From positions 1,400,579-1,464,578 of the forward strand of contig ML996688.1 of NCBI GenBank assembly GCA_010356995.1: 64,000 nt of DNA. The letters run 5' to 3'. Shown here in pieces: positions 1-64,000 of this stretch. Source of the stretch: Trichodelitschia bisporula (Eukaryota; Ascomycota; Dothideomycetes; Phaeotrichales; Phaeotrichaceae). A model generated the notes under the pieces. It did not search any database, was not told where the DNA came from, and saw nothing but the letters and a program-made list of their open reading frames with translations. Made by a program: the position numbers and the translations under genes. Position 1 is the first letter of the stretch. Each line of letters opens with the position of its first letter.

Positions 1-511
1 GGACGGAGCTAGACGCCTTCGACGACGAAGAGACGATAGAGGAGCTGGAGACCTTGCTGCTGGAGACCTTCGACGACGACGGGTAGACGGAGCTAGACGC
101 CTTCGACGACGAGACGATGGAGGAGCTAGAGAGCTTACTGCTCGAGACCTTCGATGACGACGGTTGGACGGAGCTAGACGACTTCCACGATGAGACCTGC
201 GACGACGAGGGATGCACGTCGCTCGACGACTTGGAAGAAGAAACCTGAGATGACGAGATCTTAGAGGACGAAACCTTCGATGATGACGCCTCCTTCGATG
301 ATGACGCCTCCTTCGATGAAGAGTACTTGCTGCTTGACGGCGATGCCGAGGGCGAGATGCTGGAGCTTTTCGGCCAGGCGCTGCTCGACAACCTCATGCT
401 TGACGAGACGTCACCGGGGACACCCTTAGCGGGCGGAGCCCTCCGTTCGTTCGGAAGCACAGCGGCGGCGCTGGCGCTGATAAGCGCCAGCAGAGGGAGC
501 GTGACCTTCAT
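1..511 (-). CDS. Secreted Ser-rich repeat protein, 3' end beyond the window edge
   Basis: The minus strand is open from the ATG at 511 to the left edge (170 codons, no stop). The first 18 or so residues look like a signal peptide (MKVTLPLLALISASAAA), followed by NERR, a possible Kex2-type site. From about residue 35 the chain is almost only Ser, built from short units such as SSSK-V, SSSK-E-A and SSSK-A with occasional VHPSSS, VQPSSS and VYPSSS. Lys recurs every 4-10 residues. Such chains are usually heavily O-mannosylated wall proteins, adhesins or effectors; that role is inferred and I recognise no domain. The reading frame on the opposite strand (327-524) is its shadow. The C-terminus, where a GPI signal might lie, is outside the window. 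Confidence 0.72.
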   Translation of the reverse strand, partial: MKVTLPLLALISASAAAVLPNERRAPPAKGVPGDVSSSMRLSSSAWPKSSSISPSASPSSSKYSSSKEASSSKEASSSKVSSSKISSSQVSSSKSSSDVHPSSSQVSSWKSSSSVQPSSSKVSSSKLSSSSIVSSSKASSSVYPSSSKVSSSKVSSSSIVSSSSKASSSV

Positions 512-3500
512 GAAAAGAGCGTGATGCAACTATTAGTTTAAGTGCTCATAAACAAAAAAGAGTGTCGTGAATAGGACCGTAAAGAGTGAGTCCTATTAAA
601 AAAAAAAAACGAACGTGTGGATGGATGGCGATGGTGTTGACAGTGGGGAGGAGGGATCATATATAGCTTCGCCGCCATGCAAGCTACAGTCCCTGACGCT
701 ATGTCCGTTCATCATGATAGAGTCTAGTTCTCAGCCTACGCGTCGGTAGCGAAGCCACGAACAGTCTCGAGGAAGGCATGGCGCTGCCTTGCGGCGTCAG
801 TGCCGTAGCTGAGAGCGTGGGATAGCTAGACCCAGATGGTGTATCTACGCAGTGACCCCTTTCGGCCACCCCTTGTAAACCAAGCGCCATCGGAAGCAGC
901 CACAACATCGGCTAGCAAGCATCAAGCGGGATCCAAGGCAGCCCTAAGGACGGTACCGTAGGGCTAGTAGTCAATTGAGAGCCCAACTAGAACTAGATCC
1001 CGAGACTACGGTAGGTCGGTCGCGCTGTTACCGGTACTTCACCATGAAAACTGTGTTCGAATGACGAAAGGTAGGGTAAGCCGAAGAAAGCTCCTCTGTT
1101 CTCGGGAGATCGACGCGCACGGTCCGATGGGTACGGTAAGCGGGGTGACGATCTCTTCCAGAACGTGACCCACCACGGGGCCAATGCGAGCCGTGCTCCG
1201 CTAGAACGTGCAAAGGTACCTGCAGCCGACAAGGCTAAGGACGAGAGACTACCCCGGGCAGCCGGCCGATTGGGCGGTGGTGGCTTCGTTCCTGCAGCTT
1301 CGCCGAAGAGCCACGAGGCTAAGCCCTGGCTGAGTGAGTTTATAAACGTACGCAACGTGCGATTCCAGCGATGGCATGGTGCTGGGCGCGTGGAGGCGAG
1401 CCTTGGGTGAAGGGTTAACGCTTGGAAGTACGGCATTGCCTGGAAGAACCACATTTTGATAGGGGAGCGAAGGCTTCGCGCATGTCGTAAGTAATTGGAT
1501 GCTTGAAGCACGAAATCCAGGGGGGCGTGAAGAGGCGTCGGCTAGGACGCGATGCCAAGTCTATTGGTCTCCCCAAAACGACAGCCGAGTCATCCACCCG
1601 GCTTCCCGTGCGTTGTGTACTCCGTACGGTACTGTGGATGCCAGGATCCTTGATTTTTTTTTTGGATTTTGTGCCGTTTTTGCCAGCTCATGGACGAGTT
1701 GTAAGCGCAGGAGGGCCTCCTTTGATCACAGTTCCTCGAGACAACCTGAACACGGGATCTTGGATCTGGTTTGCACTCCAATCTTGTACCTTCACCCACG
1801 GCTTGGAGGGGTTGGAGGGGTTGGGGAGGGATGCATCGACGCGGACCGATGGAAGCCAGAACGCTAGTTATAGCTCTAGTTCTAGCAGGGAGCAAGTGGG
1901 AGTCGGACTTGACCGGATGGTGCAAAACTACTGAAGCTTCACATTAGGTCGCCTTCCCAAGGTCCCAAGACTCCAGGTTGGGAAAACAATAGCTTCGTCT
2001 GCCCACTCCAAGCTTTGCGTGATGTTTGCAATCAAGCACCTGTTTTAAGGCGCAAGCTTGAATTTTGTCGCCTTCGCATTGCTGCGTCCACACTGCCGCC
2101 TCGGCGGCTATGCCTGGCATTTGGCACGACTGAACGAACACATTTCACAACAAAGGTCTTGCCGGATAGGAAGGAACGGGTACATTGCCGCTGCGATTCG
2201 ACATGGTACCTGACGGTGAGGTGGGGTTGTCGAACAATAATGGCGTTGCGGGGCGTCCGACTTCCAGTATGAAAGGCGGGGGAAAGAGGTCGCGACGCGA
2301 GACAGGATGTTGTTGGGGCGAACCGCCGCTAACGCAGGGACACCCGTCTTTGCTTGGACTTGGCAAACATCCTCAAAAGGGGAAAGGGGTGGACGGGTGT
2401 TGGAACCTTGTCTAGACGCTCCTCTCGAGAGCTGAGTCTATCACCTGTGGAAAGTTCGGGCTTTATTCACGAGTCACAGTAGTTCGGTTACACGCATTGC
2501 ACATGTTGTGTCGATAGGGCTGACTGAATCAACTGTCAATTCTATCTATGGCCGGACATCAAGTACCAAGACAATCCACAGTAAATGGGAATTCCAGACA
2601 TTCCCCTTCGCCGTCGGATGAAGATCCGGGGTTGACCAGTCGCCGTGCAGCTCCAGTCAGCCCTCTCCATGCCTCTTGACCATCCCTGAACCCCTGCTTG
2701 CTCGGCCTGTGCCGCGTGGTTGTGCGTAACCAAAAGCGGCAAGGCGCCAGGGGTCAGTGCGGTGGCGCCCTGCAAGGATTCCTCAATTTCCACCCCAGTT
2801 TCAAGCAACATCATGGTGTAAGGCTGTGATGCACTTTAACCTGCCCGCGGCGAGTTTGAAAATCGGCGATTTTGCGTGCTGCTTTTTGGCAGCTCGCTTA
2901 ATACAGTATCTACAGTATTTGATGGTGAAGCCTCTTTCTTTCACAGTTAGCACCCGGCCTTCAGCTGCCGCTAGACAAGCCTACGTTGCTGAGGCGGGCA
3001 CGGCGTGGTCACTAGAAGCTTCGCCCATGGCCCGGGATTTTGGGGCCCCAGTCAGCCTTGTTGATCCTCGGGAGATCAGCACATAGGGCTACGCGGCTCT
3101 TCGCACTGTCGATCATGGCGCTCTGAGGTTGGTCTCGAGAGGTCTGCGATCATTCCAGGCATAGCAACACGGAGTTTGGATGTAGTCTTTGGAAGGGCTT
3201 ACATGCTGGAGGAACTCAAAGAAGTCTATTACTTCTCAATCCATCGGACGAAGTGTAGTAGCACATCCAGCTAAAAGGTTGTCGATCGGTAGAGCGCCTC
3301 ATGGTTGCTTTCCTAGGATGGAGATATCGTCTTGAAATAACTTCAAACCATTGTCTACTCCGTAAACTGAGTGCCAAAGTTGTGATTGAAGAGTGAAAGG
3401 ACTGATCCAATACCACATGTTTGCTTTACGAGTACAGCATCGTTCTTTCCCCCCCAAACCGCAGGTCGGTTAAGTGCCAAGAATCTTAGGTTCGAAACGA

Positions 3501-3898
3501 AGCACTACCATTTCCTAATCGGGTAACCATTCCACTGGCCGAGCTCTAAGTTTGCTTCCAAGCCGTGGATTTGCAAACCATGGATGTGCGTACCAAAGCA
3601 TTAAGACCTCTCCATGTAAACCTCTTCCTCACCACAACATTCATCCCCACAACATCTTTTCCACAACATCTTCCCCACAACATCTCCCCCACAACATCTA
3701 TCCCCACAACATCCATCCCCACACCCCGCAACCATCCTTTCAATTGCGTAAGGCCACTGTAGGTTGTGTAAAGCTCATCCCGTAGACGGCACGGCCTTCA
3801 CATGGAAGGCCACATAGCATTTCTTAATGTTTGTAAATTGTATACCTCAACCTCATCAGCGCTAATCAGTTACCTAGGAAGCATTAGACACTGCCATC
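512..3898. other. Gene-poor region, no supported gene
   Basis: About 3.4 kb with no ORF that shows a recognisable domain or a spliceable series of frames. Bases around 599-610 are an A-run upstream of the Ser-rich gene, in a place that fits its promoter. Around 1800-1830 there is a short GGTTGGAGG-type direct repeat. Base composition is not AT-rich, so there is no sign of RIP. The only structured element is the minisatellite at 3632-3724. Confidence 0.6.
3632..3724. repeat. Minisatellite, CCACAACATC-core units
   Basis: Six to seven head-to-tail copies of a 13-15 base unit with the core CCACAACATC followed by a variable TYCCC-type tail. The unit length drifts by one or two bases between copies, so the repeat cannot keep one reading frame and is not coding. 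There are no spacers, which rules out a CRISPR. It lies about 175 bases upstream of the glycine-zipper gene. Confidence 0.85.
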
Positions 3899-4754
3899 AT
3901 GGCAAATGAGGCAATTCGCCTGGGCTTGGAAGTGGTGAATCGGGTCGTGGCGATGATCCCAGGTGAGCTGTTACTTCATCCATATGTACGTAATATTGGC
4001 GCTCTAAAACTAAACCCTTACCCAGATCATCCTCGTGGCGATCACAATGGTCGGCAGGCTCATGGTGACGACGGCAAGGATACTCGTGATATCTCATCGT
4101 CGTCGGATGATGAGTATCGCCGTGAGCCAGTAAGTTCCAAAGCAATATATCACAAACCCAAGCAAGGCTGAGACAACCTAGGCCGACGACCGCCACCGCT
4201 CGCACCCTCATTTCGAGGACCGTCACGGCGAGCGGCACCCTCGCCGCACCTCCACCCCGCATCCAACCCTCAGAGACCAGTATCTCAATCAGCGAGCCCA
4301 GTCCCCAGATACTGGCCGCCACGTACATTTCCGTGGATCGGACATTCGTCACTCGCCCGAGCATGGCTCCTCCCACCATCGCTCCGGCAGCCATCACGCC
4401 CCTCGCCGCCACACGACGTATCACAATTACGATCGTGAGCCCTCCTACCGTCGCTCCCCTGACCGCAACCGCGCGCACTCGCATTCCCGTCTCCGCGACG
4501 AGATGGTTCGCCAGGGCGCTTACGTCGCGGGCGCGGCCGTTGGAGGCATCATTGGGTCTGAGGTGGCACCCCGCCGGCATCGGGAGTTGGGCATGGCCGT
4601 TGGCGCGGCGATTGGGGGCATCGGGGCCGAGATGGCGCAGGCGCGGCGGAACCGGAGGCACAGTGAGTACGAGGGCCGGGATCGCACTCGGGCTAGGGAG
4701 CGCGGCGAGGACCAGGAGCGGGCCGAACGCCATTCTTCCCGGGAGTGGCAGTAG
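3899..4754 (+). CDS. His/Arg-rich protein with C-terminal glycine-zipper segment
   Basis: Three exons: 3899-3962, 4026-4129, 4182-4754, giving about 246 residues. The first intron (63 nt) is free of stops and a multiple of three, so it could also be read through. The second is a clear GTAAGT...CTAG intron. The N-terminus is a short amphipathic stretch. The middle is highly polar, rich in His, Arg, Ser and Pro. Near residues 165-200 come two Gly-rich hydrophobic stretches (GAAVGGIIG and VGAAIGGIG) parted by a basic turn, the pattern of a glycine-zipper membrane-associating hairpin. The tail is charged. Proteins of this plan are common in filamentous ascomycetes and have no assigned function. 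Membrane association is inferred from the Gly pattern only. Confidence 0.7.
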
Positions 4755-5311
4755 GGTGGGCCATCGCGGATAAGACCCTGGGCTTTGTTGGCCTCATGAC
4801 TCTGACGGCTTGATGAAAGATGGAATGAGAATGGGAAATTTTCTGCCGAAGTCGGGTTGACTGAACCGTATGAATTGCAAGAAATAATTTGTCGAAGTGC
4901 GGAAGGCGTGGCGTTGGGGACAAAGCAGATTCATGTTCCTGGACAACGTCAGGATTAACCCACCTAAACCTCACTCCGCCGCTTTCGACACTTTCAAAAC
5001 CCCAAAATCTACCGCATGCGGGCTCATCTCATCGCGGTGTTCCTTCTTTCTCTCTGTAGTCGTGATTCTTTGTATTGACATGTCCTGGGACCAGGAGGAA
5101 TGACATCAGAATAAAGTGCCGTCTCTGTTCGCAGCTCGAAGAGCGTCTAGCAGTTGATAGTCATGATAAGCCGAAATCCATTCCATCCCCAAAGGACAGA
5201 GAAAGACTTCAAATAGATCCACCAAGTCCCTATTTTCCTCTGTGACGCCCAGATTATTGTCCCATCTTCACAAGCCATTTCTCCAGGGGAAATACACGTC
5301 CAACATCAGTC
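4755..5311. other. Intergenic, upstream of the kinase-like gene
   Basis: No gene seen. The last 150 bases are C- and A-rich without an intron and look like the 5' leader of the kinase-like gene. Confidence 0.5.
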
Positions 5312-7054
5312 ATGTCCGAGTCCAAGTCCAAGTCCGAAAGGGAATACCCAGCTGGCATGGGCCCCGACGATGTCGCCCCAGGCTTCGACTTGCCAGAGTA
5401 CCTGAAGGTACAGGACCTCCCTCCAGACGAACGCGATCAAAAGCTCGGCAAAGCCTTCGACTACGACACGACGCAGTACACCCGTTTAGGAATGGCCGGT
5501 AGCGGCGGCGAGGGAACAACAGACATGTACCAGCACAAGCGAACCAACGCTATTGTGATCAAGAAAATTCATCGCAAGAGTGAATACGAGAACGTGGTCC
5601 CGAACGAGATGAACATCTTCATGTCGTTGCTGCGCGGCCGCCGCTCTCCACACGTCGTCAACGCCTGGGCCTTCGAGTTCGTCACACCGCTGCAGCCTGC
5701 TCTCTGGCTCGAGTACATCGACGGCCCTACCATGGCCGACTGGCAGCAAGAGCGTATGGAGGAGGACGACTTCTCTGAGGCCCTAGCCTGGCATACGGTC
5801 TTCCATTTGTGCGCCGGCATCGCCTTCCTGCACACGGGCGCTATCTTTGACTACGAAACGCGAGGCGTGAAGCGTGCGCCGCATGGCAGCTGGGTACCCA
5901 TTGTTCATCGCGACATCTCCTTCCACAACATCATGATGCGTGACAATTACCCGAGGGACCCGACCGCGACGGACTTGACCCCGGACATGGTGCTTGTCGA
6001 CCTGGGCAACGGAGCATATATCAACAACCACGGGAACTACCGCTTGGCCAAGGAACTGGAGCCATTTGAAACTAAGATTGTCCCCTACCCCACGATGCGT
6101 TACGGCGTCGTTTATGTCCGTGCGCCCGAGCACCCTGCAGACCCTAACACGACTGAGGACGTCTGGCAGGTGGGCCACATCCTCGCAACGCTGATGGGGG
6201 CGGTGATGGCCGGCAGCCGGCCAAAGGTAATGAATGCCGGGAGAAGGAAGAGATATAGCTCCGAGCTTGGCGCCCTTGTCAACCAGATGCTCGATCCTGA
6301 CCCAGGTCTGCGGCCTACCACCGATTTCATTGTGGACAATTTGACCGCCTGGTACACTCACAAGACGAAGCTTGCAGTGGAGGAGGGGATCTGTGACATG
6401 CCTCAGACGCCCGAAGAGGCGGCAAAGAAAATGAAGGCCATGTTCTGGGATATGTATTTCGAAACGGATCCCAGTAGGCGTGCGCCTCCGCCGCCTCCCA
6501 TGACGGCATCGGCTGTGGCCAAAACGGCACCGGATGCGTCAGGAACGGCACGGGACCCTTCCACCACGCGACCGGCTGCTCCAAGGGTGCCCAGGCCAAC
6601 CAGAGACGCTGATCCCAAGGTGGGCACAAAAGATGTACCCATCTTGCTCTATGATGATGATGAGGGGGCAGCAGGCCGACCAATCGACCTTTGCAGCCCG
6701 ACGCCAGAATACGGACGGCCATTCGCACTTGGGACGGCTGAACAGCCAATTGTGCTGGACGACTCCGACGAGTCTGACGATGGAAAGCCGCCTCGCGCCG
6801 CCAGGGCAGATTTTATCAAGGGCGAGAGATTTACGGTCGAGCGTGCGGAAAAGGTTAAAGAGTTGGCGTTCGAGATTGAGAGTAAACGCTATGGGACCCC
6901 GCGTCACACTAGGAAGGATCGTCCGACAAGCTCTGAAAGCAAACGCCATGGGACTCGGCGTGACACGAAGAGAGCTCGTTCGTCCAGCACTGAGAGCCGT
7001 GATCGCTCGAAGCGTGGCAAAATGATGGGGGGGCCATTTGCTAAGTTGATGTAG
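5312..7054 (+). CDS. Protein kinase-like protein with SIM-rich C-terminal tail
   Basis: Single exon, 580 residues. The kinase fold is readable: glycine loop LGMAGSGGEG (59-68), Lys84/85 with candidate Glu99, catalytic HRD at 199-201 with Asn206, DLG at 230-232 where most kinases have DFG, APE at 271-273, Asp283 in the DVW segment and Arg334. All core residues are present, so activity is plausible. The family looks fungus-specific; I cannot name a substrate. After residue 385 the tail is disordered: a Pro stretch, then three hydrophobic-acidic patches that fit SUMO-interaction motifs (PILL-YDDD at 443-450, PIDL at 457-460, PIVLDDSDESDD at 479-490), then a basic Arg/Ser region with near-repeats (KRYGTPRHT and KRHGTRRDT) that may act as a nuclear signal. 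Function beyond a kinase-like role is inference. Confidence 0.85.
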   Translation: MSESKSKSEREYPAGMGPDDVAPGFDLPEYLKVQDLPPDERDQKLGKAFDYDTTQYTRLGMAGSGGEGTTDMYQHKRTNAIVIKKIHRKSEYENVVPNEMNIFMSLLRGRRSPHVVNAWAFEFVTPLQPALWLEYIDGPTMADWQQERMEEDDFSEALAWHTVFHLCAGIAFLHTGAIFDYETRGVKRAPHGSWVPIVHRDISFHNIMMRDNYPRDPTATDLTPDMVLVDLGNGAYINNHGNYRLAKELEPFETKIVPYPTMRYGVVYVRAPEHPADPNTTEDVWQVGHILATLMGAVMAGSRPKVMNAGRRKRYSSELGALVNQMLDPDPGLRPTTDFIVDNLTAWYTHKTKLAVEEGICDMPQTPEEAAKKMKAMFWDMYFETDPSRRAPPPPPMTASAVAKTAPDASGTARDPSTTRPAAPRVPRPTRDADPKVGTKDVPILLYDDDEGAAGRPIDLCSPTPEYGRPFALGTAEQPIVLDDSDESDDGKPPRAARADFIKGERFTVERAEKVKELAFEIESKRYGTPRHTRKDRPTSSESKRHGTRRDTKRARSSSTESRDRSKRGKMMGGPFAKLM

Positions 7055-7318
7055 TAGTACTATAAATTTGACCGTGCTTGACTTTTGGCGTTTGGTAGTC
7101 GTTTGGTAGTCGCTTGGTAAAGATAAACCTTGAAAATGATGCTCGGGTGCAAGCGGTGATCAAGATATGGTGATGAAGAGAGTACTGAATTTTACCATGC
7201 AGCGAGGTAAATATACCGAGTATCACATGGCGCTCTATTGCTACCGCCTACGCGATGTCTATTTCGATCAACGATAGAAAGGGGGTATCAAATAAACCGG
7301 GTACCGTGAAAATAATGC

Positions 7319-9004
7319 TTAGGCCTCGCATCGCCTCTCCACCCGCCACAACACCAGTCCCCTCCGCCCCAACACGCGTGCCAGTGTTGGCCACACCCCA
7401 TCCTCTCCGAAATCGAGGTCATCGAGATTCAAGTGCCGATTGAACCGCCATTTTTCTTCCAGTGATATCTCGCTCCGATTGGACGCATTGATGTAGGGGT
7501 CAAGAAAGGTAGCTGAGCCTGGTGCGACGAGATATACACCGTCATCGCGGTAGCAGTCTGTATTCCCCCGCAGTGTAGCTAGCATCTCATCACCTGGAAT
7601 GCCCATCAGATCCGTCGTCACTATCTCTTCATTCTTGCCATTCAGGAGCCAGATAGGTGGGCTGTACGTCTTCCACCAGAACGCGTGTTGGATCCCATCT
7701 TGCTTCCCCAGGTGGAGCTGCATCGGTACCACGCCACCTTGATGAAATACACCCATCAGCATGCCCATGATGACATTAAAGATGATCCAGACCACGATCC
7801 AGGCTTGCCGGAACCGCCTAGGTAGTCTCATCGACGACAGCAGAAGAGGTACAGCGGGAATGAGGAACCGGGCTTCCTGGTGGGGAAATATTGACAGGAG
7901 CAAAGTTCCGCAAAACGCTGAGTCTATGCGCGACGCCGTATCTCCACCAGAGGACCTAAGCCGGTTGTAGATCAGACAGGGCAGAAGCAGGAACGCTGGC
8001 CCTATGAGGAGCGGGAGGTTGACCAAGAAGTGCTGATAGAGTGGATGGAGGCCATGTTTCTGCAGATTGCTCCGGGAGACATTGTACAAGACGTTGTTTA
8101 GTGGTGTTATGACGGGCGACGTGAGAAAGTCGAAGAATGTGGCTTCCGGATGGTAGAAGACTGTATCAAAGTATACGGCTGTACAGGCGGTGAGGGAGCC
8201 GAAGAAAACGAGAGAAGCAAATGCAAGCGGTCTGGAGGGTTTAGCATGAGGCTCACAGGCCGGCACGGAGCTACTTACTTGCGTCTGAAGTGAGGAATCA
8301 GTCGCAGACCGGGTACTATGACGTATGCCGGGAAAGTGATGCGGTTGAAAATGCCTGTAACAAGTATGAATGCGAGAACAGCGCAAGCGAATGATCCCGA
8401 ATGTTGCTGCAAGGCGCGTAAGAAGATGCGCGAAGATGGCGGGGCAGAGCCAGTCCTACCTTGTCCGCAACAATCCGCATAACCAGATACAGACTCCATA
8501 ACACCACTAAAGTTTCAATGGCATTCGAGAAAGTATGCGTCTGATATGTCCAGGTAACGTAAGACGAAGCGACAAGCAGCAAAGCGATGCGACGGCGCCG
8601 CCACGACGTGCCGATAAGCTCTTCCAGCGCCCAATCTTCCAGCACGAAGCTCAGTGTGAACATCAGAACGCGCAGGGTCCAGTAAACCACAGCTGGCGAT
8701 GGCTCTCCCTTGCCAACTCCCACCCATATCGAGCGCAGTATGATCATAGGAAGACCGTAGATAAGCCATAGCGGAAAGGTGCTGCGAATGGGGTACTTGT
8801 CGGTGAACTCCCAGGTGTGGTGAACTGGGTAGGAGAAGACCTCGCCTGTCAGGTTAGTACACGATTTCATCAACTGCTCGAGCCGTAGCGCATACCTGCA
8901 ATCACCTCCGGACCCTGAAAGTTTTCATCGGGATGGAGGTAGCTGGGTGAGAGGGCGAAGTAGAGTCGGACAAGAATAAGGACGAGGTGAATCCGGCGCC
9001 ACAT
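7319..9004 (-). CDS. SMP3: GPI mannosyltransferase 4 (GT22, Smp3/PIG-Z)
   Basis: Four exons on the minus strand: 9004-8896, 8845-8460, 8406-8279, 8231-7319, giving 511 residues, close to the 516 of yeast Smp3. All introns are 47-53 nt; those I checked carry CTAAC or CTAAAC branch sites. The start gives a hydrophobic stretch and then [11 protein letters not shown] at 24-34, the lumenal HPDE-type motif of GT22 enzymes. Exon 2 begins [19 protein letters not shown], typical of the family. Exon 4 carries [12 protein letters not shown] and [11 protein letters not shown], the conserved Gln-Glu-Ala/Pro-Arg-Phe region. Several membrane spans follow one another. The enzyme adds the fourth mannose to the GPI precursor in the ER lumen, a step fungi need before the phosphoethanolamine bridge. 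No individual exon holds the whole motif set, so single-ORF annotation would miss it. Confidence 0.93.
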
Positions 9005-10646
9005 GTCACCGGGCGCGTATCTGCATGAAAGGCTATGAGAGGGAGAATGTAAGTATCATCGCGCTCTTGAAGCTGGAACTTGAAGGAAGAGGACGATCAA
9101 GTGCCCCCAGAGGCCCGCAGGCGCGTTGGGGATAATCCCCTTGGTGGTGAGATTTGCTTGGCTTGGAGGCGTCTGGCCAGGATTCGAAAGCTTCTTAGAG
9201 AGCAGCGGAAGGGCTAGGCTGTCAAGGGTGGGAGGACTAGGGAGCAACAGAAGCATCAAACAATTGACGATGTTGATTATTGTTGACTACATCCGTATGA
9301 TGGACGCGACATGACGGACTAACGAGCTAGTTTGTTGTTTGGTGTCGTGGCCTTCGCTCGGCTAAAATGAGGTGTTGCGTCGGCGAGCAGCGAACCAATT
9401 GAGCCATTATTTCCAATCACCAAAGCGATGACAACGTAACTTGTTTCTCTTGCCACTGACACGAACTACCAAGGAGGTTTGCTGGCTGAGAATCAGGTTT
9501 CCTGTGAGGTACAGAGAGGTGCTATACTACTGGTAAGTCGCGATAGACATCAAAAGTACTGATGTGCAAGGTTACGGCCTCCTTTTGCCATTGGGCCTTA
9601 CATGATCCGGTCGTCACTGGCCAGATACGGGTACAGTGCACTTCCTGAAGGTGAGAGTGAGTGCCAAATGCGATGATGGCCAATCAAAAGAATCTACGGC
9701 TTTCCCATTCTGTCCCCTAAATCCAACACAGTGGACTCGGAGCTGTCGATCAAGCGCATGGCACATGAAGGAGCCATCCGCTGCCGATAGTAGCGCACAT
9801 CTTATCAGCCATGCCATCTACACATATTGATCTCCGGATGTCGCTGGAATGTGCATCCTGGACGTGCGGGATGACTTCATCTTGGTCGGACAGTCTACAT
9901 CCGTAGAGGAGGCCGACATCTGTCTGGTATAAGGTTAAGAGCAGACGGCGGCAAATTTGTTTTGAGACTGAGACTGAGACTGAGATGCGTGTTCGAAGCC
10001 ATAGAAGCTGAGCTTTCCCACGGCAAATAATACATCGTGTCTTCGCCCACAATCCGCGCGCACAAGCGACGTGTGGCCAATTTATATTGATTTTACTGTC
10101 CCAACAGCCAGTCGGACAATTTGCGTTTCAGCCTTATGTTGATGAGACTTCCAGACCTCAAACTGAACTAGTGATCATCACGCGCGAAAGAGCAATCCAT
10201 GTTCATCTTTTCGACATATGTTTAGGCGCTCTTTAGTTCCAGCTTCGATGCAGCTCTCCTACGTACGGCGTCTCCCCCGGGATGCCCTGGTTGGCAAACC
10301 ACCCCCAGCCAGGGGAATGGTACATTCTTGGGAAAGAAGCGATGAGAAGCTGGTGTGGGGTACCGGTAGCAATAGCATGCCGTCGACACAAGCCTCAAGC
10401 CGTTTAGCTGCATGAAGCCAAAATGCATAAGATACTCCGAACCGCCAAAGCTAACCTCCCTCGTGTGGCAAAGCGGCAGATACCCCACACATCACCCCGC
10501 ATGATGACAGCGCAGTTGCCGTTCAAGAGCCGAAGCGCGCCGCATAAAATCCGAGATGTGATATCCAAGATGTGCTTAGAGGCAACAGTCGATCCTTGGA
10601 CCATTTTCATCGTAGCTCTGTCCCTTGAATCAAGTGCTTGCAAAAA
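9005..10646. other. Intergenic between SMP3 and the acyl-CoA ligase gene
   Basis: About 1.6 kb without a supportable gene. It holds the divergent promoters of both neighbours. The only repeat is three copies of GAGACT at 9964-9981. Short open frames here show no domain and no spliceable partner. Confidence 0.55.
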
Positions 10647-12436
10647 ATGCCATTTCTAGCGGAGATTGCAATTACAGTACCCAACCAGGACCTCCTGTCA
10701 TGGATGTTCGACAATCCCTCCTACGACGTGGATAAGCCCGTAAGTGCCCGGAACCAAATGTAGTCTCGTACTCACCAAAAAATGAGATATATATCGATGC
10801 TGCCATTCCTTCGCGCTCCATATCGCATAGAGAAGCCCTCCTCCTCACCCGCCAGCAGGCCGCAGGTCTTCGCGAAGCAGGGCTCCAAGATGGCGACTGC
10901 GTTTGCCTACACTCCTTCAACGATGTAAGCCGGACCAGCCTCGGGCACTGTAGTAGCTGAGACCTTGCCTCACCTCTCAGATATACTACTCGATGGCTTT
11001 CCTCGGCATCATCGCCGCAGGCGGCATCTTCGCCGGTACGAACCCCGCCTACACGACCTACGAGCTCACTCACGCCATCCGCACCGCCGCCATCCGCTTC
11101 TTCATCGTCGATCCCGCACTGCTACCGAACGTGCTAGCAGCATGTACAGAAACAGGCCTCCCGCACTCACACATCATCGTCTTTGACCCACCTCACCCAT
11201 CCGCGCACCCAGCACCCGTTCCCATCTCTTCAAACTTGCCCACGTGGTCCTCGCTTCTGAACCACGGTGAAGCAGACTGGCACCGATTCGACGCCAAAAT
11301 CTTGAGTGAATCTATCCCAGTCGCTCGGCTCTTCAGCTCTGGAACCACGGGCCTGCCCAAAGCCCTCGACCTCACACACGCCAACTTCGTGGCCCAGCAT
11401 ACACTGGTCATGGAATACCGCCCGCGGCCGTATGAAGTTCGCCGCCTCATCTGCAACCCCATGTTCCACGTCTCGCAGGTGCCGCGCGCGCACACGAGCC
11501 CGATACGCGGTGGTATTGTCACAGTAGTGATGCGCCGATTCGAGATGCAAGCGTGGCTGGCTAATCTGGCGCGGTTCGAGATCTCGGAGGTGAATCTGGT
11601 GCCGCAGATGGTAGTCATGATTTTGGCGTCTGGGCAGGCGGAGAGGAGCTCGTTTCGTACGATACGGAATTCCTGGTCCGGAGCAGCGCCGCTGGACCCA
11701 TCGCTACAGAAGAAGTTCAAAAAACTGTTGCCCGAAGGGGCGCCGTTGAATCAGGTCTGGGGCATGAGTGAGACATCATGTATTGCTACCATGTTGTATT
11801 ACCCTGAAGAAGATGCGACGGGGAGCGTAGGGAAGTTTATTCCAAACCTGGATGCAAAGATCGTGGATGACGACGGACGAGACATCAGCGGTGTCAACGT
11901 GAGAGGAGAGGTCTGTGTACGAGGCCCAACGATCGTTCGTGGATACTACAAGCGGGCGAATGAGGGAGATTGGGACGAAGAGGGGTACTTCCACACGGGG
12001 GATATTGGGTATGTGGACGAACGGGGAATGTGGTGGGTCGTCGACCGCAAGAAGGTATTCGTATATGACCGCGCCATTTCTTGGACAATACTAACCCGAG
12101 CTCTAGGAACTCATCAAAGTTCGCGGCTTCCAAGTCGCCCCTGCGGAGCTTGAAGCTGTACTCTTACATCACCCTTCCATTGTGGATGCCGCCGTGATCG
12201 GCGTGCAACCTGACCCGACGGCCTCGGAGCTACCGCGCGCATACGTGGTTCCTCGACCCGGAGCGGCAGTGACAGTAGAGGATGTGCGCAAGTTCTCCCA
12301 GGAGCGATTGGCGCGGTATAAGAATCTGGACGGTGGCGTGGTATTCGTTCAGGAGATCCCGAAGAATGCTAGCGGGAAGATATTGAAGAATCTACTGCGG
12401 GACCGTGCGAAAAGGGAGCTTGGAGCGAAGATTTAG
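10647..12436 (+). CDS. Acyl-CoA synthetase / 4-coumarate-CoA ligase-like enzyme
   Basis: Four exons: 10647-10739, 10787-10924, 10981-12054, 12107-12436, giving 544 residues. It belongs to the ANL adenylating superfamily: it would activate a carboxylic acid with ATP and pass it to CoA. Visible motifs are the phosphate-binding loop SSGTTGLPKA, the GMSETS region before the adenylate-binding segment, YFHTGDIGYVDERG with the conserved Asp, DRKKELIKVRGFQVAP across the last intron, and the C-terminal catalytic Lys in PKNASGKILKN. The loop ends in KALDLTH rather than the common KGVMLTH. The last three residues are AKI, a variant peroxisomal PTS1 known from Candida tropicalis. Substrate is unknown: an aromatic or fatty acid. 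No biosynthetic cluster surrounds it. Confidence 0.9.
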
Positions 12437-12532
12437 TGCCGAGAAGTATCTGGCTGCCATAAAGGCACAAGTAAGACGTTGGAAGATGAGCACATAGTCC
12501 GCGAGGATGCATGATGGTACAAGCGGCTTAGG

Positions 12533-13860
<1,328 letters not shown>

Positions 13861-14195
13861 TCGGGAGGATATCGGGAGAGAATTGGACTTGTTGGTGTTC
13901 TATCGGCTTTATATGTGCAAGGTGAAGGTGAGCGGCGTGACTTTCGGTGATATATTTGTAGACAGAGCGCTTGTGGCGCCTATGTGGCGCACCGGTCCTT
14001 CGTCATCAAACACGGTTGACTCAGCCACAGGCGGTGCCTTCAGCGACGTGCATTCAACCTCGAACCTTGATCCTTCTGCCTCTCCCTCCGACTCTGACAA
14101 TTCCACACCACTCCGAAGTGTGTTGAGCTGTTTGCTTTCTGCCATCCGCTCCATTTTTACGCACTTACAGCTCGCGCATCGCACGTCTCGCCGCC
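13861..14195. promoter_or_regulatory. Shared promoter region, MSW1 and RVS161
   Basis: The 335 bases between two divergent start codons must hold both promoters. I see no TATA box in a standard place. The frames that cross it have no domain. Confidence 0.5.
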
Positions 14196-15175
14196 ATGTC
14201 GTGGTCAGGTCCGTTTCCCCGCAATGCAACCGGGCATCCGTGAACTCACGTCCGCCCCAGGCTTCAAGAAGAAGGTCGACCGGGCCGCTACGCAGGTCAT
14301 GATGAAGACAGGTACGTCTTCCACCAGTTGTTATACATGAGTTATCTAACCTTGTACTACAGGCCAGGTGGAAAAGACAAACGATCGCGACTTTGAGACG
14401 GAGTTGCGCCGCTACCGTACCATGGAGTCAGCAGCCACAAAGTTGCAGAAGGAGGCGAAGGGCTATCTGGATTCTCTGCGAGGTACGTGGGAGAGCACAT
14501 GAGATTATGAATGGTGCTGATGGATGCTAGCCATGACGGCATCGCAGATGCGTATCGCGGAGACAATCGACGCATTTTACGGTGAGGCGGGGGCACGCGA
14601 TGGTGTAAGCCGTAGCTACAAGAAAGCGGTTGAGGATTTGGATGCCGAAACCATCAAGGCTCTGGATGGACCGTATAGGTTCGCTAGGCGTCCCTCACAC
14701 CTACCCCGCTGACATGGCCAGGAAATGCGTCCTCGAGCCTATTTCACGCTTCTGCGCCTACTTTCCAGACATCAACGAGTGCATCAAGAAGCGACAGCAC
14801 AAGCTGACAGACTACGACGGCCTGCGCGCCAAAGTTAAGCGCCTGACGGAAAAGCCGGACAAGGATGTGACGAAGCTGCCGATGGCCGAGAAAGAGGCCG
14901 AGATGGCACGCGGTGCCTACGAGACGCTCAACACGCAACTGCTCGACGAGATTCCTCAGCTCATCGATCTGCGTGTGCCCTATCTCGACCCCAGCTTCGA
15001 GGCTCTCGTCAAGATCCAGCTTCGCTTCTGCGCGGAGGCGTATAGTCGCATGGCGCAGGTGCAGCAGTATCTGGACAAGGATACGCGTGACCAGTACGCC
15101 GAAGGCCATCTGGATGCACGTGTCGAGGAGGTGCTGCAAGAGATTCGTGGACTGAGTATCTCAGGCACCGTCTAA
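14196..15175 (+). CDS. RVS161: BAR-domain protein, Rvs161/Hob3 type
   Basis: Five exons: 14196-14208, 14261-14311, 14363-14482, 14531-14678, 14722-15175, giving 261 residues; yeast Rvs161 has 265. The first exon is only 13 bases (MSWS plus one base). The protein is one N-BAR domain: SGFKKKVDRAATQVMMKTG at the amphipathic start, the RYRTMESAATKLQKEAKGYLDS helix, then EPISRFCAYFPDINECIKKR and the DYDGLRAKVKRLTEKP helix. There is no SH3 domain, which separates it from Rvs167. It dimerises with Rvs167-type partners to bend membrane at endocytic sites and link it to actin. Four introns of 43-52 nt lie in the first third only. Confidence 0.96.
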
Positions 15176-15433
15176 AGCACAGCGTCACGGTCATGAATCA
15201 ATTAATATCAGTTGGCATATCCGGAAAGGCGGCGTTAGGTAGAGTTGGGACCCATGTCATGTATCTTCACGTCGCGCGTACGAGCCAGCAAAGCTGTAGC
15301 TAGGAGTACCATGATTTCTAGAACGCTGAAAATCGTAGTTGCTCGAACCTGACGCAGATGCCTAACTTCCCGACCTAATCCCTTCTAGTTTTCCCATCCA
15401 GACGCCCAGCCCGTGACTCCGTGAAGAACAAGC

Positions 15434-16791
15434 TTAATCATCCAAGTCGAGAACGACGGATTCGGTAGGCTTGAGAGCCGGCTGCTCCGGATGCATGGGA
15501 TAAATGGGCGCGGAGTAAGTATCGCCATCGAATAGCAGCAGATTCTGGATGGGCTGCTCGCGCTTACTCAGGACGTTGATGATATCCTGCGCAAGCTGGC
15601 CACCCAGAATCGCCGTGACAGGTGCCAACTCGGCATCAAGGCAATCCAGAAGCATCCCGGCATCCACACCATTGTGCACAGCGTCGAGATTCAGACCCAG
15701 CACGGCAATCTCGCGGTTCACGAGCCGGCGATAGTTCACCACGTCCTCGTGCTCGCTGTCGTCGAAGATACGCCTAGCAGGCACCCGGCCGCACTCTACC
15801 TCGAAGGCAAACAGCGCACGCAGCATAGGCAGCAGCGACGGGACCTGGCGAACGCGGCGGCTGGATGCCTTGACGAAAGCGGGCAGCGGGGCAGTGACGG
15901 CAACGTCGAGCGGCACGTAGCGCTCGCGCTTGGTCACGAACTCCTTGACCTGACCGTTCTCGCGCTTCGTCGTCGCGGCTACGATGTCCCGCGTGGGCGT
16001 CTCGGGCGCGAGCACGGTCGGCACATTGCCCTTCTTGCGCTCGATGACGAAGGTGTGTGAGATCAGGTCGGCGAAGATGAAGCCCATGTAGCCGTGCACA
16101 GCTGCCGCGTAAAAGGGCTTATTCTGCTTCCGGGTGGCGGTGTTCAGCGCTTTGAGCACTAGGTACGGGAGCGACGTTGCGATGACCACGTCGTATGGCG
16201 CCAGGAAGGCACCCGTCGGATCTTTGTCGAGCTGGTCTGAGATTGGCACGGTAGACACGCTGATCTTGACACGCGGATTCAGCTCTTGGAGGTACGGGAC
16301 TGCGGCCTCCGCGCGCTGGATGCGGTGTTAGTTGGGGTGGAAGGCTCGGGGTGACATTGTTACTGACGTTCTTGCCCACATCGTCCCCCGAAACGCAGAA
16401 CTGCGCGGCTAGATCCTCTGCCGTTACTACTTCGTGGTCGGCAACTGTGAGCGAGCCAATGCCCGCCAGGACCAAGTTCTTTGCAACCTCGTTTGCCAGC
16501 GCCTTGAACGAGATCAGGAGGATGTTCGCCTTGCGGATGCTGGGGAAAGGCGTTAGCTGCTAAGTACGCCAGTCGGAGAAGCACAAGGCTGAAACAAGCG
16601 ACAATGGACGTACTTCTCCTGAGCTTGGACGCCCCACAGGCGGATCTGGCGGTCGTACAGAGCGATTTCATCTTGCGGAGCTTGTTAGAGATGGAGCTGA
16701 ACAGCGAAGGCGCAGACTTGCCAGCACTGATGTGCTCCTGGACGGGGCCGCCGTCGGTCGTGGGAGTAGCGGCGCCGTTGTTATTAGTCAT
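15434..16791 (-). CDS. AOS1: SUMO-activating enzyme E1 subunit Aos1
   Basis: Four exons on the minus strand: 16791-16722, 16671-16614, 16539-16368, 16315-15434, giving 393 residues. Exon 2 reads DEIALYDRQIRLWGVQAQE, the hallmark start of the Aos1/Uba fold, followed by the nucleotide-fold segment KALANEVAKNLVLAGIGSL (55-73). The C-terminal part has the LGGQLAQDIINVLSKREQP block and ends in an acidic stretch. The first intron uses GC rather than GT at its donor (GCAAGT...CTAAC...AAG, 50 nt); only this join brings the DEIALYDRQ frame in phase with the start. Aos1 pairs with Uba2 and starts SUMO conjugation in the nucleus. It is divergent from the unknown gene at 17625. Confidence 0.94.
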
Positions 16792-17624
16792 TGAGGATAA
16801 CAGTGATGGTGGGTAGGTAGTGGATAAAAGTGGAAGTATATAGGGGGAGCTGATAAAGCCATGGTGGGTGGGAAGCCGCGTCGCGTCGACTGCGTCGACT
16901 GTGGCGGTGCCGCACTGGACTGTAAGTGTGGCTTTGGCGTGAAGATGGTACAATCGATAAGCGTGGGGATGAGCCTTTGCAAACTTGTGCCTCACTGATG
17001 CCTGAATAGTGCCCTGTTGCTGCCTTATCGCTGCCTCGAATGAAGGCCGGTCACTGGACTGTAGTGTCACTGGACTGCCGTTCCACTGGGACTGGACACT
17101 TCAGCAACTCGCAACCTCTTGATCAAAAGTCTCTCCCGTCTCTTCAATCTCATTCACGGACACCAGAAGAGCGGATACAATCATTCTTGCCTTGTTCGAT
17201 TGTTCCAACAACCCCCTAACCCCACCCCAATTCACTCCAAACCCCCGTCTCTCTTCAACTCGCCTCTTCACCTCCGCCTCTCCTTCACAACCCTTTCCCT
17301 CATAAATACCTTTGTTATCCCAATCGCCCTACCGCACTGCATTCGCCCATTTACAAGTCGTCTGTGCCTCCGTCTGTCGTCGTTGTCGTCCGTCTTCCCC
17401 ATCGGATGCCACAACCCCCCCCCTTCACTACCCAACAACCACGCCAACGCCCCTCCGTCCACCCCCACCCCCACCATACAGCCCCGGCTGTCCTGCCTGA
17501 ACCGCCGACTGTCCACCCCGCCGTCCATACGTATCGCAAGTACAGCTGTACACACGCACAGCACCCCTCGGACAGGTCCATGACGGGATCAGGCCCAACT
17601 AGATCTAATCCTTTGTCCAACATA
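16792..17624. other. Intergenic and probable pyrimidine-rich 5' leader
   Basis: From about 17100 to 17480 the plus strand is strongly C/T-rich with several C-runs, a common sign of promoter and 5' UTR in Pezizomycotina. Frames crossing it give only Pro/His-rich nonsense. It serves AOS1 (minus) and the gene at 17625 (plus). Confidence 0.5.
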
Positions 17625-19433
17625 ATGTCCGGGAACTTCGACTTCCCCCCTTCTTCCGATCCAAACAGTGTTATCGGTAGACTTACGGCACGCTTCGAGG
17701 GCCTCCGCCAAACACTGCAGGCCAACAATAATCGAGAAGAAGGTACCACTACCCGCGAGGGCGCCGTGCAGCGGCAAACCGCCTCTTCCAGAGTCCGTCA
17801 TCGCCCCGTTACCTCCATGCCAACGCCCATTCCGCCGCCCACTGGCTCCGAGGCTCGGCCTGCTGCATCAAGCTCCGGCTCGTCTAGCACCACCGCTCAA
17901 AGTCGCCCCCGCCCGCGCTCGCGCACACTCGTCAACGAAATGTCGTCGCTTCGTCGCATGCGCCAGGACACTCACGAAGAGGGTCAGCCTGCCTCAGATG
18001 AGCAGTCGCTATACACGGGCGGGGAATCACTGTCGCAGATGAACCCCGTCTGGAATGGTCTGTTGGCAGAAGCCCGCTATGCGCCTAGTGTGTCGCAGCA
18101 ACTAATAGACCTTTCATCTACAGAACCGCAAACTTCCTCCGCCGACCGACACGCTGAGGCCCGCACCATGTTTCGTCGGCGTCAGAACAAGCGCGTTAAG
18201 ATCAGCCATGGCGCCGACGTCACATTTCCTTCAATCTCCTACGGCCACTTTGGCCAGGTTGAACCCGGTCAGTTGAAGTTGGAGATTGTCAAGTGCGAAG
18301 GCGTCGACTACCACAACGACACCCGTCTTGTACACCGCGTCGAGAATGTGCTCCGGGATGACAAAACCATATACTGCGCCAAGAGCTCGCGGTGCAATTT
18401 GATGTTCCGTCATCAAGCGGAGGCCCTCTTCACGCTGGAAAGCCTTGTCATCAAGGCGGCTCAAAGCTGCTACGCCATGCTGTTAGTCTCTCGTGGCCAC
18501 GTTTTGCCGCATCGCTAAAGTTGCAGCAGGCCCCACAAAGGCATGGTCTTTGTGGGCATGTCGGCGGAGAAGCTCATCAAAGGAGCGGCCAGCTATCATG
18601 TCCGTTACAGCAGCTGCGCCTCAATACCATCGGACGACTCTGAGTTCTGCAACAGCCTTACCCGGGTGGAAGGACTGCACGACCCAGATATCCTCGAGGC
18701 TTCGAGGCGTCACGGACATGTCGGAATGGACTCGGTCTTCGCGCGCTCGGACCGGCTCCAGTCCGGACGGTCAGATTTCGCGTTTGACATGGACGATGTT
18801 GGTGACGAGAATCCCGAGCCATTTGACGAAGAACAGTTTGATTTTGACAACTGTATCCTTACTCAGGCACTGGACTCCGAGATCACCACAGCACCGACCC
18901 CGCCACCCCCGTTTACCATTGTCGTCGAACGCGACGACATGTCAGCCGACGGTGACTCCGCCTCCGACACCGAGCCCCAGCCCATACGTATACCCACAGG
19001 ATCACTCCGTCCTATCGGACGCACCACCGTCGACAGCTCCCCTTCCGGCCGCTCTAGACGCCGCATCCAGCTGTGGCCCCAACCGCCAGCGTACATGCCG
19101 CGCCGGCGGTTGTCAGTCGGGACGGTGGAGCCGCGCAATGACGCCAACGAGGACGAGCTGTTGGAGCCGTCGGCGCGCTTCTCCATCTACAAGGGCCACG
19201 GTAAGGTTACGGTCAAGTTTGACCCACCACTGTAAGTTCTCCATCGTTTGGGCCCACACGTTGAGCTCGTTTCGTATTTAATGGTTCGCTTATCAGTGTC
19301 TAGGAGCGGCCGCTTTATCCTTCTCAAGATGTTCAGTCCCCGCCAGCCGGACGAGTCCAATATCGTCATCCAACATGTTGGCGCGACGGGCTTCGTTGGG
19401 CCACGCTTCTTCCCGTCGTTTCAGATGAAGTAA
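17625..19433 (+). CDS. Conserved fungal protein of unknown function
   Basis: Three exons: 17625-18481, 18527-19231, 19304-19433, about 563 residues. The ATG at 17625 has A at -3 and is preferred; in-frame ATGs at 17580 and 17364 would add 15 or 87 mostly polar or Pro-rich residues. The first 180 residues are disordered and basic. From about 200 a folded region follows with KLEIVKCEGVDYHNDT, KSSRCNLMFRHQAEALFTLE and MVFVGMSAEKLIKGAASYHV. An acidic linker follows, and the last exon gives SGRFILLKMFSP and GFVGPRFFPSFQ. The folded blocks and the GxRFFP ending recur in fungal proteins I recall as uncharacterised; I do not assign a role. The first intron ends in CAGCAG, so two acceptors differ by one codon. 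Confidence 0.75.
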
Positions 19434-19773
19434 CTGCTAGGTGCAGTACATACGTGGTGTCTTGTCGCGAAACCGTCTGGTGGCTCCGCATCAGTTGCGG
19501 CGAGTAGTACCTGAAGCAGTGGTGTATTCTTTCTAGCGCTGGGCTCGATATACTGTGGGCCGACGTGCAGTTGATTACGTATGGACAGGCGGTATCTGGG
19601 TTAAGATTACAATCACTTTGCTGGGTCCAACTGTCTGTGGCATCATGTAAAATCGAGCAGCTGGATGGGATAACATGGAATACGAGAGGACAGAAGTCAA
19701 GCGTGCACACCCACCATTTGCCTCGCTACAATGTAACCTGGTATTTACGCGTAATCAAACTAGATGAGCCAGT
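19434..19773. other. Short intergenic between convergent genes
   Basis: 340 bases holding the 3' ends of the unknown gene (plus) and PBN1 (minus). No gene seen. Confidence 0.6.
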
Positions 19774-21366
19774 CTACTCCACCTTCGCCCTCCCCACTCT
19801 CTTCACACCCAACCCCCCCAAAAGCGTCCAAAACACCCACCCAGCCCCTAACATTACCACAGCCGCTGTGCCCCAAGCCACAAGCCCCCCCATAGCTGTA
19901 TCGAGCACCGGCACCCTCACCACCCCCACAAGACCCGCACGTCCCTCCACCGACGCAGGCGTAAAATGGTAAAACATAGTCCGCGTCCCAAACAACCCGT
20001 CATACCCGAGATCCGTCCTATCAAACGGCCCTGCCGCGAACTTAGTCCCTTCCTCCGCGGGACAGGCCCAAAACACCGCAGGTGCGGGCAGGGGCACCGC
20101 AGCGCTCGGACCCGTGCTATTGGCGCCGGGGGGCCGCGGAGGCAGATACCGCGCGTGAAGTGGGAGAGTTGCGTTCCAGACTCCCTTCTCGCTTCCGGTT
20201 AGGTCCTCGGGGTCTGGAGGCGCGAGCTCGAATAATGCGGCTTGGCCCCATTGCTCGACTACCCAGTCTGGGGCTTCGAGGTCGGTGGCGCCGGCGAGGG
20301 AGTGCAGTGCTGCGACGCCGTGGGTGCCGGCGTATAGGGCGTCGGCGAAGGGATAGGGGTCTACGAAGAGGGCGGAGGGGAGGGTGAGGGCGGTGTGCAG
20401 GCGGCAGGAGCGGTCGGGGGGTGTTAGGGCTGAGAGGGGGAAGGAGAGTCGCAAGGAGGGGTGGAGGCCTTGTGGGGGCGGGAGGGAGGGGGTGAATTTC
20501 GAGGTGGTGGGGAGGGGGTGGTGGCGCGAGGGTGCGGAGAAGAGCGTTTGGACGGCTTTGGTGTCTTTGCCTACTACGGCTAGGTAGCCGCCGAAGGAGA
20601 GCGCTGCGGGCTCGGTCGCGGGCTCGTTGCGTAGGATGCCGACTTCCAGCGCGCCTGGGGAGGAGGCGTGGTGGGTTTCGTACCAGGCCGGTTCGGCGGG
20701 CGCGGAGGGTGGGGCGGGGTACAGGGCGCGGAGGACGAGGGCGTGAGAGATGGCGGAGTAGTCGGCGTCGAGGGAGACGGCGGTGCGGAGGTCATGGGCG
20801 AGGAGGCGGCAGTGGAAGTTTTCCTCGGGGCAGATGGCGCGCACAATGTAGGCGGAGAGGTCGGCGAGGGTGAAGACGGGGGCGTAGAACGTTTTCGAGG
20901 CGGAGGAGGAGAAGCGGCCGGATAGGATGGGTGGGGTGGTGAAGGTGTTTAGGGAGGTACATTTTAGGGTGCGTGAAAAGAGGGTTTTGAGTAGTGGGCA
21001 AAGAGCCGGAAGGTCGCTGTTGCTGGTACTGTCGTTACGGGGTGTGAGGGAGATGTGCAGGCCTGGAGAGACGCGAGAGACGAAAGGGGCGACGGTGGAG
21101 TAAGGGCGTGGAGAGGCCCAGCGGATGTGAAGCTCATGGAGATCTTTGAGAACTTGCCAGATCTGCAGTTTCACGAGTTAATACTGATAGAAATGCTAGA
21201 AGATGAATTGATGTACCTCTTTCGGCAGCTGTTCGAAGCCAATGGTAATCTGGTGCTCCTTGTCCGCATTAAGGCCCGATACGGCGAGAGTCGTACTTGT
21301 GATTTCAATGTCCGATGGGTCAAAGTCCGAACCCGGGTGTATTAAGTAGGTGATTCGTTCTCGCAT
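19774..21366 (-). CDS. PBN1: PBN1, PIG-X-like subunit of GPI mannosyltransferase I
   Basis: Two exons on the minus strand: 21366-21217 and 21162-19774, giving 512 residues. The start MRERITYLIHPG, the join into LKDLHELHIRWASP, and later blocks VEVGILRNEPAT-like, GLHPSL, TDLEAPDWVVEQWG, FWACPAEEGTKFAAGPFDR and GLFGTRTMFYHF are those of fungal Pbn1. A hydrophobic segment near the C-terminus (VAWGTAAVVMLGAGWVFW) is the single membrane anchor, with most of the chain in the ER lumen. Pbn1 works with the catalytic Gpi14 to add the first GPI mannose and aids folding of ER proteins. The gene is very GC-rich, which creates long Arg/Gly-rich shadow frames on the plus strand. I chose 21366 as start because the family begins at MRERIT; an upstream in-frame Met adds 17 residues. 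Confidence 0.9.
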
Positions 21367-21831
21367 TTTGGACTGGAGATGTGAAGGCTGAAGATGCTTT
21401 ACTTGCGTAGCGACCACATGTCGTCAAGAGACTCACGTGCTCAGAATGGGCTTCGCAATGAGCTCCAAGCACTTTGGTTCGGATAATAATTGATCCACTC
21501 CGCTTCAGCCTTACCGGAATTTGCACCGGTAATGACAAAGGGTCGCCTGAAAATTTGTGGCCGCTCTGCTGGTGTATATTTGCGAACGGGGATGGCCACG
21601 ACCTTTTTCGTATATCCAGGGATCTCGCATAGCTACCTTGCAGCTTTGCAGTCTCAAACCCATCTTGCTTTTCATCATAGGATTACAGTATCATTCAAGA
21701 GATGTTTGATGCCATCAACCAATACCAAATCGACTCCATTCCAAAAATGCACTACATTCCACTATTCATCAGGCATCCAACACAGGTCCGGGTATCTCTC
21801 CTTTTAAAAAGGCCGGTCCCAATTCTACCAC
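21367..21831. other. Intergenic between PBN1 and the hexose transporter
   Basis: 465 bases with the PBN1 promoter and the 3' region of the transporter gene. No gene seen. Confidence 0.6.
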
Positions 21832-23839
21832 TTAAACCTTTTCGTCATGCACTTTCTGATCATGAACGCCGCCATGATGGACACCTGCTTCCCTATCCTT
21901 GAGCATCTGCGCAGCGACACTGCTCCGCCTCTGCTCCTGGAGTGCCGCAATCTCAGCGAGCGACTGCCTTCGGCCCGTATCTCCTCCCTCACGCTCAATC
22001 TCCGAAAATTTGATCATCGGCCTAAACTTCTTGCTCTGCCATGCCTTGCCAACCACTTCATACAGTTCATCGACTTGCTCGAGTGTAAGACCCTTAGTCT
22101 CGTAAATCATGGTGTAGGTGAAGATGATGCAGAATAAACAGAAACTACCCCAAACGAAAAACACTTTGGACTGAAGGTTGGCGTGCTCCGGGTCTACCAT
22201 GTATGGAGTCGAGTACGCGATCGCCCAGTTGAGCAGCCAGTTGGAGGCTGTGGTGAAGGATAGGCACTTCGCGCGAGCCTTGAGCGGAAAGAGTTCAGAC
22301 GTAACGGCCCATGCGACCGGACCCCATGTGCTGGCGAAGAAGAAGATGTAGATGCACACAAAGGCAATGGCTGCCTTTTGAGCTGCTATATCACTGAATG
22401 ATGCTGTCGTGCCGACAATTGCCACGATGTACTGGCACACGCACATGCCTGGGAAGTTAGCCTCTTAATCAGAAAACGTGGACGTGACCGTACCAATAGC
22501 GCCCATCAACAGAAGATTGCGTCGCCCCATTGTCTCAACGAGATACAGACCCGGGAAGGTAGACACAACATTTACGCTGTTCGTAATGACTTGGATGGTA
22601 AATGGACTGTGGAAGCCAGCATTCTTGAAATATTGTGTGCCGTAGTAAAAGATGAAGTTGACGCCGGTGAGTTGCTGCAGCGCCTGCAAGCCGCAGCCAG
22701 TGATAAGCCGCTTCAGTACAGTACCTCTGAAACAATCTTTGTAACTGGCTTTCCCCAGGGTCATTTCGAAGTTGTGATTCGCTTCGATTTCGGAGATCTC
22801 TTCCTCGATCACGGGGCTGTCATACGGGAGCCGGCGCAACTTCCCAAGCGATCTCGTCGCCTGACAATACGGTTTAGCAAGATGCACATATGACAAGGCT
22901 AACTCCATCGTACCTTATCGCGCTGCCCATTCTTGATCAGGAACCTGGGCGTTTCTGGAAGGAACAAGAGTCTAAGCACTTAGCACATGAAGGCTGAACG
23001 CCTCAAGTTGACGTACCCAGTAACGAGAATCAGGGACCAGGCGAATTGTATGGCGATCGGAATCCGATATGAACCAGAGTCGTTTCTGTCCTTTGACGAG
23101 TTGTTCACGATGGCGGCAAGAAGCAAGCCTTGAACGGGTTAGCATTGCACGTAAAATTTTACCGGGCAGTGATGCTTCCTACCGATTGTGATTGCCAGTT
23201 GATAGCATCCAACAATGGTTCCCCGAATCCACTTCGGCGCAGTCTCAGACTGATACATAGGGACTACTTTCTGTTAGTGCCATCCAGGCACAAATTGCAG
23301 GTCAGCATACTCATGACCGATACCAAGCCAACACCAAGACCGGCAAAGAAGCGGCCAGCGATGAACATGGGACGAGCAGTTGAGGCAGCCTGCAAAATGA
23401 CCCCGAGGTTGAACACCACGCCAGCGCTCAGCATCAAGCCGATCCTCCGACCAAGGAAATCGGCAAAGGGGGCTGCCAAAAGGGCACCGAAAAAAGTACC
23501 AGCGGATAGGATCGATACGATCAGGGAGTTTTGTGCGGCCGTAAGGGCACGGTCACTGCCATTAACAGCTGGGTCGGCAAATTCGTTCAGCCAGTATGGC
23601 ATGGCAATGATGCCACTGATTGTGCCCGTGTCATAGCTGCGTGCTACGTTAGCTGTCGGTCATTTGAGGACAGGTGATTTCATACCCGTATAGTACACCA
23701 CCAAAGGCCACAAAAAGGCCTATGACAATTGCGGGCCTTGGATTATATTAGCATGCTGCGAGAGGTTACAAGCTCAAAAATAATGTTCTTACCAAGCTTT
23801 CCCTGGGACATCGTCCGGCTTCTTGATTAGAGTTACCAT
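21832..23839 (-). CDS. MFS hexose transporter, high-affinity glucose type
   Basis: Eight exons on the minus strand: 23839-23793, 23736-23686, 23636-23311, 23266-23183, 23128-23017, 22971-22914, 22860-22494, 22448-21832, giving 553 residues. Every junction keeps frame. Sugar porter signatures: GVLYGYDTGTISGII in helix 1, FLGRRIGLM, GRFFAGLGVGLVS, YQSETAPKWIRG, PETPRFLIKNGQRDK, QQLTGVNFIFYYGTQYF in helix 7, GPVAWAVTSELFPLKARAK and YETKGLTLEQVDELY. Twelve membrane spans are expected. It resembles fungal high-affinity glucose transporters or sensors of the Rgt2/Mst group, which import hexose with protons at the plasma membrane. The C-terminal tail (GGVHDQKVHDEKV) is longer than a bare transporter but far shorter than the yeast sensor tails, so transport is more likely than sensing. 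Confidence 0.93.
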
Positions 23840-25998
23840 TTCTGCTATCGATACTCCGTTTCACGCCCGATAATGCTTGAGGCCAGAGGAAAAGTGCCAA
23901 AGCTACTATATCGCCAGGCGGGTGCGCAGCTACCCATTTTGTAGGCTTACACGACGGCACATCGAAAAGCCTGCGACAATAAGGAATACCAAGCTTTTTG
24001 GTTGTGACGTCGTGTTTGCAGCTTCAATGGCAAGGAGATGGGAGAGATCAACCAGTAACATGCTTGGATGGAAGCCACCCCCGGATCCCATTAGGGCGAT
24101 CGTGGGACGAGCAAGCTGCGGTTGGTTCCGCAAACTAACAAGTAGCCGTACACGCGAGCGGTGCACCGGACGGAAGATTCGACGACAGTAACAGCTGACA
24201 CGGGGAAGTGGACAGTCTGCGCCAATGCCTCCAATGTAACCCTCTGGATGATCAGCCACCTGCGACAGTGGCGGTCGAGGTTGGAGTGGAATGCGGGGAA
24301 GTTGGGCACGCATGTCTCTTCAAAAACACCATGGGACGCGAAAAATTCTCCGCGGCTTCATCTCAGAACCTTTCCTGCCGTACAACATGCCGTCGGAACT
24401 GTTAGCTTGCTCGGCTGGATCGAAGACATGCAAGTCGCTGGTTCATGTTCCGGCCCGTCACCGAGTCCGGAACTCTGCATGCGGCGCAGGACTCGTCCAA
24501 CGCATTCTTAAGTATCCAGTTGTCATTCGAGCTGGCGAAGTTTGCTAGCCTCGCGAGACGCATTTGGACTAGACTTTTAGATAATGTACGACGGAACCGG
24601 TAATGGAATCTAGGAGCGTCCGGGTGAAGATAAGGAGTATCTCGGATGTGTTCAACTGTACAGTAATATCTGCAAGATGGCAACCGGCAGCATCGTTGCA
24701 CTCAACTTCCGCAGAGGCGAATGGGCTGTTTGAAATAAGCGCAGAAGTAATGCACTGTTTGCCGTCCCGACGGGTAGAAGGGCAGCGGGCTGGGACACAA
24801 GGACGCTGGTTGGTTTTTTTTTGGGAGTTGAGGTGGTTGGGGAAGTTAGGATGGAGCGTGTGGGGAGGCACGGGAGGGGTAGGCGTGGAAGCCCCAAGAA
24901 TAATCGCCATAGTGCGGGGTAACTTCTCGGCGAGAATGCACGGGCCAGAAACACCCCACCAGGCCGCCAGCTTTCATCATCGATCGCCTGATGGCCCCGG
25001 CGTCTGTCCCGTCAATTTTGAGAGCTTTTTTCGACCACCACCACTCAAGACACCACACATCAACACAAAAATGCTTCAACTTCTTCAAAGGCCTTATGTT
25101 TCACCCCACTGCCACGTCTCATCACCATGTACATGCAGCCATCTGCCGTGCTCGTTTCTCACGCATTAACCCATGCGTGTGAGCTTTTCCGAACGCCGCG
25201 GTATATCTCTATGCTCTTGAGGACAGGACGGCACTTGGACTTCCTAAACTTCCTAAAATGCCATTCCCTCTAGAACTAGACATTGCATGTTCATTCAACT
25301 GCCAATGGCCGAACTCTTAGCCTCGCCTACGTGGGTGGGCTACATGGGACTTTCAGCCTCTTTTGATAGAGGTAGCCGCCGCTCTTGCCGTCCCACGCTG
25401 CCCCACGCTGTGCGCAATCAGCCGATGGGGCGATTACCGCAGGGCCCCCGCCCCGCTTCCACGAACAGCTGTGGGACTGGATGGCATTCTCGGTCTGGTC
25501 CTCCGGCTCCTAGGATTCGTCTACGAATGGGCGGTGGTTTTTTTTTGCTTTTCCCTGCATCTCCTTACCTCCAAATGGCCAACGCCTGCAGCTTGCACGG
25601 ATCCCGACAGCCGCAATTCTTCAGCTCATGCAGTGGAATAACATCTCACCCTAGGACGCGATATGGCGACTGGTCGATGAGCTGTCAGTCTGAGGAAACC
25701 CAAAGAGGAGCACGCCCTACCTGCATCAAAGTAATGCCTGCGCTTCTAGATGCCCCGCCAATTACTCAGCCAGTTAGTCGAATAAAAGGATGGGTCTGCT
25801 CAAGTGGAAGTGTTTGAAAGGGAGTTTTGTCTTTGAAGAAGATTGTCGTGTTCCGCCCCACCAAGCAACAGGATGGCGATGGCAATTCGGCGCTCCGCTC
25901 CACCACAACCCGCAAACCATGGCACTGGCCTGCGCAGACGCTATTCAGAAGATAAGCAGCGCACTGCAGATGCTCCGCACTCCACAGACGCTATACCA
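23840..25998. other. Intergenic between the transporter and dioxygenase genes
   Basis: 2.2 kb without a supportable gene on either strand; open frames here are short, overlap in several phases and have no domain. It holds the divergent promoters of the transporter and the TauD-type gene, T-runs near 24813 and 25540, and two candidate CreA sites (separate entry). Confidence 0.55.
24079..24298. promoter_or_regulatory. Two candidate CreA/Mig1 sites
   Basis: CCCCGG at 24079-24084 and GCGGGG at 24293-24298 both fit the CreA consensus SYGGRG on one strand or the other. They lie about 240 and 455 bases upstream of the hexose transporter start, a place where carbon repression sites are expected. Six-base matches are frequent by chance in this GC-rich DNA. 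Confidence 0.28.
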
Positions 25999-27416
25999 AT
26001 GAGCATCGACTCCATCCTGGCACAACCCACTCGCTCGCCGGACATTGAATGGAACCCGTCGTTCACGTGGTATGAAGAGCGCGTGAAATTTCTATCTGGT
26101 CTTGGGTTGAAGAGGCCAACCAGAGTTCCGAAAGACTTCCCGAATGTTGTGTATGAGCCCTGGGTCTGGGATGGACGGGATTTCAGGGATGAGGGACAGT
26201 ATGTTGTGCATCTGCAAGAAAACGACGTAGCCGAGATCGAAGAGGCTCTAGCTACGTTCAAAGGTGGTCCCTTAACCCGATCGTATAATATGACGTGCCG
26301 GGTTAACTCCGAGTAGACCGAATCGGACGTTTGGAACTGGCTGATGTCAACCGCCGCACCTTTCCGCTCCCGCAATTGAAGGAACGGCTTGAAGACATTG
26401 CACAAGAACTTCACCGTGGAATCGGCTTCACAGTGATTCGAGGATTGGAACCTCGCAATTATTCTCCGCTCGATAATGCCATTATCTACTTGGGAGTTAC
26501 GAGCTACATTGCCGAGACTCGGGGATGCCAAGATTCTAGTGGTAATATGTTCAGTCAGTTTCCTGTTCCCTTTTGGAAGTGCAACTAATCGTGCTGACTG
26601 ACTGTCGTAAGTCCATGTAAAGGATCTCGGTAATTCCATACCCAACTCAGATATGAGGCAATCGCCCTATGCCTCCAACGCTCAGGTAGGCCCGTGGAGC
26701 TCGTTTGAAGACAACACTGACCTGCTCCAGCCGTTCCATAATGACGTCTGCGACATTCTGGCAATGTATGTCCAGGAGCAGGCGGTAGAGGGAGGCGAGA
26801 GTCATCTGGCGTCTTGTGCCAAAATCTACAACGAGATTGCTGCGACCAGACCCGACGTGATTCACACGTTGGCCGATCCGTCCTGGATTTTCGACAAGTG
26901 CGTCTGAACCTCTGCTTCCTCGTGAGCTTGTATTTAACAGGCCGTAGACACGAAAGCCCGCCACGCTGGAATACGCGGGCCCTGCTTTTCAACTTTGGCG
27001 ATAAAGGACCCGGCTTTTGCTTTTCACGCCGGCCTATAACCGGTTCTCCGACATCCCCACGGAGTACCGGTGTGCCGGCCATGACAGAAGCTCAAGCTGA
27101 AGCCATCGACATGGTGCATTTCACCGCCATGAAACATCGCCTGACGATGAAGCTCAAGCGAGGCGACATTCAACTCATAAACAATGTTGCAATACAGCAT
27201 GCTCGCAGCGAGTTTCGGGACAGCACCATTCAGAGACGACACATCGTTCGACTGTGGTTGAGGAACGAGCAACTCGCATGGGGGACGCCTGAGGGACTTG
27301 AGCGAACATGGTTCGAGAAATATGGAGAGTCCGAGCGACGCAAGATTGCGAAATGGAACTTCCTCCCGGGTGCCACTCGTGAAAGAATACTGTTTCGCAA
27401 GGACAGCTGCAGCTGA
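25999..27416 (+). CDS. TauD/TfdA-type Fe(II)/2-oxoglutarate dioxygenase
   Basis: Four exons: 25999-26263, 26317-26553, 26612-26897, 26948-27416, giving 418 residues. The clavaminate-synthase-like fold shows in the iron ligands His210 and Asp212 (PFHNDVCDIL) and distal His347 (NNVAIQHARSEF), with Arg359/Arg360 for 2-oxoglutarate. Other family blocks are GIGFTVIRGL, YLGVTSYIAETRG and SRRPITGSPTSPRS. The enzyme would hydroxylate a small substrate with release of succinate and CO2; the substrate is unknown. An in-frame ATG at 25843 adds 52 polar residues with several Arg, possibly a targeting peptide; the shorter start is preferred as it begins just before the conserved region. The first donor (GTGGTC) is weak, but the join restores the frame. 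No metabolic cluster lies around it. Confidence 0.85.
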
Positions 27417-28845
27417 TCTTGTGTCGGTATGACCTCGAAGGAAGCGTCCTTCGCGGTCTAGAGTGGCAACCGGATCCCAAATTTGCTGAGGTTGGTGTAC
27501 GAGGCGCAAGATGCCGAAGGTGACTGCATGAGCTCTTTAACGACACATTCTACGGCACGAATGCAAGTTTGGTTCACAGTCGATATCATTTCTTGAATGC
27601 AACAGAACATCCCCACGGGCCATCGTCGCGAAGGAAACGGCCCAACGGCAAGGGCCCCAGATCCACCCCACCCCCACCAACGTTGTTCGATTGCGCGCGG
27701 GCTGTACCACGCAATCCACCGGCCCATGTCTCGTCAATGCTGTCCGGATACGAGGCTTGAGATACGTCCACGGGATCCCAGATATGTGCGAGCAAGTATC
27801 CCGCATTTCCCCTCAACAACATATCATTCGGAGTTCTCTCATCAAGCTCGGCCAAATCTGCTCCGCCGATGCTCAAGGATTGAGGGCTTCTCTTGCCCAA
27901 CGAAGGTGCAGTCGCTCTGGTGGTGGCGTTTTCGAGTTCGTCTCTGCGTCTCGTAAGCCTCAAGTTTAACTCCTCCTTTGCAAAAGATCATACCGTGCCG
28001 GGAGACTTGCCGTCCCCTGATAGCCCCCGCGTCCGATGCTTAGAGAGGCGTGGAATCGCGGGCTCCTACATTGATTTCCCTGCGCATCCATGCCACTGAC
28101 AACTGAGTGATCAGCAGCAGACCCTCTGGCTGCACCACCGTACCACTCATCTGCGGCACTCTCGTCGAATTTTTGTGAGTGAGACATAGCCGTTGATTCT
28201 TCTTCACTTGAAAAATGACACCATTTTAACAACCAGCCTTGAACAGGATTTGGGTCCCGTCATTGCTAAAACCTTCCCGAATGTCCATTCTCTCTGGCCT
28301 AGACTGGACTCATGCCGCCAGATGACCATTTGGCCGAATTTCTACTTTGGGATGCCAGGAGAAATCGGTCATGATGATTGGCCAGGAGCTGTGGCCGGTC
28401 CATCGTTCTGGACTCAAGGCAGATCGAGGACCAGCACGACTACGGCGCGTAGAGAGAGATCGTGCGACTTCTGCATGGAGCAAACCGGATGACACAGTTG
28501 ATCACTTCCATATGCGGGGCCATGAAGAGAACGTGTCGGTGTTGCGGTGTTGCGCGTTGGCGCGTGGTACGTATCTAGGGGTCGCGTCGCAAACCAGCCT
28601 GATGACGTCACTACATACTTTGCACCCTGCACAATGTTAATTGAGATTAGGCGTCCGCACTAGATTCCTGGACCCTGAGATCCAACCCCGAACTCCCGGA
28701 AGCCCCGCCAACCAGACCCTGCGCCAGTGCCAGTTTCCCCTGCTGATGTCCCCGACAACACCCCATGGCTGCATATAAAAAAAGAAAAGAAGGAGAAAAA
28801 CGATGCCCCCCGGAACACCAAAAACACCCACACCGTAACCCATCG
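27417..28845. other. Intergenic, no supported gene
   Basis: 1.4 kb between two convergent genes. Frames of 60-125 codons overlap in all phases without a domain or a join. An A/G-rich tract lies at about 28777-28803 near the 3' end of the GNAT gene. Confidence 0.55.
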
Positions 28846-29834
28846 TCATCCTAGCGCCTTTCCCGCTGATGCTTGAAGCAAGGACTCGAGCTCCCATTCG
28901 CGAACTGCGATGGCCCAGACAATTCCTCCATGGGGTTCGTAACTCATGGCAACTGGTGCCACGCTTTCCATCTCGTCGGGCACGCGCATCTCGATTCGCG
29001 CCATGGTCTGGAAGCCCAGGCGACGGTACAGCTTCTTCCCCATTGGACTGGCAAATACTGTGACTACCATCCCCCACTTTTGAGCAAATGCCATACCCCA
29101 CTTGCACAATGCCGTTCCGGCCCCTCTCCTCTGGTAATCGGGGTGAGTTGCAAGTATCTGGAGCTGGAGGTGACGAGCGCCAAAGGAATCATCAAAGTAC
29201 TGCTTCCTAGCCTTTGCCATTGTCGCGGCCCAGAGCTCCATGCGCCTACGATGCCCATCCCGACGTTTATGCGACGGAAGGAGCAGAGGCTCACTAGGCG
29301 GGCATTGCATCGCTGCTTGCTCCATCAGCGCACGTTTGGGGTCGGGGTGTCGCGCGACGGACCACATGTGGATGTTTCAAGCTCGGGGACACCGTGTCGC
29401 CGGTGCAGGGCGTTTGCGTTGGTAACGTCCCAAACGGCAACAGCGACAATCATGCGCGCGCGGCAAACGTGAGGCCGCGCACTATCGTCGCTCTCGGCTA
29501 CCATGACGTGCCATGCATCCTTGTCGCTGAGAAACTCGTGGTATTTGGCGCTTGTGAAGGCGCGCGTGTCATCGGCGTATTCGCGCCGGCGCGGGAAGCG
29601 CCAGTCCCACTGCGGGTCGCTCGGCATGGCAGCGACAATAACCCCAACAATGGCTTCGAGATCCGAGAATTGCGCGGGACGGAAAGTAAGGGCGGAGGCG
29701 GCGGCGCCAGCGCCAGTGGCAGCAGTGACAACCGATGCAGCGCCGACAGGCATTGCGAATTTCGCGACACCGACAGGCAAGGCAGACCCCGAACCCATGG
29801 GGCTCGAGTATTCGCGATTTGACTTGACAGCCAT
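28846..29834 (-). CDS. GNAT-family N-acetyltransferase
   Basis: Two overlapping minus-strand frames form one gene. My model is 29834-29393 joined to 29312-28846, 302 residues. The N-terminal frame has TFRPAQFSDLEAIVGVI, the start of a GNAT fold, then SDKDAWHVMVAE. The C-terminal frame holds the acetyl-CoA loop motif A, LQILATHPDYQRRGAGTALC (Q/R-x-x-G-x-G/A), followed by VFASPMGKKLYRRLGF. The join uses GTGTCC...GCAG, an 80 nt intron with a poor donor; it is the only short join I found that keeps frame, so the exact junction is unsure. The first 50 residues are Ala/Gly/Val-rich and not part of the fold. The acceptor substrate is unknown. A sequence error or a real frameshift is the alternative. 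Confidence 0.7.
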
Positions 29835-30926
29835 TTCGCGGCAAAATGATGTCGAACAAGAAACACCGGTGGTGGGTAAGAGACTTGATGGGGAGGGAAT
29901 AGTCTGGACTCGATCAGGAGTCCAGGACAGTTTGCACACACGCAGTTGCCTGGCGGTGAGCGTCGCGCGGCACCACGAGAGCAGACATGGTCATTTTTTA
30001 ATTTTTGTTCTGCTCCCTCAGCGCGCCGACTTACCAGATCGGGGGATGCGGCGTTGAATGAGGCGGCGATTCCGCGAAGAGATGGCTGGCGCATCGCGCC
30101 GGGTGCTGGGTAACCGTCGATCGCTGTCGAGGCCCATCTACGTCATGAGCCAAGAAACCCAGCCACGCTTGGCCCTTCGAGTTTCGCCGCCCGTCATGGA
30201 TTGCGTCGGTGGCTAATCGCCGGTGTCTTTTTCCCTTCGACATTATCCCCCCCCTCCCCAATCCCATCAGTGCTCGCCCTCTAAGCTAACAGCTCTTTTC
30301 AGGGCACCCCCTCCATCTCTCATCATATTGCAACCACCAAACAAATCTAGACTCGATTAAAGAGAAAAACGCCAAAAGTCACACCCCCCCCCCCTACACC
30401 GATCAACTGTTGTCCTTTTCTCAACTCAACTCACCGTTTTTATCGGAAGAGATTTCGGACCCCAAGTACTCTTCTTCCCTTTCTTCACTGTCGTCATCCT
30501 TTTACGACAGAAACATCAAATCACAGTTTAACTTTCCTCTTTCGCGCGGGGATATCCGGTCGCGCATCTCTCTTCTCTTTTGTCACCATTCCCCCGGCCT
30601 CAACCTCTTGGGACAAGGCTGCGCCTCATTTGAAGATATCAGGACCGTGGCTGTTAGGCGTCTCCCTCCTCTCTCTTTTCACTCGCACGGTTGTCCATGA
30701 CGGAAGTGTCGCAATCAAAAGTGCACCCTGTTTTCCACCACCAACCCGGCCGACTACTTAGCTGCGAGACATGCCTTTGACGGGCAAGGCCTGCACACAT
30801 TAAGACCTAACTGCACCAACGGTTGATCGGAGAACCTCAAAAGAACATCTTTCAGCCGCACATTACGCCAAAGGAAATACACGAGCATCCCACGCACGAG
30901 CATATCGCTTTTTAGTATCTGCGGCG
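29835..30926. other. Intergenic with long pyrimidine-rich leader
   Basis: 1.1 kb between divergent genes. From about 30230 to 30700 the plus strand is rich in C/T, typical of a promoter and long 5' UTR. A 96-codon frame at 30410-30700 starts in this leader, 227 bases before the regulator's ATG. It is Ser-rich and has no domain; it may be an upstream ORF. Confidence 0.45.
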
Positions 30927-33213
30927 ATGGCTGCGGCTAAAATGGGACCCAATACGCCCGGTAAGTTGCTTCCATCTTAAAGTGCCGCCCTTTTGGCTGT
31001 CACCGCCGCGGCCTGTCCTAACACCGGGGTCGTGCAGCCACGAGCCCACCTTTTGAGGATGCCGGCTGGACTCCACGTTTTGATGGCCATCAAAGGGACT
31101 CCTACTTCCCGGACATGGCCACCTACGATGACCCGTTTACAAATCTGAATCTTGACTTTTCGATGCCAATGTCCTCTACCGCTGTCCCCGTCACTTCATC
31201 GACCGGTCCCGTCCCATTTTTTCCTTCCGTTGATACCAGCTTCACGTCCCAAGTGGACAGGAATAGCTGGTCATCAGGCACTTCGGCTATGACATTTACC
31301 TTCGGACCATTTACCTTCACACCTCCAGCTTCCAGTTCCAATCAGCTTACCGGGTCTTACATTGTGCCGTATTCTGGTCCTCAGGTGACCCAAACGCCTG
31401 CCCAGATTGTTGGAACCTTCGCCCAGAATTGGGAGACGCTTCCTGCGCAGGCCGCAGCGTATGCTTCTGTTATTACGTCTCCAAAACCCGCGTCAGAAAG
31501 GCGATTTGGCGTCCCCAGCCCCCGTGCGGATGCTCAACCTCCAGTTGCGGAGTCCGGTCCGCTGGTGTCGAAGAAGCGGAAACGGAGCGCCAAAGACCAT
31601 GTTGGTGTTCCTACGGTGTTCAGGCTTAACGCACCGCTAAACGTTTGGTAGGAGCGTATCGTGAAAGACATCACGGGGAAAGAGGTCGGGGCCTTGATCC
31701 AATGGGGGAGCAAGAACACGCAGCGGAAGACGATGAGCGACAAAGAGCGACTTTCATATAAAGTCAATCGGAACCTCGGCGCCTGCGAGGCTTGTCGACG
31801 AAGCAAGAAGGCCGTAAGTGCTGGTGCCGCATCATCATTCCCGTCAACCTAACAAGCCGTCAGTGCAATCGCAGCTGCGCCCCATTCATCGTATGTCTGC
31901 GCTCCAAGGTCCTGCAGTTCAAAGATGGACCAGCAGATGTCATACTCTTTAGACCACGTTCGTGCTGTGAACTTGTCGCTGCTGTAACGAGATGCTTATG
32001 ATCATACAGGCCCATGGGGACCCCATCCTCTTGCATCCACCCACAGTGGCATCTACGAGTTGTCGGAGCTTGGACCATTCGACTACCCGACCCACACACT
32101 TCAACTCACTCAAGGCTTGGGCAGAGAGCTAACAACATATGTGGCGCCGTTCGAACCCGGATCTGAGTTCAAAACTAAGCACGTTTGGCAAGGAGCCGCG
32201 GGCAAGAGGGAATTGGAACTTCCTCCATATTGCCTAACCCGCTTGGACAGTATGAAGGAAAGTGTCGCCGAATACATCCGGACTTCCTGGCACAATGTGT
32301 ACTTGCAGCATATCATCTCCCAATCAGACCCGATCGCCCGTGAGGTGCTGCTTCGTTCCCAGCAGTACGCGCAGGCTCACAACGTTAGTTGATCGAACCC
32401 CGCAGCTCCCGTGATCTGCTAACAAGTAAACAGAAGCCCACTATCATTCAGGCACTAAAGGTTCTTGCCATCAACCGGATGATCGAACTCGACTGGGTTA
32501 TTTGCGGCCCAGAGACTCTTGGGATGCCTTCTATTCAAGACCCGGACTGTCCATGGCATGGCAAGGCCCCCATTACGCCTGTGATGGATACCCAGCTGGA
32601 CCAGATTGTGATTCAGGAACACCTCGTGCCGACAAGCCGGCGTTTGCTCACTGAGCTGCAGAAGAAGATGGGTTCTGGAGGAGCACCGAGTAGTGATGAC
32701 TGGTTCGAGATCTTCCTCGTCACATTTATTCTCTCGAGAAATACGGAACTGCTACTGAAGCATTCGAGGAAAAATGCTCAGCGGTACGGAGCCGAGGTGC
32801 GTCATGCGTCTCTCTTTAAGGGCCTTATTCCTGACTTGCCTCCAGAAACGGTACAACTCGATGGAACTCGCTGAGTTCTACTTTCATGGTACCCGTGTGC
32901 TACTCGCACACTACCATTATAAATATACTATGAAGCCTTTACTTCAGGCTTCGAGTGGAAAGAAGGGAAGCCGCATCGGATCGTTGCAGCATCCAGAAGT
33001 GGAGTTTCTGCAGAAGGTCCAGCGGCTTGTGGAGGACCGAAGTAAGTGGTTTGCGCCTCCTCTCCGACTTAACTGGTACTGACGTGTCGAACAGAGGACT
33101 CTTTAGTCAGTTTGCGGGCCTCCCATCAGTATGAGACGGATATGTACTGGTGCCACCAGCTCTTCACCGAGGGGTGGACGCCGGGTCCTCTAGATATTGT
33201 AGACGTGGTATAG
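30927..33213 (+). CDS. Divergent Zn-cluster type fungal transcription regulator
   Basis: Eight exons in my model: 30927-30960, 31038-31600, 31652-31813, 31864-31957, 32010-32383, 32434-32796, 32846-33041, 33095-33213, giving 634 residues. The N-terminal 200 residues are disordered, rich in Ser, Thr and Pro, with a basic KKRKR nuclear signal. The join at 31813/31864 creates a Cys cluster, CEACRRSKKACNRSC, followed by CLRS. This matches C-x2-C-x6-C of Zn2Cys6 proteins, but the later spacing is irregular and the last Cys position holds Ser, so metal binding is uncertain. The rest is an all-helical region with no named domain, ending in YETDMYWCHQLFTEGW. Exon 2 and exon 3 are in one frame with a TAG at 31649-31651 between them; I treat it as the end of a short intron. 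DNA targets are unknown. Confidence 0.7.
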
Positions 33214-33683
33214 ACGGCGCGAAGTGGTTATAGACGGGATTGTATAACTACCGTGTAGCATCATCATTCACCATAGCATTAGACATGGCGCGAGCGCGAT
33301 GTAGACTAGATCACTGTATGAGCGCACATTCTTTGGATGCGAATACTTCTGCTACTGCATTGCTGCTGCTACTGCTGCTGATAGAAACAGTGATGATGAT
33401 GGAACTCTTGCCTTCCCTCCCCACACCTGTCGGTGGGAGCGTGGCTGAGCAAACGCCACACCCGCATGGCGCAAGTGGCGCAAACACGGGCACTCCGCGC
33501 GACCGGTCTCGACCCCGCCCATTGTTTGAGCCTGTCACCGCCAAGCCATTCACAATCCCACCCCTACACCCGTACGCAAGGCTGCTGCCTCGCCACCCAG
33601 TATTCCACCGTGTCCTCAACGTCAATGTCGTTTTCCGCCGGCATCTCCCCCCGCACCCATGCCATAATACACTCTGCGCAAAC
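33214..33683. other. Intergenic with short CTG/CTA repeats
   Basis: 470 bases upstream of the SARAF gene. At 33349-33385 there is an imperfect CTG/CTA trinucleotide tract. No gene seen. Confidence 0.55.
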
Positions 33684-34670
33684 ATGAAGCTCAACGTGCG
33701 TTCAACCGGCCTTGCCGCCCTACTCCTCCTCGACGCCAGCGTCGCTGCCGCCCGCGCTCCGGCGAACCGCGTCCTCCTGTCCAACGTCAAGACACTCACC
33801 CTACGCAAAGACGCGACAACCGCTCACCGGCGCGTCCCACCCATCCCTCAGGTACCTTTCCCCGCCGCCTCTTCCCCCTTCCGTTCCACACCCCACTAAA
33901 GCACACAGCTTACCTGTATCGGCGGTTCAGCCCGGGGCCTGTACGAACCTGACGTAATCCGCTGCACGAACGCGGGGAGCGACTACTCGCCGGACAACGT
34001 GCAATGGACATGCAAAGCGAGTCTCCCACCCGAATTCAAGCTCGGCGCCACGGATGTCATCTGCGAGGGCTACGATGGGCCCGACGATCCGTACATCCTC
34101 AAGGGCAGCTGCGGGCTCGAGTATAGACTCGTACTCACCGAGGCGGGTGAGGAGAAATACGGGCACCGTCGGGATGATGGGAGTGAGAGCGAGATGACAT
34201 CGCCGTGGGCGGGGTACATATTCTGGGCCCTCTTTGTCGGTGTGCTCTGTTGGATGATATACCGCGCAGTGTGGGGCGAGCGTGCGCCAGGCGGAGGGGG
34301 CCTGCCTGGTGGAGGGGCAGGTGGATGGGGAGGCGGATGGGGAGGTGGGGACGATCCTCCCCCGCCATATGACCCGCGTCCGCCCCAGCCGCCTTGCAAG
34401 CCTTCTCCTGGGACTGGGGCAGAAGCCTGGAGACCGGGTTTTTGGAGCGGAGCTATGGGTGGTGCGGCAGCGGGGTATTTGGCTGGACAGCGCAGGCAGG
34501 GACAGGATACACGTGCGGGCCCGGCGCATGGGCAGGCGGGCGGGAGTAATTGGTTTGGGGGCGCAAGACGGGGGAATACTGGAGATGCGGGACGGAGAGA
34601 GAGCTCGAGTCCAAGCCCAAGTACGGCGAGGTGGGAGAGTACGGGGTTTGGGGGGACGAGAAGGAGGTAG
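33684..34670 (+). CDS. SARAF-like store-operated calcium entry regulator
   Basis: Two exons: 33684-33851 and 33909-34670, giving 309 residues. A signal peptide (about 1-23) leads to the lumenal Cys-rich domain: LTCIGGSARGLYEPDVIRC, NVQWTCKASLPPEFKLG, TDVICEGYDGPDDPYILKGSC, with the conserved Cys set intact. One membrane span follows (GYIFWALFVGVLCWMIYRAV). The cytosolic part is Gly/Pro-rich (a run of GGGWGGG-type repeats and DDPPPPYDPRPP), then GFWSGAMGGAAAGYLAG and a conserved ending STGFGGTRRR. In animals SARAF turns down store-operated calcium entry at the ER; the fungal role is not established and is inferred from homology. Confidence 0.9.
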
Positions 34671-35409
34671 ACGGGTTAGGCATGCCGTGGAACGAAAATG
34701 ACGGGAATTTTGTGCATGAGCGTGACCGTGAGGGCTTTCACGCCGTGCAGATGGCCGCGGAGATGGCCACAGGGTCGTGTACAGATCATGGTGGGTTTAA
34801 TGTGATCGGGAAGTCGAGATCGGATCTGGCTGTCGTTTCTTGATAGGTGGTGAAGTAGCTCCGGTGGTTCGGATCGGTACCCTGAAAGATGCCACCCTCG
34901 CCTGGTGCCTTCTCGGTGCTGAGCTGAAAGCCCTGGAATATGCGCAAGGCTCTGGGAATTTACTGTAGAACGCAGCAGCAGATGGTTCCCCCAGTGTACG
35001 TGCAGATTCTTCGGCCAAATCAACAATATCTTTCAGCTCCGGGAATAGGACGAATGCTCCTATGTGCTTCCGCGGAGATACTTGGGACCAAGGGTAGCGT
35101 GACGCCATTCGACGTCAACCTTGCCTTCCAGCACAAAACTCACATCTCAGGTGAAAGGTTACGTTATAACAACACGACAATTCGTTGTAGAGGCAAATCG
35201 GCGCCATTGAATCATTGCACTGCTCTTGGAATTTCCCCTAGAGCGCAAGCCTTCCCTCACCGTTCGGGCCTTTGAGACGGAAACAACGGTACGAGCCGCC
35301 GGCAACGGGACGCAAGCGCAATCCATGGAAGCCGGTCGGGCATTCGAGCGAGGCTGATAAATGCATATTGGTCCCGCTCTTCCGCCGTTTGACATCCGAG
35401 ACGGTCATT
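34671..35409. other. Intergenic between SARAF-like and HPP genes
   Basis: 739 bases, no gene seen. An in-frame extension upstream of the HPP start begins at 35272 but is polar and not family-like, so this stretch is taken as leader. Confidence 0.5.
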
Positions 35410-36426
35410 ATGAAGACCAACTGGCGCATGCTGAACGTTGACCTCGACCACTATGTTAACCCCTACCTGCCGCCCTCGCCGAAGCACCGTCTCCCCGCGT
35501 TTTTGGCCCGCTGGATCGGGTACCGAAAGCATCCAGCGAAAAACATCGGCAATGTGGTTGTGGCATGGTGGGCGTGCGTGGGTGGCATCAGCAGCATCCT
35601 GCTGGTCGAGGCCGTGTACCGCCACTCGCCCGCGCTATATTGGTATCACCCACCGATCATAATCTCAAGCCTGGTGCGTCATGACTTTTCTCCAATATCA
35701 ATGGGGACAGAGGGAAGGCCGACTGCTGACAACAAACAGGGCGCCACGGCTATCCTCGACTACAACACGATCCAGTCACCGCTGGCGCAGCCGCGCGCCT
35801 CGCTGGTCGGCCACACGCTCTCGGCCGTCATCGGCGTCGGCATGACCAAGCTCTTTAAGCTGAATTCGCACTTCGAGTCGCTGCGATGGGTTGCCGGCGC
35901 GCTGGCCTGCGGCACTGCGTCTGCCGCAATGACGTTGACAGATACGATTCACCCGCCAGGTGGAGCGACCGCGCTGCTTGCGGCAATCGACCCGCAGGTT
36001 TCGGACATGGGATGGATCTTTGTGGTGTTTGTGATTATCGGCTCGCTGCTCATGCTGGGCGTCGCGCTGCTGTTGAATAATATCCAACGGCAATTCCCGA
36101 TATTTTGGTGGACGCCAAAGGACGTTGGCCGACGAAAGATAGAGGATGTCGAAGGATTGCCGGCGGCGAACGACGACTCCGACTCGGGCGCGTCAAAAGA
36201 GGAGCCGGGTGAATCACCGAAGCATCCAACGGGCCGGTCGATTGTACTGGATGCGCGGCATATCGTGCTTCCCGTCGGCTTTCCCCTCTCTCAGGAAGAG
36301 GATGAGGTACTGGAGATCTTGCGAGGGCGACTTCGGGACTGGGACGATGGAGATATGTCAACTGATTCAGTCTTGGGAGGAGACGTCGAGAAAGTCCGCA
36401 GTTGTAGCTCAAGGCGGCCGAGCTGA
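35410..36426 (+). CDS. HPP-family integral membrane protein
   Basis: Two exons, 35410-35673 and 35740-36426, giving 316 residues. The intron is 66 nt, a multiple of three, and free of stops, so the two exons also read as one frame; GTGCGT...AACAG and the family alignment (SSL then GATAILDYNTIQSPLAQPR) favour removal. Family marks are the N-terminal HRLPAFLARWIGYR, the run GNVVVAWWACVGGISSILLV, the Gln-Pro-Arg stretch, and the name-giving HPP in TDTIHPPGGATALLAA. Four to five membrane spans are visible. The 100-residue C-terminal tail is acidic and probably cytosolic. HPP proteins have been linked to nitrite transport in plants and cyanobacteria; the fungal substrate is unknown. Confidence 0.9.
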   Translation: MKTNWRMLNVDLDHYVNPYLPPSPKHRLPAFLARWIGYRKHPAKNIGNVVVAWWACVGGISSILLVEAVYRHSPALYWYHPPIIISSLVRHDFSPISMGTEGRPTADNKQGATAILDYNTIQSPLAQPRASLVGHTLSAVIGVGMTKLFKLNSHFESLRWVAGALACGTASAAMTLTDTIHPPGGATALLAAIDPQVSDMGWIFVVFVIIGSLLMLGVALLLNNIQRQFPIFWWTPKDVGRRKIEDVEGLPAANDDSDSGASKEEPGESPKHPTGRSIVLDARHIVLPVGFPLSQEEDEVLEILRGRLRDWDDGDMSTDSVLGGDVEKVRSCSSRRPS

Positions 36427-37094
36427 TGAATTAGGATACAAATGATATCGAGATATTATTTAGACACGGCGGGTTGCCGTTCCAGCGAAGGCATACGTCG
36501 TTCGATACAGAACAGCATGATAGAGACGGATTTGGAAGTTGAGTTGGATTCGAATGAAGGTTTCGCGAACATATCAATCTATTGCATATCACATGATAAA
36601 GTGGCGCAACATGCTCCTAGGAAACACGAAGCCTCAGGTGGAAGCAAACGAGGGGATGGCGAGGAGGGGGATGGGGATGAGGGGTGTAAGGGATGGGTGA
36701 GGGGAGGCGAACCAGGGTCATGAAATTTCCACTTGAAAGGCTTGGACGGCCAGCGCAGGTGCAACAAAACTTGGACGACCCTTTCAAAAGTTTTTTTGTG
36801 AATCTGCGAACTTGCACTTCACAACAACTTCCTGATAAAAAGTCCAAAGCGCACAGACATCTGCTTGTACGCCTTTTCTCTCGCATCATTTTCGCTTCCG
36901 GGCGTCTTTCTTCAACGCCCTTTGCTCACGTCTTCCACACACCTGTCGGGCATTCCCGTGTGTCTTTGTTTCTTTCGCCTGTGCGTCAGCCATTAGGTTC
37001 TATCGATAACGGACCGTCAGCCTCAACGCCCCCACCACAAATTCCCGGCACTACAGACCTAACGCCTCACACCCACACGTACTCTATATTCATC
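36427..37094. other. Intergenic, ARB1 promoter and leader
   Basis: 668 bases. A purine-rich (G/A) stretch at about 36640-36700 precedes a C/T-rich leader up to the ARB1 start. No gene seen. Confidence 0.5.
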
Positions 37095-39059
37095 ATGGTT
37101 TCCGCTTCCAAGGCCGCTCGTAACGCCAAGCGCGCTGCCGACGGCAAGGAGCCTAAGAAGACGGCTGCCTCCAAGCTATCGTCCAAGGCCAACTCGAAGG
37201 CTGCATCGAAGGCCAACTCGGATGCCGAGGACTCAGATGGCGAGGTGGACTTTGTTGACGAGAAGGTCAAGAAGTTGGCGCTGCAGGAGGACAAGGACGG
37301 ACTCAGTGACCGCGTCACCACCGGCGTTCTTGCCAGCTTGGAGGCGTCTCGCGACGTCAAGATCACCTCCGCCAGCTTGGTTTTCCACGGCAAGGTCCTC
37401 ATTAACGACACCGTCATCGAAGTCAACTATGGCCGGCGGTACGGTTTGCTGGGAGAGAACGGCTGTGGTAAATCTACGCTTCTCAAGGCCATCGCCAAGC
37501 GCGAATTCCCCTTCCCTGAGCACATTGACATCTACCTTCTGAACGAGGGCGCCCCTCCCAGCAACCTTGGTGCGCTGGAGTGGGTTGTGAGGGAAGCTGA
37601 GAATGAGCTGGCGCGGATGGAAAAGTTGGCTGAAGATATCCTCGAGCGCGATGGACCCGACAGTCCTCTGCTGGAGGACCTGTATGAGGTAGGTCAAATG
37701 TGACATTTTGGCGTAGTGCAAAGCTAACGCAATACCCAGCACATGGAATCGATGGACCCCTCCACATTCCACACCCGCGCCTCGCTCATCCTGACTGGTC
37801 TTGGTTTCAACAAGAAGACCATTCTCAAGAAGACCAAGGACATGTCCGGTGGTTGGCGCATGCGTGTCGCTCTCGCGAAGGCGCTTTTCGTGAAACCATC
37901 GTTGCTGCTGCTCGACGACCCGACTGCCCATCTGGATCTCGAAGCCTGCGTGTGGCTGGAAGAGTACCTGAAGAAGTGGGAACGTACGCTTATTCTCGTC
38001 TCTCACAGTATGGATTTCCTCAATGGTGTCTGCACGACCATGATCGACATGCGCATGAAGCAGCTTCTCTACTACGGCGGTAACTACGACTCGTATTGGA
38101 AAACCCGCATGGAGCAAGAGACCAACCAGATGAAGGCGTACGAGAAGCAGCAAGAGGAAATCAAGCACATCAAGAAGTTCATCGCTTCCGCTGGTACCTA
38201 CGCCAATCTTGTCCGACAAGCGAAGTCACGCCAGAAAATTCTGGACAAGATGGAGGCCGAAGGTTTCATCCAGCCGGTTCATCAGGACCGCGTCTTTACG
38301 TTCCGTTTCGCGGACGTTGAGAAGCTGCCGCCTCCCGTACTGTCGCTGGACAATATCACCTTCTCGTACTCGGGAAATCCCGAGGACAACCTGTACGAGA
38401 ACCTCGATTTTGGTGTAGACATGGACTCCCGGACGGCGCTTGTCGGGCCGAACGGTGTTGGCAAGTCAACCTTGCTCCGCATCTTCACTGGGCAGGTCAG
38501 CCCCACTAAGGGCAGCGTGTCTCGCCACACCCATCTGAAGATGGGCATGTACACGCAGCACTCGGCCGACCAGCTAGACCTGACCAAGTCGGCGTTGGAT
38601 TTTGTGCGCGACAAGTACTCGTCTCAGTCCCAGGACTACCAGTACTGGCGTCAGCAGCTCGGCAAGTACGGCCTGTCTGGTGACTCGCAGACGGCGCTCA
38701 TGGGGACGCTCTCCGAGGGTCAGAAGAGCCGTATCGTATTTGCCCTGCTTGCAATTGAAGGCCCGAACATGCTTCTGCTTGACGAGCCGACGAACGGTCT
38801 TGACATTCCTACAATTGACAGCTTGGCTGATGCCATCAACGCCTTCAGCGGTGGTGTCGTTGTTGTTAGCCACGACTTCAGGTATACAACGAGAGATTCT
38901 CTCACTATATTGCCATTGCTAATGACGCGTAGACTGCTTGATAAGATTGCGAAGGACATCATGGTTTGCGAGAACAAGACGGTTCGGAGGTGGGACGGTA
39001 GCATCGGCGAGTACAAGAACCACCTGCGGAAGAAGATGATGGCTACTGGTGCTGTTTAG
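37095..39059 (+). CDS. ARB1: ABC-F ATPase Arb1, ribosome biogenesis
   Basis: Three exons: 37095-37688, 37740-38881, 38933-39059, giving 620 residues; yeast Arb1 has 610. There is no membrane domain, only two ABC cassettes. Cassette 1: Walker A GENGCGKST (120-128), signature SGGWRMR, Walker B LLLLDDPTAHLD. Cassette 2: Walker A GPNGVGKST (434-442), signature LSEGQKSR, Walker B MLLLDEPTNGLD, H-loop VVSHDFR. The basic N-terminus (MVSASKAARNAKRAADGKE) is typical of Arb1/ABCF2. It acts in maturation and export of both ribosomal subunits. The last intron (51 nt) has no stop and is a multiple of three; retention would add 17 residues right after the second H-loop. Confidence 0.97.
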
Positions 39060-39708
39060 AGGATCATGGGATGGGTGGCAATTGATTTGTGGTTTCTGCA
39101 TTGATGATATGATGCTTGGACAATGCGGATGGCATACCGAGGGCGGTGCATCATGGCTCGCGGCAAGACAGTTTGCAGCCATTTTTCGTGGGGCTTGAAC
39201 ATACAGCACGACCAACGAAGTACCTACAGCTTCATCCGCATTCATGGGTGGGTTTAACGAGATAGAGGGACTATAGATTGCCACTCATGAATTGAAGCGC
39301 ATAAGATACAATCAAAAAGTTAATGTTTGCTGTTTGTGTATAAGTTTTGTACTCCAATGTGATAGGATATAAGATAGCTGATTCAGCGACCGCATGTTCG
39401 ATGCGATGAGTGACAACCGCCGCGACCGGTCCCTTCGGCCTCCGCTTGGACCACTCCGGAGCCCCGGCGGCAGCACCCACTCAGAGATCTCGAAGTTTCT
39501 CTCCGCAAATCTTCAGTTGGTGCGCCGCCTACAAATCTCCAAATTTTCTCCATCAACAAAGATCAATTCACTGTCGCCCTCCCCACAACCGCTATCCCTT
39601 CCTCTCGCATTCATCTGGATCGCTGGGCTCTGGAGTTCTAGGTGCAAGGCTTTCGTTATCGGCTGCCGTTTCCTCTTATAATCTTACCTCTCCCCACATT
39701 TCACCGCA
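39060..39708. other. Intergenic, HSP60 promoter
   Basis: 649 bases between ARB1 and HSP60. Beyond one candidate heat-shock element (separate entry) there is a C/T-rich leader from about 39560. No gene seen. Confidence 0.5.
39492..39499. promoter_or_regulatory. Candidate heat-shock element
   Basis: GAA-gt-TTC, the basic inverted heat-shock factor pair, stands 210 bases upstream of the HSP60 start. The preceding five-base unit (ATC) matches TTC in two of three positions. It is a single short match, but the location suits HSP60. Confidence 0.35.
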
Positions 39709-41557
39709 ATGCAGCGCGCTCTGTCTGCTCGTGCGAGAGCTACTGCTCTGAATGCGTCGCGGCTCAGGTCGACCGTCAGCTTCCAGCAGCAGCGCTTCGC
39801 TCACAAGGTACGGCGTGACCATCCCTTGTGTAAGTTGCGGTAGCTTACAATGTTTGACAGGAACTCAAGTTCGGCGTTGAGGGCCGTGCTGCCCTCCTCG
39901 CTGGTGTCGACACCCTTGCTCGGGCCGTCGCAACTACCCTAGGTCCCAAGGGCCGAAATGTCCTGATTGAGTCCAGTTATGGCTCGCCGAAGATCACCAA
40001 GGGTAGGCTTCGCAATTGCGCTTCTGGCACACAAACGTGCTGACACATATAGACGGTGTGTCCGTGGCCAAGGCCATTACGCTCAAGGACAAGTTCGAGA
40101 ACCTTGGTGCCCGGCTGATCCAAGATGTTGCCTCCAAGACGAATGAGGTTGCCGGTGACGGCACCACCACTGCTACCGTCCTTGCCCGCGCCATCTTCTC
40201 CGAGACCGTGAAGAACGTCGCCGCTGGCTGCAACCCCATGGACTTGCGCCGCGGCACACAGGCCGCCGTCGAGGCTGTCGTCGAGTATTTGGCGCGCAAC
40301 AAGCGGGATATCACCACCAGCGAAGAGATCTCGCAGGTTGCCACCATCAGCGCCAACGGCGACACCCATATTGGCAAGCTCCTGTCTAGCGCCATGGAGA
40401 AGGTTGGCAAGGAGGGCGTCATCACGGTCAAGGAGGGCAAGACCGTTGAGGACGAGCTTGAGGTCACTGAGGGCATGAAGTTTGACCGTGGCTTCGTATC
40501 CCCGTACTTCATCACCGACCCCAAGGCGCAGAAGGTCGAGTTCGAGAAGCCTCTGATCCTCCTCTCGGAGAAGAAGATCTCGGCTGTCCAGGACATCATT
40601 CCTGCGCTCGAGGTCTCGCAGCAACTTCGCCGCCCGCTGGTCATCATCGCTGAGGACATTGAGGGCGAGGCCCTTGCCGTCTGCATCCTCAACAAGCTCC
40701 GTGGCCAGCTCCAGGTTGCGGCAGTCAAGGCTCCCGGCTTCGGCGACAACCGCAAGTCTATCCTCGGCGACATTGCCGTTCTCACCAACGGCACCGTCTT
40801 CACCGATGAGCTTGACATCAAGCTCGAGAAGGCTACCGCGGAAATGCTTGGTTCTACTGGTTCCATCACTATCACCAAGGAAGACACCGTCATCCTTAAC
40901 GGTGAAGGCTCCAAGGATGCCATCGCCCAGCGCGCAGAGCAGATCCGCGGTGTCATGAGCGACCCTACTACCTCCGAGTACGAGAAGGAGAAGCTGCAAG
41001 AGCGGCTTGCCAAGCTTTCCGGCGGTGTTGCGGTCATCAAGGTTGGCGGTTCGTCGGAGGTCGAGGTCGGTGAGAAGAAGGACCGGATCGTTGATGCGCT
41101 TAATGCCACGCGTGCCGCCGTTGAGGAGGGTATCCTGCCCGGTGGTGGCACGGGCCTGCTCAAGGCTGCCGCCAACGCGCTCAACGAGATGAAGCCCGCC
41201 AACTTTGACCAGAAGCTTGGCGTGGATATTGTTCGCAAGGCTATTACGCAGCCTGCTCGCATGATCGTCGACAATGCCGGCGACCAGGGCGCAGTTGTCG
41301 TTGGCAAGCTGATGGAAGAATTTGGCTCCGACTTTAACAAGGGCTATGACAGCGCCAAAGGAGAGTTCGTCGACATGATCGCTGCCGGTATCCTGGATCC
41401 CTTCAAGGTTGTCCGGACCGCACTTGTTGACGCCAGCGGTGTCGCTTCGCTGCTAGGCACGACTGAGGTTGCCATCGTGGAGGCGCCTGAGGAGAAGGCG
41501 CCGCCGATGCCTGGCATGGGCGGTGGCATGGGCGGCATGGGCGGTGGCATGTTCTAA
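39709..41557 (+). CDS. HSP60: Mitochondrial chaperonin Hsp60
   Basis: Three exons: 39709-39807, 39861-40002, 40053-41557, giving 581 residues. Exon 1 encodes exactly the mitochondrial presequence (33 residues, many Arg, no acids), ending RFAHK. Group I chaperonin marks: [44 protein letters not shown] with the ATP-binding [31 protein letters not shown] and the C-terminal GGM repeats ([13 protein letters not shown]). It folds imported proteins in the matrix as a tetradecamer with Hsp10. Codon use is strongly biased to C-ending codons, fitting high expression, and long antisense frames here are by-products of that bias. Confidence 0.98.
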
Positions 41558-42434
41558 ATGAGACGATGCTAACGGCCTTTTCACGTTTTCAGGCGCTGTA
41601 CATTGTTTCCTTCGCCGCATGAGGTTCGGTGAAAAAGTGATCTCCACTCCTGCATTTGTGTTCTTTGGCATGTTATCAGCGGCGTTTGTACCATAGCACG
41701 GACCGCGGGAGGCGAGCTTGGAGTAACATGGCCGTTAGAATAATGTAGAAATGTGAATATGAATTCTAGAGAGCTACAGCATGCTGTCTTTGGAGTTTCG
41801 GAACACTTGACGCATATTAGACATGCGCATTACAACACCATGATTCGTCACCTCGCGTGGATCATTGCGACACTACAGTTTGTTTCTCATCATGGTTCTA
41901 CTTCATCAGTGTTGCCTAGCAACGCCCTTTAATTGATGAGTGCAGGCGGGACCCGGGAACTTTGATCTGATTGCATGAGAAGGACAAAAGGACTGGGGAA
42001 TGAGAGGATGAGGTGCTTGCAGTGTTTTGTAGCAGTGCGATAAAGGCGGTGCGTGGAGGCAAGCCCCGCTATCCTACCTAGGCCGCCACATCAAACAAGA
42101 AACCTACTGTACTCGTAGGGTCCAACTGCCTGCACCCTTTCATCAGCTCCCCACCCCTCCAAACCTTTCTCCTTCAAAAAATCGCATCCCCCACCTTCGT
42201 CTACCAAAGCAAACAATCCTCTGCTCCGCAAAGCCAAAGGGTTAATTTCTTTGTACGTGATGACGCTGTCCTTCCAGCAACCCCTCCCCCTAGCACCCCC
42301 CCCCCCCTTCCCCGCTTACGGGACTCGACCCCGCGGCTGAAGGCCTCTTTTGCTAACGAAGCGGTCTTGTGCAGCACACGCCCGACCCGACCCGATTTTT
42401 CTCTCTCCCAACCGTAACTCAACCTTCATACAAT
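41558..42434. other. Intergenic, cofilin promoter and leader
   Basis: 877 bases. The last 300 are strongly C/T-rich with a long C-run at about 42297-42308, typical of a highly expressed fungal gene. No gene seen. A tRNA-like T-arm at about 42318-42335 was considered and rejected. Confidence 0.5.
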
Positions 42435-43204
42435 ATGGTGAGTAGATGAGCATACCGCGTACTCTGTAAAGTGGAGTGACAGCTTGCTAACGATATATCT
42501 TGATAGGCCGCATCGGGGTACGTCACTGCACTCGCCGTCCATTTCTCCATAGCTCCCTCCTGCAAAATCTTGAATCCGTCGCGGCGTGAACAATGTGGCC
42601 TGCAAGATGCTGGGACAAAGAATACGACCGCTGACACTGGTCGTGCAGGGTTTCCGTGGCGCCGGAGTGCGTCCAGGCGTTCAACGAGTTGAAGTTGGGC
42701 AAGAACACGAAATGGATCATCTACAAGATCTCGGACGACTGGAAGCAAATCGTCGTGGAGGAGACGTCGACCGACCCTGACTACGAGGTGTTCCGCCAGA
42801 AGCTCCTCGATGCGAAGTCTAAGGATCGCCGGGGCAAGGAGGGTATCGGTGGCCGCTACGCTGTCTACGATGTCCAGTACGAGCTTGAAAGTGGCGAGGG
42901 CACCCGGTATGTTGACCTTGCGATCTTCCACTGCGACTCGGGGCGTGCTAACAGACTTGCAGGAACAAGATCACCTTCATCTCATGGTGCCCCGATGAGG
43001 CCCCGCAATATGTAGGCTATCCTACAAAGTGCGAAGTTTTTTTTGTTGCTTTTGCTGACCTCATGATAGCCTCGCATGATGTACTCGTCGTCTAAGGAAG
43101 CCATCAAGCGCTCGCTCAACGGTCTCGCTGCTGATATCCAGGCCAACGACGCTGATGATCTGGAGTACGACAGCATCGTCAGCAGAGTTTCCAAGGGACG
43201 TTAA
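42435..43204 (+). CDS. COF1: Cofilin / actin-depolymerising factor
   Basis: Five exons: 42435-42437, 42507-42517, 42649-42906, 42963-43011, 43070-43204, giving 151 residues. Exon 1 is the ATG alone and exon 2 is 11 bases; together they give MAASG before VSVAPECVQAFNELKLG. The family is clear: phosphorylatable Ser near the start, KWIIYKISDDWKQIVVEE, GRYAVYDVQYEL, KITFISWCPDEAP, then the actin-binding long helix MMYSSSKEAIKRSLNG. It severs and depolymerises actin filaments at endocytic patches. The intron between the start codon and the rest is 69 nt, the next 131 nt, the longest intron in this window. Gene finders often miss such a start and begin within exon 3. Confidence 0.96.
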
Positions 43205-43513
43205 GACGTGGCTTTCGCGACAGCAGCTTGCCGGATGTTCTTGGGCGGACTTGTTACTTCATTGCGCGCCGACTCTCCACGCGACTATATCTAGGCCCGG
43301 GGCAGGACGACGGATTTGATGATAGCTTGTATGCTGTGATGTGAGCGTTTCTCTGACCGACACTGCTAGCTTGAGGGATAGAATGAACTAAGTGGATTAA
43401 ATCAAACTGGTGCTTCAGCTACAAATCATTGCGCTTGGCATTTGGCACAGTATATGTCCAGATTCATCGTTGTGGGTATATGCTATCTTTGCTTAACTCA
43501 CTCCATGCGCTTC
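43205..43513. other. Short intergenic between convergent genes
   Basis: 309 bases carrying the 3' regions of cofilin (plus) and Mdy2/Get5 (minus). No gene seen. Confidence 0.6.
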
Positions 43514-44221
43514 TCACCGGCTCTTCTCCCACGACGTTTTGAACTGTCGTGTTAAACGTTCCGCCTCCTGGTCACCCCCTATCTTTTGAGATATGAAGCC
43601 TTGAAGCTCGTGCCAAAATGCATCTGATTGCAGCATAGTAGTCGCACTCGAGGCACCCGCAGCAGCGGGAGCATCCTTGGTAGTTGCAGGTTCTGCCTCA
43701 TTCTTCGTCACCAACGGCCCCATCGCCATGACGGTAAGCTCCACCTCCTTCGTTGACACCGCCGTATCCCCAAGAAGGTCCTTGAGCGTCTTGGAATCCT
43801 GCGTCGGCTTCTTATTGAACAGCAGCTTGATTTTATCGACAGGCGTAGTCAGTCCTGCCTTCTCTACATATGCCGTCTTCAGATCGTAAATGCTTGCCGA
43901 CAGCGGCTGGCCTGCCAGTGCAACATTGTAGTTCGGTGCCTTGAGGTTTTTGAGCGCGACCGTGAGAGTGGGTGCTGCGGGACTTGTGCCCGGTGCGGTA
44001 GTGGCATCGGCATCGCGCTTGCGCTTCGTGGGGAGGGAAGGTGTCTTGGGAAGGATGTACTAGGAGCGTCAATATAGTGAGCGGGGGAGGGCAAAGGTGG
44101 GGGTGCGCACGGCGGATTGCGCTGGGAAGCCTCGCGGGTCTTGGACATGGTCACTTGCAAGCTTGACGGGGCGTGAGTCGAGAGCAGAGAGGAATTGACG
44201 GGCGAAGGAGAGTTCGGACAT
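43514..44221 (-). CDS. MDY2: Mdy2/Get5-like ubiquitin-like protein of the GET pathway
   Basis: Two exons on the minus strand: 44221-44111 and 44059-43514, giving 218 residues. The N-terminus (MSELSFARQFLSALDSRPV) fits the Get4-binding segment. The middle is a ubiquitin-like fold: LTVALKNLKAP, SIYDLKTAYVEKAGL, KIKLLFNKKPTQDSKTLKDL, without the C-terminal Gly-Gly needed for conjugation. The end, FWHELQGFISQKI with a helix after it, is the homodimerisation segment. Between them lies an Ala/Thr-rich linker. In yeast Get5 bridges Get4 and Sgt2 and hands tail-anchored proteins to Get3. It shares a 253-base divergent promoter with NOP2. The symbol is by similarity. Confidence 0.85.
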
Positions 44222-44474
44222 GGCTGCGGCTTGCTGGAGAGGCACAGTAGGAAGGTGTTCGATGGTGATGGGCGGCGGATGTCATAGTTTCGCTGCCAAC
44301 ATGAGTTCCACTCCGTAGGCCAAGGGCGGAGTTTAGTGCCAAGCTTCACTCCCTCTTGACCCCCAGACACCGGGAGATCGATTTGCCGACCCGCGAAAAA
44401 GTTCCCTCCTGCCTGGGGACTTTTTTCTCTTCGCGGTTGCGCTGAAGCTACATCAATTCTTTTGCAATACAACC

Positions 44475-46550
44475 ATGGGAGTCGGGCGTCGCATGAAGAA
44501 ACAAGGCCCTCCGGGCCTGCTCGATGAATCCTTGATCACGAAGAAACGTAAGGTGTCCGCCGCTGCACCCCCGGAGCCAGAAACTGCCAATGGCCGCAAC
44601 AAGAAGCGTCGCACGTCCGGCGAGGGCCTGGGTGTTAAGAAGCCTGGGAACAAGAACAGGGAAGGCAAGCCGAAGGGTGGGAATGACAGGAAAGAGAAAA
44701 AGAAAGGGCCCGCTGCGAACCCCCCCAAGGCGAAGGCTGCTAAGCCTACACCGGCGAATCGACAGAAGGCCGTCAAGGAGCCGTTACCCGCTGTTTCAGA
44801 CGAGGAGGACAATTTCGCCGGCTCAGACCTGGGGAGTGATGCTATTGACGACCCGGATGTCATGGAAGAAGAAATTGGCGGCGTCAATGTCACTGGCCTG
44901 GACGCTCTGGGGAGTGCCAGCGAGGCAGAGGATGACGAGTTCGACGATTTCGACTCTGATGTTGCGGATTCAGATACCAGGGAGAGGAGGGGAATGTGGT
45001 CAGAGGACGAGGACGACGAAGATGCGCAGGAAAAGCTTACTGCCGCCAACATCGAAGGCCTTACCCGGAAACTGGATCTCGAGCAGGCGCAAGAGGAGGC
45101 TGACGCGCAAGCCGAATTGGAGGAGCTCCAAACCAACATCACGGGCGATAGACCGAAGATTCTTGGAGATGAAGACGAAGACGAGGAGAGCCGCCCTCTG
45201 GCGCCAGATCTTCAATTGCTTCGTAGCCGCATCAACGACACTATCCGCGTACTGGACGACTTCGCCAAACTTGCCGAGGAGGGACGTTCGCGCGCCGAGT
45301 ACACCGCCCAACTTCTCAAAGACATTTGCGCCTACTACGGATACTCCGAGTTCCTTGCTGAAAAACTCTTGAACCTTTTCTCTCCCCGTGAAGCCTTTGC
45401 CTTCTTTGAGGCCAACGAAACACCCCGTCCTCTTGTCATCCGCACGAATACCCTCCGCACCCATCGTCGCGAGCTTGCGCAAATTTTGATAAACCGTGGT
45501 GTTACCCTGGAGCCTGTCGGAAAATGGTCCAAGGTTGGGTTGCAGATCTTCGAATCTCAGGTTCCCCTGGGTGCTACGCCCGAATACCTTGCTGGCCACT
45601 ACATTCTGCAGGCCGCTTCCTCATTTCTGCCTGTCATGGCGCTTGCGCCGCAGGAAAATGAACGTGTTCTGGATATGGCTGCTGCTCCCGGTGGTAAGAC
45701 GACGCACATTGCGGCGCTCATGCGGAACACGGGCTGTGTCTTCGCCAACGATGCGAATAAGGAACGTTCTAAGGGTCTCATTGGTAACATCCACCGTATG
45801 GGCGTCAAGAACACCATTGTGTGCAACTACTCCGCTCTCGAATTCCCCCGCGTTATGGGCGGCTTCGACCGTGTGCTTCTGGATGCGCCTTGCTCTGGAA
45901 CCGGCGTCATTTCCAAGGACCAGAGTGTCAAGACCAACAAGACGGAGTTGGACTTCATCAAGCTGCCCCACCTGCAGAAGCAACTGCTACTCGCGGCCAT
46001 CGACTCCGTCGACCACTCAAGCAAGACCGGCGGCTATATCGTCTACTCGACGTGCAGCGTGACCGTTGAAGAGAACGAGCAAGTTGTCCATTACGCACTG
46101 ATGAAGCGTCCGAACGTCAAGCTCGTGTCGACAGGCCTGGTCTTCGGCAAAGAAGGCTTCACGCGGCACATGGGCAAGGTGTTCCATCCCAGCTTGAAGG
46201 AGACCCGTCGGTACTATCCGCACACGTATAACGTCGACGGCTTTTTCGTTGCCAAGTTCAAGAAGGTTGCTCCTACGAAGGCCGGTGCCGTACATGCGGA
46301 TTCGAGTGTGAAGGCGTCCACGACTGACGAAGTCCCGGTTGATCGGACACCGATTTTGGAGGAGGGTAAGGAGGAGGAGGATGACTTTGCTGGGTTTGAT
46401 GAGGAGGAAGATGCGAAGATTATTGAGCGTGCGAAGAGGGCGAGTTTGAGGCGGAAGGGCAAGGATCCGAGGGCATTGGGCAGGAAGGGGAAGAAGAGCG
46501 AGAAGAGCGAGAAGAGCGAGAAGGCTGAAAAGGCTGAAAAGGCCAAGTAG
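44475..46550 (+). CDS. NOP2: Nop2, 25S rRNA cytosine-C5 methyltransferase
   Basis: Single exon, 691 residues. The N-terminal 200 residues are Lys-rich, then strongly acidic, as in nucleolar proteins. The core starts about 245. It holds the RsmB/NOP2 methyltransferase fold with SAM loop AAAPGGKT (402-409), DAPCSGTG (470-477, Cys473) and STCSV (Cys527); the two Cys are the release and catalytic nucleophiles of m5C enzymes. RRYYPHTYNVDGFFVAKF closes the fold. A tail of KSEKSEKAEKAEKAK repeats ends the protein. In yeast it methylates C2870 of 25S rRNA and is essential for 60S assembly. It faces Mdy2/Get5 across 253 bases. Confidence 0.97.
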   Translation: MGVGRRMKKQGPPGLLDESLITKKRKVSAAAPPEPETANGRNKKRRTSGEGLGVKKPGNKNREGKPKGGNDRKEKKKGPAANPPKAKAAKPTPANRQKAVKEPLPAVSDEEDNFAGSDLGSDAIDDPDVMEEEIGGVNVTGLDALGSASEAEDDEFDDFDSDVADSDTRERRGMWSEDEDDEDAQEKLTAANIEGLTRKLDLEQAQEEADAQAELEELQTNITGDRPKILGDEDEDEESRPLAPDLQLLRSRINDTIRVLDDFAKLAEEGRSRAEYTAQLLKDICAYYGYSEFLAEKLLNLFSPREAFAFFEANETPRPLVIRTNTLRTHRRELAQILINRGVTLEPVGKWSKVGLQIFESQVPLGATPEYLAGHYILQAASSFLPVMALAPQENERVLDMAAAPGGKTTHIAALMRNTGCVFANDANKERSKGLIGNIHRMGVKNTIVCNYSALEFPRVMGGFDRVLLDAPCSGTGVISKDQSVKTNKTELDFIKLPHLQKQLLLAAIDSVDHSSKTGGYIVYSTCSVTVEENEQVVHYALMKRPNVKLVSTGLVFGKEGFTRHMGKVFHPSLKETRRYYPHTYNVDGFFVAKFKKVAPTKAGAVHADSSVKASTTDEVPVDRTPILEEGKEEEDDFAGFDEEEDAKIIERAKRASLRRKGKDPRALGRKGKKSEKSEKSEKAEKAEKAK

Positions 46551-46854
46551 CGTTTGCATTGTAAAAAGTAATGGATGGTATCCGGTGGGCTCGGACTTGC
46601 ATCATCTTCTTGATTGATATGGGACGTTCACCATTTGTTGCTTCTTGAATATGGCCTGTCTATCTCACGCATATGTTTTCAACTGAAACCTACGAGGCAG
46701 GTCTTTCATCATTTGGTCGAGAACCACGAGACTAATTCAAGTAACCGACAGACATAATTGCTAAATATGATGTGGACAACGTACAAACACCTGACTCCAG
46801 AAAGCGAGCATCATCAAATGGCCAACCACCAAGAGGAGAAGTTAAGCATTCAAG
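46551..46854. other. Short intergenic between convergent genes
   Basis: 304 bases with the 3' regions of NOP2 (plus) and the first Myb-like gene (minus). No gene seen. Confidence 0.6.
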
Positions 46855-47445
46855 TCAAGCGTTCTCAACCTTCTCGACGGCGCCTTCATCCACTGCTTCC
46901 CCCAGCTCAGCCTTGTCCTCCTCAGTACTCTCCGACACCTTCTTGCGCTTCTCCACTGAGGCGTCATCATTCGACGATCCAAGTTTGACGTCGATGTCCG
47001 TATCTTCCGGAGTTGCGCGCTTGCGCTTATTCCCTGCACGAGTCCTCTTGGGCGCGGCCTTCTTCTTCGGAGTCGCTTGCGGTGATGGGAGACCCTCCTC
47101 TTTCGGCGGAGGGGTCCCGCTGGACTTGGGTCGGATGGGGCCCCCGCCTCTGCAGACAGCGGGGTTGATCCCGTGTGCCTTGAGAAGACATTCCCAACGC
47201 TTGGCTCTATGGAGCTATTAGCAACCGAACTTTATCACAGATGGAGTTAGGCCTTTCTCACGCTGCAGCTTTGCCAATGTTCAACTCTTTTGCGACAGCG
47301 TCGAAGTTCACCTAGGATATGGATTAGTGCACGGACAATTCCCGGTCTGGCATGTCTTTGCCCTGCCACTTTCGGCATGCCGAAGGCATGAAAGAAGATA
47401 GCCCACTACATCGTACGCCGGGGTTGGGTTCGTCGAAGGAGCCAT
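46855..47445 (-). CDS. Small Myb/SANT-like protein, copy 1 of a tandem trio
   Basis: Three exons on the minus strand: 47445-47362, 47311-47262, 47206-46855, giving 161 residues. Residues 12-57 form the single helix-turn-helix repeat: VVGYLLSCLRHAESGR, then VNFDAVAKELNIGKAAA, then AKRWECLLKAHG. The first intron begins with GC (GCAAAG...CTAATC...CCTAG, 50 nt); only this donor keeps the frame into VNFDAVAKEL. The second is a normal 55 nt GT-AG intron. The remaining 100 residues are disordered, with a basic PKRTRAGNKRKR stretch that may be a nuclear signal and an acidic ending. Such one-repeat proteins are common in Pezizomycotina and mostly unstudied. The gene is followed upstream by two relatives in the same direction. 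Confidence 0.82.
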
Positions 47446-48016
47446 GTTGATAGAGAGTTGGATTGATGGAAGGTGATGTGAAAAGAAAGATGGTGGGGTG
47501 GTCTTGGTCTCATATACCAATCCACTCAACAGCCATCTGGTTGCCGTGGCCGTGGACGAGCACGAGAACCTGCATGTCCGGCAAGGTTAACTTTCAGCCT
47601 TGAGTGCAACTGGATTGTCCTGGATTGACCTGGATTGATCCCCACGCAGGGAAGTGGTGACTCAAAGCGGAAATCTGATGGCCCGATTTTAGCCCAGACG
47701 ACCAACAGACGTAACTTGGACACTACGGAGGAGCTGTTTGAAATTCCAAACCCAACAGTGATCTGCACAGACGCCTCCAGGAAGCCTAAAAGTTTAATTC
47801 TCGAATAGTCAATCCGATGCTTGCGTACGTCCAGTTGCTCCATGCGAACTCTCACTGCGGTACAACTTGCCGCATACGGACAGGATCAGACCATACTTTT
47901 CAGGTTGGATTTTATACTAATCACAAGAAATGGCATAGGTCCCACCCAAACTCCCAAGTTCTATCCGAGGACACCGACGCAGACACAGTTAAGCCCCTCC
48001 CCCACAATACCGTCCC
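47446..48016. other. Intergenic within the Myb-like array
   Basis: 571 bases between copies 1 and 2. No gene seen and no long stretch repeated in the other array spacers that I could see by eye. Confidence 0.55.
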
Positions 48017-48588
48017 TCAAAGCGACTCAGCCTTTACGATTATGGGTGCATCTGACGTACCCGCCTCAACCTTGATCGTCGATGCCTGATCCGTCGCCGG
48101 CTCAGCACCAATCTCAGTCTTCACTGCACTCTTATCGTCCTCCTCCACATCCTCGTCTTTCACCTCTCCCTTCACATCCAACTTCTCGCGCTTGACCCGA
48201 CGCCCAGTGGGAAACTCGGCATCCGCATCAGCTTCACTAAGTCTCCGCTTTATCCGGGTACGCCGGATGGGTTCATCCTCGCTGGTATCGTCGAGAACTT
48301 TCTTGCCCTTCATCCCCTTCTTTCCCTTCCCATCCGCGGGCGTTGAACGTTGCCGAGTGGGTAAGTCATCCATGACCTTGCGGAGGCGGTGGAATCTCAT
48401 TCGCGCTGCGTGCCCATTGCTGATGCTGTTGGAGGAGGCGACTATGCTCCAGTCGATCTAGTGCCCGTCGTCAGCCTCACTCACCGTCTGTATGCCCGAC
48501 GGCACGTAAGGATGTAACTCACATGCTTGACCTCCAGTTGTTTGATGATGGCGTAGAGGAACTCCACATTCTGCTTATCGGTGGGCAT
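48017..48588 (-). CDS. Small Myb/SANT-like protein, copy 2, rich in SUMO-type motifs
   Basis: Two exons on the minus strand: 48588-48523 and 48457-48017, giving 168 residues. The repeat is VEFLYAIIKQLEVKH, intron (65 nt), IDWSIVASSNSISNGHAAR, MRFHRLRKVMDD, aligning helix for helix with copies 1 and 3 and with an intron just before the same I/V-D/N-W/F position. Residues 57-94 are basic. The last 60 residues hold six psi-K-x-E motifs, at Lys111 (VKRE), 118 (VKGE), 122 (VKDE), 135 (VKTE), 151 (IKVE) and 164 (VKAE), the SUMO acceptor consensus. A nuclear, SUMO-modified DNA-binding or chromatin protein is inferred. No function is known to me. Confidence 0.85.
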
Positions 48589-49762
48589 GACTGCGGTCTC
48601 ACTTGAGGAGCGAGCGAGCAAAAGACAGTGAGGTTGGAGGACTTTCTTCTCTGGCACGGTATCTGGATCTCTGGACACGGCACTGCTGAGTGAACCCAGA
48701 ACGGTGGCAGAGGCGGATCACGCTGCCTTATTAACCGCTGAGAACAGTACTGGACAAACCTAGTGAACGTTCATCCTCCTGTGTGTTTGGCCGCGTCCGC
48801 GACCTGAAGGCTTGTTCAAAGCTGTCTTTATCCCGCGCTTGTTTGCCTCCGACATGTTTGCGCCTGCGCCGGCAACCATGCTATCTTCACTCTCAGAGCA
48901 TTGTCGGTGCCGTGGGTTTCTGGACGAGGTGCAGGTAAATAATGCCGATATGCCTTTGTGCTGCGGTTCGGGAAGATGCGTCAAAGAATCGCCGATGAGA
49001 CATGGATGTACTGTTAAGGCAGCGTACGGTGTGGATGACAATGGCAAGATAAAGTCACAATATCTCCATGAGTAGCGCTGATCGTTCATGGTGGGCACAT
49101 TGTGAAAGGGGCCGGGTAGGCTGGCCCACAGGGCTACTGTCACTCAGGAAGCCAAACCGTTCGCACCGGTTCTTTCGTACGCTGTACCGATTGCTTTTGC
49201 ATGCTTTGGGGTTTGCTTTGTGGCTTGGGTTTTATTCCGCGGGTTGGTGAGGCTGCCGTAAGGAGTGCGTTTCTGCTGGTTTCTCGGTGTTGGTGGAGTG
49301 TACCAGGGCACTTGCTTGATTTGGTCTTTGATTCAGGGTGCAATGCGTGCCTTTCACGTTCTGTGCGAACTCAACGCAGTTGGGTGGCGATATGGACGTG
49401 CATGCGCGAGATTAGCAAAACATAATGTCGAATGTTAGGAAAACGACGTTCTTGATTGCAAATACAGTATGACTCCTAGAGTAAGAGCTTAATCATTCCA
49501 ATACTCAAGCAGAACAGAAAGATCAACTCATCACCACAAAATAGCAAATACAACTCCTTAGATACATGCTAACAGTTTCAGTGCCAGCCAACCGCTCGTG
49601 AAATCATCCTCCCATTCCACCCCCAGCTTCTTCATGCCATCTCGTACTTGAAATGAGTAAAAGGGGGATTAGCATATGGCGTCACCCGATGCTTGCCTGC
49701 TCAAGACTGTCGAGGTAGTCAGTGCCATACTCCGGTTTAACCTCACCAGAGTGCAGGTACTC
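48589..49762. other. Intergenic within the Myb-like array
   Basis: 1.2 kb between copies 2 and 3, twice the other spacer. Overlapping short frames exist on both strands but none shows the Myb-like helix pattern, so I see no fourth copy. Confidence 0.5.
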
Positions 49763-50270
49763 TTAGAACGATGTATCAAAACCGGTTCTAAATGTGGAGA
49801 TCTTCTGAGGCGAAGGCTTTTTGGGCGAAGGCTTCTTCACCACACGACCCGCTACAACAACGCCTGCAACACCACGACCTATGTGGGTGAATACGACGCA
49901 TGTACTACTGTGGATGGCTGGCAAAATGGCATACCTTTTGACTCCTTCTTGGGTGTCGTCTTCTTAACCTCTTTCTGATGGCGAGGCCAGCGCGCGCTGC
50001 TGGGTTGAAACGAGCAACTGCTCGCCTGTCCACTTTCGATTGCCTTCGCCAACACCTTGACTTTACGAAAAAAACCTTCGACGGCATCATAGGTGGCGGG
50101 CGGGCCGAACACATGCGAAATGGAAGCAAAGTCTATCTGGATAGCAATACCAATCAGACTCGTTGCACGATTGATAATGGGCGGGGATTATGAAGCGGAA
50201 GAAGATGTCTTACCTTTCCATTTTTTTTCACAATGTCAAGGTTCGACACTGGCGAAAAGGCGTTCAACAT
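49763..50270 (-). CDS. Small Myb/SANT-like protein, copy 3, start region uncertain
   Basis: Three exons on the minus strand: 50270-50214, 50136-49935, 49878-49763, giving 124 residues from MLNAFSPVSNLDIVKKNGK. The repeat continues after a 77 nt intron with IDFASISHVFGPPATYDAVE and FFRKVKVLAKA, the same intron position as in the two other copies. The tail is basic with KPSPKKPSPQK repeats. An ATG with better context at 50298 opens a different frame (MGINWKDQKNVERLFASVE) that looks more like the usual family N-terminus but stops just before LDIVKKNGK. So either translation begins at 50270 with a short first helix, or this copy has suffered a one-base frameshift. Possibly a decaying paralogue. 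Confidence 0.65.
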
Positions 50271-51872
50271 TCTTTTGATCTTTCCAATTGATACCCATGG
50301 TTCAAGATGGTGTGGTTAACGAGCTTGTGGGGTGAAAAGCTGAGTGCGGCCGGTGAGAAGGACTTGTCGAGTGCAAAGGGATGGGGATGATAGTAGGAAG
50401 GTAGAAACTGAGAGTGGAAGACTGAACTGACAGGCTGTAGAATGGAATTGGGATCTGTGAGAAGTTTTCGTCCGAGTGCATAACTCCACGGAGCTGGGCG
50501 ACTAAATGGTCGAGGGAGAGGCATATTTGCCCCTGAAGCATGATCAGCCGAGTTAACATCATCTCCAAACATCCTTCATTACTCCATGAACACAGTCTCC
50601 CGTGGGCATCATATCGCTACTCGAGTACCAGCCTCCAGAATACCAAACGGATGTTCGCCAAGTTGTGAAGATGGTTGATTCGGGGGCCATATGCGTATAG
50701 CCACAGACGCCAACCCCGTTCCCCGTCCCCATTACCGTTCGACGGCATTAGTTCCCGGTTTCCCCCCCGCTTGACGTACAGCGGCGCCGTCATGCACATA
50801 CCCGACCCACATATCCGCCTTGCAAAGCCGTCATCATGGGGCAGTGATAGGCAGAATGTAGGATCATGTGAGCAAAGCCTCAAAGACTCTAAGCCCCGCA
50901 ACACTAAGATGTGGCCTATCCTAGGCCACGGGGAAGTTTGATAAGTCTCCGCTATCGGGGTGAGGCCATAGTTTGTCGCCATCACACGGAATGCTGTTGT
51001 TGTGGCGTACCCGTCAGTATGTTACCACCGTGACGGGGCGCAACGCGAACCTCTACGGCTGGGGTTGTCTCCACGCTTCTCCCCTGCATGCAATCGCATA
51101 TGCGGATAAAGATCGCAATCATTGGCGTTAAGGGTGCATGACCTGTGCGTAGGAAAGTTAGTAAATCGGAATCGATTAGCACGAGAATGATATGTACCTA
51201 TGTCAGCCGACATCGCGTCCAGGGAGGTCAATTAGTGCTTCCTTAGCTAGCTGAGCGTAGTCGTAGCATCCCGGGGTCGTTCGGCAGCGCGGCCCGGGAC
51301 GAAGATACCCCCACCGTGAGGCTTTGCTCGTGCCAGCTGATGTTGATACGGCTGGGTACTTCGACGCAAGGTCGTCGTTGAGCGGCCTTCGTACCACCGT
51401 GGTTCTTCTCCGCATATTTCAGCCTTCGGGCAAAAAGGGAAAAAGTCAATTGTGCAACCACCCGTTGTCATTTGGCGATACAGCACGCGGGGGTTTCGGG
51501 TTAGTGATACTCTCACGAAACTCAACAGGTCCTATTTGGCGCTCCCTAGCATGCAGCCGCGTGAGCTTGGCATGTCGCATTTGGGTGGCTGGCGTGCAGT
51601 GATCCAATAGTAAGGCGAGCCTTACAGCCTCGACCTTTTTTTCCTTTTTCGTGCCTGTCTGGGTGATATCATCCACACCGACACACGCAGGGGTATGGGA
51701 TGTAACCGGATGCACTTTACAAACGCCCACAAAAGGCTTCCAAAGAAACCGGGCGCTCGTGCCGATCTGGACGGTGTCACTGGCGGCGAGGGTTGAAGGA
51801 GTGCATGCCGTCCGAAGACAAGATTTCCTTGCACCGGCAGGGGAGAGAACGGGCAAGGATACTTTCACAGAG
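50271..51872. other. Gene-poor stretch
   Basis: 1.6 kb with no supportable gene. All frames over 60 codons overlap in several phases and have no domain. It parts the Myb-like array from the large macrodomain gene. Confidence 0.55.
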
Positions 51873-54800
51873 CTATTCAGATTTCGACCACAGTGCATAG
51901 ATCTCGTGAGACCCGAGCACCTTGTCAACCAGAACATGCTCCCCAGAATAGCTGAACGGAATCCTGGACTCTTTCATCACAGCAGGGTCAATCAGCTTGC
52001 TGCTCAGCTTGGTCATGAGCGCACCCGGCGGGACTACCAGGGCTTGCCCATCCAAAAGAGGGCGGCGCTCAAGCAGATCGGGCCCGCAGAGATACTTCAG
52101 CTGATCTTGAAGGTCAACAATGCCGGAGGCCAGGGCCTCGTCGGCTAGGCTGAAGCCAGGGAAGCGGCATCGTATTATGCGCGCCTGGGCTTCGTTCCAT
52201 ACCTCCAGCTCGGCGCGAAAATCAGCTATCGGAGGCCGACACTCGATGCGAAGAATGATGCCAGGCCACGAATCATTCGAAGTCGGCCTAGAATCGAGGC
52301 TGCGGCGCTCGTGAATAGTCAGAATAGACCCGCTCGTAACTTCGTAGAAGTCTCCGCCAGCGGACGGGAGTTTCAACTCTGCTTGATCCAGACGCAGGAC
52401 AAAGTCGCTTTCTGTGGTGTATAGCAGCCACTTAGTCTGGTTGCGTACGAAGGCACAGATCGCCGCAGACTTGCCATGTCCGAAGTTAGGTGGTCCTGGT
52501 AATACCAAGGTTTGGCTGGCCCACGGTGTAGCACGGACTCCTCCGGATCCGATGTACACGCTAAATCGCTCTGCAGCGGATGAAATGCACTCGTGGCCGA
52601 ACTTCTTAGCCTGTTGCCATGCACGAAGTACTGCAGCATGCTCGGATAGCTCATCATCCTTGCCCACATCCTGCACACTGAAGTGGCTGTATTCACCAGG
52701 GCTTGATGACTGCAACACAGTGAGCCAGAATCTTCACATGGAGGACGTGGCTTGTTAACTCACCTTCCAGTCCCAGGAAACCCCGTAGTAGTCGAGCGTA
52801 TCCATAGACAGAGCGGCCCGACTTACTTGGTTAAAGTGATGCGAATTGTCGGCTGACATATGTCGGCGCCCCCAATCAAACTTTGAAGGCACTCCCATCT
52901 CAGGAGACCAGACCGTGCATACCGTGAGCATAGCCGGGGCTATCTGCCCGTCTCTGTAGGTCTCCAGCTGACACCAGCTGCATGCTTTGTGAAAGCACAC
53001 CAGGCAATTGCGAGTGATCATGGGGCGAGCTGCGCACATGCAGCAGGTCCAAGGCGCTGCGCTTCTCAAGCTCTGGGTATAGGGCGAAGAATTCAAAGAT
53101 GATGACTGGGGGCGGGAAAGCGAAGAACCTGTCCATGAGCGTTGCTGTTGCGGCGGCTGAGGACCGGGAACGGACTCATGAAGCCGGTTTGTCGAAGAGC
53201 GTCGCTGGAAGGAACGCCGTGTAATCTCATCCTGAGCGATATCTAGGCCAAGAGCAAAGTACTCGCTAAATTGAGAAGTCAGCATCGACCTTTTGGGCAG
53301 CAAAATGGTTCACGGCAGCGTCGACACAGTTTGAAAGGCCGGGAAGGTGAATCAAACTCACTTGAGAATTGCTTTGTACATATGCCACAGAGATTTCTGA
53401 GGAGTGGTTAGCATTCCACCTTAGAAAGTCGCCACCCTGCTTACCGTATACACACAGAAGATGACCTGCTTTAGGCTCGTTTCCTTTTCCTCCTCTAAGT
53501 ATCGCTTAACCTCGTCAACCGCAATCTCGGCGGCCTCCGCAGCAAACGACCCCCGATTAAGGTTGGCAAGCGCAAGAGATTTTAACCCCGCACGGGAAGC
53601 CATTTCGAGGCACGCCCGGTATTGGCGACGAAGCACATGCTTTTGACGTGCTTTGGCAGTGAGGCTCGGGGGAGCACCGACGCTGTGGATAACCTTGGAG
53701 CAGGGCAGATAGTGACCATCGGTCATGACGGCGTCCCCTTCACCACAGTCGGGAAGTTGAGCACAGTCACTCTGGAGTAGAGGTCCAGCAGCGTTGAACA
53801 CTGCCGCCCGGAGTTGAGAAACGCCAATGATGCCTAGCCTTTTCGTTGCGGAGATGGCGATAGCCTCAACATCAAGCTTGGATATGTCGTGTTTCACCAA
53901 GCTTATCCGGTCGGTAATCTGAAGTCTCTGTATATGTGACTCGAGAACGGCAGGGGGCGATGTCGAGCGCTTCTTTTGCGGTTGATCAACAGGAGTAGGT
54001 ACCTCAACTGGTGATCTAGTTGCCGGTTCAACTGGTATGAGCGGTTGAACGGATGTCGCTGTTGATGGTTGAGAAGACTGCTCCGATGGCGAGGACGTGG
54101 ACGGCCTGGGAGGAAAGAAGCGGCTAAGACGGCCAAATTAGTGCCCCAACGTTCGAACTACCGAATGGCCTAGGTCTTCACTTACGGAATTGCCTGTTCA
54201 TATGCAACTCTAATGTCTTCGGAAAAGACGCAGAAAACGATGCGGTCAAATTTCTGTCCTGCCTCACTGTCCAGGAGCGATCGTGCTTCATGAGCGGCAA
54301 TGAGAGCCCCGGTAAAGGGAGGGCACGCAAGACTTCCAGTCAATAGCGACGGAATTGCTATGCTACGCACCCCATTCTCCACTGCAAGGGCAAATATGCG
54401 GCGATAGAGTTTTCGGAGAAAGGCCTCGCCATCCGGAAGTGCCGTGGGCCAAGGTACTCCAGCAGCATGAAAGATGAGTTTGCAAGGCAGTTTGTAGCCC
54501 TTGGTCACCACGACTGATCCAGGTTTGCACTGGCCTATAGCCTTCAAGTCGTTGGCAAGTTCAGGGCCTGCAGCATTCGAAACTGCTCGACTCACGGTCT
54601 TGCGTCCACCAGGTGACAGATCAACATGCGTGGGACAAGCAATGGCGTCGACTTGCATCTGGACGATATCCGCAAAGACGAAAGAGAGTTTGCTGTTGGC
54701 GCTCATAGAATATTCCGCCTTAGCCTGGGAGGATGGTGCAAGCTGTCTGTGTTGATAGAGTTCGTCAACGGTTCCTATCATGTGCAGGGGAGTCGGTTTG

Positions 54801-57163
54801 GTGACCTGTCGTTGGCGGAGTTCTTCAAGTTCGTGGAAATCTCGAGGTTCAATCAGTATCATGGGGTTCGCAGCAAGCTGATCCGTCTTGTTTTTGGAGC
54901 TTTCAGCGGTCAGTTAATGGTCTTTGAAGATGATTGAAGCCATGCCTTGGATCAGTGTATAGCACGAAGTGCAACGCGACATCCAAAATCTTTTTGAATG
55001 TCTCAAAGCGCTTTATGAGGTTGAAACCTTCTTGAGCGAAATGGTTTACCAAACTGTCCCAGTTTCTCTCATTGAGTAAATTGTCCTCCGCACCGCGGCT
55101 TGACAGCTCGAATTGTCGGGAGTAGCCATCAAGAGTCATGGAAAGAGTGTCGTGCAGCAATTCAAGGGGGGTTTCAAGGTCAAGTCGGTATCGTTCTTTA
55201 TCAAAACTTCCGAGCCCCGTGGCAAGTGCATGAACCTTAGAAGATATCTTGAGAAGTTGTTGCGTAGTACTGTGAATGACGACGTAGTTCTTTAGGGTTG
55301 GGAGCTGGTGATTAAGCGCATTGAGTTGGCTAACGAATGCATCGACGCCCTCCACAAACTTGAGTAGACGTGAGGCAAGCGGTATATCATTACTCTCATT
55401 CTCCGCACTGCCTTGGCCGGAGCTGACGGAATCCGACCCGGATGTAGTGTTGTCGTATCCTTCTGAAACCGCGAGCGAGTTTGCATCTCCTTGCTGGCTG
55501 TTGTCGACATCTCCGATAAGAAGCACATCCCGCGGAAGTGAAAAGAGAGCTATGCGTTCGAGGTGATTAGCGATGTGACTTTGCAACCCACCATGGACTG
55601 TAGTGGAATCGGCGTAGCAGATGGGACAGTGAGCACGACTGTCAATTGCGGTTGTCCTGGCAGCTGTCACAACATTGGCAAGCTGAGAGTATGTGAGATC
55701 CTTGCCATGATCCACTTCCAGATGACGTTCGAGAGCGCTTCTGGTCTTGAATACAGCATCTATGTGTACCGGGCACTGCCAGAGTTGACGGTGGGATGTT
55801 GCCTCATGCTCTAGCCACTCACGACGGCTGCGGAATATTTGGTCCGGATGCTCGCAATCGGGATATGTACACATGTATGGTGACAAATCTTGCAGCAGAT
55901 GAGACCTAGATATATGTCAACATCAGAAAAAGACACGTACGGACGAGATGCCTACCTCCATCCCCTTTCGGTTTCTCCATATCTTGACGGACATATGATG
56001 AAGCAATAAGGACACTCGAAGTCTCTGCCGCTTTTTGCGTTCGCTGGTATCCCAGGAATTTCGATGGCTCTGCCTGAAAGATCGCGGGCGGTCGTCGCAA
56101 CTGAGGTAACGGACATGGAATCCACTGCTTCATCCAGGCTGACGTGGTGCTTAGTCGCTTCCGTCGCAGAGAGAAGAGTTTGGGGTGTCCGGTCTGTGGG
56201 CGCAACGGGGACATGAGCGGCATCGCGGATTTCCGTGACAGTATGAGCATCGTTGGCCTGATGGAGTCCCGCCTCCTTCTGCTCATCTCGTGCTTCATTT
56301 TCCAGCTCCAAGCGCAGTTCCTTAGCTACAGCGGTGAGCTTTTCTCGATGTCGTCGCCAGTATCGAAACTGTTGACGCCGACGAGTGACTGCCCTGCCCA
56401 ACCGTTTGACTATGAAGTCATCCTTGGCAAACGGAGCAGAACGACCCTGACGGAGGTCTCGGATCGTGTCCTCAACGAACTGCCTGTCGTATGTAGCGTA
56501 CTTTTCGATGAGATCAACACCGGTTTCTCTGTCCATCTCTTTGTACGAAGCCGCCTTCACTCCACGGGAACGGACAGTGGGGCTTCGAATCCTTATGGAT
56601 AACTTGTAGAGGTTATCAATGATGTCCACTACCTCTGAGAGTCGCATAGCAAGTTCATATCGCGGCACATCATCGTCGTCTACGTCGGTACTGGCCAAGG
56701 AGCTGACAGAATCGCCCATGTCACTCCATCCATCATCGGAAACATCGTCATTTGTCGATCTGAGCTCCTCCATAGGCAACCTGTGGCCATGCACGACATC
56801 ATGAGCTACATGCACCTTAGCCATCAAGCAAATGAGAAGGAGCAAGTCAGTGGTCAAACCTTCAATAAGATTCTGATTCAGCTCCGTCAACAGCTTCGTC
56901 ACATTCTCCATCAACAACGGAGACTCTTTGAGGCGATAATCCAGTGATGAGTGCCCGCGCTGCAGCGCTCCCAGATTGCCACACCAAACCCGAAAACGTC
57001 CTTGTTCATCGACGAGCTCCGACGTGGGCATCGCATTCTGGAAGGTATCGGATCCCGTTGCCAACCCAGCCAAAACGTTCTTAAACAGTATCACACATTC
57101 TGATGCCAGACTACTGATAGTCCATACCGTTCCCGGAGTCTCGTTCATGGCCGTTGCCTTCAT
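51873..57163 (-). CDS. Large C2H2-finger protein with two degenerate macrodomains
   Basis: Minus strand, about 1,640 residues. Exons: 57163-55956, 55905 to about 54966, about 54886-54186, 54123-53445, 53396-53362, 53289-52764, 52709-51873. All junctions but the second are well supported. Residues 1-380: alpha-helical, beginning with a segment (FRVWCGNLGALQRGHSSLDYRL) common ahead of fungal C2H2 arrays. About 383-510: four Cys/His units (FECPYC, YMCTYPDC with HEATSH, WQCPVH, HCPICY with HIANH). About 780-945 and 1022-1176: two macrodomains, recognisable from ADIVQMQVDAI, NAAGPEL, IFHAAGVPWP, and HDISKLDVEAI, FNAAGPLL, VIHSVGAPP; the NAAN and GGGV catalytic/binding segments are lost in both. 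About 1270-1295: Cys-rich finger CCMC...NCLVC...CSWC. The last 280 residues are unassigned. Role unknown; reading or sensing of ADP-ribose-like ligands is only inferred. Confidence 0.8.
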
Positions 57164-57748
57164 TGCGGAAAGTTGAATTTGAAAAGGTCCCGTGATTAAG
57201 ATGAGGTTGAGAACTTTGAGATTTGCGCGAGAGCTGTCTCTGCACTGAGAGCCGATGGCGAGACCCCAGACCTCGCTGGGTTCATGTTACATATGTATGT
57301 ATCGGCGTCGAGCAAGGCACTTTCTCTGACTCAAGTGGCTCTGGCAGGCTGTGATGGCTGATGGCCACGACTGACGGCGGGGCAGACTCAAGATGTCGGG
57401 GGCGGTGCCTCGATGTATCTTGGCGAGGATGGGAGCATTTCAAATCCCTTGCAGGCCGTGAGAGTGGCGGTGTCGGTTGCTGCGTGCGAATCGTCCCGTC
57501 TGGCCGCGCCACTACTGCAGGCGGATTCTGGACGTCTGGTCTTTAATATCTTCGTCCTTCCCCACCTAACTCCTTCCTCGATCTCTCCGGAATCAGCCTG
57601 TCCAACTTGGCCAGTTCGACTAATAGAACGTCGGATTTATAGCACAGTTTCTGGCCCCCAAATCAGCCGTACCCCGCACCTGGACATGAGCATATCACTG
57701 TAGAAGAGTGCAACCCACCTGTCTCACGAAGCAGTCAAAGTCAACGCA
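57164..57748. promoter_or_regulatory. Divergent promoter, macrodomain and DUF7580 genes
   Basis: 585 bases between two divergent starts; both promoters must lie here. No TATA box in an obvious place and no repeated operator seen. Confidence 0.5.
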
Positions 57749-59663
57749 ATGAGCGGCATCGAAATCGCCGGCCTCATTCTTGGAGGGCTGCCGCTTGTCA
57801 TCTCGGCGCTGGAGCATTACAACAACGGGCTCGATCCCATCAAGGCGTTCTACCGATGGGAGCGCGAGCTGCCGCAGTATATCCGTAAGCTGCGTAACCA
57901 GCATGTTCACTACCAGCAGACACTGCGCCTGCTCCTCGAGCCCATCACCGACGAACATGAGCTGGCGGATATGATTGCCAACGCCGATGCGCCGGCGTGG
58001 ACCGACGACCGCATCGCGCAGGCGCTGGAGGAGCGACTTGGTGATTCATATGTTGCTTATGGGGATACGGTGGCGGAGATCAGTCGTGTCATGCGTACAA
58101 TTGCAAGCAAGCTGGACGTCGGAAGCACGAATGTAAGTGCCCGCACAATGGCGAAATGAGACGAGACAAAGACAGGGTTCCAATTCTTACTCTCGTAGAC
58201 CTCTCGGAGTGACCTCGAAGCTCTACTCCTCTCAAAGCAGCGCCCCTCGGGCCGAAACGGCTTCGAATGGAAGAAACGCATCAAGTTCGGCATGTCCAAG
58301 CGTGCCATCAAGACGCTCCTCGACGAGCTGGACGGCTATGTCAAGGAACTAGAGCGCTTCACCGAGCGCGGCGAGAAGCTTGAATCGCAACAAGCGGTTG
58401 GCGCAGGCTCAGGCTCTGTCTCAGGCACCTGGAAAACGTCGTTCGTGGCCCCGCTGGAGCATGTACGTGCTGGTGCACGGCTGCTGCATCAGGCTATGAC
58501 GCAGTGGAATTGCGCATGCGAAGCGTTGCATTCCACACATATCAAGCTCGAGCAGCGGGTTATCGTATCGCGCTCTAAGACACCGAAGCGCCCCAAGAAT
58601 GCGGATGAGCTGCGGTTTCGGGTGTCGGTCACTACGGCTGAGACTACTTTCAAGTGGAATGATGTCGAGGTTTCGGTCCGGCACACCGAACCCGAATCAC
58701 CACCACCCGAGTACGAACAGTACGTATTCCATCCCTCTCTCGTATAGTCTAAATCCTAACCCACCTAGAAACTTGCCGGAGCTCAAACACTCCGCAACAG
58801 CAATATCTGCCTATTCCGTCAAGTCGGTCTCAACCATGAAGTCCTCCCTGACAATGAAATCCTCCGTCACATTCAGCGTAACCGCCCCCTCCATCCCCCC
58901 CAGCGTCCACGACCTCAGCCTCCTCGAAATCGACAACATATGCCACACCCTCCGGCAAGCCTCCCGCACCACCCCACTCCTAGGCTTCTGCCTCGACCCT
59001 TCCGGTAAGCTACGCGGAATATATCCCGTTTCAGACGAGGATACCACCCTCAAGCCCCCTCCACAAGGCACCATCACGCTGGACGAGCTGCTCCGCAGCC
59101 CCGTCATCAAAGGCAAAAGGGCGCGTCTCAGCAGGAAAGACCGCCTCGCGCTCGCCGTAAACATCGCTTCAAGTACATTACAGCTATGTACAACGCCCTG
59201 GCTGCCCGCGCACTGCTACTGCGCATCGGACATCGTCTTCCCGCGCACAGACGGGAGCCCCGCCTTCGACATCGAGTCCGCATATCTGCGCTCCACCCCC
59301 TACGGGCCGGACACAAAGGGCACCAAGCCACTCTTAAACAACGACAACGCCACGCTCCTCGCGCTCGGCCTCATGCTACTAGAACTCTACTTCGGCGAAT
59401 CGAGCGACACCCACACGGAGACCGAAGACCTAGGCCCTAACAACAAACCAAACGCCTTTACTGCGCTCGCCGTCGCCCAGCGCTGGGTGCTCGACGAGCG
59501 TGATAATCTCTCCGCTGGCTTCTTGCAGGCTGTGTCTCATTGTTTGCGCTGCTTTGCTGATCCACGTAGTAGCCTGCATGACCCGCCCTTTTTGCAGGCT
59601 GCTATTGATGAAATCATTGTTCCCCTCCAAGTCGAGCTGTGGCAGTTCACTGGTGCGCGGTAA
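57749..59663 (+). CDS. DUF7580-type fungal protein (kinase-like C-terminal lobe)
   Basis: Three exons: 57749-58132, 58199-58719, 58769-59663, giving 599 residues. The N-terminus MSGIEIAGLILGGLPLVISA with ALEHYNNGLDPIK is the hallmark of a large fungal family; it resembles the hydrophobic starts of HeLo/SesA-like and other NLR-type N-terminal domains. The middle is helical. The C-terminal part carries SRKDRLALAVNIASSTLQL, TPWLPAHCYCASDIVF and LALGLMLLELYFGESSD, similar to the C-lobe of protein kinases but without HRD or DFG, so a pseudokinase. I identify the family from memory as DUF7580. A role in self-recognition or cell-death signalling is an inference from related architectures. Its stop is 20 bases from the convergent SEC8 stop. 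Confidence 0.85.
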
Positions 59664-59683
59664 CCGCGGATTCACGGCGCCGC

Positions 59684-62600
59684 CTACGAAGATGCCCCGT
59701 ACGCCTCGGCTAGCTGCGCTGTATGCTCGTCCAACCCGCGCTTCGCCTGCACAGCGAGTTCGCGCCGCTCGCTAGCCATGTTTTCAGAGTAGCAGAGCGC
59801 GAGGAGGGTGCGCAGCTGCCCCTGATCGAAGTTCCTTTCTCGCGCGGCAGCAACCACGGCAGCAGGTCCTGCGGCGAAGAGTTCGAAGTAGGCCTTTGAG
59901 CGCATGAGAAGGGCATCCGGCTCCACGTTCTTGAGATTATGCTGCACGACCAAGATATTGAGCTGGACGCGGGCGCAGCCGTTTTCATTCATGATGGAGA
60001 TGTTGGAAGCGGCGTGGATAAAGAGGTGGTCGAGGAGATGGGCGAGACCGGTAATGATGAATGCTTGTTGCGGGGCTTGGAGGTGCGTGGCGAAGACTTC
60101 GTCGAAGGTGATCATGTCGGCGTTCAGGGCTGATATCTCCGGATCGGGTTCCTGCAGCCGCTGCTCTAGGCGGAAGGTGCGGCTCATGGAGCGCTTGATG
60201 TGGAAAAAGACGTGGGCGCGCGTTTCGAGATGTAGCATGCGAAGCACCTTCGCCGCGAGCTGTTGGTAGGAGGATACGACGCCGTCGAATGCACTGTATT
60301 GTTAGCATAGCATATATGGTTGAAAAAAGGGAGCATACACAGCGGAGTCTTGATTTAGCGGCAAGAATGCGATGCCTTCTTCTGTAGACTTTTCGGCACT
60401 GGGCACCAGCGTCCACCGTCGCTGGAATGTGTACCTAGATTCGCGCCGTGAGGAATCGATAGACTGGGGGCTGATGTGGCGCATGCGTGCGATTTTGCTG
60501 GCTAGCCATTTCTGCGAGACGTCAGTTTCCGAGCGCCACGTCAAATGACAGGTATACGTACCATGCTGGTGTACATGAGGCACAGCGCCGCCATCGTGCG
60601 CTGGTCCGAGATAACGTCGATCTCATCGATCGTAACATCGCTCGTGGCCTGAATGAGCAACTTGGTTTCCTGCTCGAGCAACTCGCCCGCAGACCCCTTA
60701 TCCGCATTCGCCAGCGCCCTAAGCAACTCCTGCACCTGATCCTCATCATCCAGCATCGCAGCAAACTTCAGCCTCTTCCCCGTCTGCGGATGCGGCACGA
60801 GGCGCGAGACAAGAGCCCTAAACCAGCCATAGCACTTATCATAGTACGTAACCATCTGATTGATAACCAGTTGGCTGAACGCCTGATCATGCGGCAGATT
60901 GCAAAGCATCTTGCAAAACGCAGTGATGAGCGTGAAGAACTTGCCCGTGCCCTTGAAGATGGGCTTTTTGGCCAGCGTCGCCCACTTGGGATCCGCCTGG
61001 AAGGCGTCTGATTCGATGAAGGTCTGGGCCGAAAGCTCCATGAGGGTTTCCTCGAGCTGCGGTAGGAAGACATTGATTAGGAAGTCGTCAAGGAAGGAGG
61101 TTAATGTGCTGAGTGCAATGTCCGATGTCGGTGGCACCACCTCCTTCAGCCGGTTCAGGAACTTCAGCGACGGCGGCAGCAAAATGCCCATATTAAAGAC
61201 ACTTGGTTCGACGAGCAGCTTGTGGCCCGTAGCGCTGCCATCGTACGCATTAGCGGTGCTGGTCTGCACCTCCGCGGGGCGTTTGGAGTCAGACACGAGG
61301 CCCGGAACCGACGACTTTAGAATCTGCTCCAGGGCGTCGCGCTCCGACTCGAGGTCTGCAGACTTAGGGTCCAGGTCGGCTAGCTTGAAGAGCTTCTTGT
61401 TCTTGTCCCTGTTGCGCTGGAACACGCTACCCGCCTTCTCACCGGGGCCGCCGCGGAAGTTTTCGCCATCGGTGGCGAGGTAGTCGTGCAGAAGGGAGCG
61501 GATCTCGCTCTGGTATAGCTTCCAGAGCTCTCGGAAGCCTCCGGTAAGAGACATCGAGCCACGTAGACCCTCACGCTTGATGATGCCAGAAATGACCTCA
61601 TGTACCACACGATGCCCTTCGGCGATCGCCTCGAACCGCGCATACAACGTGCCGAACAAGTCGTTCAGAACCGTAGCCCGAGGGCCATTATCCGTGTCGA
61701 TGGATCCCATGTTGTCCTTCATTCCACGTAAACTGCTCGGATGGCGCTGGTCAACTTCCGCACTCGTCTTCTCCACGATGCGGAATAGCTCCATCGGTAG
61801 GCGCTGGTTGATGGTTTCCACGGCCACGTCGAGCTGGTTTAAGCTGTGTAGTGACTCCACAAGAAGTTGGATGTATGCGAATGATTCTGCTTCAGGGTTC
61901 CGCGTCGGGTCATCCTGAATCGGTTTTGATGTGTCCAGCTTATCCAGAAACTGATACAACAGACGTCCCCTCGTATCCAAGCCGTTTGGCTGGACCTCGG
62001 CATTCTTTGCATGAGTGGCATACTCCTTCCAGCGGTTCTCGCAGTATGGCGATTTGAGGTAAAGGTGGTTATGAAGCTCTTCCCGGAGAATGTCGCCCAA
62101 AGAATGCTCCTGGTTGCTCAGGTAAACCTTCAGATCCCCTAACGCCCCAATCTTGTCCATCTCCGCCTTACGAATAGACAGCAGCGCATCCTGGAGCAAC
62201 TCAACCGCGCTGAGAAAGCGCTTCTCGGAGATGCGCGCCTCCAACTTCTCAGGAATGCCCTGAAGATTCTCACTGCCACTTATTAGCTCTCATCCATGCC
62301 CACATCCGCCGCCTTGCACTCACATCGCCGCCAGTACCTGCAACATATCATCATAATTCCTCGACGAAACCGCCAACTCCTGCAACTCCGGCTTCGACGC
62401 CGCAAGTGCCGTCTTCGCCTGCCCCAGCCCCGCCCTCAACGCCCTCAGCCTAACCTGACTCATCTGAATCGCAGCCTGAATACTATGAAATGTGCCAATC
62501 GACGAATTAAACCCCTGATGATGCTCATTAACAATCACCCTCAACGCACTCTGCAACTCCCTCTGCCTTGCGCGGAAACCCTCATACCGTCCCGCCAGCC

Positions 62601-63063
62601 CAAGCGAGCTCTCATCCAGCAACTGCAGTGCAACCTGCACCGGCACGCACTCCTCCCCCGTCATAACCCCCCACTCGTGCTGGATATCCCGAATCACAGC
62701 CTCCATCTGCTTGCTCCCATCGCCGGCACCCCCGGCTCCACGCCTCGTCGGACTCCGCTGCGCCAATCCCGCGCCCGTACTCCGCCTCTTCGCCTGCGAC
62801 CGCTCCAGACTCGTCGGCCGTGTCACAGCAGCCACAGCACTATTCCCAGCCACGCTGCGCGGCTCACCGCGCGGATCGCTCCGCGCATCGTCGGCGTACC
62901 CAGCATAGGAATCGGCACCATACCCGCCGGCGCGGCGCTCGCGGGGGCGGAAGGCGGGGCGGGATGTGCTGGGTTCGTCGGGTTGCGGGGTGTAGCCGTT
63001 TGTGTAGGAGGGGCCGTAGGCGGGGGTTGAGCCGGTGCGGAGGGAGTCGGGGAGGCGGGACAT
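59684..63063 (-). CDS. SEC8: Exocyst complex subunit Sec8
   Basis: Four exons on the minus strand: 63063-62324, 62272-60562, 60511-60339, 60293-59684, giving 1,077 residues, in the range of fungal Sec8. The first 115 residues are disordered and Arg/Ser/Gly-rich. Then IRDIQHEWGVMTGEECVPVQVALQLLDESSLGLAGR opens the conserved helical part, with the coiled-coil of the CorEx bundle up to NYDDMLQVLAAI. Exon 2 has ISEKRFLSAVELLQDALLSI and HNHLYLKSPYCENRW. The rest is helical rods. Sec8 is a core subunit of the exocyst that tethers secretory vesicles at the hyphal tip. Introns are 51, 50 and 45 nt. The start MSRLPDSLR was chosen as the first in-frame Met. Confidence 0.95.
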
Positions 63064-63767
63064 TGTTGTGGTGTTATGTGTGGTTTAGAGGGTGGGGTAC
63101 ATTGCGGTTTGGGGTGGTTTGCGGATGGTGAGGGCGGGTTGGGGGTGGGATTGTGCGAGGATCGAGGTTGCAGGACAGTGCTGTGCTCGTGGCGGAGCGG
63201 ATGAGTTGACGTTCCGCGCCTGGTGGAGAGCTATCGACTTTCGAGGTAAGGTCGTATCACGTGACCGCGCGTATGCAGCGCTGCTGAAATGCAACCGCCT
63301 CGCTTTCGACAACAGCTCGAAGAAAGTGGAGTGGATCATTTCTTAATGGAATTAGTGCATGCACTGGAATCAAGGTGCACTGGAATCAAATCATCATCAG
63401 AAATACTCATGGTTATGTTCGCACATGTATATACATCGCGGCCCCACTCCCAACAGCAGCAGTAGAACAGTGTATAGACACCACGCCTCCGACCACACCA
63501 ACTACAATGCACAGATCCATATCACCACAGCCACCAGGTATCCACAACAGCAAGCTAGGCATGGAACAACGGTCAGACTCCCAACTCCCGAAATGCCACA
63601 CGCTCGCAACAAACAGCGCTATCCGAGCATCGCACCCATCGAAAGCAACACACAAGCTCAACAGCTATGATAAACGCCAGTCCATGAGTCCGCCTATACA
63701 TCGTCAAACAAAGCGTCCAAAGTACATATGTACAGACAGGCATCCAGGGAACCGTCGCAGGTCAGTC
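63064..63767. other. Intergenic, SEC8 promoter
   Basis: 704 bases between SEC8 and the 3' end of the edge gene. A CA/TC-rich, repeat-poor stretch. No gene seen. Confidence 0.5.
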
Positions 63768-64000
63768 CTAAAGGATAGATAACAACCGGCCTAAAGCCCG
63801 GTCATCGTCCTCCCCGGCATCACGCATTCCGTCCTCCTGGCCAGCCCCTCCCTCATCCGCACTCTCATCCCAAGCAACTTCCTCCATGAGGTCCCGCGCC
63901 TGTCCCCGGTGTCCACTGGGTGTAGCAGGACCACTCTGCGTCTGCCTCAATGGCACTTCAACGCCCAAATCATCCGATTCCACACTAGCCTCTTCTCCCA
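63768..64000 (-). CDS. C-terminal fragment of an acidic protein, 5' end outside
   Basis: The minus strand is open from the right edge to a TAG at 63768-63770, giving 76 or so residues that begin outside the window. The sequence is acidic and disordered: DDLGVEVPLRQTQSGPATP, then ARDLMEEVAWDESADEGG and GEDDDRALGRLLSIL at the end. The position, in a single frame to the edge with a terminal hydrophobic motif, supports a real gene end. I do not recognise the family. Confidence 0.5.
   Translation of the reverse strand, partial: GEEASVESDDLGVEVPLRQTQSGPATPSGHRGQARDLMEEVAWDESADEGGAGQEDGMRDAGEDDDRALGRLLSIL

Follow-up and report, generated by a model that had tools for sequence, protein, structure and literature searches.

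A gene predicted on the minus strand of the window, a 64,000-nucleotide stretch of contig ML996688.1 from the fungus Trichodelitschia bisporula, encodes two tandem MacroD-type macrodomains, and the loss of classic MacroD catalysis in both is well supported by sequence comparison. Macrodomains normally read or remove ADP-ribose tags. The known catalytic residues are gone from both units, and so the protein may serve to detect a signal instead of stripping off a tag. We tentatively propose that a single fungal protein uses this non-catalytic pair for sensing or docking, flanked on the N-terminal side by a region with C2H2-like fingers and on the C-terminal side by a Cys finger and a further domain. 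The proposal presumes one transcript and supposes that neither macrodomain would have hydrolase activity. What is left of the binding cleft, in which an adenine-side Asp and a loop 2 Gly are retained in both units, would accommodate either an ADP-ribosylated partner or a ligand resembling ADP-ribose, whose binding would be relayed to the flanking domains. Bacterial Thoeris TM-macro effectors offer a precedent for a macrodomain as sensor.

The presence of two tandem macrodomains, as claimed in the first-pass annotation, is beyond doubt at the level of sequence. Pfam family Macro (PF01661) matches in two stretches with 118 bits (E 2.8e-34; gathering cut-off 22). Among PDB sequences, human MACROD1 is the top match both for macrodomain 1 (E 8.1e-21; residues 778-947, 54105..54694, minus strand, a span that includes the intron 54185-54106) and for macrodomain 2 (E 8.8e-21; residues 1012-1178, 53364..53912, minus strand, including the intron 53444-53397). 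Macrodomain 1 shares 31-32% identity with MACROD1, MACROD2 and a T. brucei macrodomain, while macrodomain 2 also matches the Zn-Macro chain 8rsi (E 2e-14). A Pro/Ser-rich linker, visible in the sequence (53946..54104, minus strand), separates the two. Macrodomain 1 is predicted to adopt the macrodomain fold: an AF2 model built on a 57-row alignment that included bacterial MacroD sequences has a mean pLDDT of 77.8 and a pTM of 0.72, and from residue 71 onward the mean pLDDT is at least 90 in 12 of 17 ten-residue blocks. Foldseek found 786 matches to this model in the PDB at E of 10 or less, 195 of them at 0.001 or less. The top match by E-value, MacroD2 4iqy (9.4e-15, TM-score 0.65/0.70), has an rmsd of 15.0 over 213 columns, a value that probably stems from the low-confidence N-terminal stretch of the model; YmdB 1spv has an rmsd of 1.8 over 173 columns. 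Comparison of predicted structure with known macrodomains therefore agrees with the earlier assignment for macrodomain 1, and macrodomain 2 is assigned from its alignments and database matches.

The gene (51873..57163, minus strand) runs from an ATG at 57163 to a stop ending at 51873, and its seven exons join in frame, as had been reported from the open reading frames. Exon 1 (55956-57163), exon 4 (53445-54105), exon 5 (53362-53396), exon 6 (52764-53265) and exon 7 (51873-52709) are as in the gene model, and exon 2 (54966-55905) and exon 3 (54186-54877) are given with the best-scoring junction between them, all on the minus strand. That junction sets the length of the protein, which is 1624 residues with the best-scoring choice (used for numbering here) and otherwise 1628 or 1638. 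Five of the six introns are plain GT-AG introns of 48-96 nt. By codon score the spliced frame is the best of three in all seven exon pieces (exon 5 left out), and the MACROD1 alignment to the spliced macrodomain 2 query extends eight residues beyond the exon 4/5 junction.

Near 54.9 kb, where exons 2 and 3 meet, the splice signals are weak. The best candidate for this doubtful second intron by splice scoring is a GT-AG intron of 88 nt with donor GTGCTA (54965-54878, minus strand), with which 54965-54806 ties; GC-AG 54945-54900 and GT-AG 54975-54900 are further alternatives. Under intron scoring weights that are ad hoc and were devised for the present analysis, the best option reaches 5.5 including a branch-site bonus of 1.5 and is the weakest of the six, the other five scoring 5.6-7.5 without that bonus. 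When the middle part was shuffled 3000 times, 1137 of the shuffles gave an equally good in-frame intron, and the junction is no better than chance. Both results favor two neighboring genes on the same strand, one for a C2H2-finger protein that ends at the exon 2 frame stop at 54905-54903 and one for a macro-macro-Cys finger protein that starts at the next ATG, 54862. We consider this arrangement unlikely, though a serious contender. The gap between that stop and that ATG is only 40 nt, and a separate terminator and promoter would therefore have no room unless they overlapped coding sequence. Upstream of the ATG, in 54899-54863, the exon 3 frame also outscores the other two, a weak indication from a test of 12 codons, part of them intronic under the best-scoring junction. 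Because stop and ATG lie so close together, a single gene is likelier than two, and we proceed with a candidate single transcript across 54.9 kb.

In two alignments, both macrodomains lack the NAAN motif of MacroD hydrolases, which is replaced by CPTH in macrodomain 1 and by ISAT in macrodomain 2. Both alignments likewise lack, in either unit, the GGGxDx3H catalytic loop with its dyad: the catalytic Asp and His have become Ser and Ser in macrodomain 1, and Arg and Phe in macrodomain 2. Of the GGGV segment, macrodomain 1 retains the Val, with one or two Gly aligned depending on the alignment; macrodomain 2 retains one Gly, and its loop 2 is three residues shorter. The earlier statement that both units had lost NAAN and GGGV is accurate for NAAN and overstated for GGGV, which is partly kept in macrodomain 1. 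Many scaffold positions are retained whereas NAAN, Asp and His are lost: among 43 columns at least 95% conserved in 55 bacterial rows, macrodomain 1 keeps 22 and macrodomain 2 keeps 25. The search for bacterial loci relied on the patterns DAIVNAAN and GGVDG[CA]IH; of the 589 loci confirmed, the best 80 supplied the rows, of which one was dropped for a stop codon and 24 others were left out, leaving the 55 used. Conservation of NAAN and GGVDG in these rows is by construction, since the loci were picked by those very patterns; the rows for MACROD1, MACROD2 and the T. brucei macrodomain, picked independently of the patterns, reveal the same losses in both units. In a tree that used 19 of the 55 bacterial rows, the branches of macrodomains 1 and 2 are very long, with 3.82 changes per column for the first and 3.30 for the second; this would fit a loss of constraint, although the branch of PARP14 macrodomain 1 is equally long (4.03). 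The two units join at 89/65; the program warns of long branches meeting, and for that reason their placement was rejected.

According to excerpts of PMC7729036, the distal ribose is coordinated by the Asn of NAAN, and viral MacroD loses its activity when this residue is mutated; ADP-ribose binding may for that reason have been lost as well. The pair had been described as readers or decoys rather than hydrolases. Loss of the MacroD active site agrees with the latter part, and the former goes beyond the data because the losses also remove ribose-binding residues, so that non-binding scaffolds are equally possible. Both macrodomains would on that account be dead scaffolds, unable to bind ADP-ribose and serving as protein-protein interfaces only, an explanation we find doubtful but worth weighing and one that is compatible with a division into two genes. 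It is favored by the loss of NAAN, the dyad and part of loop 2 from both units and by their very long branches, but the retained adenine-side Asp and loop 2 Gly argue against it. That one or both units hydrolyse ADP-ribose links by other chemistry, like viral MacroD and Zn-Macro proteins with other residues, is very improbable: MacroD-type catalytic motifs do vary (GGGxDx3H, HGGG, GxGxC and the Zn-binding Cx4HxC in excerpts of PMC7729036 and PMC11490716, the latter defining the first and last), but as read from the alignments, loop 1 of neither unit shows HGGG, GxGxC or Cx4HxC, and the coronavirus and Zn-Macro variants are described in the same excerpts with NAAN, a motif both units lack.

The sensing or docking module we favor can be set beside several known macrodomain proteins. 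MacroD1/MacroD2-type hydrolases include MACROD1, which scores best in the PDB sequence search for both units, and MacroD2, the top fold match of macrodomain 1, but they differ in having NAAN, the Asp/His dyad and an unbroken GGGV; the present units, moreover, are in tandem and, if the gene is single, are fused to fingers. GDAP2-like macrodomains are likewise of the MacroD type and have no reported catalytic activity according to excerpts of PMC11490716, but GDAP2 is a weaker match (E 9.9e-12 for macrodomain 1 and 7.2e-12 for macrodomain 2, versus 8.1e-21 and 8.8e-21 for MACROD1). PARP9 and PARP14 similarly carry tandem macrodomains within a large multidomain protein, and PARP14 matches macrodomain 1 with E 7.2e-20, but a Pfam scan of the present protein found no ADP-ribosyltransferase family. 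In the Thoeris effector ThsA TM-macro, the macrodomain self-aggregates and has ADPR and imidazole adenine dinucleotide as ligands; ADPR binding persists in an N114A mutant, with altered signal intensities (excerpts of PMC11204291). The likeness to this effector, a self-aggregating macrodomain that binds an ADP-ribose signal, lies in the working model only; the present protein is eukaryotic, and PADLOC (2023 library of prokaryotic systems) found no family in macrodomain 1, macrodomain 2, exon 7 or 54966-55904.

The protein is an unusual fusion of parts already known. If there is one transcript, degenerate tandem macrodomains are joined to C2H2-like fingers in a fungus, and among the literature matches listed we found no fungal protein with such an architecture. 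Macrodomain sensors are known in bacterial defence; should one operate in a fungus, this would suggest that fungi, too, read ADP-ribose signals.

The finger region (residues 382-527, 55533..56020, minus strand, including the intron 55955-55906) contains about four C2H2-like fingers. Two match strict C2H2 patterns, a count reached in 26 of 20000 shuffles, and two more were recognised by eye, one with His for the second Cys; Pfam zf-C2H2_4 scores 19.2 bits (E 0.0019), under its cut-off of 27. The earlier call of C2H2 fingers is thus a weaker one, with two strict patterns beside a Pfam match below cut-off. Against PDB sequences, the N-terminal part matched only a CTCF chain (E 3.6, query residues 364-447). 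The region between the fingers and macrodomain 1 (residues 580-716, 54966..55376, minus strand), which looks helical by inspection only, had no match in the PDB sequence search and, in Pfam, only TY-Chap1 below cut-off (E 0.06, residues 572-612).

Beyond macrodomain 2 lies the Cys-rich finger noted at first pass, WTCCMC...CLVC...CSWC (residues 1251-1277, 52971..53051, minus strand). Its Cx2C..Cx2C..Cx2C pattern, chosen post hoc, occurred in none of 20000 shuffles of the 446-residue C-terminal part. The C-terminal region (residues 1278-1624, 51876..52970, minus strand, including the intron 52763-52710) gave no Pfam match over these last 347 residues and no PDB sequence match for the C-terminal part up to E 10, and a single-sequence AF2 model of exon 7 has no usable fold (mean pLDDT 33.0). 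An impression by eye of an FHA-like beta region in exon 7 was dropped for want of Pfam support. In viral contigs, among the non-fungal collections used, no relative was confirmed for exon 7, exon 3 or exon 2 extended to its stop.

The neighboring gene, divergently transcribed, encodes a DUF7580 protein (Pfam E 3.2e-22). It had been called HeLo-like/DUF7580; the second label stands, and for the first exon, taken as HeLo-like, Pfam has nothing above cut-off and only Ribonuc_2-5A at E 0.11. The N-terminal and finger regions may resemble parts of fungal NLR-like proteins. Fungal NLRs, however, have NACHT or NB-ARC, and a Pfam scan of residues 1-722 and of the stretch from ATG 54862 to the end found neither at E of 1 or less; by sequence, therefore, the protein is not an NLR. 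The main text of two fungal NLR papers, one of them PMC4986451, makes no mention of C2H2, zinc finger or ADP-ribosylation. It is highly unlikely, though conceivable, that the protein is a fungal receptor whose non-hydrolysing macrodomain pair detects an ADP-ribosyl or NAD-derived signal and passes it on via the C2H2-like fingers and C-terminal domain to a response possibly involving the DUF7580 gene, a counterpart in logic of the Thoeris macrodomain sensors.

At the other end of the protein, the N-terminal region (residues 1-102, 56858..57163, minus strand) has no Pfam family match. Exon 1 contains a candidate hidden in-frame intron of 54 nt with splice-like ends (56859-56806). The near-identical stretch 56809-56862 has a codon score in its own frame that speaks for coding sequence (0.139), and one hydrophobic stretch of exon 1 lies where the hidden intron is possible.

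A predicted minus-strand gene at 57163-51873 encodes two macrodomains that have lost active-site residues of the MacroD type. Its frame runs from an ATG at 57163 to a stop ending at 51873 through seven exons, which are separated, apart from the doubtful exon 2/3 junction near 54.9 kb, by five plain GT-AG introns of 48-96 nt on the same strand: 55955-55906 (donor GTAGGC), 54185-54106 (GTAAGT), 53444-53397 (GTAAGC), 53361-53266 (GTGAGT), and 52763-52710 (GTGAGT). Codon scores, trained on 12 other open reading frames in the window, rank the spliced frame top of three in all seven scored exon pieces, which exclude exon 5 (53362-53396). In a PDB sequence search, the MACROD1 alignment of the spliced second macrodomain extends eight residues beyond the exon 4/5 junction. 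A candidate extra in-frame intron in exon 1 (56806-56859, minus strand, 54 nt) would drop a hydrophobic stretch around LLLLICLMAKVHV, but is unsupported by the codon scores.

The sole Pfam family above cut-off in the protein, searched in two pieces that omit only residues around the doubtful junction, is Macro (PF01661; 118 bits, E 2.8e-34), matched in two stretches. Queried alone, macro1 (54105..54694, residues 778-947) and macro2 (53364..53912, residues 1012-1178) each find MACROD1 as best PDB sequence match, at E 8.1e-21 and 8.8e-21, respectively. A model of macro1, predicted from an alignment of macro1, macro2, and 55 bacterial relatives, has mean pLDDT 77.8 and pTM 0.72. Confidence is low over the first 70 residues; beyond them, pLDDT is at least 90 in 12 of 17 ten-residue blocks, and the lowest blocks (71-74) are residues 91-100, 151-160, and 181-190, the first and last of which contain cleft loops 1 and 2. 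By E-value, the top Foldseek match is MacroD2 (4iqy; 9.4e-15), at an rmsd of 15.0 over 213 columns that probably counts in the loose N-terminal stretch; E. coli YmdB (1spv) superposes at 1.8 over 173 columns, with a TM-score of 0.89 by 1spv length. The macrodomain fold proposed in the first-pass annotation is therefore predicted for macro1, the one domain modeled. Upstream of macro1, the PDB sequence alignment to human MACROD2 (query residues 12-216) takes in that protein's N-terminal extension at 54694-54862 (minus strand), suggesting a start of the macrodomain unit near the ATG at 54862. In a tree, macro1 and macro2 (53364-54694, minus strand) join with support 89/65, on branches of 3.82 and 3.30 changes per column; because both are very long, the tree does not establish tandem duplication as their source.

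In MacroD1/2, a glycine loop grips the distal ribose together with NAAN, and catalysis is assisted by the Asp/His dyad of GGGxDx3H (PMC7729036, PMC11490716). The first-pass annotation had both NAAN and GGGV gone. Our alignments bear this out for NAAN, replaced by CPTH in macro1 and ISAT in macro2, but macro1 keeps the glycine-loop Val and, depending on the alignment, one or two Gly. The catalytic Asp is Ser in macro1 and Arg in macro2, and the His is Ser and Phe; in loop 2, IST is replaced by LLT and LNR, and macro2 lacks the next three residues. The loop 2 Gly persists in both, as does the Asp on the adenine side. Across the bacterial rows, 43 columns reach at least 95% conservation; 22 of them are preserved in macro1 and 25 in macro2, though those rows were chosen by the motifs themselves, so that only MACROD1, MACROD2, and T. 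brucei are independent there. Judged by these residues, classic MacroD hydrolysis is very unlikely for either domain, while ADP-ribose binding may or may not have survived. Mutation of the Asn abolished activity of viral enzymes (PMC7729036), yet ADP-ribose binding persisted in a Thoeris macrodomain carrying N114A (PMC11204291), a residue that may or may not be the NAAN Asn.

On the most economical reading, the protein would serve in sensing or docking through two macrodomains that no longer hydrolyse: a single transcript would carry the fingers, both macrodomains, and the C-terminal part, the macrodomains would still bind ligand, and ligand state would be passed on to the flanking domains. 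Alternatively, the macrodomains might be dead scaffolds, or hydrolyse by some other chemistry. The single transcript depends on the exon 2/3 junction, where the exon 2 frame meets a stop codon at 54905-54903; after a gap of 40 nt, the exon 3 frame has its first ATG, at 54862. Allowing GT or two GC donors and lengths of 40-160 nt, we found seven in-frame introns able to bridge the gap; the joint best share donor GTGCTA, 54965-54878 (88 nt, acceptor CAG, branch site CTGAC) and 54965-54806 (160 nt), both on the minus strand. When the middle 128 nt were shuffled with both flanks fixed, an in-frame intron as good or better arose in 1137 of 3000 trials, and one of any score in 2620, so the splice signals make this junction possible and fall short of proof. 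Two separate genes split near 54.9 kb, a reading compatible with dead scaffolds, are less likely because the gap from stop to ATG is so short.

About four C2H2-like fingers lie within residues 382-527, two of them of strict pattern (a number equalled in 26 of 20000 shuffles), with weak support from a zf-C2H2_4 match below the Pfam cut-off (E 0.0019); Zn_SUZ12 (E 0.048) and TY-Chap1 (E 0.06) also fall below it. TY-Chap1, weak as it is, is the sole Pfam match to residues 580-716; none falls in residues 1-378 or in the last 347, and in PDB sequence searches these three regions gave only a CTCF chain near the fingers (E 3.6). A Cys finger is recognized by pattern at residues 1251-1277. By sequence the protein is not an NLR, since the Pfam scan found neither NACHT nor NB-ARC. 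Among the literature matches listed, mostly from non-subscription papers, there was no fungal protein of this domain order; the recognized parts are individually known, and their combination may be new.

The divergent neighbor at 57704-59660 (plus strand), earlier read as HeLo-like/DUF7580, does carry DUF7580 (Pfam E 3.2e-22), a name absent from the literature searched, but its first exon matches nothing above the Pfam cut-off. Sec8 lies on its far side, on the minus strand. Twenty further open frames were scanned, drawn from 143 retained window frames of at least 100 codons, and twelve had Pfam matches, including an RsmB/F-type methyltransferase, a TCP-1 chaperonin, PIG-X, SARAF, an HPP protein, a kinase, an AMP-binding enzyme, and two with ABC ATPase domains; none of the twelve matched a mobile-element family. 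Antisense to the chaperonin frame, a 491-codon open frame without a Pfam match (39980-41452, minus strand) is probably a shadow frame.
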